Below are positions 1 through 64,000 of a stretch of 64,000 nucleotides of DNA, piece by piece. The notes beneath the pieces were generated by a model. It did no database searches and was not told the DNA's origin. It saw only the letters and a list, made by a program, of their open reading frames with translations. Positions within the stretch are counted from its first letter, which is position 1. Every line of letters begins with the position of its first letter. The DNA is taken from contig NC_081842.1 in the NCBI RefSeq assembly GCF_963259705.1, forward strand, positions 62,446,787-62,510,786, written 5' to 3'. The DNA comes from Myotis daubentonii. Its lineage: Eukaryota; Chordata; Mammalia; Chiroptera; Vespertilionidae. A program made the position numbers and the translations under genes.

Positions 1-12
1 CAACTCAGCTCA

Positions 13-315
13 AAAGGGAATGTTTGTTTGTTTATTATTTCTTTAATGGGAGACACGCCTCTTCGCTCCTCACTGGGGACAGACCTCCTTGCTGGAGTCA
101 TTTTATTTTATTTTTTAAATATATTTTTATTGATTTCAAAGAGGGAGGGAGAAAGAGAATCATTGATCGGCTGCCTTCTGCACTACCCCTACTGGGGATT
201 GAGCCCACAATCCGGGCATGTGCCCTTGATTGGAATCGAACCCGGGACCCTTCAGTCCACAGGCTGACGCTCTATCCATTGAGCCAAACCAGCTAGGGCT
301 TGAAAGGGAATGTTT
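13..315 (-). mobile_element. Ves-type SINE with extra 3' sequence
   Basis: A tRNA-derived bat SINE lies on the minus strand. Its head is at the right (282-300, reading AGCCCTAGCTGGTTTGGCTC on the minus strand), the B-box-like 'GGTTCGATTCC' region is near 225-245, and the A-rich tail is at 100-125. A 13-bp target duplication (AAAGGGAATGTTT) flanks the whole insertion at 13-25 and 303-315. The left copy lies about 75 bp beyond the tail, so positions 26-100 appear to have been copied along with the SINE. The insertion splits a MaLR LTR. Confidence 0.88.
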
Positions 316-624
316 AGATACAGAGACACACATGCACAGAAGGAAAACAATGGAAGCAACACAGGGAGAATGCCATGTGAAGATCAAGGCAGAGATCAGA
401 TTGATGCTTCTGTAAACCAAGGAACACTGAGAATTGACAGTCACTACCAGAAGTTAGAAAGAGTCAGGAAAAGATTCTCCCCTACAGCCTTCAAAAGGAG
501 AATGATCCTGTTGACACATTGATTTTGGACTGTGAGACCTCCAGAAATGTGAGTCAATACATTTTTGTTCCTTTAAGCCACTCAGATTTTGGTACTGTTG
601 CAGCAGCCCTAGGAAACTGATGCA
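303..624 (+). mobile_element. MaLR (MLT1-like) LTR, 3' part
   Basis: The order of landmarks matches MLT1-class LTRs of the ERVL-MaLR group: 'gagaatgccatgtgaagatcaaggc' type sequence near 367-391, 'ccagaa' around 448, 'ctgtgagacctccagaaatgtgag' type sequence near 531-553, and a terminus like 'gcagccctaggaaactgatgca' ending about 624. It is non-coding and old. The 5' part is outside the window, and the copy is interrupted by the SINE at 26-302. Confidence 0.7.
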
Positions 625-1150
625 ATGGCCTATACCTGTACTTTGCCTTCAAATATTGAAATTGCATTTGATTATGGAACCTTATTTGCATCCAGAGTCC
701 TTGCTGCAAAATGTCTGTAAAATGAAATGTATAGCATCCCACCCTTTGCTGTATAGTAAGACATTCTAGAATGAGTCTGGAAAGGAGGCTGAGTGATTTA
801 ACTCATACTGTCCACCTTTTAGCCTTTTTTCCCCCCAAAATTAATAACAAATGAATTTGGAACAGAAAATATTTTAATGTTTCAAATTCTGTCATAAGTT
901 TGTTCCATTTTTTTTGATTTTTGTAATAGAGTCATAATATCATTGATAAAATTGGTATAAGAAGGAATCAGGAACAGGTATGGAAAAATATATTTTGGTG
1001 GTCCTTTCCTAAAAACTTATTTTGCAGATGTAAACTTTGAGTGTACAATAATAATATAGACATTTATCCCTAAATAGAGCTCATAGGTGACTGATTAGTG
1101 CATTTGATCTAGAAAATGTTTTCCAATTGGATTTGTGGCAAAGAGAAATC

Positions 1151-1153
<3 letters not shown>
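625..1153. other. AT-rich non-coding stretch
   Basis: I recognise no gene, repeat family or structured RNA here. The sequence is AT-rich with short homopolymer runs. Confidence 0.5.

Positions 1154-1205
<52 letters not shown>
1154..1205 (+). repeat. (GA)n microsatellite
   Basis: An uninterrupted GA dinucleotide run of about 26 units. Nothing SINE-like is obvious next to it. Confidence 0.97.
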
Positions 1206-1208
<3 letters not shown>

Positions 1209-1852
1209 GTAGGTTATTCTACTTTCAGAAACATGAAATTTAGAAACGTCATGTTATTCATTTGCCACTTAAGGAAATAGGTGTTGAGGACCAGATCAAC
1301 AAGAGCAGCAGGCTCAAGAGGGTACTTACTGACCAATGACTTTAATGAGCAGCGCCATGCAGTTTTGGATGGGCCTAATGTAGTAAAAGGTGATAGGTAA
1401 ATGGTAATATCTACATTAAGAACTGAGTGAGAATAAATAGGAAAAAGAAAGACCTGTATGGAATGAGAAATACAGGAAAATGAGGAGATAGAGATTGAAT
1501 TTAATAGGTGTGTTTGTAGAGGGTGGACAGGTGGAAATGTAATTACTTACTTAAAATGTTGTTTTGTAGGTGAGAGGTAGATATGGTTTTATGTTGATAT
1601 GGTTCTCTACCATAAAGTTCCTGCATTTTCTACCCAACTCTCTGGAGATTGGGAAAGAAATAATATTCATTGTCAGAATTATTGATGTATCTGAGGAGGA
1701 GAAACTCACAGACTAAAGAACAAGACATTTAAGAACTTTTAAAAATAAAACCCAACACATTGCAATACGCAGTTTGAAGAATTATTAGAATAGGTGCACC
1801 AAAATTTTAAAATTGTACTATTAGAAGTCAACATTAAGAAAGAGAGGATATT
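1206..1852. other. Non-coding stretch, nothing recognised
   Basis: AT-rich, without a long open frame or a repeat I can name. Confidence 0.5.
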
Positions 1853-2123
1853 ACCTTGCTTGTTTGTTCAGTGGTTAGAGTGTTGGCCTGTGGACTGAAG
1901 GATCTCAGATTCTATTCTGATCAAGGACATGTACCTTGGTTGCAGGCTCGATTCCTGGCCCTGGTTAGGACACATATGAGAGGCAATACATTGAGGTGTC
2001 TCTCTCACATTGATGTGTTTCTCTCACTCTCTGTATCTTCCCTCCCTTCCACTCTCAAAAAAAAAATCAATGTGGAAAAAATATCCTCGTGTGAGGATTA
2101 ACAACAACAACAACAAAAAACAA
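1853..2123 (+). mobile_element. Bat SINE, variant with hairpin 3' end
   Basis: A tRNA-related head ('TTCAGTGGTTAGAGTGTTGG', from 1867) is followed by the CT-rich body ('tctctctcacattgatgt') and an A-rich tail. The 3' end carries the module ATCCTCGTGTGAGGAT, a short inverted repeat, then (CAA)n. An 18-bp target duplication with one mismatch flanks it at 1835-1852 and 2124-2141, marking L1-driven insertion. Confidence 0.88.
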
Positions 2124-2259
2124 TAAGAAAGGGAGGATATTGGCAATGTGCAACTTTCAAAGATTATTCAAAACTTTATATGAAAAAGAGTTGCCTGGGC
2201 TCCTCTGTGAAGTATGGGCAAGAGGCACTTGTCACTTCAAACGCTGTCACTAAGTTGTA

Positions 2260-2570
2260 TACCTATTATAATTAGCATAGTGTGGTATTAGTGTAAGGAT
2301 ATATAAATTGACCAATGAAACCAATTACAAGGTCAGGAACAGAATCACACATGTATGGAGTTTGGCATATAACAGAGGTGGCATGAAAGATAAGTGTGAA
2401 AAAGGGGGAGTATTCTTTAATTGGAAGTAGAAAATAACTATATATAAAAAGAGAAAATTGTTGTATTCTCACCTCAATAATCAACTCCAGTTAGATTGGG
2501 GACTCAAATGTAAAAAAATAAGTAGGGAAAACAATAAAAGATTTCATTAAAAACAAACAAACATTGGCTA
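2260..2570 (+). mobile_element. L1 ORF2 fragment (old)
   Basis: Sequence resembling the 'ggtattggcataaggatagataaatagaccaatggaa' part of L1 ORF2 lies at about 2281-2330, followed by 'tgattcaaatg/attggggactc' type L1 text. It is heavily diverged with no open frame. Confidence 0.55.
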
Positions 2571-3480
2571 TGAAATAAAAGATTAATTAATTTAAATATA
2601 TACACAAAAAGTCAAGCCCCGTCACTGCTCTGCTTCTGCCCTACTTCTCTGGCCTCATTTTCTTCCCATATTTCTCACATTGCAACATTCCTTCTCTGTC
2701 TTTGCATTATTGCATTACACTGCTCTCCAGAGACTCCTTTCTCCGTTTTCCAACCCAGAAGATTCCCATTGCACTTGAAAAAATAAAGCATGTGTAGTTC
2801 TCATAATCTACCTTTGATTTCAGTAATAATTTTTAAACTACAAATGTGTTGGTATATTTCCAAAAATATAGAAAATTAAAGTACATAAAATATAGAATGC
2901 AATTTATGTTATAATCATAGTCTTTTAAGAAGAAAGAAATGCAAAGCAGTAAAAAACACTAAAGTTCTGTAATAAAAACTGAGGAAGGAGAATCACAGTG
3001 TCATCTATGATATTACTAAAATTAGTAGAATCTAATCAGTAAACAATAATGGTTGAGGATTTTCAACAGAACCACAAATGTAGACATGATATCTCTTGAG
3101 GATAGATTCTGAATCCAAATACAGAGCTTCTAGGTTCTAAAGACAATTTTATCAGCAATCATACAGCAGTACACTATTGTCAAACATTTTTTATCAAAAT
3201 GGTCTAGTAAAATAAAACTATTCTTCAGGAGCAAAATGTGTCTTTCCTCATAAGGGCATAAAATATTTTATTAATAAATTTAAGAAAATGATTCAAACTA
3301 ACCCATGCTCACAAAAATGTCTTGAATCTTAAATTTAAATGCAGACCTATAAATTCTAATATCATCATATTAAATCTGACTAGATTTACAAAACAAACAA
3401 ACAACAATAGGCAGCACAGGAAAGGCTTAAAATTGAAAACATATTTTTAAAATATTAGAAATTCAAAGTGTCATTGGGTG
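2571..3480. other. AT-rich stretch, nothing recognised
   Basis: No gene and no confidently named repeat. Parts may be decayed LINE sequence. Confidence 0.4.
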
Positions 3481-5151
3481 TTTGGACCAGAAATGATGCC
3501 TGGGAAAAACTACTTTTGAGGATTCTGAACAGATGATAGGAGAAGTACAATTAGCACTTTCCCCCCAGAATAATCATTTAACTGGAGAAAATTATTTTAA
3601 AAAGAAATAAAACAATTATTTATAGTCTCTTGAAATTGTCCTAAGGACATGCAACAAATGAAGCAACATTCGTTACAGTGAATATACTACATATTGGTCA
3701 GAAGAGTAAGAGATTATGACATTTGAGCCATGGATTTATCCCTTACCCCCTTCTAAGCTCTGTTTTATGAGAACTCTATTTGGGGTGATCTACTCTGAGT
3801 TGGTATAGCCAAGAATACAGGGGTCTCCCCTACCACCTAGACTAGGGCTATCATTTAAATTAGAACGGACGAGACACCAGGGATTTTTCTCTTTAGCCCT
3901 ATGTTGCAGAAGCTCTATTCCTACTGAGTGTTGTAAGAGAACCAAAGCTCACTTAACTCACCCAGCTCCTTTGTATAGGAGATGCAACTCTACTTCAGAC
4001 ACAGCAGGCTGAAAATCCTGGGAACCTGATGGCTTTTACTGCAGCTTTACTCATAGGTTAGAATTTTGACACCAGGAAAACAAGACAGGCAATCTGAGAA
4101 GATTAAGGGCTACCACCTTCCTTCAGCGCCCACTTTTAACACAGAGAGGTTGCTCTGGGATAAAGGAACGACTATTTCTGCTCCCAGTTTCTGTGTAGTG
4201 GCAAAGAGGTTCTGGCTGGGAGAGAGGCATTATTTAAGGATGAAGGGCTCAACAGCCCTGTCTGAGGAGACTGACTTATTTGGATCAGAGCATAGAGAAT
4301 TCCATGACTGTGGGGTTTGCTACAAACACTGGGAATCTTACTGGGTATCAACGAAGAAGATGATCATAGTTCCATACAAGTATTAGAAACATACAGAATG
4401 ACAGAACAGTTAGAAGTTTAATAGAGAGAGCCAGGGAAAGAGGCAGCCACAAAGAGCCTCCTAGGATTCCAGTTAAACCTGAGAATTGGGAAGTCTGAGT
4501 GCATGCACTAGTGTGTAAGCACTCAAGAACAATTAGAACAATGTTGGGAAGACTTAAAAACATTCACAAACTGTGCACAGATTCATCAGAAAGGGTTGAA
4601 GCCTCACTGACACAAGGGACTTAAGCAAACGGATTTACACCCAAATACATCATGATCAAAATATTTAAATAAATTACAGAGAAAAAAATTTAAAATCCCC
4701 CAGAAAAAAATTACTCATCATCTACAAAGGAAACCCAATAAATTAACAGTAGACTTTTTAGCAGAAGTTATGGTGCCAGAGGTAATAGAATGACATATTC
4801 AAAGAGTTGAAAGTAAAAACTAATGACCAAGTATTTTATATCCAGCAAAACCACTTTTTAAAAATGAAGATGAAATTAAGACATTCATAGATAAACAAAG
4901 GATGAAAACATTTTTTGTTATCAGATCTGCTTTACAATACTTAAGCACATTCTTCAAACTAAAAGCAAGCAACTTCAGACTGTAATTTGAATCCACATGA
5001 GTAAGAAAAGCATTAATAAGTATAATTGTACAAATAATTATAAAAGACAATATTACTGATTTTTTCTTTTTTCTCTTAACTGATTTAAAAAGCAGTTTAT
5101 AAAAGTATGTACATAACTACATTGTTGGGCTTAGAACATATAGATGTAATA
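3481..5151 (+). mobile_element. HAL1/L1-type LINE remnant
   Basis: Positions 4745-5150 follow the L1/HAL1 text 'gacatattcaaagtgctgaaag...tatatccagcaaaac...ttcaaaaatgaag' downstream of ORF1-like sequence. The match continues after the two Helitrons at 7685 ('gacaataacagcacaaag'), so the Helitrons split one old element. Sequence at 3481-4700 is less certain and may be the 5' part of the same element. The 106-codon open frame at 4066-4386 matches no protein I know. Confidence 0.55.
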
Positions 5152-5232
5152 TCCTATATAATAAAAACCCTGGGTGTAATGTCACGACCGAGGCTCGACT
5201 AATCAGAAGGAAGTCAATCCTGTAGAGAAGTC

Positions 5233-5520
5233 ATCTTGGAAAAGGCTGCACCCTCCCCGAGCTGTTTCCCATGAGTGTGGCGAGGTTTCAGGCAGGAACC
5301 CACCCTCGGAGTGTGGCCACATTGAGTCCTGGGTCCTCTTAGCTACAGCTGCGCCCTCCCCAAGCTGTTTTCAGTAAGGGCAAAGTTTGAGGCAGGAACC
5401 GGCCCTCAGAGCATGGACACACTGAGTCCTGGGTCGCGTTGCCAAGGGCTGTGCCCTCCCCGAGCTGTTTTCCGGAAGGGCGAGGTTTGAGGCAGGAATG
5501 GACCCTTGGAGCGTGGAGGC
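5233..5520 (+). repeat. Three tandem ~100-bp repeats in Helitron leader
   Basis: The block 'ctg(c/t)gccctccccgagctgtttt...aagggcgaggtttgaggcaggaa' recurs three times: about 5233-5333, 5334-5445 and 5446-5520. The sister Helitron at 41954 has one unit (about 42030-42145). The repeats are diverged, so the expansion is not recent. Confidence 0.8.
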
Positions 5521-5522
5521 AT

Positions 5523-6792
5523 ACCTTTATAAAGATTTAATACATTATATTAGAGGTTGTGGTAGTACTGTTTTACCCACAGCGTCTATAGGAATTGCTG
5601 TAAATTTACTTCTTGGTGGAAGCACCTTTCATTCCCAATATAAATTACAGAGTCCACTAAATGAAACTTCAATTTCTAGACTCGATATAAACAGTGAGGT
5701 TGCTAAAACTATTAAAAAGGCCCAACTTCTCATTATTGATGAATGCACCATGGCATTGAGTCATGCTATAAACTCCATAGACAGATTACTAAGAGAAATT
5801 TGAATGTTGTATTTGGTGGGAAAGTTCTCCTTCTTGGAGGGGATTTTCAACAATGTCTCAGTATTTTACCACATGCTATGCGATCAGCCATAGTACAAAC
5901 AAGTTGAACGTACTGCAATGTTTGGGGATGTTTCAGAAAGTTGTCTCTTACAACAAATATGAGATCAGAGGATTCTGCTTATAGTGAATAGTTAGTAAAA
6001 TTTGGAGATGGCAAACTTGATAGCAGTTTTCATTTAGGAATGGATATTGAAATCCCCTGTGAAATGATTTGTAATGGATATATTATTGAAGCTTCCTTTG
6101 GAAATACTATATCTATAGATAATATTAAAAATATATCTAAATGTGCAATTCTTTGTCCAAAAAATGAGCACGTTCAAAAATTAAATGAAGAAAATTTGGA
6201 TATACTCGGAGATTTTCACACATATTTGAGTGATGATTCTATTGATTCCACAGATTATGCTGAAAAGGAAAACTTTCCCATCGAATTTCTTAAAAGTATT
6301 ACTCCTTCGGGAATGCCGTGTCATAAATTAAAATTGAAAGTGGGTGCAATCATCATGCTATTGAGAAATCATAATTGTAAATGGGGTCTTTGTAATGGTA
6401 TCAGGTTTATTATCAAAAGATTACAACCTAACATTATTGAAGCTGAAGTATTAACAGGATCTGCAGAGGGAGAGGTTGTTCTGATTCCAAGAATTGATTT
6501 GTTTCCATCTGACACTGGCCTCCCATTTAAATTAATTCAAAGACAGTTTCCCGTGATGCCAGAATTTGTGATGACTATTAATAAATCACAAGGACAAACT
6601 CTAGACAGAGCAGGCATATTTGTACCTGAACCCGTTTTCGCACATGGTCAGTTATATGTTGCTTTCTCTCGAGTTCAAAGAGCATGTGATGTTAAAGTTA
6701 AAGTTCTAAATACTTCAGCACAAGGGAAATTATTCAAGCACTATGAAAGTATTTTCACTCTTAATGTGGTGTACAGGGAGATATTAGAATAA
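5523..6792 (+). pseudogene. Helitron Pif1-like helicase (C-terminal half), degenerate
   Basis: Superfamily 1 Pif1-type helicase that in RepHel proteins unwinds DNA during rolling-circle transposition. Visible motifs: Ia-like TASIGIA...GGSTFHS (about 5579-5635), Walker B IIDE (5732-5743), motif III GGDFQQ (5836-5853), LTTNMR (5947-5964), motif [11 protein letters not shown] (6571-6600) and motif [12 protein letters not shown] (about 6645-6674). Walker A (motif I) is missing. A frameshift follows the stop at 5803, and in-frame stops occur at 5905-5907 and 5989-5991. The longest intact piece is 6040-6792 (250 codons). Real length of the parent domain would be several hundred residues more. It is not functional. 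Confidence 0.92.
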
Positions 6793-7082
6793 GTTGAATC
6801 ACTTTATCAGTCATTGTTTGCATCACTGTTGTTTTTGTATTATGTTTTTGTTGTTTTCATATCATAGTTTTGTCGTTTTTATATCATACCTCTGTTGTTG
6901 TTATATCCTTTTGTTACTCTTTATTTATTAATAAATTTATATATTATTTTCATGTACCTTTTACTAATTTCCTTTCATCTATCACACTTCTATTATAGAT
7001 AAAGGGCAAATAGTAAAATTAAAATATTTCCGCTAATTAATTCCCTTTTAACGTGCAGGAATTCCGTGCACTGGGCTACTAG

Positions 7083-7684
7083 TGTATATATATAAAAGCC
7101 TAAGTGACCAGAATGACCAAAACAACTGGAACAACTAGTCACTATGATATGCACTGACCACCAGGGGTCAGACACTCAACACAGGAGCTGCCCCCTGCTG
7201 GTCAGTGCACTCCGACAGCCAACCTCCCCTAGCCAGCCAACCTCCTGTGGTCCCACCCACTGCCAGAAGGCCCTGATTGCCTGATTGGGGCCAGCCCCAG
7301 GGCTGGGATGGGGAGCCAGGGATGGGTGGCAGTGGATGCAGACCCTTTCTCAGGGTGGCTGAGGGCCAGTTCTCTCCTCGGGGCTGGTGGCCAACCTCCA
7401 GTGCCCTGTTTATCCCCCTGGCTGGCAGGCCCCGATCAGCCTGCCACCTACCAACCATGGTGGCAGTGCAGCAGTGAGGGAAGGAGGAGGTGGGGAGGCA
7501 GGGAACCTCACGGTGGCAGAATGCCAATAATGGCGATGTTGGCATCAAGCATCCATTCCTTCCACACCCGGCCTGGTGACTGTCCCCTCCTCTCCAGCCC
7601 AGCCCTGATCGGCCTGGCCCTGATTGGCCCTGACTGCCGGCCAGGCCTAGGGACCCCATCTATGCACAAATACCGGGCCTCTAG
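7083..7684 (+). mobile_element. Non-autonomous HeliBat, head to tail with previous
   Basis: The left end reads TGTATATATATAAAAGCCTAAG (TC changed to TG) and starts directly after the CTAG of the preceding Helitron. The right end is ...TGCACAAATACCGGGCCT then CTAG at 7681-7684 and T at 7685. The body is GC-rich and non-coding. A 163-codon open frame on the minus strand (7168-7659) is low-complexity and lies wholly inside the transposon. Confidence 0.9.
7187..7203 (-). promoter_or_regulatory. CTCF-like core motif in Helitron 5' end
   Basis: On the minus strand the site reads GACCAGCAGGGGGCAGC, a close match to the CTCF core (CCAGCAGGGGGC). A weaker opposed partner, CCACCAGGGGTCA, lies at about 7159-7171. 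Binding is inferred only. Confidence 0.45.
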
Positions 7685-8160
7685 TATTTGACAATAACAG
7701 CACAAAGAATAAAAATGGAAACAAAATTGTATTGAAGTAAGGAAATGACATAAGATGGTAACTCAAATCAATAAAAATAAAGAAAATCAGAAATGGTAAA
7801 TAAAGCAAATACAACAAACTATAAATATATGCTTGCTTTCCTTCTTTCTCTAAGCTTCTTTGCAAGACATAAGGTTATATAAGATAATTTTAACAATGCA
7901 TTGTTGGGTTTGTAACATATGGAAGAAGCATGTATAAGAATAACAAATAAGGAGGAAGGGAATGGAGCTATATAGGCGTGAAGTTTCTTTATTTCACTAT
8001 AGTTAAGTTTGTATAAATCTAAAGTATATTGTGGTAATTTAAGATGCACATTATTAACTATGGGGAACCACTAAAAATTCAAAATTATGATTAAATATTA
8101 TTTATGGAATTAAAGTATTATACCAGGCAATTTCTACACACTACAAAAATTTCTCAACTT
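7685..8160 (+). mobile_element. LINE (HAL1/L1) continuation
   Basis: Continues the element broken at 5151 ('gacaataacagcacaaag'; 'gcattgttgggtttgtaacatatgg' near 7899-7921). AT-rich and non-coding. Confidence 0.55.
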
Positions 8161-9916
8161 GATATAGGATATCTATAAAAAAGACACATTCAGACCAAGA
8201 GATCATACCTAATGGCTAAATGCTGAATGCCTCTCATCCCTAAGATCAGGAACAAAACAAGGATATACACCCTTGCCATCTCTATTAAATATTGTACTTG
8301 GTTTTATCCATGGCAATTAGGCAAAAGAAAGAAATAAAGGACATCTAGAGTGGAAAGGAAGAAGTAAACTGTCTCTACTTGCTGATAACATAATTTTATA
8401 CAGTATATATAAAATTCCAAGAAATATACTAAAATATAGAACTAATAAATTCATTAAGTTTACAGGATTCAAGATGGACATACAATTTTTAATTATTATA
8501 TTTCTGTACATTAGTAATGAAAAATATGAAAATTAAGAAAAAATTTATTTACAATAGCACCAAGAAGAATATAATATTTAGGGGTAAATTTGACAAACTA
8601 TTGCAAGATTTGTGCCCTGAAGTACAAGGCATTGCTGAATGAAATTAAAGTCTAAGTAAGTAGAGATACATCCATTGTTCATGGGTCTGAAGATTTAATG
8701 TTAAAATAGGTAATCCTACCCAAATTGATCTACATAGAGATTTGATGCAATCCCTACTAAAATTCTTGCTGGATTTTTTGCAGAAATTGAAATGCTGGTT
8801 CTGAAATTCATATGAATATGTAAGAGAAACAGAATAGCCCCCCAATTTTTTTTAAAGTACAAATTTGGATAACCTCTCAAAATCAAAACTCACTCCAGAG
8901 CCACAGTATTCAAGACAATGTGATACGCACTACCAAAACAGAGCTATAGATCAATTGGATCACATTTAGAGTCTAGATAAATCCATATATTTATAGATAT
9001 TTAATTTTTGACTAATATGAACAGAATAAAATGGGGAGGGGGGAAACTAAGTGATGCTAGGACAACTGGATATGCATATACAAAAAAAGGAATTAAGATC
9101 TCTATCATGTATCATACACAAACATTAACTTAAATGAACCATATATCTAAAAATAAGAACTGAAAGTACAAAACACTTAGAAGAAAACCATCATGATATT
9201 TGGCTGAACAATAAAATTGATATGACATCAAAAGCACACACACACACACAAAAAGAAAAGGTAATTGGAATACGAGTGAAAGGATAACTCATAGAACAGA
9301 AGAAAACATTTGCAAATCATATAATGTATCTGGTGAAGGTCTTATATAAAGAACTGTTAGAACTGAATAATAAAAAGACAAATATATTAAAAATGAGCCG
9401 AGGATTTGAATAGATATTTATCAAAAAAGATAGATAATTGGCAAAAAAAAAGAACACACGAAAAGACACACATCATTACTCTTTAGGGAAATGCACATAT
9501 AAGCAACAATGAGGTGACTCTTCACATTCACTAGGCTGGCTATTCTCAAAAAGTCAGATAAGATATGTTGGTGAGAATATAGGGAAATTGGAACCTAATA
9601 TATTGCTAATAGGAATTGTGCAAAATTTGGAAAATCAACAACTTTGGGACATTCTCAAAGCATAGGATATCTACAAAAAAGGCATGTCTCAGCAATTTCA
9701 TTTCTAAGTATACAACCAAGAGAAATGAAAACATATGCCTATATAAAAACATATACACATATATTGATGGCAGCATTATTTGTAATAGCTATGAATTGGA
9801 AGCAATCCATATGTCTGTTTACTGATGAATGAATAAATGGAATGTGGTATAACTATGCAATGGAATACTCAGCAATAAAAAAGAAATGGAGTACTGATAC
9901 CAGGTACAACCTAGGT
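8161..9916 (+). mobile_element. L1 ORF2 to 3' region, degraded
   Basis: The order follows L1 ORF2: 'gaatgcctctcatccctaagatcaggaac' (8225-8253), the reverse-transcriptase stretch around 8340-8400 whose 'ttgctgataacataattt' is a decayed ADD-box region, 'aagtacaaggcattgctgaatgaaattaaa' (8621-8650), 'tttgatgcaatccctactaaaatt' (8741-8764), and near 9750-9880 the C-terminal 'tgtctgttt actgatgaatgaataaatgg...tggtataactatgcaatggaatactcagc'. There are many stops. It is interrupted by a hAT element at 9917 and a Helitron at 10209. Confidence 0.85.
9235..9251 (+). repeat. (CA)n short tract
   Basis: Short CACACA run inside the L1. Confidence 0.8.
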
Positions 9917-10150
9917 CAGTGATGGTGAACCTTTTGAGCTCGGCATGTCAGCATTTTGAAAAACCCTAACTTAACTCTGGTGCCGTGTCACATATAGAAA
10001 TTTTTTGATATTTGCAACCATAGTAAAACAAAGATTTATATTTTTGATGTTTATTTTATATATTTAAATGCCATTTAACAAAGAAAAATCAACCAAAAAA
10101 TGAGTTTGCGTGTCACCTCTGACATGCGTGTCATAGGTTTGCCATCACTG
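9917..10150. mobile_element. hAT-type MITE, 234 bp
   Basis: The ends are inverted repeats CAGTGATGG / CCATCACTG. The flanking 8-bp duplication is ACCTAGGT (9909-9916) and ACCTAAGT (10151-10158), one mismatch; 8 bp is diagnostic of hAT transposons. No coding sequence. A 234-bp sister lies at 30756-30989 in the opposite orientation. It is inserted into the L1. Confidence 0.93.
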
Positions 10151-10208
10151 ACCTAAGTCAACCTGTTAAGAGACGAAAGCCAGTTCACAAAGACTGTAAA
10201 TTGTATTA

Positions 10209-10771
10209 TCTATACTAATAACACAGGAATATGCAAATTGTCCAGGATGCCATCATAGTAACAGTAAGAACTGAATAGCAGGCTGCATGGGGCGACGAGG
10301 CTGGAAGGGGTATTAGTGAGGGATTACCAAATGACTGAACAGCAGGCTGCATGGGGCAACCAGGCCGGCAAGTGGGTTAGTGAGGAATGATCAAATGACT
10401 GAACAGCAGGCTGTGTGAGGCGACCAGGTTGGCAGGGATGTTAGTGAGGAATGACCAAACAGCTGAACAGCAGGCTGTGTGGGGTGACCAGGCTAGCGGG
10501 GGCGGGGGGGGCGGGGGGGGCCAGTTAGCAGCAACCAGGCCGGCAGGGGGGCAGTTGTGGACAACCAGGCTGGCTGGGGGGGCAGTTAGGGACAATCAGG
10601 CAGGCAGTCAGGTGAGCAGTTAGGAACCAGGGGTCCTGGTGTGAGAGGGACCGGGCCTAAACTGGCAGTCAAACATCCCCCAAGGGGTCCTGAATTGGAG
10701 AGAGTGCAGGCTGGGCTGAGGGGACCTCCCCCCCCCCCACAGTGCATGAATTTTGTGCACTGGGCCTCTAG
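10209..10771 (+). mobile_element. Non-autonomous HeliBat with minisatellite
   Basis: Left end A|TCTATACTAATAACACAGG at 10208/10209. The right end has the GTGCATGAATTTTGTGCAC hairpin (10743-10760), then CTAG at 10768-10771 and T. The body has four ~63-bp units and a G-rich run at 10498-10520. It sits in the 3' region of an L1. Confidence 0.93.
10271..10500 (+). repeat. ~63-bp minisatellite in Helitron
   Basis: The unit starting 'CTGAATAGCAGGCTG' / 'CTGAACAGCAGGCTG' recurs at about 10271, 10333, 10398 and 10462 with spacing 62-65 bp. Each unit carries a 'gttagtgaggaatgacca' part. Confidence 0.85.
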
Positions 10772-11018
10772 TATAGAATATCAGAATGGGCAAATCTGTA
10801 GACTCTGAAAATAAAGTAGTGGTTGCCTGGATCTTTGGTGGGGGTTGGAAGTGATGATTAATATGAATTCTTTTTTTTTTTTTACAGGGGATGATGAAAA
10901 TGTTCTACACATTGTGGTGATGATTGCACAACTCTGAATATACATTAAATTGTACAATTTAAAAGGATGAACTTTATAACATGTGAGTTATATGTTAATA
11001 AAGATGCTAAAAAAAAGT
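10772..11018 (+). mobile_element. L1 3' end, after Helitron
   Basis: Resembles the 3' untranslated end of old L1M elements ('tggttgcctgg...ggttggaagtgatgattaa', 'gtacaatttaaaaggatgaac', 'atatgttaataaag') and ends in A-rich sequence near 11005. Confidence 0.6.
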
Positions 11019-11094
11019 AAGAAGGAAAAATAAATCCTAGGTTTTGCCATTGTGATTTTGAGAGATTTGTCAACACAGTTAGACAGAACACAGC

Positions 11095-11518
11095 CCACAC
11101 AAGACCACTCACTTCTAATATCAACTACTACAAGTTCTAGGGATTCTCCAAAACTACTTCAGGTTTAATAATTCACTAGAAGGACTCACAAAATTCCATT
11201 GAAAGTTATTATACCTACAGAAAAAGTTTACTAAAGGAAAAGGATAGTGATTAAAATTAATCAAGGGAAGAAACACATAAGGTGGAGTCTGGAAGCAGTA
11301 CTATTGGTATTGGTGTATATGCCTGGAATATTGCCAACCACGAAAGTTTGCCTAACTCTTGGGGTTTTATTGGGGCTCTATACATAGACATGATTGATTG
11401 ATTGACCAGCTCTTCTAACTATAACTTATGGACTCTACCCTAAATCACATTATTTTATTATCTATCTTGGCCTAAGGCTCCAAGCAAAGCAGAGAATAAA
11501 AGCCAAACCTCTTTTCAG
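11095..11518 (-). mobile_element. Probable old LTR, left part
   Basis: 'tagaaggactcacaaaattc...gttattatacctacag...tttactaaaggaaaaggatagtgattaaaatt' and 'ggggttttattggggctctatacatagacatgattgattg' follow the order of an ERVL-type LTR in antisense orientation. I cannot name the family. Sequence continues to about 12720 beyond the hAT insertion. Confidence 0.4.
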
Positions 11519-12000
11519 GCAAGCATGTCAAACTCAAAGGCTAACATGGGCCAAATAAACAAGGTTTAAGATTATGTGGGCCGCAAAAAACAAAAGCTTC
11601 AATTTTCATAAAAACGTGGGCTTTTTTTCAATAGAGACATCCTGAATAAAAAGGGCTGAAATAAATGAGCAACCGTTAACATAAAATAATAAAACATCTA
11701 AATAAAAATTAGTATTTTTTCTTGAACATTAACTTACCAGATACTGAATAACTGAACGAATTAATATGTGTAACGAATATAAACCTATTTTTCTTGTTCT
11801 CCAAAAGTGAAATATTTCCTGTTGCGCACACCAAACAAGTCAGTCAAAGACTAATGACATGGTAATTGGCTGCTAAAATATTCACTGCTAGTATTAGTGG
11901 ATAAAAATGGTGCACTTGCATGTAAGGCGCGTAAGGGAAATGAATGCAAAACAATTATAATAATCAATTATTAGAGAACATTGTGATTCATTATTAATAA

Positions 12001-12377
12001 CTAGAGGCCCAGTGCACGAAAATTGTGCACCTGGGGGGTGAGGGTCCCTCAGGCTGGCCTGCACCCTCTCACAGTGCAGGAACTCTCGAGGGATGTCTGA
12101 CTGATGGTTTTGGTCCGCTGAGCAGGCCTACGCTGGCAGTTGGTCATCCTTAGCGCTGCCGTGAAGGCAGGAGAGGCTCCCACCACCGCTGCTGCACTTG
12201 CCAGCTGTGAGTATGGCTCAAGGCTTCTGGCTGAGCAGTGCTCTCCCTGTGGGAGTGCACTGACCACCAGGGGGCAGCTCCTGTGTTGAGCGTCTGCCCC
12301 CTGGTGTTCAGTTCACATCATAGCGACTGGTCGTTCTGCCCTTTAGTCGATTTGCATATTAGCCTTTTATTATATAG
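12001..12377 (-). mobile_element. Non-autonomous HeliBat, nested in hAT element
   Basis: On the minus strand: 5' end ACTATATAATAAAAGGC (the TC is worn) and 3' end with the GTGCACAATTTTCGTGCAC hairpin then CTAG (12001-12004). The 5' subterminal part is a long inverted repeat around 'actgaccaccagggggcag' and 'ctgccccctggtgttcagt' (12259-12311). Confidence 0.92.
12264..12277 (+). promoter_or_regulatory. CTCF-like core motif, + of an opposed pair
   Basis: CCACCAGGGGGCAG matches the CTCF core exactly as I remember it. The opposed partner CTGCCCCCTGGTG is at 12294-12306, so the two face each other 16 bp apart. Function is inferred only. Confidence 0.5.
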
Positions 12378-12521
12378 TATTATATATAACAGGATATTAT
12401 AAAAATTAAGCTATGGAATTTTTATTGAAACATTTCTTATATACCATTATATTGGCTGGGCCACAAAAATATTCATTGTGGGCCACATGTGGCCTATAGG
12501 CCGCGAATTTGACATGCTTGC

Positions 12522-14201
12522 TATACAGGGACCCTTTTATATCTCATTGGCAAGACGACCCCATTGGAGTCTCAGCTTTACTCTCCCAACTGTCTCAGAT
12601 CCCTTCTCTTGTGTGCTCAGTGAATGAAACCACTCCCTTTGTAGAGAGGAGCTCAACAATAAGGTGGAGGTTGTAGATGCTCCTAATCCTGGTACTGCTC
12701 AGAGCTGTAACACAGAGATCAGAGCAAGACTCCTGTGAGTGTCCAGGTTTATTTGATTTTGTGATCCTTGGAAATAGCTATCATTACATCAAAACAGGCA
12801 GCAATGTTGTAGACTATATATTATTCAACATAATGATGTGATTCAAAATGAAATTGAAGAGTAATATTAAACTTTTTAAATATATAAAACTTATATCAAC
12901 ATTGATTTAGAAGTTGATATATAAAGCTGTCAAATAACTTTTACATCACGGATTCCTACTTTTTTTTTTTTTACTTGGACATTCTTATTCTCAGGTCACA
13001 CTATTTCAGCACTTAAATTCCAACTCCCTGGGGACTCTTACTGTATTCAGAGCTCCCTTGACTCTGAGGTAGAGAGATAACACACAGAATACCTACAGGT
13101 TTCCTGACCAGAAAAGAACTTTTGTTCTTTTCTCTTATGATTACCACTATTCTTTTACTCCTTCTCCTACTGCTTTATCCTCATTTCTCACAAGCAAGTA
13201 TGTATTCCAATTACATGGAAGGTACTTTCTTTCTGATCCACCTTATCCAGCTTCCAGCAATTCCTGGTCCCCACACCCACCTTTCCCAGAGGGCACATGT
13301 TGGGTAGACCTTCTTCATGGTCCCACTCCACGTTGTTTCCTAATGCTGGTCACACTGTCCTAGAACTCGGATATTTGACCTTAAGACTGTTGTTTTTCTA
13401 CAACAAGAATTACTTCAGTTTTCAAAATAAAGCAGCTGATGAGGCAAACATTGCTTACGGAGATAAATTAAATGGAAAATAACTGGACAAAGTCTCACAT
13501 AGTAAAAAGATTCAGTGGATTTTTTTCTTTTATTCCAAGTTATTCTGTATGGGCTTGACATTATATTGGAAGACACTGATTCAGGAAAAAATAATAACTT
13601 TCTTTGTCATATTATAATATTGATGTTTTTTATGTTCTCAAAGTTTGCCTATTTCTTATAACCTGACTGGAGTGAGAATATATTTTCTTACAGTTCAGCA
13701 GCTTGTGGTTTAATTTGCTACATTTTAAGGAATTCTCCTAGTAAATTTGTAATTGTCTCAGTAAACTATACTTTAAAATTTAATATATAAAACATGAACA
13801 TTTTATGAACAAAGCAATTAGGCCTAATATGTTCTTATGCTTCTAAATTAACAAAATTGCTTTAGATATACAAGAGATGCTGAAAAGTAAACATTGCATT
13901 TGTTTCTATCATCTTTGAAATATCTTTAACTACAGAAACAAAAAAAAAAGGAAAGATTTTTGAGGCTGCAGAATTTTTGTAAGTTAAATCTCTACTCCTT
14001 TTTCCTATGGGATCCTAGTTCCTATCTAAGACATTCTAAATCAAATGAACACATCTCTTTTCTATACACATAAAACTGGCATAGATAATGAAGAAATCCA
14101 GTGTTCAAACTCTTGAAATATTTATTTCTGCTTTAAGGATCAAGTCCACACTTTTTATTTGTTATCATGGTTTACTAAGCCCAACATTATTTGGCCACTA
14201 A

Positions 14202-14205
<4 letters not shown>
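12522..14205. other. Mostly unrecognised non-coding DNA
   Basis: 12522-12720 probably continues the old LTR. The rest is AT-rich without a gene or clear repeat. A poly(T) run lies at 12960-12972. Confidence 0.4.

Positions 14206-14263
<58 letters not shown>
14206..14263 (+). repeat. (GA)n microsatellite
   Basis: About 29 uninterrupted GA units, part of the neighbouring SINE. Confidence 0.97.
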
Positions 14264-14265
<2 letters not shown>

Positions 14266-14383
14266 AATTGGTTGCCTCTTGCCTGCATCCTTACTGGGGA
14301 TTGAACCTGAAACCTGGGCATTGAACCCATCACCCTTGGTGTATGGATGATGCTCCAACCAACTGAGTTACACTAGCCAGGGC
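14206..14383 (-). mobile_element. Old bat SINE with (GA)n tail region
   Basis: The minus strand reads 'GGCCCTGGCTAGTGTAACTC' at the head (14364-14383), then an anticodon-like region and promoter B-box. The body continues into a pure (GA)n tract at 14206-14263, which has grown from the CT-rich SINE body. Confidence 0.82.
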
Positions 14384-14417
14384 CAGGCTTTGACATTTTG
14401 TTGTTGTTGTTGTTCTT

Positions 14418-14660
14418 AATCCTTACCCTAGGATATTTTTTCCACTGATTTTTAGAGAAAGACTGAAAAGGGAGGGGGAGAGACACAGGAGAGAAACATC
14501 AATATGAGAGAAATACATCCATGGGTTGCCTCCTGCACCTACAATCAGGCCAGGGATTGAGCCTTACAACCAAGGTGCATGCCCTTGAGTGGAATTAACC
14601 CTGAAACCCTTTAGTCTATGGGCTAATGCTCTAACCTGCTGATCCAAACCAGTTAGGGCC
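14418..14660 (-). mobile_element. Bat SINE, hairpin-tail variant
   Basis: The minus strand runs from GGCCCTAACTGGTTTGGATC (14641-14660) to the 3' module AATATCCTAGGGTAAGGATT near 14419-14438. It lies 35 bp from the previous SINE in the same orientation. Confidence 0.85.
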
Positions 14661-15901
14661 AGACTTTTAACTTTTTAAAGCCAGGGTGCTTTGTCTCATG
14701 GGTAGGCATTTGTATAAGCAATTTTCTCTAGCTAGAACACTCATTCCTAATCTTCCTAGATGATTCTATTTAGATGTTTCTGTCAGGACACAGTGCCTGT
14801 TGCATAGTAAAAATATCAACAATTTACCTTTTGAAATAATGAATGCATGAATGAATGAGTGATAAGGACAGAGATTGGTAATGAGAGTAACCTGCACTCT
14901 TCCCTTTCCTGGCATTGCTTCTCCAGTAGCAGGTTCTAGGGCTACAGAAGATGTTGAAGGAAGGGATGTGGAAAGACAGACTGAGGGTTTGGAAGATTTG
15001 CAGCAATGGATATAGGATGAGAGGGAGAGACCAGAATGCCTGGAGGATATTACATATTTCAGAACTTGCTTAACCCTTTACAATAATCCCTAATGTTCTT
15101 TTCATTTTTATCATATTGTTATATACCAACATATGTGGTATGTTTGTGGTAAATTCTGCCTTGGATCTGTCTTATGTCCTGGAAGAACATAAATCCTTTT
15201 GGCAACACTACCATAAGTATTAGTTTTTCATGCCTATTTCTGAACCCTTCTTCCCAACTCTCCTTCAGCCAACCAACCTCAATACATGGATGTCTGAACT
15301 TGAACATGTCTAAGAAGTATTTGGGGCATCTGTATACTATTATAAATCATCCTTGTTTTTACCAAGTAATTGCCAGTCTCACTTCAGGAAGATCAATATT
15401 TAAGAAAGATATACCCATGTTTCTAGATTCTCTTTGTTTACTATAATCACCCAAGGCTTATGATGCATTTTACCTAATATCCGCAGAAGCAATTAAGTTC
15501 TCCTTACCTAAATTTCCATAATCAAGTCAGGGTCCCATATCTTCACTTATCCTCTAGCATGCTTAGTTCCCTGTTAAACCATATTTCTGTGTACTTTTTG
15601 ACTAGTCAATGGGACGGTGGAGCAAAGGGAAGGATGTGAGTTGGCTACAGTTTCTTGGAGGAATCTGGGAGGATGCTAAAGAGGACTAAGCAGGGTGCGG
15701 AGGTCAGGGAGCAACAGTGTGTCTGGGTTCCTTTCATAGCACTGTGAGTGTGTTTGTCTTCAGCTCATGACCTTTGAGTAGAGCTATCTCAATTAGCATT
15801 TTTGCATACCACCTGTTCTGTATTATTGTCTCCCTTCTCTGATCTCGTAAAGGATTAATGACTTTGCAAATAAAGTTACAGTTTGTGTTTTGTATTTTTT
15901 A
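14661..15901. other. Non-coding stretch, nothing recognised
   Basis: No gene-like frame with recognisable protein. No repeat I can name. Confidence 0.45.
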
Positions 15902-15966
15902 TCCTATTATATAGAAACCCTGGGTCCATCATGAACAGAGGCTCGACCAACCGGAAGCCAGTCCTG

Positions 15967-16006
15967 CAGTCAGTGTTGGGTTGCCATGGTGACCCAGCAC
16001 TGACTG
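15967..16006. other. Long perfect-arm hairpin in Helitron
   Basis: CAGTCAGTGTTGGGTT and AACCC-type complement meet around a CCATGG centre ('cagtcagtg...cactgactg'). The same hairpin is kept at about 48470-48510 in the inverted sister copy, which suggests it belongs to the subfamily consensus. Confidence 0.8.
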
Positions 16007-16236
16007 CTGGGGGGCTGCGAATCAGGCCTAGAGAGAGGCCTGAAGAGAGAAGCAGGGTCTGATCCATAGCCTGTGTGGCAGCTGTTGATCAGCACTTGCC
16101 TCTCTCTTTCTCTCCACCAGGCCAGGAGCCACGACTCCATTTCTCTCCAGGCCTCCACCCGGACTGCTGATCAACCCTGTCTTTCCAATCAAGCCCCGTT
16201 GATAGGCCCAGAGATACTGACTGGCATAGAAACCAA

Positions 16237-16332
16237 CCAATCAGAACCAAATCTGGGTGAAGTGTGAGGAGCTAATAGTTGCCTAGGAGGCAGAGCTTTT
16301 GATGCTGACTGGCATAGAAACTGACCAATCAG
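16237..16332 (+). promoter_or_regulatory. Duplicated CCAAT (NF-Y-like) boxes in Helitron
   Basis: 'CCAATCAGAACCAAAT' occurs at 16237-16252 and again at 16325-16340, each preceded by 'actgactggcatagaaac'. The ~88-bp spacing is a tandem duplication. CCAATCAG is the NF-Y core; activity is not shown. Confidence 0.45.
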
Positions 16333-16339
16333 AACCAAA

Positions 16340-16870
16340 TTGGCCGGCAGAAGAGGGCAGTTGGGGGCAAGATTGGGCCGGCAGGGGAGGGCAGTTAGGT
16401 GTGATCAGGCAGGCAGAGGCAATTAGGGGCAATCAGGCTGGGAGGGAAGGGCAGTTGGGGCTGAGATCAGGCAGGCAGGGGAGGGCAGTTGGGGGTGAGA
16501 TCAGGCTGTCAGGGGAGGGCAGTTGGGGGCAACCAGGCCAGCAGGGGAGGGTAGTTGGGGACAAGATCAGGCCAGCAGGGGAGGGCAGTTGGGGGCAACC
16601 AGGCTGGCAGGGAAGGACAGTTGAGGGAGAGATCAGGCTGGCAGGGGAGGGCAGTTAGGGGTGATCAGGCAGGCAGAGGCAGTTGGGGGCGAGATCAGGG
16701 CAGCATGGGAAATAAGTTGGGGGAAAGATCAGGCTGGCAGGGGAGGGCAGTTAGGGTTGATCAGGAAGAGAGGCAGAGGCAGTTAGGGGTGATCAGGCAG
16801 GCAAGCAGAGAGGTTAGGGGCAATCAGGAAGGCAGGTAGAGGCAGTTAAGGGTGAATAGGCAGGCAGGCA
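16340..16870 (+). repeat. Helitron minisatellite (GGCAG-GGGAGGGCAGTT type)
   Basis: Irregular tandem units of about 30-50 bp, each like 'gatcaggctggcaggggagggcagttgggggc'. The same unit occurs in other Helitrons here (10560-10620, 25440-25590, 31430-31590, 48170-48250, 48690-48870). Units vary in length and sequence. Confidence 0.88.
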
Positions 16871-17029
16871 GGCATGTGAGTGGTTAGGAGCTAGCGGTCC
16901 CAGATTGTGAGAGGGATGTCTGACTGCTGGATTAGGCCTGATCCCTGTGGGGTCCCCGATTGGAGAGGGTGCAGGCTGGGCTGAGGGAAACCTCCCTCTG
17001 TGCACAAATTTCATGTACTGGACCACTAG

Positions 17030-17427
17030 TTAATATATATTTACCTAATCTCTTCAGCTAGATGTGTATTTTCCATAAGAGCACACGCTTCATGGTCAGA
17101 GTCATGTCTCAAATGTATTATGTGCCTCTAACAACATCTAATACAATTTCAGATATAAATATAAAATTGCCAAGACTATAAAATGGGTAAGGATTTAAAT
17201 AGGTTAAACAAATAAATATTTTATGCAGGGTAATTTTCTGGAATGCAGTGAAAACATTGCCCTTTGCAGGTATAAAAATGTGCTCCAGGGATTTAGAGAA
17301 TGAGTTCCAACTTAGGAATGGGTGTTATCTAGAGAGATTCATACAGAAGGCCTTGAAAGATGAGTATGATTTAATGGATGGGAAAGAGAAGGTACACTCT
17401 ATGCTGAGGAAATACAGCTTTTATTTT
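17030..17427. other. AT-rich non-coding stretch
   Basis: Nothing recognised. Open frames here run into the next SINE. Confidence 0.5.
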
Positions 17428-17443
17428 TCTACAAAGTGTTTTC

Positions 17444-17664
17444 TTTTTAAAAATATATGTTTTATTGATTTTTTACAGAGTGGAAGGGAGAAGGATAGAG
17501 AGTTAGAAACATCAATGAGAGAGAAACATCGATCAGCTGCCTCCTGCATACCCCCTACTGGGGATGTACCTGCAACCAAGGTACATGCCCTTGACCGGAA
17601 TTGAACCTGGGACCCTTCAGTTCGCAGGCAGATGCTCTAGCCACTGAGCCAAACCGGTTACGGC
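17444..17664 (-). mobile_element. Ves SINE
   Basis: Head AGCCGTAACCGGTTTGGCTC (17645-17664 on the minus strand), the body with 'tcgatgtttctctctcattgatg' type text, and an A-rich tail at 17444-17465. A perfect 16-bp target duplication TCTACAAAGTGTTTTC lies at 17428-17443 and 17665-17680. Confidence 0.95.
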
Positions 17665-17680
17665 TCTACAAAGTGTTTTC

Positions 17681-19440
17681 AATGGAAAACTAGTTTTAAT
17701 GAATATTATTAGTAATTTAAATGTAATGATTTTTGTGTATAAATATGTCCAGAGAGTGCTGAGCTAAAAGAGAGTTCCTATTGTATGTATTATAAGATTT
17801 CACCATTATTTCTTATTATGATAAGTAATATAACTCTTTAGTACCAGCATAAAGCATTTTCATAATTTATTTTGTTTTAGAACTATCACTTCTGAAAGTA
17901 TCCGAACAATCGTGTTCCCAGGAACACGGTTTGGGAAATGCTGAGCTGGAGGAAAGACTCAGAGACATGAACATGTGTGGGACTTTCTGTGGACTGTCCA
18001 GTAGCTTGTGATGAACAATTTGTAGTAAAACCCTGTGGCAATAACAATAGGAAAGTACTGATGTAATTATAGGTGGAAACATAGTAAAAGGCTTAATTTT
18101 AATCTTCCTCCCTAGGTTATAGAGGTACTAAAGGTTTTGAGGATCAGTGTAAGGTTATCCAAGGAAGAAGATAATTCTGCTTTAAATGTGAAGAATGCAT
18201 TGCAGAAGCCAAACATGTATGACACTAACACCTGTCAGGAGACTCCCATAGAAGTACAGTGAGGATACTCACTAACACTAAGGCAGCAAGTGTGGCACGG
18301 AAAGACAGATAGGAAACACAAAAAGAGAATGGACAGAAATGTAAAGATTGTTCACCTTTAGGAAAACTATTCATCAGATTCAGCGCATTAATAGATTAAG
18401 GAGAAAAATCTGCAATCACCTTGACTATATCAGCAATTATTATGTAAAATTCAACACTTTTTTTCTGTTTTAAAACAAAGACAAACACAATCTCATAGTA
18501 AATGTGGGACAGAAGTAAACATTCTTAGGCTTGGTAAAGAGAATTCACCAGAAGCCTGTAGCAAACAGGCTAGTTTATGGTTTTACATTAGAGCCATTTT
18601 TATTACAGTCAGGATTTATTGGAGGTTTTTGCCTATGAATAAGATAAGAAAAGGATTAAAAGGAATAAGAACTGTGAAATAAAGGTATATTTAATTGTGG
18701 GTGGTGTGTTCTATAAAGAAAACCTCCCAGATATTTAGACATATTATGAGAATTACAGCATGACAAATTGTCACTGTCTAAATGCTATTCCAAATTTTTG
18801 TAGCATGACTTTACTGGATACCAGAAGCTAGAAATCATAAAATTATATTTACCAAGCCCACTTTCAGCTCATGTGCTCCGGCTTCTACAAGCACACACTC
18901 ATAAGAGATACTTCGAACTGAAAATGAGGTCCAAAGCATGCTTCTGTTGTTCTTGCTGGCAGTGAGTGTTGGAAAAACATTTGGTTCCTAGGGTGGTGGT
19001 AACAGTTCCCAATGCTTGGACCCTCCCTTGTTTGTAGCTGCTGAGAGGTTTCCATTCTGGAGGTTGAGGTCAACAGCTTTGGATGAGCTGCTTGATGCCT
19101 GGTTGTGGCTGAGCTGTGGTCTTGGAGTCAGCCCTTGGACAGTGACTTTTTGATTCTCCAACATTCAATTTCTGGCAGAGACATTGGCTCCCTTGCAGGC
19201 TAGTTTAAAATGCCCTTCTGGGTGTCACTCCTGGAAGCTCAGCCTAGAGCTCATTTGGCCCTTTCTATAATTTTGCAAACAATCTATTTTCTATATTAAA
19301 TCATTTTCTTTGGGAGAGCAAACTGGAGTGGTAGCTATCATTTGTAAGCCCCTGACTGATATAGTTAATTGCCTGATATAAGATTAATACAATCCAGTTT
19401 TTATTTCTACAAAAGAGCAAATACGTGGTTTATAAATAAA
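17681..19440. other. Non-coding, partly old LTR-like
   Basis: Mostly unrecognised. The end 'aagcccctgactgatat' near 19348-19364 resembles the terminus of an old LTR, with low confidence. No gene seen. Confidence 0.35.
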
Positions 19441-19745
19441 TTTTTATATGCCCATGTACAGCAGCAACAAAATAATGGTACATGACCTTTACAAAGAAAA
19501 TTACAAAAGCTTACTTAAACACATTACAGAAAATAGAAAACATAGAAAACATATGGTACACATGGGTATAGGAAGATCTAATATTATAAAAATGTCAATT
19601 CCCTTCAAATGGAAATAAACTTTCAGTGAAATTCCTCCAAAAATCCCAGCAGGTGTTTTATGTGTGCACATGTGGAACTTGATAGTCTTATTCAAAAATT
19701 TGAAATAAAGTAGAGAGCCAAAATAGCTTAAACCAATTTATATTG
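19441..19745 (+). mobile_element. L1 ORF2 fragment
   Basis: Follows 'ggaagatctaatattataaaaatgtcaattcccttcaaatg...gaaattcctccaaaaatcccagcag' and 'aatttgaaataaagtagagagccaaaatagc', matching the L1 ORF2 region beyond the reverse transcriptase. Degraded. Confidence 0.65.
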
Positions 19746-19924
19746 ACAACTAATGAGTGACAATGACAACATATTGACTTAATTATTGGATCTTTGGAGT
19801 AAGTCATGATCTCATTAGATTAAGTCCCCCCACTTCCTTTAAGAAAATCCCTTATTAGTGTCTACACAAAATTCCTAAAACCTAGTGAAATTTGCATCTC
19901 TACAATTTGAGTATTCCAATTTTC

Positions 19925-20552
19925 GAACATGATATATCCCTAATATTGCTTCCTCAGTTCTCTCAATCATATTAGTTTTGTGAGTCCTACACATTTTTCA
20001 TTAGATATATTAATCAATGTTTGCTGTTTTTGATGATATTACATGGTATTATATGTTAAGTTTCACTTTCCAATTCTGTTGGTGATGAATATCCAAAAAC
20101 AATACATTCACTTGGTGTCCTACCACCTCAAAAAATGCATTTTTTAGTTCTTATAATTAATGTTTATTACTTTGGATTTTTTATGTATAGGGTAATGTCA
20201 TAAATATCATCTGAGAATGACACTTTTTCATTCTTCATAATCCTTGTGCCTTTTTTCTTTATTGTGCCTTATTGCATAATTAAAACCTCCTACATAATAT
20301 TAAATAGAAGGAATGATGTTGGGAATCCCTATTTCAATTTTGGGGGAAGTTTTTAATTTCACTGACTTGGTGTTTGCTACAGAGATTTTGTAGATATGTT
20401 TTAGATATTTTTTGTAGATATTTTGTAGATAAGTGAAATGCCATTCCTAACTTGCTTAGAATTGTACCATGAATAGATTTAAATTTTCAGAATATTTCCA
20501 TTTTCAATAAATATGATACTGTGTTTTTTTCTTCATTATTCTATTAATATGC
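19925..20552 (-). mobile_element. L1 ORF2 fragment, antisense
   Basis: Antisense L1 landmarks include 'gaatgacactttttcattcttc' (20216-20237) and 'aaacctcctacataatattaaatagaaggaatgatgttgggaatcc' (20283-20328). It is broken by a MaLR LTR and resumes at 20897. Confidence 0.75.
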
Positions 20553-20895
20553 TGTCTCAGTTCTTTTGGGCTACTATAACAAGAATGCCATTGACTGGAT
20601 GGCTTAAACAATAAACGTTCATTTCTCACAGTTCTGGAGGCTGAGAAGTCGAAGATCAAGGTGCCTGCAGATTCTGTGTCCAATAAAGGTGTGTTTCCTG
20701 GTTAAGATTAATGTCTTATGTGTCTTTACATGACAGAAAGAGCAAAGGAGCTCTCTGGTGTTTCCTTTATAGGAACACTAATTCCACTCTCATGACCTAA
20801 TCACTTCCCAAACTCCCCGCCTGCATGTCCTCACACTGCGGGTTAAGGTATCAACATATGAATTTTGGGGAGACACAGACATTTAGTCCATAACA
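20553..20895 (-). mobile_element. MaLR LTR inside L1
   Basis: Antisense MaLR text: 'tgtctcagttcttttgggctactataacaag', 'ctcacagttctggaggctgagaag', 'tcatgacctaatcac', 'caacatatgaattttggggagacacagacatttagtccataaca'. On the minus strand it starts TGTTATGGACTAAATG. About 340 bp, non-coding, no internal part, so a solo LTR. Confidence 0.75.
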
Positions 20896-20896
20896 T

Positions 20897-21419
20897 GTAG
20901 TAAGTTGCATAAATTGATTTTCAAATATTAATCCAAACTTATTTTTCTGGAATAAATACAACTTGATATTGATATATTATCTCTTAAAATATTTTGCTAG
21001 ACTTAGTTAGATAATATGTTGTTTAGAATTTGTGCATCTGTGTTCATAATTGAAATTGGCCCATAATTGTTTTATGGCTTTTTAAAAGTTTTGGTATCTA
21101 GGTTTTCTGGCCTCATAAAATGAGTTATTATTCATTTTTTCTATTATTTGTTAATGTTCTGTTTGGTGTTGCTTCCAATTTAAATGTTTGCTGAAATTTA
21201 CCAGGGAAGACATATGAGCATAGAATTTTTATGGATATGGTTTTAATTACACATTCAATTTTTAATAGTTATATGAAAACTTGGACTCATTTCTTCTTGT
21301 GTCATTGTTGGTAACTTGTTTATCTCCAAGGAAATTTTTAAAATTTTAATTTGTTTATGTAAATTTGTTCATGAGATCCTTTTATTGTCGTTTTAAAAAG
21401 CTAGTTGTTATATTCTTTT
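20897..21419 (-). mobile_element. L1 ORF2 fragment, antisense, continuation
   Basis: 'ttttggtatctaggttttctggcctcataaaatgagtta' (21090-21127) is the antisense of the conserved L1 reverse-transcriptase region. Continuous in order with 19925-20552. Confidence 0.78.
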
Positions 21420-21609
21420 ACCCTCACCTGAGGATATATTTATTGGTTTTAGAGAAAAAGGAAGGGAGGGAGAGAAACATTGATGTGAAAGAGAAATATT
21501 GAGATTGCATATCAAACCTACAACCTAGAAATGTTCCTTGACTGGGAACCCAACCTCCAACCTTTTGGTGTACAGAACAATGTTCCAGCCAATGAGCAAC
21601 CCAGCCAGG
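21420..21609 (-). mobile_element. Bat SINE, hairpin-tail variant, old
   Basis: The left edge has ACCCTCACCTGAGGATAT, the 3' module of this SINE variant. The head at 21590-21609 reads CCTGGCTGGGTTGCTC on the minus strand. Diverged. Confidence 0.8.
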
Positions 21610-21680
21610 TTTACATTTAGTTAACATTTAAAAAACAAACAAAAAGTATTTATCACCATTAAAAGTTTACTTAAGTCTTT

Positions 21681-21911
21681 TTAAAAAAATATTTTTATTG
21701 ATTTTTTTAAGAGAGAGAGGAAGAGAGAGGGCTAGAGAAGAGGGATAGATAGATAGAAGCATCAGTGAGGCAGGAAAATCATTGATTGGTTGTCTCCTGC
21801 ACATACTGAGGACTGAATCTGCAACCTGGGCATGTGCCCTGACTGGGAATCAAATTGGTGACCTCTTGGTTCCTGGGTTGATGCTCAATCACTGAGCCAC
21901 ACCAGCCGGCT
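21681..21911 (-). mobile_element. Bat SINE
   Basis: Tail 'ttaaaaaaatatttttattgatttttttaagag' on the left, head with 'actgagccacaccagccggc' on the right. Second of two SINEs 70 bp apart in the same orientation. Confidence 0.88.
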
Positions 21912-21944
21912 ACTTATGCATTTTTGAAATACATTCCTCACATC

Positions 21945-22990
21945 CCTTCTCTACCTCTATCCTCAGGGATGTGTGGGTAACTACTGATTTGCTTTCTGTC
22001 ACTGTACATCATTCTGTAACTCCTAGAATTTTATATAAATGGAGTTAAATAGCATATACTATTTTTATTTGACTTATTTCTATAAACATAAATATTTAGT
22101 AATGTGTACCAAGTTATGTTTTCCTTTTTATTGCTTAGTATTATTCCATTGAAAAAATATATTGCAATAATAATCATACACTTATTAATGGACATTTTGG
22201 TTGGTTTCAATTCTTGAGTCTTATAAAACTACTATGAATATTCATGTAAAAGTTTCTGTGTAAACACATTTTCATTTTTCTTGATTAAGCATCTAGGAGT
22301 AGGAAAGCTGAATTATATAGTAGTTGTGTATTTAATTTTTAAAAAACTGCCAAAGTGTTTTCCGAAGCAGTTGTTCCATTTTACATTCTGAGCCATGAAA
22401 ATTTCACTTCCATTACATTCTTGTTGGTTAATCTTTTTGGTTTTACCTAAAAAGTGTAATAATAGCTCATCCTGGTTTTAATTTGAATTTCCGTAATGAC
22501 TCATGATGTTGAGCATCTTTTCATGTGCTTCTTTGCCATATCTTGTAGGTGAAATGTTTATTCAAATATGTTGCCTATTTCAATATGTGTGCTGCTCCTT
22601 TCCTTATAGTTGAGGTTTGAACTCTTTTTATATTCTGGATTCAAGCCCTTTGTCAGATCTATGATTTGGAAATATTTTCCCACTTATTTATTTGTAATTT
22701 ACTTATCTTAACAGTGTCTTTTTAATAACAGAATTTTTAATATTGATAAATTCCAATTATCTACTTGTTCTTTTATGGATTTGCCCTAATCTTAATCACA
22801 AGGTTTTTCTCATAAGTTTTCTTCTAAAAATGTCATAGTTTTTGGTTTTACATTTAGGTCTATGATCCATTTGAAATATGAATTGAAGTACATTTAAAAA
22901 TATCATCTAATATTATAGCATCATTTATTGAAAATATTATCTTATTCTACTGAATTGTCTTGTACCTTTGTTGTAGGTGAATGATTAAAC
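21945..22990 (-). mobile_element. L1 3' region, antisense
   Basis: Antisense L1M 3' text: 'aaaactgccaaagtgttttccgaag' (22342-22366), 'atgttgagcatcttttcatgtgcttctttgcc' (22505-22536), 'attctggattcaagccctttgtcagat' (22633-22659). Non-coding. Confidence 0.8.
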
Positions 22991-23084
22991 CATAGATTTT
23001 TTTTAGCCTTTTAATATATTTTCAGGCTAAAAATTTCCTTCTTAGCCTAATTTCAATTAGACCCCAGAAGTTTTGAAATATAAT

Positions 23085-23301
23085 ATTTTTTAAAAATATT
23101 TTTATTGATTTCAGAGAGGAAGGGAGAGGGAGAAAGAGATAAAAACATCAATGATAAGAGAGAATCATTGATGTGCTGCTTCCTGCATGCCTCCTACTGG
23201 GGATGGAGCCCACAACCCAGGCATATGTCCTGACTGGGAATTAACTGGCAACCTCCTGGTTCCTAGGCAGATGCTCAATGACTGAGCCATACCAGTTGGG
23301 C
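23085..23301 (-). mobile_element. Bat SINE
   Basis: Tail at 23085-23110, 'gagagaatcattgatgtgctgcttcctgcatgcctcctactggggatggagcc' body and head 'actgagccataccagttgggct' at the right end. Confidence 0.9.
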
Positions 23302-25306
23302 TATCATGGGCATTTTAGCTAAAAGGAATTAGAACTATAGTTCAAAATGGAAAGTAAAGAAAAAAGGTATCTGAATGAGAAAGGACAAAAACTATATTTA
23401 TTCACTCAGAACTTCATTTGTTAATATAAAGTCCCTCAGAAGCTACAGAAAAAGCTATAGCATTGATAACTGAGTTGAGCATGAATGCAAGCAATAAAGT
23501 CAATATAAAAAATAAATTGCATTATTATATATTTGCAATTGAAAATTGAAATAAAAATGGCATTTATAATAGCCTTAAAATTGAAATAATTAATATACTA
23601 GGTTATTGCAATGCTGGAGGCATGAGATGTTGGGGATCCTGGGGAAGAGGACTAGGGTGAAGAAGATGAAAATAGTTTTGAGAAGGAATATAAAGTAAAA
23701 ATGGGTAGAGAAAAAGAGAGGACTATTAAGACCATAACACCAAAGATTACATGCTAAATAATAGGAACAATGTTGACTCTTAACAAAAACAGAAGGGCAA
23801 AAGGGAAGCTGATTTCTGGAGAAATACTTAATGTTTTTGAGCGAATGAGGTTTTAAAAGCTAGAAAAATATTTATGTGAAATGCATCCTACTGATATTTC
23901 CTTCTGCCTGCCCCTTGAATAATGATCCCTTCTTTTTCATTAATGTTAAGTCCTTGCTTCTACTCTCTTTATTCTTTCTCTGAATAACTTACCCACGGCT
24001 CATACATGTTGAAATCCATTGTGTTTATTGCCAATATCATTTTGGGTTCACTTCTTAACCTGAATGTTGCTAAATATCTCTACCAACCTACAACAGTGTT
24101 TCCCCATTACCTAGCACACTGATGAACTTTAAAAAAAATTGGTCCCAGTATTCACCTAAGCAGAACATTGCTTGTTATGTCCCCTCTGGGTAACATTACT
24201 CTTATGTAGGAAATTTATTCTGAGTGACCCTTTAACTAGCAATTAGGCAGTCTGGGCCATAATTTCTTATTGAATTGATAATGATGTAGTGAAGGGAAGA
24301 ATGTAAAGCTTTGCTAAAGTCAAAAGAGGCTCCGTTGTCTCTCTTGCATCTACCTATCTTATCATTTCTTCATAGAAGATGAATCTTGTAATTTCATAAA
24401 ATGCTGACACAAGCTTTATGGCTTCATCACCAAGTAGTTTTTGTCTTCATTATGGCCTTCTTGTGGCTAGGATAATCTTCTTACAACATATTGGAACTCA
24501 GACAAAAGGAGGGACTTCAGGGGGTTACTAGGAGGATGCCTTCTTTATCAAAATTGATCTATTTCTTCATAACCAAGGGGGATGCCTAGCAAAGCTGCCA
24601 CAGTGTTAAATTTGACTGATAAATTCCTTTCTACCTGTGATGGGATGAAGCTCTGCTGTGGTCTATGTTACTGCAGCATAGGCTTTGTTTCTGTTGTTTA
24701 ACAGTCATTCTCAAATATGCCAGAGAAAGGGATAGGAAAAACAGATTTTATTTTTTTGAGTGCTATGTCCTAGTGATTCTTTTTCTGAGCACATTATATA
24801 CCATGAACATAAGTCATTCAAAAGGGGCTAGGGGACCCCTTTACAGAAAATGTATGATAAAAGTTGGCTATGATGTCAGAAAATAGCTTTTTTTCAAATG
24901 CTGATCGTAACATTACCATGCAGGCTGAGAGAGTCACACTCATTGAGGTTTAATTTGGTATGGCATTGCAGTGAATTTTCCATGACACACAATCTATACT
25001 CTGGCAAGTTTTTACTTCTCTGAAGGATGACTCTAAATAAGGCCATTAAAATACTCAGGGATTAGTGAGTGTGTTCACTGCACACATCTCCAGAGCTATC
25101 CCAGGTTTAATGTTTCTTCATCAAGGTACTAGGATGCTCTTCAAAGCTACATGTAGAGTTGAGGTGCTTAACACATACTGCAGAACCTGTAGCCCTATGG
25201 GGGCTTAAGGAAGGAACTTGTCATTGGTGGTCATGGCATTTGAATTTGGTTTAGTTCGCACCTTGCTGAAACCATCAGGTCATTTTTATAAAAAAACAAA
25301 AACAAA
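23302..25306. other. 2-kb stretch without recognised features
   Basis: AT-rich. No gene, structured RNA or named repeat seen. This is one of the longest stretches free of recognisable transposons in the window. Confidence 0.45.
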
Positions 25307-25697
25307 CTAGAGGCCTGGTGCACAAAAGTTATGCACGGGGGGTCCCTCAGCCCGGCCCGCAACCTCTCCAATCCTGGACCCCTCGGGGGATGTCCAACTT
25401 CCATTTTAGTCAGACAGTCAGAAAATCCCTCTCACAATCTGGGACAACTGGCTCCTAACTGCTCACCTGCCTGCCTGACTAATTGCCCCTACCCCTCTGC
25501 CTGCCTGCTTGATCGCCCCTAACTTACCCCCCACCCACCTGATCTCCCCTAACTGCTCTCCCCTGCCAGCCTGATTGCTCCTATATACTCTGCCTTAGCC
25601 CCTGCCACCATGGCTTTGTCCAGAAGGAAGGCAGGATGACTGGGAGATGTCCGATCAACCCAGTCTAATTAGCATATTACCCATTTATTAGTATAGA
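25307..25697 (-). mobile_element. Non-autonomous HeliBat, 391 bp
   Basis: Minus strand: 5' TCTATACTAATAAATGGG at 25697 leftward and 3' hairpin GTGCATAACTTTTGTGCAC then CTAG at 25307-25310. Flanked by A (25306) and T (25698). Contains minisatellite units at 25440-25590. A SINE abuts its 5' end. Confidence 0.92.
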
Positions 25698-25698
25698 T

Positions 25699-25906
25699 GT
25701 TTTTAATTGATTTTAGGGAGAGAAAGGGAGAGGGAGAAAGAGATAGAAACATCAATGATGAGAGAGAATCACTGATTGGCTGCCTCTTACATGCCTCCTA
25801 CTAGGGACTCAGCTCATAGCATGGGCATGTGCTCTGATGTGGAATCAAACCATGAACTCCTGGTTCATGGGTTGACACTCAACCACTGAGCCACAGCGAT
25901 TGGGGC
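25699..25906 (-). mobile_element. Bat SINE, adjoining Helitron 5' end
   Basis: Tail 'gtttttaattgattttagggagag' starts right at the Helitron boundary. The head 'actgagccacagcgattggggct' is at the right. Diverged. Confidence 0.85.
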
Positions 25907-25936
25907 TATCAGATCTTTTAATCTTTCTCAACATAT

Positions 25937-26161
25937 CCTCATTAAAAAAAAAAAAAATTATTGATTTCAGCGAGGAAGGGAGAGTGAAAGAGAAACAGAA
26001 ACAACAATGATGAGTCAGAATCACTGATCAGCTGCCTCCTGCACACCCCCTACTGGAGACTGAGCCCACAACCTGGGCATATGCCCTTGACTGGAATTGA
26101 ACCCGGGACCCTTCAGTCTATAGGTGGATGCTCTATCCACTGAACAAAACCATCAAGAGCT
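25937..26161 (-). mobile_element. Bat SINE
   Basis: Poly(A) tail complement at 25940-25960, body with 'gagaaacagaaacaacaatgatga', head 'actgaacaaaaccatcaagagct' at the right. In tandem with the previous SINE. Confidence 0.88.
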
Positions 26162-26602
26162 ATCTTCATTTTTTAAAAAATTGTTTTTTCTCATGCAACT
26201 CTCATAATAGGCCCTATAATTAATTTCATTTGTGATGTTTATCTATTTTACTATATTTGCTTACCATTTCTGTTCCTCTCTGTTTTTCTAATTTATAAGA
26301 TTCTGACTTCATCTTACTTTCCTTTAGCTATTTCATTGAGAGATGGTGCTATTTTTCTATTTTTTTTTTTGGTATGGCTTACCTGTATTCACTAATTAAT
26401 TTGTTTACATTTTATCTTAATTATTAATAAAGAGATCTAACACTATAAAATTATAACAATAGTTTTGGCCACATGACTTCTTAGTGACAAGAGAGATGAG
26501 GTTGCTGCAACAAACAGATCTCAGAATATACAGGAGTTGGCAAAAGTAGGTTCACAGTTGTGAGTACATGCAACAGTTTATTCTTGTATTATTATTTATT
26601 AA
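26162..26602. other. AT-rich spacer
   Basis: Nothing recognised, apart from T-rich tracts. Confidence 0.5.
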
Positions 26603-27058
26603 CTAGAGGCCCGGTGCACAAAAATTTGTGCACTCGAGACGGTCCCTCAGCACGGCCTGTGCCCTCTCGCAATCTGGGACTCCTCAGGGAATGACCACCT
26701 GCTGGCTTAGGCCCGCTCCCCAGGGGATTGGGCCTAACTGTCAATCAGACATTGCTCTGGCATCCTGGGAGCCCTTGGGGGATGTCCACTTGCCAGCGAG
26801 CAGGCCTAGCTGCAGTCAGACATCCTTAGTACTGCTGAGGAGGTGGGAGAGGCTCCCACCACCACTGCTGTACCGGCAGCCATCAGCCTGGCTTGTGGCT
26901 GAGCAGAGCTCCCCCTGTGGGAGAACACTGACCACCAAGGGACAGCTCCTGCATTGAGTGTCTGCCCCCTGGTGGTCAGTGTGTGTCATAGTGACCAGTC
27001 ATTCCCAGTCATTCTGCTGTTAGGGTCAATTTGCAAATTACCCTATTATTATATAAGA
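26603..27058 (-). mobile_element. HeliBat, first of a three-element array
   Basis: Minus strand: 5' TCTTATATAATAATAGGG ending at 27058, 3' GTGCACAAATTTTTGTGCAC hairpin then CTAG at 26603-26606, preceded by A. The 5' subterminal inverted repeat is at 26926-26982. Confidence 0.92.
26962..26977 (-). promoter_or_regulatory. CTCF-like core motif
   Basis: Minus strand GACCACCAGGGGGCAG, a perfect core as I recall it. Its opposed partner at 26931-26946 is weakened (CCACCAAGGGACAG). Confidence 0.48.
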
Positions 27059-27129
27059 TAGAGGCCTGGTGCATGGGTGGGGGCCAGCTGGTTTGCCCTG
27101 AAGGGTGTCCTGGATCAGGGGTGGTGATC

Positions 27130-27370
27130 CTGCTGGGGTGCCTGGCCAGCCTAGGTGAGGGGCTGAGTGCCATTTTCAGGCTGGCCACAGCCCCTTCAGT
27201 GTGGGGGGTCCCTGCTGGGGTGCCTGGCCAGCCTGGGTGAGGGGATGATGGCTGTTTGCAGGCTGGCCAAGCCCCCTAGCAGGGACCCTCACACCATGAG
27301 GGTGTGGCCATCCTGGGTGAGGGGCTGATGGCTGTTTGCAGGCTGGCCACAGCCCCAGCCACCCAAGCTC
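27130..27370 (-). repeat. ~85-bp tandem repeats in Helitron
   Basis: Three units built from 'ctgctggggtgcctggccagcc...gtgaggggctgatggctgtttgcaggctggcca'. The same units occur in opposite orientation at 45895-46041. Confidence 0.8.
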
Positions 27371-27538
27371 CCAGTGGAGGCTGGCTGGAAGCAGGTATCT
27401 GGGATTTATTTAGCTTCTATAATTGAAACTTTGCTTCCTTTTGCAGAGGCCACAGCCAGCCAGAGCAAGCGGGAAGCTTGGCTTCCTCCATTGCCGGGGC
27501 AACCAAGCCTTCTGTTTGCTCCAGCTCCGTGGCTGCTG

Positions 27539-27584
27539 GCCGCCATCTTGGTTGGGTTAATTTGCATATAGTTGCTCTCATTGG
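27539..27584 (-). promoter_or_regulatory. YY1-like and CCAAT motifs in Helitron 5' end
   Basis: GCCGCCATCTT (27539-27549) is the exact complement of AAGATGGCGGC, the YY1 consensus. ATTGG (27580-27584) within CTCATTGGCTGG is an NF-Y-type CCAAT box. The related copies at 45537 and 45720 keep similar motifs. Regulatory function is inferred. Confidence 0.45.
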
Positions 27585-27652
27585 CTGGTGGGCATGGCTT
27601 GGGCATAGCAAAGGTATGGTCAATTAGCATCTTTGTCTTTTATTAGTGTAGA

Positions 27653-27909
27653 CTACAGGCCCGATGAACAAAATTCATTCAAGAGTAGGCCTCTCTTTCC
27701 CTGACTGCTAGCACTGGCTTTTCTCTGGCACCCGGGACCCGGACTTCTCTCTAGCACCTGGGACTCGTGCTTCCTTCCAGCCAGTGGCAGGCACTTAAAC
27801 CCAGGACCTAGGCTTCCCTTGCAGCCCCGGCATCATCCAAAGGTTTTCCAGAAGGACATCTGGAAGGATGTCCAGTCTAATTAGCATATTATGCTTTTAT
27901 TATTATAGA
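27653..27909 (-). mobile_element. HeliBat, third of the array, 257 bp
   Basis: The 3' end is CTACAGGCCCGATGAACAA at 27653 (CTAG changed to CTAC), joined directly to the 5' TC of the second element. The 5' end TCTATAATAATAAAAGC is at 27909, followed by T. Short GC-rich body with 'cacccgggacccggacttctctctagcacctgggactcg' direct repeats. Confidence 0.88.
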
Positions 27910-28452
27910 TTATTGCATTTTCCATACAAACAACTGTAGAAATATTTTTGCCCTGCCCTGTATTTTTCTTCAATATAACAGTCCAGATATGTCCAAGTCA
28001 TTAAGTGGCTCTGCTTTATGGTATCATTCAGGGACCTAAGTTTTTTTTCATTTTCTTTTTCTCTCTTTCCTGCAGTATTGTATTCATCTGCATGGTCAGA
28101 ACCAAGACAACACAACTCCCAGATCTAGTACACAGTAAGTGACTTCATCTGTAATTATAATGATGATCTAGAAATTACCCCAATTATTTCTCTTAATCCT
28201 ATTGGCCAGATCATAGTTACATGGCCAAACCTAGTTACAAAGAGGATGGAAAATGTGGTCTCTAGCTTTGTTACCTTCTAAATCAATGGAAAGAAAAGCA
28301 AAATAAATATTAGAGCTCCACTTCGTATTTTAATACACAATGTTCTCATTTTTTCATTTCCTAAATAGTTTGTGGTTTAATTTATTTCTTTGATTCAATA
28401 GTAATTTGGGAGAATTTTTAAATTTCATCAATTTGAGTTTTTAAAAAGTATT
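27910..28452. other. Non-coding spacer
   Basis: Nothing recognised. Confidence 0.5.
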
Positions 28453-28655
28453 ACATTAAAAACATTTTTTTATTATTATTACTGACTTTTAGAGACAGAG
28501 GAAGAGAGAGGGAGAGGGAAACATTGATGTGACTCCTGCATGCCCCTACCAGGGATCTAGCCGGAATCCTGGGCATGTGCCCTGACTGGGAATTGAGCTG
28601 GCAATCTTTTGGTGTAAGGGACGATGCCTAACCAACTGTGTCACACCAGCCAGGG
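28453..28655 (-). mobile_element. Bat SINE
   Basis: Tail at the left with 'attattactgacttttagagacagagg', head 'gtgtcacaccagccaggg' at the right. A 14-bp target duplication TTTTAAAAAGTATT lies at 28439-28452 and 28656-28669. Confidence 0.92.
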
Positions 28656-29057
28656 TTTTAAAAAGTATTTATTACTAATTTATAACTTAGTTCTCTAATG
28701 CCTAAATAACTAAATCTGTTTACTTTTTTCTTTTTTGATAAGAGAGCTTGGGCCCTTAATCAATTTTTACAAATGTTCCATGATTCTTGAAAAGGAAGTC
28801 TAAAATCTGTTTATAGCATTAAAAATCCAAATGTGCCTTGTAATAATTTTCTTAATTATATTATCACTTGTCAACTTGTCAACATATTTCAATACTTTTT
28901 ATCTGTTGATTGAGCAAAAGAGAGAGTTGCATTGAAATTTCCCTAATAACTGTCTCTCTAACATTTTTGCTTTATGTAGTTTTATTTTGTTATTTAACAC
29001 ATAAAATTCCATGATTCTTTTATTCAAAAAGTTGTAAGTTTTGTTAGTATGAAGTAA
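28656..29057. other. AT-rich spacer
   Basis: Nothing recognised. Confidence 0.5.
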
Positions 29058-29072
29058 CTGTTTATTCTTTTT

Positions 29073-29295
29073 TTTCTTTTTTTAAATATATTTTATTGAT
29101 TTTTTACAGAGAGGAAGGGAGAGAGATAGAGAGTTAGAAACATCGATGAGAGAGGAACATCAATCAGCTGCCTCCTGCACATCTCCTACTGGGGATGTGC
29201 CCGCAACCCAGGTACATGCCCTTTGACTGGAATCGAACCTGGAACCTTTCAGTCCACAGGCCGATGCTCTATCCACTGAGCCAAACCGGTTTCGG
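29073..29295 (-). mobile_element. Ves SINE, young-looking
   Basis: Tail 'ttttttaaatatattttattgattttttacagagaggaagg', head 'actgagccaaaccggtttcgg' at the right. Target duplication CTGTTTATTCTTTTT at 29058-29072 and 29296-29310 is perfect. Confidence 0.95.
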
Positions 29296-29310
29296 CTGTT
29301 TATTCTTTTT

Positions 29311-29827
29311 TATTTAATATTTCATACTATTGCTATTGAGTTTTTGGTTTGTTTTATTGGTTTATTGAGTTTAGGAGGAAAGATATGAATTATTTTGGGG
29401 TGTAAGAAAATATATTCAGTATGAAATGTGTTTGGTGAGTGGAGGAAGAGTGTATGAAACATTTTGAATAATAATAATAAAAGAAACTTTAGGGACTTCC
29501 TGGCAAAAAAGGAATTGGGACACCCTTTCTTTCCCCAAGGTTCAAGTTATTGAAACCTATCGATATAGACAAGAGTGACCTATCCAGATTCTAGTGACTT
29601 GGAACAAATAAGCTTACTGAGATAACATTACCAGGATGGCTGAAATCAGCTGCATCAATAGACTAAGTTGGTTGTTAAAGGTGAAATGTGCTCTTAGGTT
29701 CCTGAGACAGTGGGCATAGACCTTTCCCAGTCCAGTCATTTTTAGGCTAAGCTTTTGCCCAGAAGAACCAGGTCTACTGGTGAATCTAAACTGCTTTGAA
29801 ATTCAAGATCCCACGTATATGTTAGCT
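29311..29827. other. Non-coding spacer
   Basis: Nothing recognised. Confidence 0.5.
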
Positions 29828-29843
29828 AAGAACACTTGGTGGA

Positions 29844-30083
29844 CCCTAGCCAGTTTGGTTCAGTGGATAGAGCATCTGCCTGCAGACTGAAAGGTTCTGG
29901 GTTCAATTCCAGTCAAGGGCACGTACCTTGGTTTCCCTGGCCCAGGCCCTGGTCAGGGCACATGCAGGAGGCAACCAAGCAATGTGTCTCTCTCACATCG
30001 ATGTTTCTCTCTGTCTTTCCCCCTCCCTTCTACTCTCTAAAAATCAATGGAAAAATATTCTTGGGTGAGGATTAAAAAAAGAA
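29844..30083 (+). mobile_element. Bat SINE, hairpin-tail variant
   Basis: Head CCCTAGCCAGTTTGGTTCAG from 29844, body with 'ctctctcacatcgatgtttctctctgtc', and the 3' module 'ATATTCTTGGGTGAGGATT' at 30054-30072. Perfect 16-bp target duplication AAGAACACTTGGTGGA at 29828-29843 and 30084-30099. Confidence 0.95.
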
Positions 30084-30099
30084 AAGAACACTTGGTGGA

Positions 30100-30747
30100 T
30101 CATAACACAGAGGTGATTAGAAACCCTTTAAATTTGGTTCCCATGTTGTTTTGATAATTTCTTGCTTTTAAGCACAGTGTGTCTACATCTTACACATTTA
30201 CATTTCCTGCCCAAACATGGATTCAGGTATTTTTCCTAGAAGTCATGGATCCTCTTAATTACAAATGGAATTTAGAGATCATAATATGGACACTGAAGAT
30301 ACTAATTGCTACTGAATTGCCATTGGTTTTAGCCCTCTTCAGTGGACAAAACTAAAAAATACATATTTTTTGCAATGGAAAATGAAATCAAGAGTTATTG
30401 TTCATCTATCCAACTCAAATTAAAGATTATAGTTTTTGCTTATCCTGACAATCTTTGATTCTCATGATACTAATAACAATGTTCGGTCCTTTTTCACTCT
30501 ATCAATCATCTACTTTTCTTTCTATTCTTATGTATGTATGTATGTATCTGTCTGCATATATTATTTTCTTTCCTAATACTAGTTTTAGTCATTTTTGGGA
30601 CCTTGTTTAGAGACCAGTCATTTCCCCTTCCTAAGCAGCTGATTACCACCCTCCAACTATTTTCCTTATCACAGCCCTCATGCTCTGGGGTTTCTGTGTA
30701 CCTGCTGGAATCATCCTGGAGCCAAGTATCAGATAACAAGGGATACC
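30100..30747. other. Non-coding, possibly old LTR at right
   Basis: 30600-31250, apart from the hAT insertion, has an LTR feel ('tttctgttatcttgttcctagtaaaacc' then T/G-rich sequence) but no family I can name. No gene seen. Confidence 0.3.
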
Positions 30748-30755
30748 CCCTATGC

Positions 30756-30989
30756 CAGTGATGGCGAACCTATGACACGCGTGTCAGAGGTGACACGCGA
30801 AATCATTTTTTTGGTTGATTTTCTTTGTTAAATGGCATTTAAATATATAAAATAAATATCAAAAATATAAATCTTTGTTTTACTATGGTTGCAAATATCA
30901 AAAAATTTCTGTATGTGACACGGCACCAGAGTTAAGTAAGGGTTTTTCAAAATGCTGACACGCTGAGCTCAAAAGGTTTGCCATCACTG
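30756..30989. mobile_element. hAT-type MITE, 234 bp, second copy
   Basis: Ends CAGTGATGG and CCATCACTG, with a perfect 8-bp target duplication CCCTATGC at 30748-30755 and 30990-30997. Same length as the copy at 9917-10150 but reversed. High similarity and a perfect duplication suggest fairly recent activity. Confidence 0.96.
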
Positions 30990-31260
30990 CCCTATGCCAA
31001 GGAACCTGCAAAATCATTCAATTAGGCAATCCACAAGGATACCGTGAAATCTAGCTAACCCCACACTGCTAGCTATACATAAAATGTCCCCTATACCTCC
31101 AGCTTTCTGTTATCTTGTTCCTAGTAAAACCTCTTATGTGACTTGTGTGTGAGCCTTTTCTTGTTCTGAGCTGTAAATAACAAAGAGTGCTGCCTTTCAT
31201 CTATCCAAGTGTCTTTGTTTAGTGTCTCACCAGCAAAATATCTTCAAATCTTATAAAATA

Positions 31261-31614
31261 TTAGTGGTCCAGTGCACGAAATTTGTGCATGGGGGTGAGG
31301 GTGTCCCTCGGCCCAGCCTGCACCCTCTCCAATCTGGAACCTCCATGGGGGATGTCCAACTTCCGGTTTAGGCCCCATCCCTGAACTGGCAGTCGGACAT
31401 CCCTCTCACAATCCGGGACCGCTGGCTCCTAACTGCTCGCCTGCCTGTCTGCCTGCCTGTTTGCCCCTAACCACTTCTGCCTACCAGCTTGATTGCCCCC
31501 TAACTGCTCCCCTGCCAGCCTGATTGATGCCTATCTGCTCCCCTGCCAGCCTGGTAGCCCCCAACTGCCCTCCCCTGCTGGCCTGATTGCCCCCAAGGCT
31601 TTTATTAGTATAGA
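31261..31614 (-). mobile_element. Non-autonomous HeliBat, 354 bp
   Basis: Minus strand: 5' TCTATACTAATAAAAGCC ending at 31614, 3' hairpin GCACAAATTTCGTGCAC-type then CTAA (CTAG worn to TTAG on the plus strand) at 31261. Flanks A and T. Contains units of the GGGCAGTTGGGGGC minisatellite at 31430-31590. Confidence 0.9.
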
Positions 31615-32166
31615 TATGACCTTTCACAGAAAATTTCACTAACCCTGCTTTACAATAAGGGTGTGACGATTGAATCATTGGGGCCAGACACCAAGATTTA
31701 CTTTCTTTGAATAGCGGAGGGAATAATTATCTTGTCTTTAAGTTGCCCTGAACATCAAATGAGCTAATGATTTAGAAAAGTATAAAGCACCATATAAAGA
31801 CAACTGTCTTTTTCATATACTGAAAAGACAATTAAGTGGTAAAATGAAAAACATTATTTTTATCCTCCCCCTTCCTTTCTTTACAGCCTTTATTTAAACT
31901 TTGAAATTTATAAAAAATTCACTCCTATTTTCATTTCTTTACATTAATATTATTTTGTATTCGTTTCAGGTTTATTAGTTACAGAATAGTGGTTAGACAA
32001 CCATATACTTTACAAAGTGTTCCCTGATATTTCCAGTACCCACCTGGCATCATACCATCATTACAACACTATTGACTGTATTCTCTATTTAAGTGACAAT
32101 AGGTTTACAGGTTCCTTCCAATCTTCCTTTTGTGTTGCTTGCCCTTCCTTTTCTTTCTCACTCCTT
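31615..32166. other. AT-rich spacer
   Basis: Nothing recognised. Confidence 0.5.
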
Positions 32167-32180
32167 CCCTCATTTTCTTT

Positions 32181-33280
<1,100 letters not shown>

Positions 33281-33334
33281 CCCTCATTTTCTTTATATAG
33301 TATCTCAATTGGCTCTCAAAGGTCAGCAAAGGCA

Positions 33335-33440
33335 CTGGGACACACTGAATCTATTTTACAGACCAGGAAACTGAGGCCAATACCATTTGGCTGCGGAACT
33401 TGACTCAGCGCACAGAGAGCCCTCAAAGTCATGCTCTCTG
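33335..33440 (-). mobile_element. MIR fragment (approximate)
   Basis: 'attttacagaccaggaaactgaggcc' (33352-33377) is the conserved MIR core 'ttttacagatgaggaaactgaggc'. Orientation is uncertain. Confidence 0.55.
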
Positions 33441-34170
33441 TCCTTCCTAAGGGGCAGCCCTGGGGCAAACAGAACAAACCTCTCAGACAGGCTCCTGAGC
33501 CTCGTTCTCAAGCACCTCTTCATCTTCATCGCAGATGCTCCACATTCTTTCCTCTCCCCTGGCCCCATTCTTTACTGCCCCCCCTTCTCTGGAGCAGGTG
33601 GTAGGCTTCACACTCACCATGCAGGCATGCGCTGTGGTGGGGCAGGAGGGACCCGGGCTTGCTTTTGGGCCAAGGCGGGAGCAGAAGTAGCTGCCTGTCA
33701 AGTGCATAGGCCACTGGGGCGAGGCCGGGTTAGCACCAGGAGTTTCTACTAACTGCAGCAGTCGGGTACCCAGCAGTGTGGTGCCCCTCCACTGAGGTAG
33801 CACCGCCCCTCAACCCCCGCCTCAGGGTTGTGGGCCTGCCTGGCGTCCTTCCACCTTGTTCCCCGCGCGCGGCGACACCCATCTTGGGGCACTGCGGAAC
33901 CTCACTCTCCGTGAGCGAGGCAGATCCCAGCCTGCCTGCCCCCCGCTCCAGCCTGAGCCCCCTCTGGCACACCCCACCTCACCACTGCTCTGCGCCCCTT
34001 GGGCCACCCGCCTCCTGGCCAGCAGCTTCACCGAAGCCACTGCGTTTGCCCAGGAGCCACCGCTAGGAAAGCCCTGCAACCAGGCCTCTTGCTGCTGCTA
34101 GGTCTCCACCCTCACCTGGTTCACCTCCTTTCTTCCACATTTGCCCTTCATCCATCCCTCTCTCCTGCAG

Positions 34171-34230
34171 TGCTTGAGCTCCAGGCTGAAAGAAAAGGAC
34201 CAGGGCCAAGAAGGACAAAGCCCAAAGGAA
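34171..34230 (+). other. Candidate captured exon 1 (60 nt)
   Basis: A pyrimidine tract and AG (34152-34170, 'ccatccctctctcctgcag') precede exactly 20 codons read C-L-S-S-R-L-K-E-K-D-Q-G-Q..., ending at GAA followed by GTGAGT (34231-34236). Frame and splice phase are both zero. I cannot name the source gene. Confidence 0.4.
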
Positions 34231-34304
34231 GTGAGTCTTGAACCCCCACATCCCACTCTCTGGATTTCCTCCTGCACCTCCTCTCTGATTCACGTCTTGC
34301 ACAG
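34231..34304 (+). other. Candidate 74-nt intron
   Basis: Starts GTGAGT and ends with a pyrimidine-rich stretch and CACAG. Short but within the range of mammalian introns. Its presence argues for DNA-level capture rather than retroposition. Confidence 0.4.
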
Positions 34305-34535
34305 GCACCAGGTTCTGGCACCCTGCAGCCCAGCCACATGGCCTCCCGTGGCCTGGTAGAGTCAGTCTCCAAAGCTGTGGATCTCAGCAAACCCATGCCG
34401 GCTGGAGAGGACTGTTGGAGGAGGAGGAGAGCCAGTCCGTCATTAGCTCCCCAACTCCAAAGGAGGCACCACAGGCTCCTGTCCCTGGCAGCTGTGGCCC
34501 CGCCCCCATCCCTGCTGCCTGCTAAGTGTTTGTGA
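34305..34535 (+). other. Candidate captured exon 2
   Basis: Opens in frame with the previous exon (A-P-G-S-G-T-L-Q-P-S-H-M-A...) and stays open to the TGA at 34533-34535. A second frame carries an acidic run LEEEESQSVISSPTPKEAP at about 34410-34466 up to TAA, so a frameshift near 34405 is possible. No family recognised. Confidence 0.38.
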
Positions 34536-34582
34536 CTGTTTCGGAGTCCCGGTTAATTAGCATATTACTCTATTATATAGAT

Positions 34583-35403
34583 AAATGCTTGCTCTTTCTC
34601 TCTTAGTCTCAAAATAACAAAAGCAATATTAATATCAAGAATAAGATGAATGTGGTTTAGGTACCTTTGTGGTTATTTTGTTTTTAGAGCAATTCCCACT
34701 AGGGAGGTGCAGCCCCAAATACTGTGTGTTTCAAAGTTCTCTTAAAATACATCTCTTCACTTGAAATAATGATCTGTATGGCTTTGCCAACAATTTGATA
34801 TGGCATTAAGCTAATTTGTTTCAGCTTTTTTTTAAAAAAAGATTGTGTTGCTTTTCAAAAATTTAATTTAAAATCATACAAATATTTACATAGTTTCAAA
34901 GTTAAATGTATAAAGAAACATGTATTGAGACATCTAACTTTGATAACTATCCCCAAACTCTCTCCTATTCTGTCTTTTTGCTATTGGTTATCAGTTTTAC
35001 TAGGTCTTGAATTTTCATCCCATGGTTTCTTTATGAAAAGTGTGTATGTACACACACAGAATTATACACACATATACATTGTTCTCATGTGGCTTTCATT
35101 GAAGGTAGCATTCTATGAACACTCTCATGTACCTTGCTTTCTTAATTAATATTTGCTGAAAATGACTCTATATAGTCATTATTCTTATTTATTAAATATT
35201 TATTGCTTAGAAGAGTTTTACATCTACAGAACTGCAAAGATGGTATGAAATATGACCACATTATTTGCATTCACTTTCCTCTATTACCATCTTGCATTAA
35301 CATGATAATTGTTTTATAATAAATGAACCAACATTGATATATTATATATTATTATAGTATTACCAATATATTGTCATTGTAATATATTATTAATAATACA
35401 TAA
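34583..35403. other. AT-rich non-coding stretch
   Basis: Nothing recognised with confidence. The right end is a run of TA-rich sequence. Confidence 0.45.
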
Positions 35404-35707
35404 TCTATATAATAAAAGCCTAAGCGCCATTACAGTGGAATGACCAGAACAAATGGTTGTGCACTGATCACCTGGGGGAAGATGCTCAATGCAGGAGCTG
35501 CCCCCTGGTGGTCAGTGCTCTCCCAAAGGGGGAGCGCCACTCGGCCAGAAGCTGGGCTCAGGACAGCGCTAAGGAGCAGTGAGCCGAGCAGTAAGGAGTA
35601 GTGAGCAGGTGGGTGGTAAGGAGCGAGGGGTCCTGGACTGCGAGAGGGCACAGGCCGGGCTGAGGGAACCCCACCCCGTGCACGCATTTTGTGCACCAGG
35701 CCTCTAG
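35404..35707 (+). mobile_element. Non-autonomous HeliBat, 304 bp
   Basis: Left end A|TCTATATAATAAAAGCCTAAG at 35403/35404. Right end has the GTGCACGCATTTTGTGCAC hairpin (35679-35697) then CTAG at 35704-35707 and T. It is the most compact complete copy in the window. Confidence 0.95.
35497..35513 (-). promoter_or_regulatory. CTCF-like core motif
   Basis: Minus strand GACCACCAGGGGGCAGC. The opposed partner on the plus strand near 35466-35480 is degraded. Confidence 0.48.
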
Positions 35708-36809
35708 TCATCAGTATAAAATATAATATACTATATAACGTAAGAATGGCAATAATATACATTAACAATATATTATTATATCATTGCCAATATATTATTA
35801 TTAATGAAATTTCATACTTGACTCAACTTAGATTTTCATCTAATCTCCTTTCTCTGTTCTAGGATACTATTTGGGACATCACATTGCATTTACTAGTAGT
35901 TGTTATTTCTCTTGAGACACCGCTTGGCTGGAATAGTGATTCCAACTTCCCTTGTTTTTGATGACTTGGTTTTGAGGAATACTGGACAGGTATTTCATAG
36001 AATGTCTCTCTATTGGGATTTGTCTGATTTTTTTTTTTTAATGATTCACCAAACTAATATATTTTCAGAAGAAAGGCTACAGAGATAAAGTGCAATTTTA
36101 AACTATCATATAAAGGGTTCATAGAACCAACATAACTTACTGCTATTTATGTTGACCTTGGTCATCTAGCTGAGGTAGAATTTTTCAGATTTCTCCACTA
36201 TAAAGTTACTCTTTTTCCTCCTTTACATCCCCTTTTTTTTTTTTTTTTTTTGGAAGACACTATGTGCAGCCCACACTTAGAATGGAGAGATATGCTCCAT
36301 TTGTTGGGAGTGAAGTGCTATATAAATTATTTGGAATTCTTCTGCATGAGAGTTTTGTCTTTTCTCCACATTTATTTTTTTATTCAATCATATATTTACA
36401 TTGCTATGGACTTCTGGATATTTATTTTATAATTTGGATTATAGTCCAATACTACTTTATTTCTGCTATTGCTGACAATTTCCTTGTTTTGTTAATTGTG
36501 ATCTCTTTCAGTTGATTTATGTGGGTATTTTTTAATACACCAGAAATATGGGTTTTATTTATTATTTTTGAACACTCCTTTACTTTTTGGTACAAAGTGC
36601 TCTAGATTCACATTGTCTAATTCCTATCCTCGTTCTAGAAGCAGCCATTTCTCCAAGGAGCCCAGGTTCCTTTTATTGGAGAATGATATTAAAAACCAAT
36701 ATCTGGTCACAAGATACACTCATTTCTACTGGGATGTCAATCCTTCTAGGCCCTTGCAACTGACAGAGAAAGAAAATATATGTGGGTGTACTAATACATT
36801 TATATACAA
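35708..36809. other. AT-rich non-coding stretch
   Basis: TA-rich at the left, poly(T) at 36231-36251. No gene or named repeat. Confidence 0.45.
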
Positions 36810-37070
36810 CTAGGGGCCCAGTGCATGAAATTCATTCACAGGCAGCATCCCTAGGCCTGGCTGGCAATTGGCCAAACTGTGGGATGATCATAGGGGTGAC
36901 CAGTGGGGTGATCGAGGGGCCCTGCTGGCACCCTCCTTGGCTGGCCTGGGACCTGTGGGCTGGGAGCAGCTCCTGTGTTGAGCATATGCCACCTGGTAGT
37001 AAGTGCATATCATAGCAACCAGTCATTCTGCTGTTTGGTCGATTTGCATATTAGGCTTTTATTATATAGA
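36810..37070 (-). mobile_element. Non-autonomous HeliBat, 261 bp
   Basis: Minus strand: 5' TCTATATAATAAAAGCC ending at 37070, 3' end CTAG at 36810-36813 with a worn hairpin. The next Helitron begins one base further on in the same orientation. Confidence 0.9.
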
Positions 37071-37071
37071 A

Positions 37072-37500
37072 CTAGAGGCCCGGTGCATGAAAATTTATGC
37101 ACTGGAGGGGGTGGTCCTTCAGCCTGGCCTGCCCCCTTTCACAGTCTGGGAACCCTCAGGGGCAGGAGGCGACCCAGCCATCAAGGAAAGGTGAAGCCCC
37201 ATCATAATTCTGCTGCTGCCACTGCCAGCAGCGCAAGCCTCAGCTCACCCTGGTTACCTGAGCCTTGGGCAGTCCTGGGCGGCTGGGAAGCTGCCATCTG
37301 AGGCTTGCCTGCGCCTCGGGCCAGCCCTGGGCAGCTGGGGGGCTGAGGGCACTGGGCACCACTATCTTGTGGCTGTGGGTGCTGCCATCTTCGAGGATGT
37401 GGCAGTCAATTAGCATATTCCCTCCTTATTGGCTTTGTGCACCGCCATCTTTGAGACAGCATGAGGGTCAATTAGAATATTCCCTTTTTATTAGATAGGA
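37072..37500 (-). mobile_element. Non-autonomous HeliBat with duplicated 5' end
   Basis: 3' end CTAG at 37072-37075 with hairpin GTGCATAAATTTTCATGCAC, 5' end TCCTATCTAATAAAAAGGG at 37500, then T. A 'gccatctt...gtcaattag(c/a)atattccct' segment occurs twice near the 5' end (37382-37430 and 37444-37490). GCCATCTT echoes the YY1-like motif of other copies. Confidence 0.9.
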
Positions 37501-37929
37501 TGCTTATAAATAATTCTACAAGTAATTTGCTGTATCTATATTAGTTCATACTGGTGTTCCCAACTAATTAATTGCCATATGATTCATTCCAGCTTCTTTT
37601 TCCTACTTTATATGTCAACTCCCACTAAAGTTTAATGAGAAACCTGTTAACCCAAGGAAAACAACTTTATGAACAAGTGTATAGTGCTTACTGGTAATGT
37701 CTGTTTATTCATTTTTCTTTTTTCCTCTTTAGTTGATAGACTTCAGTTATTTCCAAAGAGATGTAGATAAACACCTCTTTCCCTCAACCTCTTCAGTAAA
37801 CTTGTTTCATATATTTGTAATACAATTAAATACTTTTGTCAGTCTGCATTGCATGCTGAGTTTCTCTAACCAGAAGGTTGTTTGTTTGTTTGTTTGTTTT
37901 CTCAGTCTTTGTGCTATAAAGTTCTATGG
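37501..37929. other. AT-rich spacer
   Basis: Includes a short (TTTG)n run at 37879-37900. Nothing else recognised. Confidence 0.5.
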
Positions 37930-38400
37930 ATTTTGACATTTGTATAATGTCATATATTGACCATTATGTGATGCAGAATAGTTTCACTTCTTGGGAATGA
38001 GGAAAACTTTTATTTAACACATTCGCTCAACTCCTGGCAGTCACTGACCTTTTTACTCTCAGTGTTTTGTCTTTTTCAGATTATCATGTAATTGGAACCA
38101 CATAGTACAAGGCCTCTTCAGAGTCTCTTCATTCATTTAGCAATATTCATTCAAGGTTGTTCCACAAATTGATAGTTCTTTTTTCTTTAAGTCACTGAAC
38201 ATTATTTCATTGTATGGATATACAAAATTGTTTATCCACATGCCTATTGGAGATAATCTTGATTGTTTCCAGTTTTTGGAAATTGTGAATGGGATGCTAT
38301 AAACATCTGTGTTCAGGCTCTTGGATGGATGTAAGTTTTGATTCAGTTGGATAAATCTTTAGGAGCATGATTGCTGGGTTATATAGTGAGACTGTGAAAA
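37930..38400 (-). mobile_element. L1 3' region, antisense, old
   Basis: 'atgcctattggagataatcttgattgtttccagtttttggaaattgtgaatgggatgctataaacatc' (about 38242-38307) and 'attgctgggttatatagtgag' (38369-38389) are antisense L1M 3' landmarks. Confidence 0.7.
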
Positions 38401-41400
38401 TGGGGCAATGAATCCTAATAATGTACTTTATTTAACCCAGTATGTTAGTACCTATTTTTCATCTATATAAAATAGATCTTTCAATTTTATAGTTTGGTTT
38501 TTACTTTTAATTTTTTTTAAATCATATCTTAACCTGCCATGGGCTAACAAAATTACCCCAGTAATTTTTTAGTGTATCATAGGGAGACATATACACAGAT
38601 TTTGAGAACCAAGTACTATGCTATAGTTAACCCCTAACAATCAGCCTGTGTTAAATTCATTCTTGTTTCTTCTATTTTTGTTTTGTGCCACTCCTTCAAT
38701 TCATGATCAGGAGCAGGCATTTTTAGCAATGAGCACAACTTTTCTCTTCTTGTGGCTATTTCTCTCAAGCACATTTACTGAATGCCATTATAAGGTCCCT
38801 AGCAAAAAAAAAAAAAAAAAAAAAAGGTTAAGATTATCACTGATCATTGCTAGAAAACTCTTTATCATTAGAGATTTCTTCTAGATAATAAAAATAGTTG
38901 CAGTTCAAATATTTTTATTTATGCTATGAGGTAATTTGGACAGAACTCTATAATGATTTTAGCCTACTAAAAAGTCATATTTCTAATATAAGAATTTTCT
39001 TTTTCAAAAAGCCATGTTACCCAGCAGGCCATTTCCCTCCCCTTAATCTATAGCTTTGTTTTTTTTTAACAGAAAACCTTATTAATCCAATAGCAGTTTA
39101 TTTAGGATAGCAAGAGGACTGCTAGTCCCTAGATATCAGATGCTCTGTTACTTTAATAAAATTTTGTTTTATAATCTCAAGCAAGTTAATTGCAATTCTG
39201 TATTTTTTTTCTTTCTTTGCTCCCCTGTGTTAAGAATTAATAAGACTTTTACTGTATTATGTTAGCATTTTCCTGATATTCAAATAAAGCTTGTAGAACT
39301 GTAGCTTCTAGGGTAATTCTTTTTTACATTTTAAAATGATGGTAGTTCTCTTATTTTTATGAAATATTCTACTTGTTTTCCATAATGTCTCAAATTATTA
39401 CTAATATCTATGTACATAATTTTATGGGTTTATATTTTTTTTGTCTAATTTAATCTATTTTATAATTTCACCTACAAAATAAATTAGGAGTACATTCTAA
39501 GTATTTTCTTCCAAAAGTATTGTTCTCCTTATAGAAACAGTCACTATAGATTTTCTTTAACTAGCACACTCACCTCTTGCCAAAGTGCTGGAATAAGGGC
39601 AATTTGTGCATGTTTGTATCCTGAAAAGACAGAGTGTACAGAGATGGAGAGCCTAACATATCAATGAGGAAACTGGTAACTGTGAGAGGGAGGGAAAGGA
39701 TCAAAAGCCCAGCAAAACATATCTTACTTTAGCAATTGGGAGGTGTATTTCTTTCATAACTACCTTTATATGTTAGGTAATTAATAGTCAGAAAATCAGG
39801 ATTGGCACTTAAGGAACACCAAGTTTTCCCATATTTATGGATAGGATGCTGAAAAACCCACAGGCATCTATTCCACTTTGCCACCTTTCTTGTGATCAGG
39901 GACAATTAAAATAGTATAGAAATATAACTGGGCTTAGGAAATAGGAAAAAGTGGTCTGGTGTGCTAGTATTGAGCTGCACCTTTCCAGAGCTCACTAAGG
40001 GCTAAAGAAAATTAATGCAAAGAGAGCAATACCTATGTACAGGCAGGACACATTTCTGCATGTCAAGGTATTTAAAGATAGCAGAAACATTCAGGTCCAT
40101 ATATGATAAATAAACACAGGCACAGATGAGCCAACAAATAAAAGGCAGTTACCTACAAATGACAAAAACCAATCTGATTTCAAATTTCTCTAAAACATTA
40201 ATCCCTCAAAATAAATCCTCTGTGGGTTTATCTAGTTAATTTGTTCTCTTCTGAAGGATACAGAGAATTGTTCAGATAAGCATAGACAGCAGAAAAATCA
40301 TATTCCTTACTGAAAATCTTCTTCAGATATTTCAGTGTACACAATTGAAAACCTCAACAAAGTAAAGTTGTAAATAATCATTGATATTGTTTAATATATA
40401 TTTTGTGTAACTTCCAATTAATTTTATTTGTATTAATTTGTTGCATGCATATTATGGAAAAATCAATTAATGCAAAATCATTCATAATGAAAGCAGCAAT
40501 CTCCTGCTCCATCCCCCCAATCTCATGGTCCCTTTGCCAGAGGCAACATCTTGCAATTCTTGAGCCTCTTTTTTTGGTATTTTAATACATATTTCTATAT
40601 AACACTTACAATTCAGTTTTTAAACTATAAGATTCATACATTATTTATTGGCATTTTAAAATTAGAGTTGATAATTTATCTTTTTCCTCCTCCCACCTTT
40701 CTATTATAGTCATAGCACATTTTTGTTAAATACAAATATCTATTCTTTATTTAGTTAAATGAAGAATTCAAATTACTATGATTATGCAAATATGATTCTT
40801 TGTTGAGCAAAGTAGTGTACTATGATTACTTTTTACCTTTAAATACAAATGTTATTTTCTTAGATATAATAATTTTTTATTATTTAATTACTTTAGTTTT
40901 CTATAAAGATAATGTTATTTTTTCCTGACTTGAATATATCTTTCAAAAACCCCAATATATTTTCCAAATACACACACATATTAGGTATGTCCTTTCCTAT
41001 TTTATAATTGCTATTATCATTCTTATTATTTAAATCCTGGAGACCATCCTTCTTTACTTTTCCTACCTTCTCCTAGAATTTGCACTGTCTTTTTCTTCTT
41101 CAAACTCTCACCCGAGTTTCCTTGTTATTTGTGTTTGCAGATCCAAGTCTTTATGCATTGCTCTCTCATTTTGCAAAAATAAACTTCTTAATAAAGTCTT
41201 TGATAGGTATATTTTTGGATTCTTCGAATTCTGAAATTGGCATTATCCTATTCCCATCTTTTTTATTTAAAATTCAATTGAATGGAGAATAGTGCATGAG
41301 AATTTATTTTTCCTTAGAATTTTAAAAATATTGCTCCATTTTCTTCTGGCATCATTACTGTTTGTAGAAAGCTCCTATTACCTTGATATTTTCCTCTGTA

Positions 41401-41733
41401 ATTTTTAGCATATTCTGGAATTTCACAGTGGTATGTCTTCGTGAAGGTTGCTTAATGATCTATGTGTAGGTGCAGGAGAGAGGTTCACTATTTTAACAGT
41501 TGTGTATAAAGATTTCAAGCAATCACTCTGTGTTAGGCCCCATTTTCCACAATGTCCTTTGTCTCTGAGTGCTGAGCCTAGAAGTTCTACAGCTCTAATG
41601 GGGTCAGGTATTACAGATACCTGCCACTAGAGGCACTTAAGTAGTAACATGTCTATTACTCCTCCTGTTTAGGTTTCTGACTCTCAAAACTATGTTTATA
41701 TCTCACATTTATTTTTGCTTCCTCTCTAGATTT
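38401..41733. other. 3.3-kb AT-rich stretch, no gene seen
   Basis: Only an A24 run at 38803-38825 and possible decayed antisense L1 sequence around 41290-41410 stand out. It is the longest region without recognisable young transposons. Confidence 0.45.
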
Positions 41734-41746
41734 CTGTGTGTGTGTG

Positions 41747-41780
<34 letters not shown>
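41734..41780 (+). repeat. (GT)n microsatellite
   Basis: GT run with one TTT interruption at 41747-41749. Confidence 0.95.
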
Positions 41781-41782
<2 letters not shown>

Positions 41783-42156
41783 GTGTTGGTTTAAGTTTAT
41801 TAATATACTATTAGTAGGGTTTAATTGTGAGCACAGATGTTACATGTTGTCCACCTACAGCTATTGATTGAAAACAAAACTGATTTTATGGTTACAAAAT
41901 AGCATGCAATAATAAACCATCTAATAAGTAAAATAAATAATTATTAATTAAAATCTACTTATATAAAAAACAATGGGTGGTGTTCCTCACATACAGACAA
42001 ACAGCAACCAGCGGAAGGAAGTCAGTCCTACAGGGGTTGTCTTGGCAACGGCTGTGCCCTCCCCCAAGCTGTTTCCTGGAGCTGTTTCCTGTAAGGGCGG
42101 AGATTGAGGCAGGAACCTGCCCTAGGAGCATGGAGGCAGATCTTTCTAAAGTTTGA

Positions 42157-42633
42157 ACCTGAGTGGGGCAGCTGAAAGGCTTAGAAAAGACAGACAAGAG
42201 AATGAAAGCCAGATCTCGGTGGGATGCTGCTTCTCTGAGAGACAGCGACCACGCCACAGCCATGCCTTTAGTTTATAGCAGATGCTATGAGGCAAAATAA
42301 GGGTGTGACCAAGATGTTTACAGACATTCTCCTGGGTTTCAATCCTACTCAACTACATGCACCTGAACTCTATCAAGCCTACATCACTCAGGCAACTGGG
42401 GCCATGTGTTCGGACCATAGGTTCAAGCTTACAACTACAGCTGTTGGCTGTAGTTGTGCTGAGAGGGCCCTGCCCTCCAAGCTGGGACTTGCACGTGGCA
42501 ATGAGAGGACGGTGCCCTCTCATCAGTCCAAGGCTTGAACCTGTTCAAAACACTGTAGTGGTTCCCCACAATAAAGTTTTAATTCTGTTTCTTTGTTACT
42601 AATGTTGTAGCCCCATCCCATAACAAAGAAACA
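42157..42633 (+). other. Foreign 480-bp segment inside Helitron
   Basis: Replaces helicase sequence present in the sister copy (about 5541-6283). It contains 'cacaataaagttttaattctg' with a polyadenylation signal (42571-42576), starts near TG and ends near CA, so an LTR is possible. A captured gene 3' end is the other option. I found no target duplication. Confidence 0.5.
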
Positions 42634-43161
42634 AAGGAAAATTTCCCCATCGAATTTCTTAATAGTATTACTCCTTCGGGAATGCCGTGTCATAAATTAA
42701 AATTGAAAGTGGGTGCAATCATCATGCTATTGAGAAATCTCAATAGTAAATGGGGTTTTTGTAATGGTACCAGATTTATTATCAAAAGATTACAACCTAA
42801 CATTATTGAAGCTGAAGTATTAACAGGATCTGCAGAGGGAGAGGCTGTTCTGATTCCAAGAATTAATTTGTCCGCATCTGACACTGGCCTCCCATTTAAA
42901 TTGGTTCAATGATGGTTTCCCGTGACACCAGCATTTGTGATGACTATTAATAAATCACAAGGACAAACTCTAGACAGAGTAGGCATGTTCCTACCTGAAC
43001 CCGTTTTTGCACATGGTCAGTTATATGTTGCTTTCTCTCGAGTTTGAATACCATGTGATGTTACAGTTAAAGTTCTAAGTACTTCATCACAAGGGAAATT
43101 AGTCAAGCACTCTGAAAGTGTTTTCACTCTTAATGTGGTGTACAGGGAGATATTAGAATGA
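42634..43161 (+). pseudogene. Helitron helicase C-terminal relic, second copy
   Basis: The same frame as 6270-6792 (PIEFLNSITPSGMPCHKLK near 42649). Stops interrupt at 42910-42912 and 43045-43047, and the original stop is at 43159-43161. Motif [11 protein letters not shown] (about 42940-42969) and motif [12 protein letters not shown] remain readable. It is non-functional. The copies share most residues here, as expected for members of one subfamily. Confidence 0.92.
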
Positions 43162-43416
43162 GTTGAATCACTTTATCAGTCATTGTTTGCATCACTGTTG
43201 TTTTTATATCATGTTTTTTTTTTGTTTTCATATCATGTTTTTATCGTTTTTATATCAGGCCTCTGTTATTGTTATATCCTTTTGTTACTCTTTATTTATT
43301 AATAAATTTATATATTATTTTCATATACATTTTACTAATTTCCTTTCATCTCTCACATTTCTATTATAGAGAAAGGGCAAATAGCAATGTTAAAATATCT
43401 CTGCTAATTCCCTTTT

Positions 43417-43634
43417 TAAAAAAAATATATTTTATTGATTTTTTACAGAGAGGAAGGGAGAAGGTTAGAGAGTTAGAAACATTGATGAGAGAGAAACATC
43501 AATCAGCTGCCTGCTGCACACTCCCCACTGGGGATGTGCCCGCAACCAAGGAACATGCCCTTGACCGGAATCGAACCCGGGACTCTTGAGTCTGCAGGCT
43601 GATGCTCTATCCACTGAGCCAAACCCATTAGGGC
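43417..43634 (-). mobile_element. Ves SINE nested in Helitron
   Basis: Tail at the left ('aaaaaatatattttattgattttttacagagagg'), head 'actgagccaaacccattagggc' at the right. The target sequence AATTCCCTTTT is found on both sides and once in the uninterrupted sister Helitron (about 7039-7050), so the SINE is younger than the Helitron. Confidence 0.95.
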
Positions 43635-43682
43635 AATTAATTCCCTTTTAATGTGCATGAATTTTGTGCACCAGGCTACTAG

Positions 43683-45536
43683 TATTATATAATAGTAAAC
43701 TAGGACTAAAATCACTAATTATAAAAAAAAGACATGGAAGAAAGAGGAAAGTGATCAGTTTTTGTTTTTGTTTGTTTTTCAATTATTGACCTAAGTAAAT
43801 AGCCATAGGTCGCTGGGGAGAAAGACTAGAAGAATAATTACCATGTATTTGCTGAAGGAAGAATACCAGATAGTCTTCTTCCTTGGCATCTAGATTCTCC
43901 TTCAGTCAATGTATTCTGTGTCTGAAAACTGAGGTCCTATAATTACTCTTGACATTAGTAAACCCAGACCTGTAATTACAGCTCTAAATACCAGTCATGG
44001 TCTAGAGAGGAGAGCCCAAACTGAATGTGGTAGTGATCTTAGTGCCCTCTTTAACAGCACAATCTTTGGGCATTTCTGAATTTTTAATACCTTTTACACC
44101 TTTATCCATTGGAATTTATATATTTTAACATTAATTTGTGTTGACCATCACTTTTCTCAAGCTTTTATCAGATACCCTAGCAGCATGTTTATCCCGTCTT
44201 CTGGAATCTTTGCCAATGTGTCCCTATACTGTGAAACAGTGTCCTCAAAGTGATTGGCTTTGTATCATCATACTTTAGATTGCATATACCTTGATCAATA
44301 ACCCTCAGAATCCATCCCCATTCATACTCTTCCAGCTTTTGCCAATACATGCAGATTAGGTCCTGTAGATCCTTTGTCATAGAGACTTTTCCTCACTTAT
44401 CAGGCCTAGCCCAACTCTCATCATATTATGTTATTAATTAACCCTAGTTATTGGCCTAGTGGCCAGGAGATGAGTTGAGGTAGATCCTAAGGTGGGCATA
44501 AGTTGTGTGTTTGGGGAGAGGGTTTATATTATTTTCAAGTGAAGAGATAGGACTAATTCATAAGAGAGAGGAGTGAGAAACTTCAGCAGGCTCAGGGGCT
44601 TCAAGGAACTCTGGGAAGTCAAGATTTTTATGTGAATCAACTCAAGTGTCCCAATGTCAGAGTCCCCAAACTCCCAAACCAGAGTTCTGACCCTGGCATA
44701 GTAGATCCTGCTTAAGCTGAGCTTAATTGTTGGGGCTCTGCTACTTTCTTATTATTAAGTTCTGGAAATGCTCTCATCTTTCTCTGCCATTTGGTTTTTT
44801 CATGCTACCAATGAGGCCCTTCAACTCTCTGACTTAATTTTTATCTGTGATTGATCACATTCAGCTTTTCATTTTCTTTAGCTGAGCTACCAACAGTCAC
44901 TCCATTCCATTGAACTTACAGTTACCATATCCCACATATTTCTTAAATACCTGATACATTGTACCATTAGTAGGTTCACTTTCACCAGCATACCATCCTG
45001 TTCACCATAAGTCAAGATTTAGGCAATTGCTTTGCCACTTTGCAGTATTCCACCTTAAGAAGTTATTGATTTCTCATTACCAGCAGAGTCTGCTTTCTAC
45101 TGGCACCCATTGTCATAGATTGGATTTCTGAGGAAATATATTCTGAGATGGAGATTAGCATACAAGAGGTTTCTTAGGGGTGTTCTGGTAGTAACACCTG
45201 AGAAAGATCTGGAAGCAAAATTAGACAAAAGGAGAAGTTGAGCTGAAATGTAGTCCCAACAGAAAACTCAAGTAGCTCTATGAAGATCTTTGAAGCCAAG
45301 ATGACTATTCAGTTTGTCCTTAGTTTGAGCAAAGGAGTCAGATATGTATGCCACCTCAGTGGCCAGTTATTAGATAGGGGTTACAGTTAGGAAAAGGACA
45401 TGCTCTTGGGTGTATGCCTTTCTCCAGTTAAGGCAATCTGAAAAGGGGAGTGAATGCTGAAGACTTTTTCTAGAAAATACTTTTTCTCCACAAAAAGGGA
45501 TCTAAATAGAACCTCACATATATTTACCACATTTTT
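43683..45536. other. Non-coding stretch, one old repeat possible
   Basis: 45110-45350 ('gagatggagattagcatacaagaggtttcttaggggtg') looks like an ancient dispersed repeat, family unknown; 57110 onward may be related. No gene seen. Confidence 0.35.
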
Positions 45537-45719
45537 ACCTAATAATAGACAAACATGTAAATTGACCATCCCTCCGCTATGCTCACCAGCCAATCAGAAG
45601 AGAATACAAATTAACCCAACAAAGATGGAGGTTAATTTGCATAGATAGGCATGAATGGGTGGAGCAAAGACTAAAGGCTCTGGCCGGAGCTGTGAAGACT
45701 GAAGGCAATGGGCCTCTAG
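45537..45719 (+). mobile_element. Short HeliBat, YY1/NF-Y-motif subfamily, 183 bp
   Basis: The 5' end is worn (ACCTAATAATAGACAAAC); the 3' end is GGGCCTCTAG at 45710-45719 without a clear hairpin. Contains CCAGCCAATCAG (CCAAT at 45590-45594) and AAAGATGGAGG near 45620. It joins the next element directly. Confidence 0.75.
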
Positions 45720-46041
45720 CCTACACTAATAAAAGACAAAGATGCTAATTGACCTTACCCTCACTACACCCAAACCACACCCACCAGTCAATCAGAGCGA
45801 CTATATGCAAATTAACCTAACCAAGATGGCGGCCGGCAGCCACGGAGCTGGAGCAAGCAGGAGGCTTGGTTGCCCCAGTGATGGAGGAAGACAAGCTGGG
45901 GGGCTTGGCCAGCCTGCAAACAGCCATCAGCCCCTCACCCAGGTTGGCCAGGCACCCCAGGGGGAACCCCCACCCTGAAGGGGCTGTGGCCAGCCTGCAA
46001 ACAGCCCTCAGCCCCTCACCCAGGCTGGCCAGGCACCCCAG
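45720..46041 (+). mobile_element. HeliBat, 3'-truncated, same subfamily
   Basis: 5' end CCTACACTAATAAAAGACAA follows the CTAG of the previous element with no spacer. The body matches 27059-27652 in reverse, with the ~85-bp repeats at 45895-46041. It stops inside a repeat unit, with no hairpin or CTAG, at L1-like sequence. Confidence 0.82.
45823..45833 (+). promoter_or_regulatory. YY1-like motif AAGATGGCGGC
   Basis: An exact match to the YY1 consensus as I know it, at the same place in the element as the motif at 27539-27549. Regulatory activity is inferred only. Confidence 0.45.
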
Positions 46042-46949
46042 ATAAATAGAAAATTGAATAAATATAGTCTAGAAATCAACCCACACATATAGGATCATTT
46101 GACCTATAATTACAAAGTTGGCATTGTAATAAGTTTGTGACAATATATCTGATGTTGGACAAATTAGATATCCATATGAAAAAAATGAATCTTGATATCA
46201 AAATTTGGACCATGTAAAATATTCAATTCCAGATGGTATGTGAAAGAGCTGACTATAAAGGCTATAAAAATTAAAGTGTTTAGGGGAAAAACCACAGGAG
46301 CATATCTTCATGCAATTGAGTGAGGCATGAAGCACTAATCATAGAAAATTAATTTGATTAATTGGACTATTAAAATTAAGATATTTTGTTAATCAAAATA
46401 CATAGAAATACCTTAAGAGATTGTAAAGCAAGCTACAGGAAAAAAGATATTTGATACAAATATCTGATTAAATAAGTCATATCCAAAACTATGAAGAACC
46501 CGGGCTAAACCTATAAGAAAAATTTTAAAACTGATCTAAAAATGGGAAAATCTCTTAAATAGGCACTTCACAAAAAATGATATCCAAATGAAGAATTAAT
46601 ATATGAAAAGATATTCAATTTTATTTCTAAACTAGGTATTACAAATTCAAATTGACAATGATGTACTTCAAATACTTACCTGAATAACTAAAATTAACAA
46701 CAAAATTAAAATAAGTGAACTTAAGAATGTGAAACAGTTGGTACACTCCTATTGCTTGTCAGTGTTCATTGATACAACCACTTTGGAAAACTATTTGATA
46801 ATATGCACTAAAACTGAACATGTGTATACGCTATTCAAAACAGAAATGTATATGTTCACCTAAAGATGTGTTTAAGATCTTTATAGCAACAATATTGGTA
46901 ATATACCTAAACTGGAAACAACCTAAATGGTCATAAAAGAAATAAAATG
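46042..46949 (+). mobile_element. L1 ORF2 C-terminal region
   Basis: 'tagaaatcaacccacacatataggatcatttgacctataa' (46070-46109) and 'gtttaggggaaaaaccacagg' (46279-46300) match L1 ORF2 text; 'gtacactcctattgcttg' (46741-46758) is near the 3' end. Degraded. Continues after the SINE and the Helitron. Confidence 0.8.
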
Positions 46950-47160
46950 GCCCTAGCCGATTTGGCTCAGTGGAGAGAGCCATCAGCCTGCAGACCAAAG
47001 GATCCCAGGTTCGATTCCAGTCAAGGGCACATGCCTAGGTTGTGGGCTCAGTCCAAAATGCAGGAGGCAGCCAATCAATAATTCCCTTTCATTATTGATG
47101 TTTCTATCTCTCTTTTCCTCTCCCTTCCTCTCTGAAATCAATAAAAATATATATTTTTAA
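46950..47160 (+). mobile_element. Ves SINE in L1
   Basis: Head GCCCTAGCCGATTTGGCTCA from 46950, A-rich tail to 47160. Target duplication AAAGAAATAAAATG at 46936-46949 and 47161-47174 is perfect. Confidence 0.95.
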
Positions 47161-47239
47161 AAAGAAATAAAATGAATGAACAAGCTAAGGTATATTCATA
47201 TAACAGATAATTATAATTGTAATGACAATTCACAAATTA

Positions 47240-47712
47240 TCTTATATAATAAAAACCTAATATGCTAAGTGTCCAGTCATCCAGTTGCCCATTCAACCAA
47301 TCAAAGTGTAATACGCTAATGATATGCTAAGGCCACTCAACCACTCGCTATGACATGCACTGACCAGGGGGCAGATTGTCGACCGGTCAACCAGTCACTA
47401 TGATGTGAACTGAGCACCAGGGGGCCGATGCTCCAACTGGTAGGTTAGCTTGCTGCTGGGGTTCTGCAGATTGAGACTGAGCAAGATGGACTGGACATGC
47501 CCTGGACCCCTCCCTCATTCCCTCCCCAGCTGGCCAACTTCCCACGTCCCTCCCTGAACCTGATCGTGCACTGGTGGAGTCACTCAGCTTGGCCTGTGCC
47601 CTCTCGCAATCCAGGACCCTTTGTGGGATGTTGGAAAGCCAGTTTCAGCCCGATCCCGCAGGCTAGGCCAAGGGACCCCACTGGTGCATGAAATCGTGCA
47701 CTGGACCTCTAG
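47240..47712 (+). mobile_element. Non-autonomous HeliBat, 473 bp
   Basis: Left end A|TCTTATATAATAAAAACCTAA at 47239/47240, right end GTGCATGAAATCGTGCAC hairpin (about 47685-47702) then CTAG at 47709-47712 and T. Same subfamily as the left part of 55794-56438 ('gctaagtgtccagtcatccagttg'). A weaker CTCF-like site is at 47413-47427. Confidence 0.94.
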
Positions 47713-47984
47713 TTATAGACATATAAATTTAGATGAAACTCACATAGTATTGAGTGGTAAAGAAACAAGACACAAAAGAAGGTATACTGTGGGGAAAAGT
47801 GTGTGTGTATCTATTTTAAAATCAGGAAATTTAATATATGGTAATATATATATCATATTATTTGTTTATTTTTTGAGGGAGTATACTAATTCTATGGGGG
47901 CACCAAGAGACTTCTAGAGGGGTGGAAATATATATGGTTGTAAACTTTTATTGAGCCCATATACATACAATTTTATATATTGTA
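47713..47984 (+). mobile_element. L1 3' remnant
   Basis: 'agatgaaactcacatagtattgagtggtaaagaaac' continues the L1 broken at 47239. Non-coding. Confidence 0.6.
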
Positions 47985-48581
47985 CTAGAGGCCCAGTAGA
48001 CAAAATTTGTTCACAGAGGAGGGGTTCTCTCAGTCCAGCCTGCATGCTCTCCAATTGGGGACCCCTTGGGGGATGTCCAACTGCCAATTTAGGCCCTATC
48101 CCTTTGGGCCTAAACCAGCAGTCAGACATTCCTCTCGCAATCTGGGACTGCTGGCTCCTAACTTTTCACCTGCCTGCCTGCCTGCCTGATCACCCCTAAC
48201 TGCCCTCCCCTGCTGCCTGGTTGCCTCCCAACTGCCCTCCCCTGCTGCCTGATCAGAAAGGCAGGCTGATCAGCAGCCCAAGTGGAGACCTGGAGAGAAA
48301 TGGAGGCTCGGCTGCTGGCCAGTCTGGGAGAAAAAGAGAGGCAAGTGCTGACCAAAAACTGTCACAGAGGCAACAGATCAGTCCCTGCTTCTCTCTTCAG
48401 GCCTCTCTCTGGCCCAGATTCTCATCCCCCTCAGCAGTCAGTGCTGGGGCACAGCGCTTACAGTGGGAGCAGTCAGTGCTGGGTTTCCATGGCAACCCAG
48501 TGCTGACTGCAGGACTGACTTCTGGTTGGTTGAGCCTCGATCCTTACTGGTTGTTAAGACCCAGGGTTTTTTTATATTAGA
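47985..48581 (-). mobile_element. HeliBat, sister of the 15902 copy, 597 bp
   Basis: 3' end CTAG at 47985-47988, 5' end TCTAATATAAAAAAACCC at 48581. The leader with 'ccagggtt', the hairpin (48470-48510) and minisatellite units (48170-48260) match the Helitron at 15902-17029 in opposite orientation. It lacks most of that copy's minisatellite. Confidence 0.9.
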
Positions 48582-48604
48582 ATTTAAAGCCTGTTATACT
48601 TCAA

Positions 48605-48969
48605 TTAGAGGCCTGGTGCATGAAATTCACGCATGGGGGGGGGGGGTCTTCTCCTCAGCCTGGCCGGTACCCTCTTGCAATCTGGCCTGCCTGCCTGACT
48701 GATCACCCCTAGCCACTTGCCTGCCTTCCTGATCACCCCTAACCATTCTGCTTACACGCCTGATTGCTCCTAACCCCTCTGCCTGCCTGTCTGATCACCC
48801 TTAACCACTCTCCTGTCTGCCTAATGCCCCTAACTGCTCACCTGCCTGCCTGATCACCCCTAACTGCCTCTGCCTTGGTCCCCGCCACCACAGCTTCATC
48901 AGAAAGGACGTCCGGAAGGTCGTTTGGCTGTCTGGTCTAATTAGCATTTTAGGCTTTTATTATTATAGA
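48605..48969 (-). mobile_element. Non-autonomous HeliBat, 365 bp
   Basis: 3' end TTAG (worn CTAG) at 48605-48608 with hairpin GCATGAAATTCACGCATG-like sequence, 5' end TCTATAATAATAAAAGCC at 48969, T after. Contains a G12 run (48635-48646) and 'cctgcctgatcacccctaac' units (48690-48870). Confidence 0.9.
48690..48870 (-). repeat. ~30-40-bp minisatellite in Helitron
   Basis: Units like 'cctgcctgcctgatcacccctaac(c/t)' repeat about five times. It is the complement of the GGGCAGTT-type units at 16340-16870. Confidence 0.8.
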
Positions 48970-49170
48970 TTAAAGTATTATTTACCAAAAATTTTAGAAA
49001 TATAACTTCCTTAACATGAAACAACTACCATTAACATCAAAGTAGTTTTGTTGTAGTGATGGTCTCAAGATGTGAGAAATTTAAAAAAAATCCCTTTATC
49101 ATTTCTAGTATTTAATATTTTTTTCTGGAAGTTGTATATAATGCAATAAGGTATGAAAAATAAATTGGGG

Positions 49171-49390
49171 CCGAAACCAGTTTGGCTCAGTGGATAGATC
49201 GCCGGCCTGCGGACTGAAGGGTCCCAGGTTCGATTCCAGTCAAGGGCATGTACCTGGGTTGCGGGCACATCCCGGGTTGGAGGTGTGCAGGAGGCAGCTG
49301 ATGGATGTTTCTCTCTCATTGATGTTTCTAACTCTCTATCTCTCTCCCTTCCTCTCTGTAAAAAATCAATAAAATATATATTAAAAAAAA
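49171..49390 (+). mobile_element. Ves SINE
   Basis: Head CCGAAACCAGTTTGGCTCAG from 49171, 'ctctctcattgatgtttctaactctctatctctctcccttcctctctg' body, A-rich tail. Perfect 16-bp target duplication GAAAAATAAATTGGGG at 49155-49170 and 49391-49406. Confidence 0.96.
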
Positions 49391-49538
49391 GAAAAATAAA
49401 TTGGGGTTATAGTTATTATGATATAGTGTCAAAATAATCATTATAAATAAATAAAATATTGAACAATCATAAAATAAGTCACTTTATTATAAATGGTTAT
49501 ATTTAATAATAAAGGTAAAGAGGCCAGCTTGCTTAAAA

Positions 49539-49540
<2 letters not shown>

Positions 49541-49570
<30 letters not shown>
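49541..49570 (+). repeat. (AT)n microsatellite
   Basis: Fifteen AT units. Confidence 0.95.
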
Positions 49571-49573
<3 letters not shown>

Positions 49574-50477
49574 GTTGCATTAACCTACTAGAAAATAAAA
49601 TTACAAAATATCATATTTATATCAATTATGAGATCCAGTTTATGTCTGTTATCATTAAGGGTTCTCTTTCACTATTAAGTCTACTGGTTTGAAAAACAAA
49701 TTATATGGTCATCCTACTAATAAGCATTAATAAACATAAAATATGTATAAATAAATCTAATAAGAAATGTAAGATAAGTGCAAAAAAACATACCAAATAT
49801 AATGAATTTGTGGAGGCAAATACCAAGACTTAATATTAAAAAAATATTAATTCTCCATATAACACAATTTATAATATGATATAATTCAAGTCAAGGTATC
49901 AATGGATGGTTCTAAAAGTCATCTTGAAATATTAATAATTATAACATCCACAAATTCTAAAAATCAAAGAATAATGAGAAGTCATTTTTACTGGTTAATA
50001 ATGAAATGGTATTAGAATCCAAAGTCATTAAAATAGTTTGGTATGGGATAAGAACTGACTGATTAATGTACCAAGTAAAAACATAACGATAGATTCATCA
50101 CATTTATATACAGAATGACATCGTTCACACAAAATCAATATGGAAAATACAATGTATTTGGGTAAATGTAAATTCTAATTAATAAAATAATTAACACAAA
50201 CAAAAAAAGGGGGCCAACCATAAAATGCTGAGAAGAAAATGAAGGTTTGGAGTTCAGAGAAAATATTGTATGCATAAAAGAAAAAAAATCCTAGAGGCAG
50301 ATTGATATTTTGCATAAATTACAATTAAAATTGATATATGCTATAAAATTATTGTAAAAATTAAAATGACAATTTAGAAATGATAGAATTTGTGGAATAT
50401 TTAATGATATAAACTACATAAAGTATTTTAAGAGTAACAAAATAGATGAACACGGTAATAAAAATAGCCATAATATA
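49571..50477. other. AT-rich, probably decayed L1
   Basis: The composition and phrases near 50030-50130 and 50375-50470 recall L1 ORF2, but I cannot fix an alignment. No gene seen. Confidence 0.35.
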
Positions 50478-51456
50478 TGGTTATGGGCTGAATGTTTGTC
50501 TCCTCTCAAAATGTAATCTCTTTTTCGATATTTGGAAATGGATCTTTGGAAAGTAACTGGGTCATGAGTATGGAACCCTAAGGGATCTTGGGATACAAGA
50601 GGACAACAATTTGCAAACCATGTAGAGGACCCTCATCAAACACCCCACCATTGAAGGGAGTTGTAGGGACACAACAGGCAGGTTTAGGGAGTCTTAGAGA
50701 TAAAGAGGGTCCATGGGAGAGGAATGCATAGATGGAGACTTGAAGAAGCCAAAATGCTTTTCTTACTTATGCAGAGGATAGAGAAATGCCACAGGAAGAG
50801 CGGGTCCAGGACGATGGAAACATTTCTGGCCTGAGCAATTAAAACAACCATAAAACAAAGACAGGGGTATCTCTGGCCTGAGCAGCTGGGAGATCAAAGG
50901 AAACTCCAACCAACAAGATAAGGGGGAGAGAATATGGGGAGTACCACATTGGCTTTGAGCTTTGAAACTGAAACTATGTAACAAAATAACCAATAAGGAA
51001 AGCACGGGGGGTCCCAAATTAAGGAAACGGAGCAATTAATAAAGATCAGATTCAAAGAAAGAACTGCAGCATATATAAACTGAAAACAAAGGGACACAAG
51101 GCAGGATTTTTTTTTAATTTTTCCCATTAAAGAGAGAGAGAGAGAAGGCTTTTCCCATTGGGGGGGCTCCCCATGGGGTCCCCTTTGGGGACACTCTTGC
51201 CCAGATGGAGTTTGTACCTGCTTCCAATAAACTTATACATTTTTTTTTAAAGAAGCCTTTTTGTCTGTAAGTTTATTCTTCAAACTTTGTGAGGACAAGA
51301 ACCCACAGGAAGAAAAGTCTGCACCCCAAATCCCACGTTGCACCATGCTGGCACCCTGATCTCAGACTTCCCAGCCTCTAGAACTGTGAGAAACAAACTT
51401 CTGTTGTTTAAGTCAACCAATCTTTGGTATTTGTTATAGCAGCTTGGACTAAGACA
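50478..51456 (+). mobile_element. MaLR LTR split by a retroviral solo LTR
   Basis: 'tggttatgggctgaatgtttgtctcctc' at 50478 and 'cttcccagcctctagaactgtgagaaacaaacttctgttgtttaag...ttgttatagcagcttggactaagaca' to 51456 are the two ends of one MaLR-class LTR. The middle is a separate insertion (50652-51342). Confidence 0.78.
50652..51342 (+). mobile_element. Solo LTR of an endogenous retrovirus (class I-like)
   Basis: 691 bp beginning TGAAGGGAG and ending CACGTTGCA (TG...CA). The 4-bp target duplication CCAT is at 50648-50651 and 51343-51346. Promoter-like parts: CCAATAAGG (50990-50998), TATATAAAC (51072-51080), AATAAA (51226-51231), with a U5-like end. No gag, pol or env nearby, so recombination between LTRs probably removed the provirus. 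The class I call rests on 4-bp duplication and layout. Confidence 0.85.
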
Positions 51457-51959
51457 TTTGGAAACAGGTGATTAACAATGATATTAATAATTATTAATAA
51501 TGACAAAAGCATTGAGTTAAATAGTTTTTCACAAAAATCAAAGATATATGCATTAAGAAAATAAGACACTATAGTTATCCTATCCTTTTAAATTTTATAC
51601 TTAATAGCTTAATCATTAACTTTATGAAGTTGCTCTAGGAATTTTTATATTTGGGGATGGATTATAAAATTTTTCTATTAAGTCAATTACTTTTCTAGTA
51701 GATCAATTAGTTGCTCCCATTTTTTAAAATTACCAATAGGTGGTGTATTTTTGTGTTTCTGAGTACAAAAGAAGGGTTTAAAATTCAGGACAATTATATA
51801 AAACAATTGATTTATGATAATGATATAATTGCATGTAGATTTTATTTTAAAATATTTATAAATTTATAATTTTCTTTCTAACATACAATAAAATCAAAAT
51901 AGAAAATTATGTCTATCACTTTATTTTTAAATTTTAATTGGAAAATGGTATATTTAAAA
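51457..51959. other. AT-rich spacer
   Basis: Nothing recognised. Confidence 0.5.
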
Positions 51960-52219
51960 AATTAATTTTAGAGAGTCATAGATGCAGGCAAAAATAAGTA
52001 TGCTTAATGGTAAATAGAATAATGTCACAATATATAACAGTCACAAACTTCATATCCCTAACAATATAGATGTGAAATATATGAAGCAAAAAAGCAAAGA
52101 ATTTCAAGGAGAGATTGAAAAAATTTTTATTGTAATGTAAACTTTTACATAAATGCATCTCAGAATCTAATGAGTCATTCAAAGAGAAAATTATTAACGA
52201 TACAGACAAAAATATTAAA
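51960..52219 (+). mobile_element. L1 fragment
   Basis: 'gaaatatatgaagcaaaaaagcaaagaatttcaaggagagattg' (52073-52117) matches the endonuclease-to-RT part of L1 ORF2. Broken by Helitrons; later L1 text resumes at 53444. Confidence 0.6.
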
Positions 52220-52899
52220 TCTCTATATATATAAAAGCCTAAGCAACCATTACAATGTACAACCAGAACAACCGGAACGACCAGTCACTGTGATGCACAC
52301 TGACCACCAGGGGGCAGACGCTCAATGCAGGAGATGCCCCCAGCCCTCAGGCCTCGATTGCCAATGGGGCCTGCCAGCCAACCTCCCGGTCCCTCCCCCT
52401 GGATGGCAGGCCCTAATGGCCTGATGAGGGCTGGGCCTTGGGGCTAAAATGGGGAACTAGGGGTGGATGGCAGTGAACGTGGCCCCTTTCCCAGAGGGGC
52501 AAGGGCTGGCTCCCTCTGGGCTGGCAGCCAACCTCCTGGGTCCCTCCCCTGTCCCTCCCCTTGGCTGGCAGGCCCTGATCGGCTTACTACCTGCCCGCCT
52601 CGGTGGTGGTTGGCCCCTCCCCCTGGCCTGCTGGCCAACCTCCTGGTTCCCTCACCCAGCCAGCAGGTCCCAATTGCCTGATCGGGACTAGGCCCTGGGC
52701 TGTAATGGTGAACCGGGGCTGAGTGGGGGCAGACGTGGGTGGCGAGGGAAGGAGGAGGGGAGGTGAGGAACCACATGGTGGTGGCATGCGGGTGGTGAGG
52801 AGAGGAGGAAGTGAGGAGGCAGGGGACCTGATCAGCCCTGATTGCCGACCTGGCCTAGGGACCCCAACAGTGCATGAATTTCATGCACAGGGCCTCTAC
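52220..52899 (+). mobile_element. Non-autonomous HeliBat, 680 bp
   Basis: Left end A|TCTCTATATATATAAAAGCC at 52219/52220, right end GTGCATGAATTTCATGCAC hairpin (about 52870-52888) then CTAC (worn CTAG) at 52896-52899 and T. Same family as 7083-7684 (shared 'ggcctgatgggggctgggcc' type body). GC-rich, non-coding. Confidence 0.92.
52302..52317 (+). promoter_or_regulatory. CTCF-like core motif
   Basis: GACCACCAGGGGGCAG. The opposed partner at 52331-52343 (gagatgcccccagc) is partly lost. Confidence 0.48.
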
Positions 52900-53443
52900 T
52901 GTGGGGTCCCTTGAGATGGCCTGTGGGATTCAGGCCCCAGCTCACACCTCAGGCTTGCAGCCCCAGCTCATGCCCCAGCCTTGCAGCCCTGCAGCCCTAC
53001 AGCCCTGCCTGCCACCCCCTCACCTGCTCCATCATCCCACCTGCTAGGTGATTGATTGGGGCCAGACCCCCCACTGGGCTCCCTCAGCGCTTGGGAGCCA
53101 GGTCATGGCCCCACCCCCTGCTGTCATTGCCTCTGGTTGCAATCTGTGGGGCCATCGGCAAGGCAATCAAAGATCTGCTCACACCTGGCTTGACCTAGTA
53201 CTGCCTGCTCACCTGCTCCACCATCTCACCGCAGTCCTGCTCTCATTGGAGCCCAATGGGGCTGGCAGTGCCTCAACTGTCCGCACTGCCAGCTCCTGTC
53301 ACCAATGCCCGCTATGTTTCACGCCACCCCTAATGGTCAGTGCATGTCATAGTGATTAGTTAAACTCCCAGTCTCTTGGTCAAACTCTCGCTCAAACGAC
53401 TGCTCGAGGGGACAATTTGCATATTAGGCGTTTATTATATAGA
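52900..53443 (-). mobile_element. HeliBat 5' portion, facing the previous element
   Basis: Minus-strand 5' end TCTATATAATAAACGCCTAA at 53443. No CTAG or hairpin near 52900, so the 3' end is missing. The body is GC-rich with 'cagccctgcagccctacagccctg' short repeats (52983-53006). Confidence 0.8.
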
Positions 53444-55082
53444 ATACTATAAGCCCAATGTGAAGAAGACATAATGACCTTGTTAAAGAGAGACATGATT
53501 GTGTGTATTAGCAACAAATAATTGTAAATACAAATTTAAAAAATAATGCCATTTAAAATATCATAAGAATATGGAATAGGAACTACTTAAACAAATTATG
53601 TACAGGACTGCTAAACTGATAATTAAAATATTGTTGAGAGAAAGCAAATGACTTAAACGTAGAGACATACCATTACTATGGTTTGGGACATTCAATATTA
53701 AGTTGTCAATTCTTTCTAACTCTATCTATAGAGGCAATAAAAAACTGATTTAAATCCTAGATATTGTTTTGTTTTGTAGAAATTGACAAGTTGATTCTAA
53801 TAGGTACATGAAAAAAGCCAGGACTTAGAGTATAAAAAAAACAATTTTGATAATTATGACCAAATTTAAAAGAGTTGCAATATTTTATTTAAGACAATAT
53901 CACACTACAGTTATCTAGATATCATGGCATTGGCATAAAGATAAATATTTAGGTCATTGGAACAAAATAGGGAATCCCCAAATAGACTCTCACATATAAA
54001 GTCATTTGATTTTGGTAACGATGTTAAGGCCATTCAATGAGGAAAGGACACTCTTTCAAGTAATGGTGTAAATTACTTGAAAGTGCAAATGTAATCCTTA
54101 ACTCTTACCTCACATTAAATGCAAAACTTAATGTTTATTGTGGTATGTAGATCTAAATGTAAGATCTAAAATGATTGTGTGTTAGATAAAGATTTTTAAG
54201 AAATAAAAAGAATGAACTATAAAAGAAAACATAATAAACCTAATTATCAAAATAATAAAATGATTTCAACAGAAATTTAAGAAAAAAAACACTATTGACT
54301 GAGAATATATTTACAAAAACTTTGTCTGAGAAAAGACTTGTAACTAGAATACATAAAGAACACTTATAATCCAATAATAATAAGAAAAACAACAAAAGGA
54401 CAAAATATTTGAATACTTATATCCAAAAAATGTAGATAGAAAATAAGTACATGAAAAGATGTGTAGCATCATTAGTCATTAAGAAATGCAAATTAAAACC
54501 ACAGTGAAATAATGTTATCTGCCATCTAGAGCGGATAAAATTAAAAAGGTTATTCCCACCAAATTTTGGCAAGGAATTGAAGCAACTAGAATTCTCATGT
54601 ACTACTTTGAAAAACAGTTTGGTATTTTCATGAAAATTTAAACATAGGTTTACCATTAGAAACAGCTATTCTATTCCAAGGTACTTAGCCAAGAGAAAAA
54701 GCCATATATGCCAATCTTCCTGTAATAGAAAAGGAAGGCAACCCAAAGTTCTTCAATATTGTGTGGATTAAAAAATGCTGTAAGATCTGTTCAATAAAAT
54801 AATATTCAGCATTAAGAAGAACAAATTATTGACACATTCCTGAACATAGATGGATTTCAAAAGAAGTATGCTTTGAGAAGGAAACCAGGTCAAAAAAAGT
54901 AGTTTTCATTTATATAAAGTTTTAGAAATAAAAAATAATCTACATTGATGGGACACACAACAGTAGTTATCTGTGAGATTATGCAAGAGGAAGAGAGAAT
55001 AATGAATGCATTAGGGGGCAGGGGCTGGGTAGAGGTGGGCTAAGTGGGGCAAACGGGGACACCCTTAACAGTGTCAACAATA
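53444..55082 (+). mobile_element. L1 ORF2 C-terminal region and 3' end
   Basis: L1 text in order: 'attctaataggtacatgaaaaaagccaggac' (53795-53825), 'tcatggcattggcataaagataaatat' (53921-53947), 'aatgcaaattaaaaccacagtgaaataatgttatctgccatctagag' (54484-54530), 'tagatggatttcaaaagaagtatgctt' (54847-54873). Heavily mutated. Confidence 0.85.
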
Positions 55083-55095
55083 AAAATAAAGTTAA

Positions 55096-55293
55096 GCCGT
55101 AACTGGATTGGCTCAGTGGATAGAGCGTTGGCCTGCGGTCTGAAGGGTCCCAGGTTCAATTCAGGTGAAGGGCATGTACCTTGGTTGTGGGCACATCCCC
55201 AGTAGGAGGTGCGCAGGAGGCAGCTGATCAATGTTTCATTCTCATTGATGTTTCTAACTCTCTATCCCTCTCCCTTCCGCTCTTTAAAAAATC

Positions 55294-55355
<62 letters not shown>
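55096..55355 (+). mobile_element. Ves SINE with expanded (TA)n tail
   Basis: Head GCCGTAACTGGATTGGCTCA from 55096. The tail passes into a (TA)n tract at 55296-55355, and the 13-bp target duplication AAAATAAAGTTAA is at 55083-55095 and again directly after the TA tract at 55356-55368. The microsatellite therefore arose within the SINE tail. Confidence 0.95.
55296..55355 (+). repeat. (TA)n microsatellite
   Basis: About 29-30 TA units. Confidence 0.96.
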
Positions 55356-55361
<6 letters not shown>

Positions 55362-55368
55362 AAGTTAA

Positions 55369-55793
55369 AAAAGGGCATAAGGAATCTTTAGGGTGACAAA
55401 TATTCAATATCTTGATTATGCTGATTGTTTCACATGTATACGTATATATCAAAACACATCAAATTGTAAACTTATGTCTAATTCATTTTGTATTAGGCAT
55501 ATTTAGTTAAATCTGTAAAATATAATAGAAAAGTAAACCTAAAACAAGTATTACAAAAGAAAAAAGAGAAATAAGTCAGGATTTTTGAAATAGAAAACAT
55601 TACCAAGAAAACTGAAACAAATAACAAAAGAATAAACCCAAACCAAAGGCTGGTTATTTTAAAAGACAAGTGAAATAGGTGGTTATCAAACAATATAGAC
55701 AGAAAAAGAGAAAAACTACAAATAATATTAGAAATTAAAAGAAGTGAACGGAAGATATGTAGAGAGATTTAAAATAATAAAAAATGGTATCAA
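55369..55793 (+). mobile_element. L1 fragment
   Basis: 'aaccaaaggctggttattttaaaagacaag' (55640-55669) and 'aactacaaataatattagaaattaaaagaag' (55713-55743) are L1 ORF2 text before the reverse transcriptase. Cut by a Helitron at 55794 and resumes at 56439. Confidence 0.72.
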
Positions 55794-55915
55794 TCCTATA
55801 TAATAAAAGCCTAAGATGCTAATTGTCCGGTCATCCAGTTGGCCATTCAACCAATCAAAGTGTAATATGCTAATGATATGCTAAGGCCATTCAACTGCTC
55901 GTTATGATGTGCACT

Positions 55916-55931
55916 GACCACCAGGGGGCAG
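55916..55931 (+). promoter_or_regulatory. CTCF-like core motif
   Basis: GACCACCAGGGGGCAG, perfect core as I recall it. Confidence 0.48.
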
Positions 55932-56195
55932 ACAGTCAATGGGTCAACCAGTCACTATGACATGCACTGACCATCATGGGGCAGAACTGAGCGAGATGGG
56001 CTGGACATGCCCTGGAGCCCTCACGCAGTCCCTCTCCAGCTGGCCAACCTCCCACAGCCCTCCCTGACCCCGATTGTGCACTGGTGGGGTCCCTTGGCCT
56101 GGCCTGTGCCCTCTCATAATCTGGGACCCCTCAGGGGATGTCCGAGAGCTGGTTTCGGCCTGATGGTGGAATGACCAGTCACTGTGATGCACACT

Positions 56196-56211
56196 AACCA
56201 CCAGGGGGCAG
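56196..56211 (+). promoter_or_regulatory. CTCF-like core motif in the internal segment
   Basis: AACCACCAGGGGGCAG, with an opposed, weakened partner at about 56227-56243. Confidence 0.45.
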
Positions 56212-56438
56212 ATGCTCAATGCAGGAGCTTCCCCCTGATGGTCAGTGTGCTCCCACAGCGGGAGCATCACTCAGCTCAAAGCCAGGCTCATGGCTGGCGA
56301 GCACAGCGGTGGTGGCGGGAGCCTCTCTAGCCTCTGTGGCAACGCTAAGGATGTCTTACTAATGGCTATCCCCCGAGGGCTCCCTACCCCCCGCCCCCCC
56401 GCCCCGCCAGTGCATGAATTTCGTGCACTGGGCCTCAG

Positions 56439-57145
56439 GTTCTTTAATAATAGTTTTTAAAACTAATAATATGGACAATTCCCAAAGGAGTAAAATTCAC
56501 CAATTAAAAAAGTGATTGAAAATGGAAATAATTTTCCAACACATTTTGGAGGCTAGAAATGGTATCAAATCTGGATGAAGAAATTGGCAAATAGTTTTTT
56601 TCTGAGCCATGCAAGAACAATTTCATACTATAAAGCTCTGATTACATGAAAAAAAATATTACTAGTAAATGTAGGGAAAAGCATTCAACTTTATTTAACA
56701 ATCATTCATAATGTAGCATTTAGACCAATTAAAAATAGAAGGAAACTTTGCCACCTTAATAAGGTGTCTCTATCAAAAACCTACAGGAAATATGCACAAC
56801 TAAACACAGAAGTATTCCTTGTGAAGTCAAAAAGATTTAAGGAGACTTAATATTTGTCCTCATTCTCAACATAATATTACAAGTTCTAGTCTTTGTAATA
56901 AGACAAGAAATAACACATATGAATGCTAAGGTTTTGAAAGGAAAAATGTTATTCTTATTATTCAAAGACAATGTGTTTAAGTACAAAACAATTCAAGAAG
57001 ATCTATTTCAATTTATAAGAATTGAGAGAATTCAGCAAGGTTTTTGAAAAGTAATCACTAGGCAAAAATAAATAGCATTCCTATAGATAAACCTCTTATT
57101 TGGGGTTTCCCCTGAAAGCAGAACCTAAAACAAGAATTTGGATAG
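56439..57145 (+). mobile_element. L1 ORF2 reverse-transcriptase region, degraded
   Basis: 'gcattcaactttatttaac', 'ctatcaaaaacctacagg' (56771-56788), 'gtcctcattctcaacataatattacaagttctagtc' (56857-56892) and 'aaagacaatgtgtttaag' follow L1 order. The ADD-box region is not intact. The element appears to resume near 58019. Confidence 0.75.
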
Positions 57146-57155
57146 AGCTAATTAA

Positions 57156-57361
57156 ATTTTTAATCTTTTATTTTTTTTAATTGATTTTAGAGAGAGGAAG
57201 GAAGAGAGAGAGAGAAAAACATCAATCAGTTGCCTTCTGCTTGCCCCACCAACTGGTGATGGAACCCGCAACCTGGGTATGTGTCCTGACTGGAATCAAA
57301 TCCGCCACCTGCAAGTGTACACTGGGACAAGGTTCAACCAACTGAGCCACCCAGCCAGGGC
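57156..57361 (-). mobile_element. Bat SINE, old
   Basis: Tail 'tttttaatcttttattttttttaattgattttagag', head 'actgagccacccagccagggc' at the right. Target duplication AGCTAATTAA at 57146-57155 and 57362-57371. Confidence 0.88.
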
Positions 57362-57371
57362 AGCTAATTAA

Positions 57372-57741
57372 TTGTTGATATGAAACTTAAGGAGCAGTAA
57401 TAAGGACAGGAGAGCAAACAAGGGAAGGAACAAAAGCCAATACATGGATGAATTATTGAGGTCACTGCTAGAGACTATGGGTGTTTGATTTTACTGAGAC
57501 ATCTGGGAAGCACAGAGACTTTCAGAATTGCTGGTTGAAAGGAGAGGATGCTGGGTCATTTACCCATGGCTTCCATTCTCCACTGGGCTTCTGTGGACTC
57601 AGCGAAGGCCCTAGGAGCCTTTCATATGGAACTGTCTGCCCCAATTGAGTCTTAAATCAGAGGTGATGGAGGGGATGTGACACAAGGCCCCAAGGGCAAC
57701 AGTGACAATGAAGAAAATAATACAGTTTTTAAAAAAGCATT
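57372..57741. other. Unclassified sequence between L1 parts
   Basis: 'gaaacttaaggagcagtaataaggacagg...' onward may be an old dispersed repeat that begins near 57106. Family unknown; no gene. Confidence 0.3.
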
Positions 57742-57773
57742 TCTATCATCTATCTATCATCTATCTATCTAGC

Positions 57774-57831
<58 letters not shown>

Positions 57832-57865
57832 TATCTATCTATCTATGTCTCTCTATCTATCTATC

Positions 57866-57942
<77 letters not shown>

Positions 57943-57973
57943 TCTATCTATCACCTATCTAATTTATCTATCT
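57742..57973 (+). repeat. (TATC)n microsatellite, ~230 bp
   Basis: CTAT/TATC units with interruptions (ATCATC, TGTC, a CTGT block at 57908-57923). Open frames across it are artefacts of the repeat. Confidence 0.97.
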
Positions 57974-58600
57974 GAAACTAAGCCCAATAAAAGACATGTG
58001 CAATCATTGCAGCAAAAAGTTATAACATATTATTAAAGGTCATAAATGTAGAGGTATCATGTTCATAATGGGAAGAATCAATATCTTAAAGGCAATATTT
58101 AACTGCAAATTTAATAATAAATTCAAAGTAATTAAAGCAACACGTTTAGTGGAATTTGACAAGATGTATTATATGGAGGCAAATGTAATGGAAGCAAATG
58201 GAAACTAGATTAGTCAAGATAACTGAATGAGAATCAAGGAGGACTGCCTTCTATGAGATTTTAAAACTTATTACAAAGCTGGAGAAACATTTAGAAAAGC
58301 CTTTTGATGCCGGGAGAGGGAAAAGCCTATAATTTTAAAGGCCAACCTCAGACTGGTAGGTGATATTTGCAACCCACTTAACTGATAAAGGATTAGTGTT
58401 TGTATACATAAAGAACAATAAATAATTAAAAAGACAGCCCAACAGTAAGGTGGGTAAAGGATATGATCCAGAAATTCAATGAATAGTAATTACAAATAGA
58501 CAATCAAATATGAAAACAAATCATTAGTAACCAGGGAAATTTTATATTTTTACAATTTTACATTTATCAGATTGAGGGGGAAAAAAGTCCTAAAATAATA
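57974..58600 (+). mobile_element. L1 ORF2 fragment
   Basis: 'gttcataatgggaagaatcaatatcttaaaggc' (58062-58094), 'aacccacttaactgataaaggattagtg' (58372-58399) and 'tagacaatcaaatatgaaaac' match L1 order downstream of the reverse transcriptase. Confidence 0.75.
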
Positions 58601-58826
58601 ACTATTGGTTAATATATGGTAGAGGAAATGCTCTTGCATTCATGAGTTTCTTATAGTGAGTATTGAAACATAACTTTGTGGATCATTTTTTCCAGTACCA
58701 AACAAAGCTGAAACAGAATATACCCACTAAAATCTATTGCAGTTTTGTTCATTGCTATATCTCTAGCACGTGTATCAATATTAGGTATATATTAGGTTCT
58801 AACTAACTGCTTCGTAAAGTACCTTT

Positions 58827-59012
58827 TAAAAAATGTGTTTTTATTGATTTTTAGGGAGAGGTAGAGAGAGAGAGGGCTGCCTCCTGCATGCGTCCTACTG
58901 GGGATCAAGCCCTCAACCCGGGCATATGCCTTGACCAGAACCCAACAGTCAACTGTAGACCTCTCGATGCATGGGGCAAGACTCAATCAACTGAACCACA
59001 CTGTCCAGGGCA
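58827..59012 (-). mobile_element. Bat SINE, old
   Basis: Tail 'ttttaaaaaatgtgtttttattgatttttaggg', head 'actgaaccacactgtccagggca' at the right. An approximate duplication AGTA(A)CCTTT flanks it. Confidence 0.82.
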
Positions 59013-60160
59013 GTAACCTTTCCAAAGTAACTTTTTACTGTGTAATCAATGATCTTCAAAATTAGTGGCTTAAAACAACTCACTATTGATCAGTTTCTGA
59101 GCGAGCAACTTGGGCTGAAATAGTTCATCTCTGCTTTCTCATAATGCCCTTTCTCATCTCCCAAGTAGTTTTAGGCCTTGACTGGGATATGTGAGGCGTC
59201 TGTCCTCAGGCTCTTTATCATCCTTCAGGAGATGAGCCTGGATTTTTTCACATGGTGTCCAGAGTATCCAGAAGCAAGAGACGGCAACCGCAATGTGTAG
59301 ACAGATTTTAAGCTTCTCCTTTCATCACACTTGCTAATATCTATAGAGACTATGAAGGCTATGAAATTTTATTTTACCTCTGAGCTAACAAATTAACCTG
59401 CTCTAGTCTTCTGGAACCTGGTAGAAAATACATGTCTCTTGGTCCAGAGGCAAAGGGTTTTGTTACTCAGGGCACAGCAATGAGCATGGCACTGGTGTTT
59501 TCCTTGCCTCTCGAGTCATGGGAGAATGATATAGAGGTGGATGCTTCAAATGATGCTTCAAATAAAGCTGGGGGTCTAATGCTGAAGCCAATACACAGCT
59601 GAGGAACTCTGAGCTTATAGAACCTAATTTTTTTTCAAGCAACTGCAAGCAATTATGCCTTACCCCACAGGAAGACATCATCTTTATGGTGGAGGACGTT
59701 AAGCAAATCTGCCCTTTGCTCTGCAGGGAGACACTATCTTTATCTCTTAAGGCCATTTGCTATACAAACATCCTTGAAAAGACAGGCTGGAACAAAAGGC
59801 CAATTACTGCCTTACTTGTTAGATGTGCAGAAATGTGAGAAGGCCATAGAGAATTATCAGCCGGCAAAATCCCATTGGGCAAAGAGTCACATGCAAAACT
59901 TTAAGGTCAATATGGGAGGAGACATTTATAGGGGCATGGATGGAAGGAGGCATGATTCATTGAAATTCACTAGTGAAATGCTCTATCACATCCTTCTATT
60001 CAACAATTCACACATATATACAAGGAGGTATGTACAAGGATGTCCACTATGACACTTTCTTTGGTATAAGTGAAATATTGGATACTATTTAAAAGTTCAT
60101 CAACTGAGGAATGGATATATAAATTATATATTCATATGAATAAATGACAATAATAGTGAA
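59013..60160. other. Non-coding, antisense MaLR/old LTR likely at left
   Basis: 'aaaattagtggcttaaaacaactcactattgatcagtttctgag' (59060-59103) resembles antisense MaLR-class LTR sequence, up to about 59400. The rest is unrecognised. No gene. Confidence 0.4.
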
Positions 60161-60164
60161 AATA

Positions 60165-60270
60165 ATAATAATGGGTAATCTTTATTGAGTGTTAACTATG
60201 TGCAAGGCATTGCTATAAATAATTTATATGCCTAATGTCAGATCACAATGATTTTATGATGTATCAGAGG
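60165..60270 (+). mobile_element. MIR fragment
   Basis: 'taatctttattgagtgttaactatgtgcaaggcattgctataaataatttatatg' follows the MIR consensus 'atttattgagcgcttactatgtgccaggcactgttctaag'. Confidence 0.7.
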
Positions 60271-60492
60271 CAGGCATTTGACCAACATTTGAGATCAAGT
60301 GCAGTGGTTGACCTCATATATGCTCTATCCAATGGATGTTTAGAATAAAAAATGGAATAAAAAAATAAATTATGGGTGGAGATAGCATGAATCCATTTAT
60401 ATGAAATTTAAGACACACAAAACAATACTCTTTGTTCATTTTTTTCATTTCATGTTTTCAGTCTTCTCTATTATTTCATATATGTACTAGTA

Positions 60493-60771
60493 CAGTGGGG
60501 CCTTGACTTACGAGTTTAATTCGTTCCATGACAGAGCTCGTAACTCAAATTACTCGTATGTCAAATCAATTTTCACCATTACAATGACACGTGATGCTGG
60601 GCTAATGTGGCATTTACTGTGATGTTCGCTGCGCCAACTAGCAGTGGGGTATCTGAAGCTGGCTTGTAACCCGAATTTTAGCTCGCAACTGAAAGCAAAA
60701 AATCCGCCGAGAGAGGGCTCATATCTCGAAAAACTCGTTAGTCGGTACACTCATAAGTCAAGGCCCCACTG
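60493..60771. mobile_element. Mariner/pogo-type MITE, 279 bp
   Basis: Long inverted ends: CAGTGGGGCCTTGACTTACG (60493-60512) against its complement at 60752-60771, with further pairing inward ('gagtttaattcgttcc', 'aactcgttagtcgg'). TA duplication at 60491-60492 and 60772-60773. No transposase. The TA target and CAGTG ends fit a Tc1/mariner-pogo element. Confidence 0.9.
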
Positions 60772-60773
60772 TA

Positions 60774-61225
60774 TGTGGGATTTCCAAAGAATTTTAAGCT
60801 TTGCTTTGTTTCTCCTGCTGAATTCTACCTCCTCTTTCCACTATTAAAAATATATATTATATTTAAAGCTGGGGGTCTAATGCTGAAGCCAAGGCAAGAG
60901 TAGTAAAGGAGAGAGAATGCTTTGCTCAGCCTTCAGGTGGTCCTTTTATAGAGTTCTTCTGGGCTCGTAGGAAGATTAATATATCTCTGCTGCTATTCTT
61001 AACTTACACTTTTATTTTTTTATACAAACATAATATCATTGTCACCTTTGTCTTTTGACATTTTCTGTTATTTATATTGCATTCACCAAACTTTTAGATT
61101 TTTCCATTTCTCTATGAAAACCACTGCACATTTTTATCATATCCTCTGATATTTTACATTTCCATTTTTTTGTCAAAGATTTTTATAAAATATCTTGCTT
61201 AAACATATGGATGTCCTCAGATTTT
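60774..61225. other. Non-coding spacer
   Basis: T-rich. 'ctgggggtctaatgctgaagccaa' at 60868-60892 repeats text at 59569-59592, a short shared segment I cannot classify. Confidence 0.4.
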
Positions 61226-61440
61226 TAATGAAATTCAACAAATATTTATTGAGCCACTTGGCTATTCTTGTCATAGGTAGCACGGGAATGAATAAGATAT
61301 GATCCCTGTCTTTGAAGAACTCACAGTCTACTGGGAAAGAAAGAACCATAAACATATTAACCAAACCATGATGTGATATGTGCTAAGACAAATGTGTTTA
61401 TAAACTACTTTGAGCTCACAGATAAGGGAGTGATTAATTC
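61226..61440 (+). mobile_element. Ancient mammal-wide interspersed repeat, class uncertain
   Basis: 'aattcaacaaatatttattgagcc' then 'gatccctgtctttgaagaactcacagtctactggg' follow the order of an old MIR/L2-class repeat. Confidence 0.5.
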
Positions 61441-62356
61441 TGCCTTCAAGGCTGAGGGAAAACCGTAGAAATTAAATGACATCGAGTTGAAACTTGATAG
61501 ATAAGTAGGGGAGTCCACAAGGGAAAAAGTGAGCAGGGCTATTCTGAAAAGCACACACAAATGGCTGAAACATGAAAGGATATGAGGAATATAGAATATT
61601 GTTGGTAAAATTGGGATCACATTAAGAGACAAACTTAGAGGAACAAGCTCAGAAGTTGGGAGTGGGGGGAGACTTGGGTGTCAGTCTAGGAGTTTGACCT
61701 TTAGTATGCAAGCAATAGGGACTTTCTAAAAACTGGGGGTAGGGAAGTGTTATGGCCAAATTTTTGGTTTAATAAGTGTTGTGTTTTTGTTTTGTTTTGT
61801 TTTGTTTTTGTCCATTGGAACATAGGTTTTGTGAAAGTAATAACTTTGTTTTAGTATTATACAACCTGTGTCAAGAACATTCCAAGAATATTACTAGAAA
61901 GCATCTAGTAATATTTGCTAAATAAATAAGAAGTGGTAGCTAGAAATGGAGGCAAATATTTCAAGTTAGAATTTTATACAATAGTCCAGGGAAGTGATAT
62001 TAAGGGTCTTTATTAATGTGCTTTGGTTAATCCCACTCTAATTAGGTAGGCCAAGGTTTCTCAATTTATTGTCCAAATTGGGAAACCTTTGAAAATACAA
62101 GCTGCTGCATTTGAGAATATTCTGGAGGTGACAGGTGAATACTGGATTATATGGTGGGAGTATCTCAAGCTCTTATATTGTCAGGGTCTCGGTCTTGGGT
62201 CAGCACTCTGTGTGGGAGATGGGTAGGGGACACCACCTGGGGACAGGGGAAGGCTGGGAAGGACAGGCCTTGTCCTTGTGAGTATATGTATTTGTTTGGC
62301 CTGGGCTGCTTTGTAGTTATTACCTACCCTTGGAGTTCTTAAAGCTTTATGAAATA
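61441..62356. other. Non-coding spacer
   Basis: Has a (GTTTT)n run at 61780-61812. No gene or named repeat. Confidence 0.45.
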
Positions 62357-62701
62357 CTAGAGGCCCAGTGCATAAATTCGTGCACATTGAAAGGAAATTA
62401 ATTAGAAGTAATATTTTAATATTGTTATTAGCCCTTTCTCTATAATAGAAGTGTCAACCAAATTCACAATTGACAATGACAGATCGAAACACAGGTGTGA
62501 AATGTTCAAGTGTGAAATGTTTCCACCTGGCTATAAAACAAGTTGTGTTCCTGCTGAAAAAACTGCAAGGAGTCTAGTCACCGCTAGGGAAAGGAAGCTA
62601 AGTGTTACTACATGATGTCATTACCTGGAACCCACATATAAAGTGAGAGCTTTATATGTATTGTACATGCATGAGTCAACTTAGCCTTTTATATATATAG
62701 A
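62357..62701 (-). mobile_element. HeliBat retaining autonomous 3' sequence, 345 bp
   Basis: 3' end CTAG at 62357-62360 with hairpin GTGCACGAATTTATGCAC, 5' end TCTATATATATAAAAGGC at 62701. Positions about 62390-62456 are close to the 3' untranslated part of the helicase Helitron (complement of 6985-7052), so it looks like an internal deletion derivative of such a copy. A 131-bp block at 62506-62636 recurs at 63107-63240. Confidence 0.88.
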
Positions 62702-63106
62702 ATAAACTTGCTTAATTAGACCTGCTTTCTGATTGAGATAAACTTTTTCCAGCCCAGTGAAGCACCCCAACTTTCTCTTTCAGGTAATTGTCAGCAACAC
62801 AGCAGTAAATATCAACATGAAGCAGATTATTATTCTAGATCACACAGGGAGAACAAAGGGTAAAATACTTAACTGCAGCAGTGTTTGATTATATTCTGTG
62901 CTGTGAGAGAAAACCTGAAGTCATTTTCAAGGCCCACCATTTCTTACTTCTTTTCAGTTGGGTCAAGTTTTTAAGCTTTATAAATCTCTCTTTTCCAACT
63001 AATGAAAAGAAAATAGGATTCCACCAAATCTCCTATCTACCTACTCCAGGACTTCTGTCAGGATCAAATGAGATGAGACATGGGAAAACACTTCACAGAC
63101 ATTTGG
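62702..63106. other. Sequence between two Helitron copies
   Basis: Includes a MIR-like phrase 'caaatgagatgagacatgggaaaacacttcacag' (63066-63099) and 'ctttctctttcag' at 62772-62784. Probably ordinary host DNA. Confidence 0.4.
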
Positions 63107-63529
63107 TTCAAGTGTGAAATGTTTCCACCTGGCAATAAAGCAAGTCATGTTTCTGGGCTGAAGAAACTGCAAGGAGTCTAGTTGCCTCTAGGGAGAGGAA
63201 GCTGGGTGTTGCTATATGACTTCATTACCTGGCACCCACAGCCAGTGTTTCCTGCCTGGGTAGGGCTCTGGCCACATTTTGTATCAGGGGTCTAGGCAGC
63301 GTTGGCTGCAATTTGGTGGGGTGTCACTTTGGGGTGGTGGTGGGGGCTGTGTCCCACTTTGGAGAAGCTGAGTGTTGCTTTGTGGGTGCCAGGTCCGCAG
63401 TGCCATTTCTCTGTGTGTGTCACGGTAGCTCCTGTGTTGAGCATCTGCCCTCTGGTGATCAGTGTGCATTATAGCAACTGGTCAGAGGGTCAGACACTTA
63501 GCATATTAGCCTTTTATATATATATAAGA
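63107..63529 (-). mobile_element. HeliBat, 3'-truncated copy
   Basis: 5' end TCTTATATATATATAAAAGG at 63529, T after, with the usual subterminal text (63426-63480, including a worn CTCF-like site near 63446). The left end begins inside the 131-bp block shared with 62506-62636. No CTAG. Confidence 0.82.
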
Positions 63530-64000
63530 TAGTTCATTGATATCATTTAGGAACAAATAAGAAAGATAACACCCAATGGGTGGGACAGAGTTTTCCCTGA
63601 AAGGAATCTTCCCACTGAGAGATCAATCCTGGAGCAAGAAGTGAGTACTCGGTAGGAGGGCCTTAGATGGACATGGGTGGAAACCATTTTCACTTTCCCT
63701 GGATCTCTGGATAGTTGGGTGGTAGGGCACTGACGTGCCTGAAGCTCTTTTGGTAAGGGGACAGGGGATGTTGGCTTCTGCTCTAAGGAACAGATGAGGC
63801 GTAAGTCAGGGCTGTTAACTGTTAAAGAACCTTAAGTAGTAGGCATAGATATGTCTGTGCACCTAGAGCATACACACAGCTAGCGGTAGATATGAGTTAT
63901 TCTTCCTGTTGTGTTTCTTTCACTATCTCTAACCATCTGTAAAATTTTCTTAAAAGTTTCAGATTTTCTCTTTTCTATTATGGGAATGTAGGGGAAAGGC
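63530..64000. other. Right end of window, nothing recognised
   Basis: Non-coding. No gene, RNA or named repeat seen. Confidence 0.5.

Follow-up and report, generated by a model that had tools for sequence, protein, structure and literature searches.

Results

A Helitron end at the edge of a GC-rich block

The window, i.e., the whole 64-kb stretch of bat DNA that was analyzed, contains a GC-rich block with a HeliBat 5' end at its right edge, a conserved 60-nt segment inside it, a MIR SINE in its left part, and an RPLP0 processed pseudogene beside it on the left (Table 1). Read on the minus strand from 34581, the DNA runs TCTATATAATAG..., opening with TCTATATAATAGAGTAATATGCTAATTAACC, and is preceded by host ATTTA, the last A of which forms an A/TC site, i.e., the 5' TC inserted after A by which a HeliBat is recognized. 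A loose scan of the 64 kb revealed 20 HeliBat 5'-end-like and 21 HeliBat 3'-end-like places, from which we judge the window to be bat DNA of vespertilionid type. When the first 32 nt were aligned with seven other HeliBat 5' ends taken from the former set, there were 25-29 identities with each, with 4-8 gap positions. The first-pass annotation had placed the right edge of the block exactly at a HeliBat 5' end, and the TC after A, together with these identities, bears this out. Because the HeliBats that were compared diverge past about 30 nt, the GC-rich DNA occupies the start of the HeliBat interior.

The GC content was 0.606 over 33440-34581, compared with 0.386 for the whole window, 0.33 for the left flank (31615-32169), and 0.35 or 0.29 for the right flank (34582-34725 and 34582-35015, respectively). 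The ratio of observed to expected CpG was 0.32 in the block and 0.48 in 33700-34060, against 0.19 in the window; the earlier description of the block as CpG-rich was therefore too strong. Sliding codon-usage scores gave no clear coding frame in the block. The best stop-free window by this measure was antisense, at about 33501-33560, and overlapped the MIR at its low end only.

The left edge proposed earlier, at 33440, did not hold. The MIR SINE (local score 49 with the consensus, against a shuffle maximum of 32) spans this position, and homology with one of the relatives described below (P0001) extends to 33351, which leaves the left end of the block somewhere at or left of 33351. Next to the block lies the RPLP0 processed pseudogene: tblastn with an RPLP0 sequence matched 32258-33203, Pfam PF17777 was matched with an E value of 1.5e-8, and identical 14-nt flanks, i.e., a target-site duplication, are found at 32167-32180 and 33281-33294. 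We take the pseudogene to be a separate insertion, which accounts for the raised GC content at 32181-33280; beyond it, AT-rich DNA (31615-32169) is reached.

Table 1. Features at the right edge, in the interior, and on the left of the GC-rich block
Feature	Position	Strand	Remarks
RPLP0 processed pseudogene	32181..33280 (ends inferred)	-	adjoins block; flanked by identical 14-nt repeats
GC-rich DNA of host-gene origin inside Helitron 5' end	33351..34549		P0001 collinear over 33351-34443; six query pieces; GC 0.61
MIR SINE	33353..33515	-	spans 33440; P0001 aligns through it
Place where bat copy seems to lack part of second stretch conserved between P0001 and P0003; candidate end of preceding exon	33694..33741	+	tentative
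3' splice site of conserved exon	34152..34170	+	polypyrimidine tract and AG; PWM score 6.5
Conserved exon, 60 nt	34171..34230	+	four relatives have one more base; out of frame here
5' splice site GTGAGT of conserved exon	34231..34236	+	GT; PWM score 4.2
Proposed 74-nt intron	34231..34304	+	not supported: acceptor AG missing in P0001, P0003, and P0004
Proposed second exon	34305..34535	+	not supported: no conserved acceptor; codon-usage score -18.2 bits
HeliBat 5' terminus (LTS)	34550..34581	-	starts at 34581, with TC after host A

Relatives of the block and a conserved exon

Translations of the block were chained and used as the query in a protein search, in which the 7994 candidates sharing most words were scored; this yielded at least four proteins at a cut-off of E ≤ 10: P0001 (1.4e-19), P0002 (2.1e-6), P0003 (5.5e-4), and P0004 (4.5). 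None of the four carries a name, and none matched a Pfam family at E ≤ 1. Other genomes carry the same locus, and the four proteins are read-throughs of its antisense strand, as shown by translated matches that lie on the minus strand of the block. We back-translated them to degenerate DNA and aligned this to the bat sequence, a site being counted as readable where it was narrowed to one or two bases. P0001 was collinear with 33351-34443, through the MIR SINE and past 33440. When six pieces of P0001-P0004 were placed on 424 tiles of the window, on both strands, the best place for each was the block. Although P0004 had a poor E value as a protein, its aligned piece had a z score of 21 against its own shuffles. 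In this way, conserved host DNA can be recovered from assembly databases by means of antisense read-through proteins, without a search of mammalian genomes. The DNA inside the HeliBat 5' end is old and, as judged from P0001-P0004 and from the conserved exon, homologous to host-gene DNA. According to the account in PMC4971623, the build-up of DNA transposons started some 40 million years ago, in an ancestor of the vesper bats.

The best conserved part of the block was a 60-nt segment singled out in the first-pass annotation as a possible exon, of which the acceptor AG at 34169-34170 and the GTGAGT at 34231 were all found as described. Within it, matches at readable sites were 46/47 for P0001, 46/47 for P0002, 44/47 for P0003, and 45/46 for P0004, i.e., 181 of 187 in total, compared with 1253 of 1530 in the other block segments; with P0001 alone the figures were 46/47 in the exon and 638/769 elsewhere (Fisher p = 0.004). 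The acceptor AG and the donor GT were compatible with all four relatives. Given this conservation and these splice sites, we take the segment, on alignment evidence, to be a real exon. Each of the four relatives has one extra base inside it (one gap per alignment), so that the shorter bat exon is frame-shifted relative to theirs. An acceptor-donor-acceptor set of equal or greater strength, scored with PWMs, occurred in 119 of 2000 dinucleotide shuffles of the block and in 12 of 107 other windows, and it is conservation, not the splice scores alone, that raises the first exon above chance. Because the exon has kept both splice sites and has conserved non-exonic flanks, including the MIR, the block represents a copy made at the DNA level with introns kept, and not a retrocopy.

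The exon is putatively protein-coding. Its inferred peptide had no PDB match at E ≤ 10 and no Pfam match at E ≤ 1, a protein search with two exon frames gave no candidate, and none of six short peptide strings taken from it was matched in the literature. On the opposite strand (34116-34185), an antisense acceptor at 34185 (score 7.2) and an antisense donor at 34115 (score 7.4) overlap the conserved exon and outscore the sites in Table 1; these are probably chance occurrences.

A second conserved stretch is shared by P0001 and P0003 (71% over 52 aligned columns). Tentatively, the bat copy lacks part of it near 33694-33741, where the alignment is gapped (77 gap positions in that of 33661-33760). 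This stretch, in which a start codon may be present, could be the end of a preceding exon, and this leads to the guess that the DNA came from the 5' part of a gene.

Origin of the block

We consider it probable that the block was brought to its present site by a HeliBat, as set out in the Discussion. Had it instead been native, i.e., the decayed remnant of a gene always at this site, beside which a HeliBat left a short 5' end, then the DNA of the relatives past the block ought to match the right flank in the bat. When compared with the sequence from 34540 onward, P0002 1-135 and P0004 1-150 gave z scores of -0.6 and 1.1, compared with scores of 10 to 29 for the four pieces from 34000-34540 that served as controls, and at tile 34501 the outer pieces of P0002 and P0004 ranked 152, 304, 287, and 185 of 424. 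The power of this test is limited, because the same two pieces scored little better inside the block (P0002 1-135, z 2.6 in 34260-34540; P0004 1-150, z 1.2 in 34400-34560); P0002 60-135 did rank 3 of 424 at tile 34201. On the opposite side of the exon, z scores for P0002 and P0003 were 2.7-3.0 only. With similarity already fading within the block, the mismatch to the right flank is not decisive on its own.

Base composition provided a second comparison. With all free bases set to A or T, the GC content was at least 0.40 for P0002 1-48 and at least 0.39 for P0004 1-60, compared with 0.35/0.29 for the bat flank; for P0004 1-145 it was at least 0.36 only, a narrow difference from the flank, and indels could shift the correspondence. 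The relatives thus stay GC-rich beyond the junction, with no match to the bat flank, and this argues against a native block within the limits just given, as do the AT-rich sides (GC 0.33 and 0.29-0.35) around DNA of 0.61 GC. The block does contain a MIR, like much native DNA, and no Helitron 3' end was found for it (see below); Helitrons with new 3' ends and with truncated ones are on record in PMC4778049. On balance, we regard a native origin as unlikely.

The region of proven homology ends at 34443, which is 138 bases from the HeliBat 5' end and on the inner side of the element. An ordinary duplication or translocation, with the Helitron end at its edge being a later arrival or a coincidence, would account for the fact that one end only is a Helitron end while the left end is undefined, but the closeness of the homology edge to that end, which is so oriented that the block falls within the element, makes it an unlikely candidate. 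As P0001 itself ends at 33351 and 34443, exact breakpoints were seen at neither side.

No HeliBat 3' end, i.e., a hairpin with CTAG before T, scored above shuffles in 33281-34540 (best scores 17 and 19) or in 31615-32169 (best scores 12 and 14). In the same search, three control regions scored 40, 50, and 42. No second copy of the block was found within the 64-kb window. A correctly oriented HeliBat 3' end does lie farther left, at 31260-31277, and insertion beside other Helitrons is described in PMC4778049, which would allow for a longer Helitron running from 34581 to 31260, with the AT-rich 31615-32169 as cargo too. This is most improbable, because that 3' end belongs to a neighboring HeliBat with its own 5' end at 31614, at a canonical A/TC site.

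The proposed second exon

The first-pass annotation had also proposed a 74-nt GT-AG intron after the 60-nt segment, followed by a second segment open in the same phase. The letters are there (GTGAGT at 34231 and AG at 34303-34304), and the reading frame of the second segment stays open as far as 34535, but neither the intron nor the shared phase survived comparison with the relatives. In P0001 and P0004, RT stands in place of the second acceptor AG, in P0003 its A column cannot be A, and P0002 is gapped at this point, i.e., the acceptor is missing in 3 of 3 readable relatives. Because the first exon is one base longer in all four, the joined phase is not theirs and appears to be an accident. 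Over its 97 codons, stop included, the joined frame had a codon-usage score of -18.2 bits. Nor did its translation (34171-34230 plus 34305-34535) lead to a gene: there were two weak PDB matches (best E value 1.1) and no Pfam families. A frame-bridged version gave three candidates and no matches in the protein search, and no PDB match was obtained with the second segment in another frame. Among nine further translations compared with Pfam, only the RPLP0 piece matched (two families, one above the cut-off). Although a splice set of this strength combined with an open frame this long was rare (16 of 2000 shuffles and 0 of 107 other windows), a fragment in which two exons share a frame across a 74-nt intron is scarcely credible in view of the missing acceptor, the length of the exon in the relatives, and the lack of a significant PDB, Pfam, or protein match.

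Discussion

Helitron gene capture, as suggested in the first-pass annotation, is the best reading of the locus, although it is not proven: conserved, gene-derived DNA with one exon does lie beside a HeliBat 5' end, while the two-exon model has to be given up. The flank tests, the GC bounds, and a correctly oriented Helitron 5' end lead us to favor, with some confidence, a history in which a HeliBat failed to stop at its 3' end and took with it a portion of a conserved gene, in antisense orientation relative to the element, after which the copy decayed. The lack of a 3' Helitron end and of a second copy in the 64-kb window, the unseen breakpoints, and a parent gene without a name count against it.

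If capture did occur, the HeliBat would have moved with a normal 5' end and would not have halted at its normal 3' end, so taking along at least 1.1 kb of flanking DNA of a conserved host gene, antisense to the element, i.e., 3' read-through capture or transduction. The cargo, probably from the 5' part of the gene, would have included one complete exon flanked by its two splice sites, together with GC-rich sequence and the MIR SINE, and it would have landed at an AT-rich, gene-poor site. After landing, the frame of the exon would have been lost, part of the neighboring conserved stretch seemingly went as well, and at some time the RPLP0 processed pseudogene would have joined the side of the block. 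As an alternative to bypass, the 3' end may have been lost later. A more specific proposal, which we put forward only tentatively, is that the locus arose naturally by one-ended HeliBat insertion, in which the 5' end was used properly, the 3' end was bypassed altogether, and more than 1 kb of the DNA of a conserved gene was moved.

A known HeliBat of similar kind is HelibatN3, which, as described in PMC4778049, contains captured host-gene DNA bearing a splice site, i.e., the NUBPL promoter, six codons, and a splice donor, and which forms an amplified subfamily. Unlike HelibatN3, the present block occurs once in 64 kb, has no 3' end that could be found, carries its cargo antisense, and contains an exon with both splice sites. 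There is also a likeness to the 3' read-through products of Helraiser, which have a canonical 5' TC/A junction and no canonical 3' end or hairpin, and which carry flanking DNA, although these products were made in HeLa cells (PMC4778049). From the same source, Helraiser lacking the 3' end or hairpin gave canonical 5' junctions with new 3' ends, and intact Helraiser carried flanking DNA in about 11.7% of events. In three natural subfamilies, 39 of 395 copies are reported there to have new 3' ends, one of the 39 having arisen via bypass of the CTAG. By analogy, the present locus would fit the natural CTAG-bypass case, or else a HeliBat that lost its 3' end later. If capture is correct, the locus is a further natural example of a Helitron that read through in the absence of a 3' end, its cargo being a conserved exon. 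With both splice sites kept, the captured exon could still be spliced into a plus-strand read-through transcript.

Additional observations

Searches outside the window for HeliBat end patterns gave no matches in viral contigs. There was one match in prokaryote contigs (L001), which was taken as chance, inspection of the surrounding 501 bases by eye revealing no further HeliBat sequence. A promoter and terminator scan of 34540-34600 found neither, its models being bacterial and unsuited to bat DNA.

Elsewhere in the window, a full-length Rfam mir-574 hairpin (RF00929, 92.1 bits) was found at 16036-16116. It was considered as a marker of the FAM114A1 gene and rejected, as there was no match to FAM114A1 and the hairpin sits immediately upstream of, and apparently within, a HeliBat ending at about 17030. 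The RF00929 consensus appears to resemble the hairpin in the window more closely than it does human mir-574. Finally, HeliBats are arranged head to tail at 7083, 27058, 27652, 37070, and 45720, where a 3'-end-like match abuts the 5' end of the next element.
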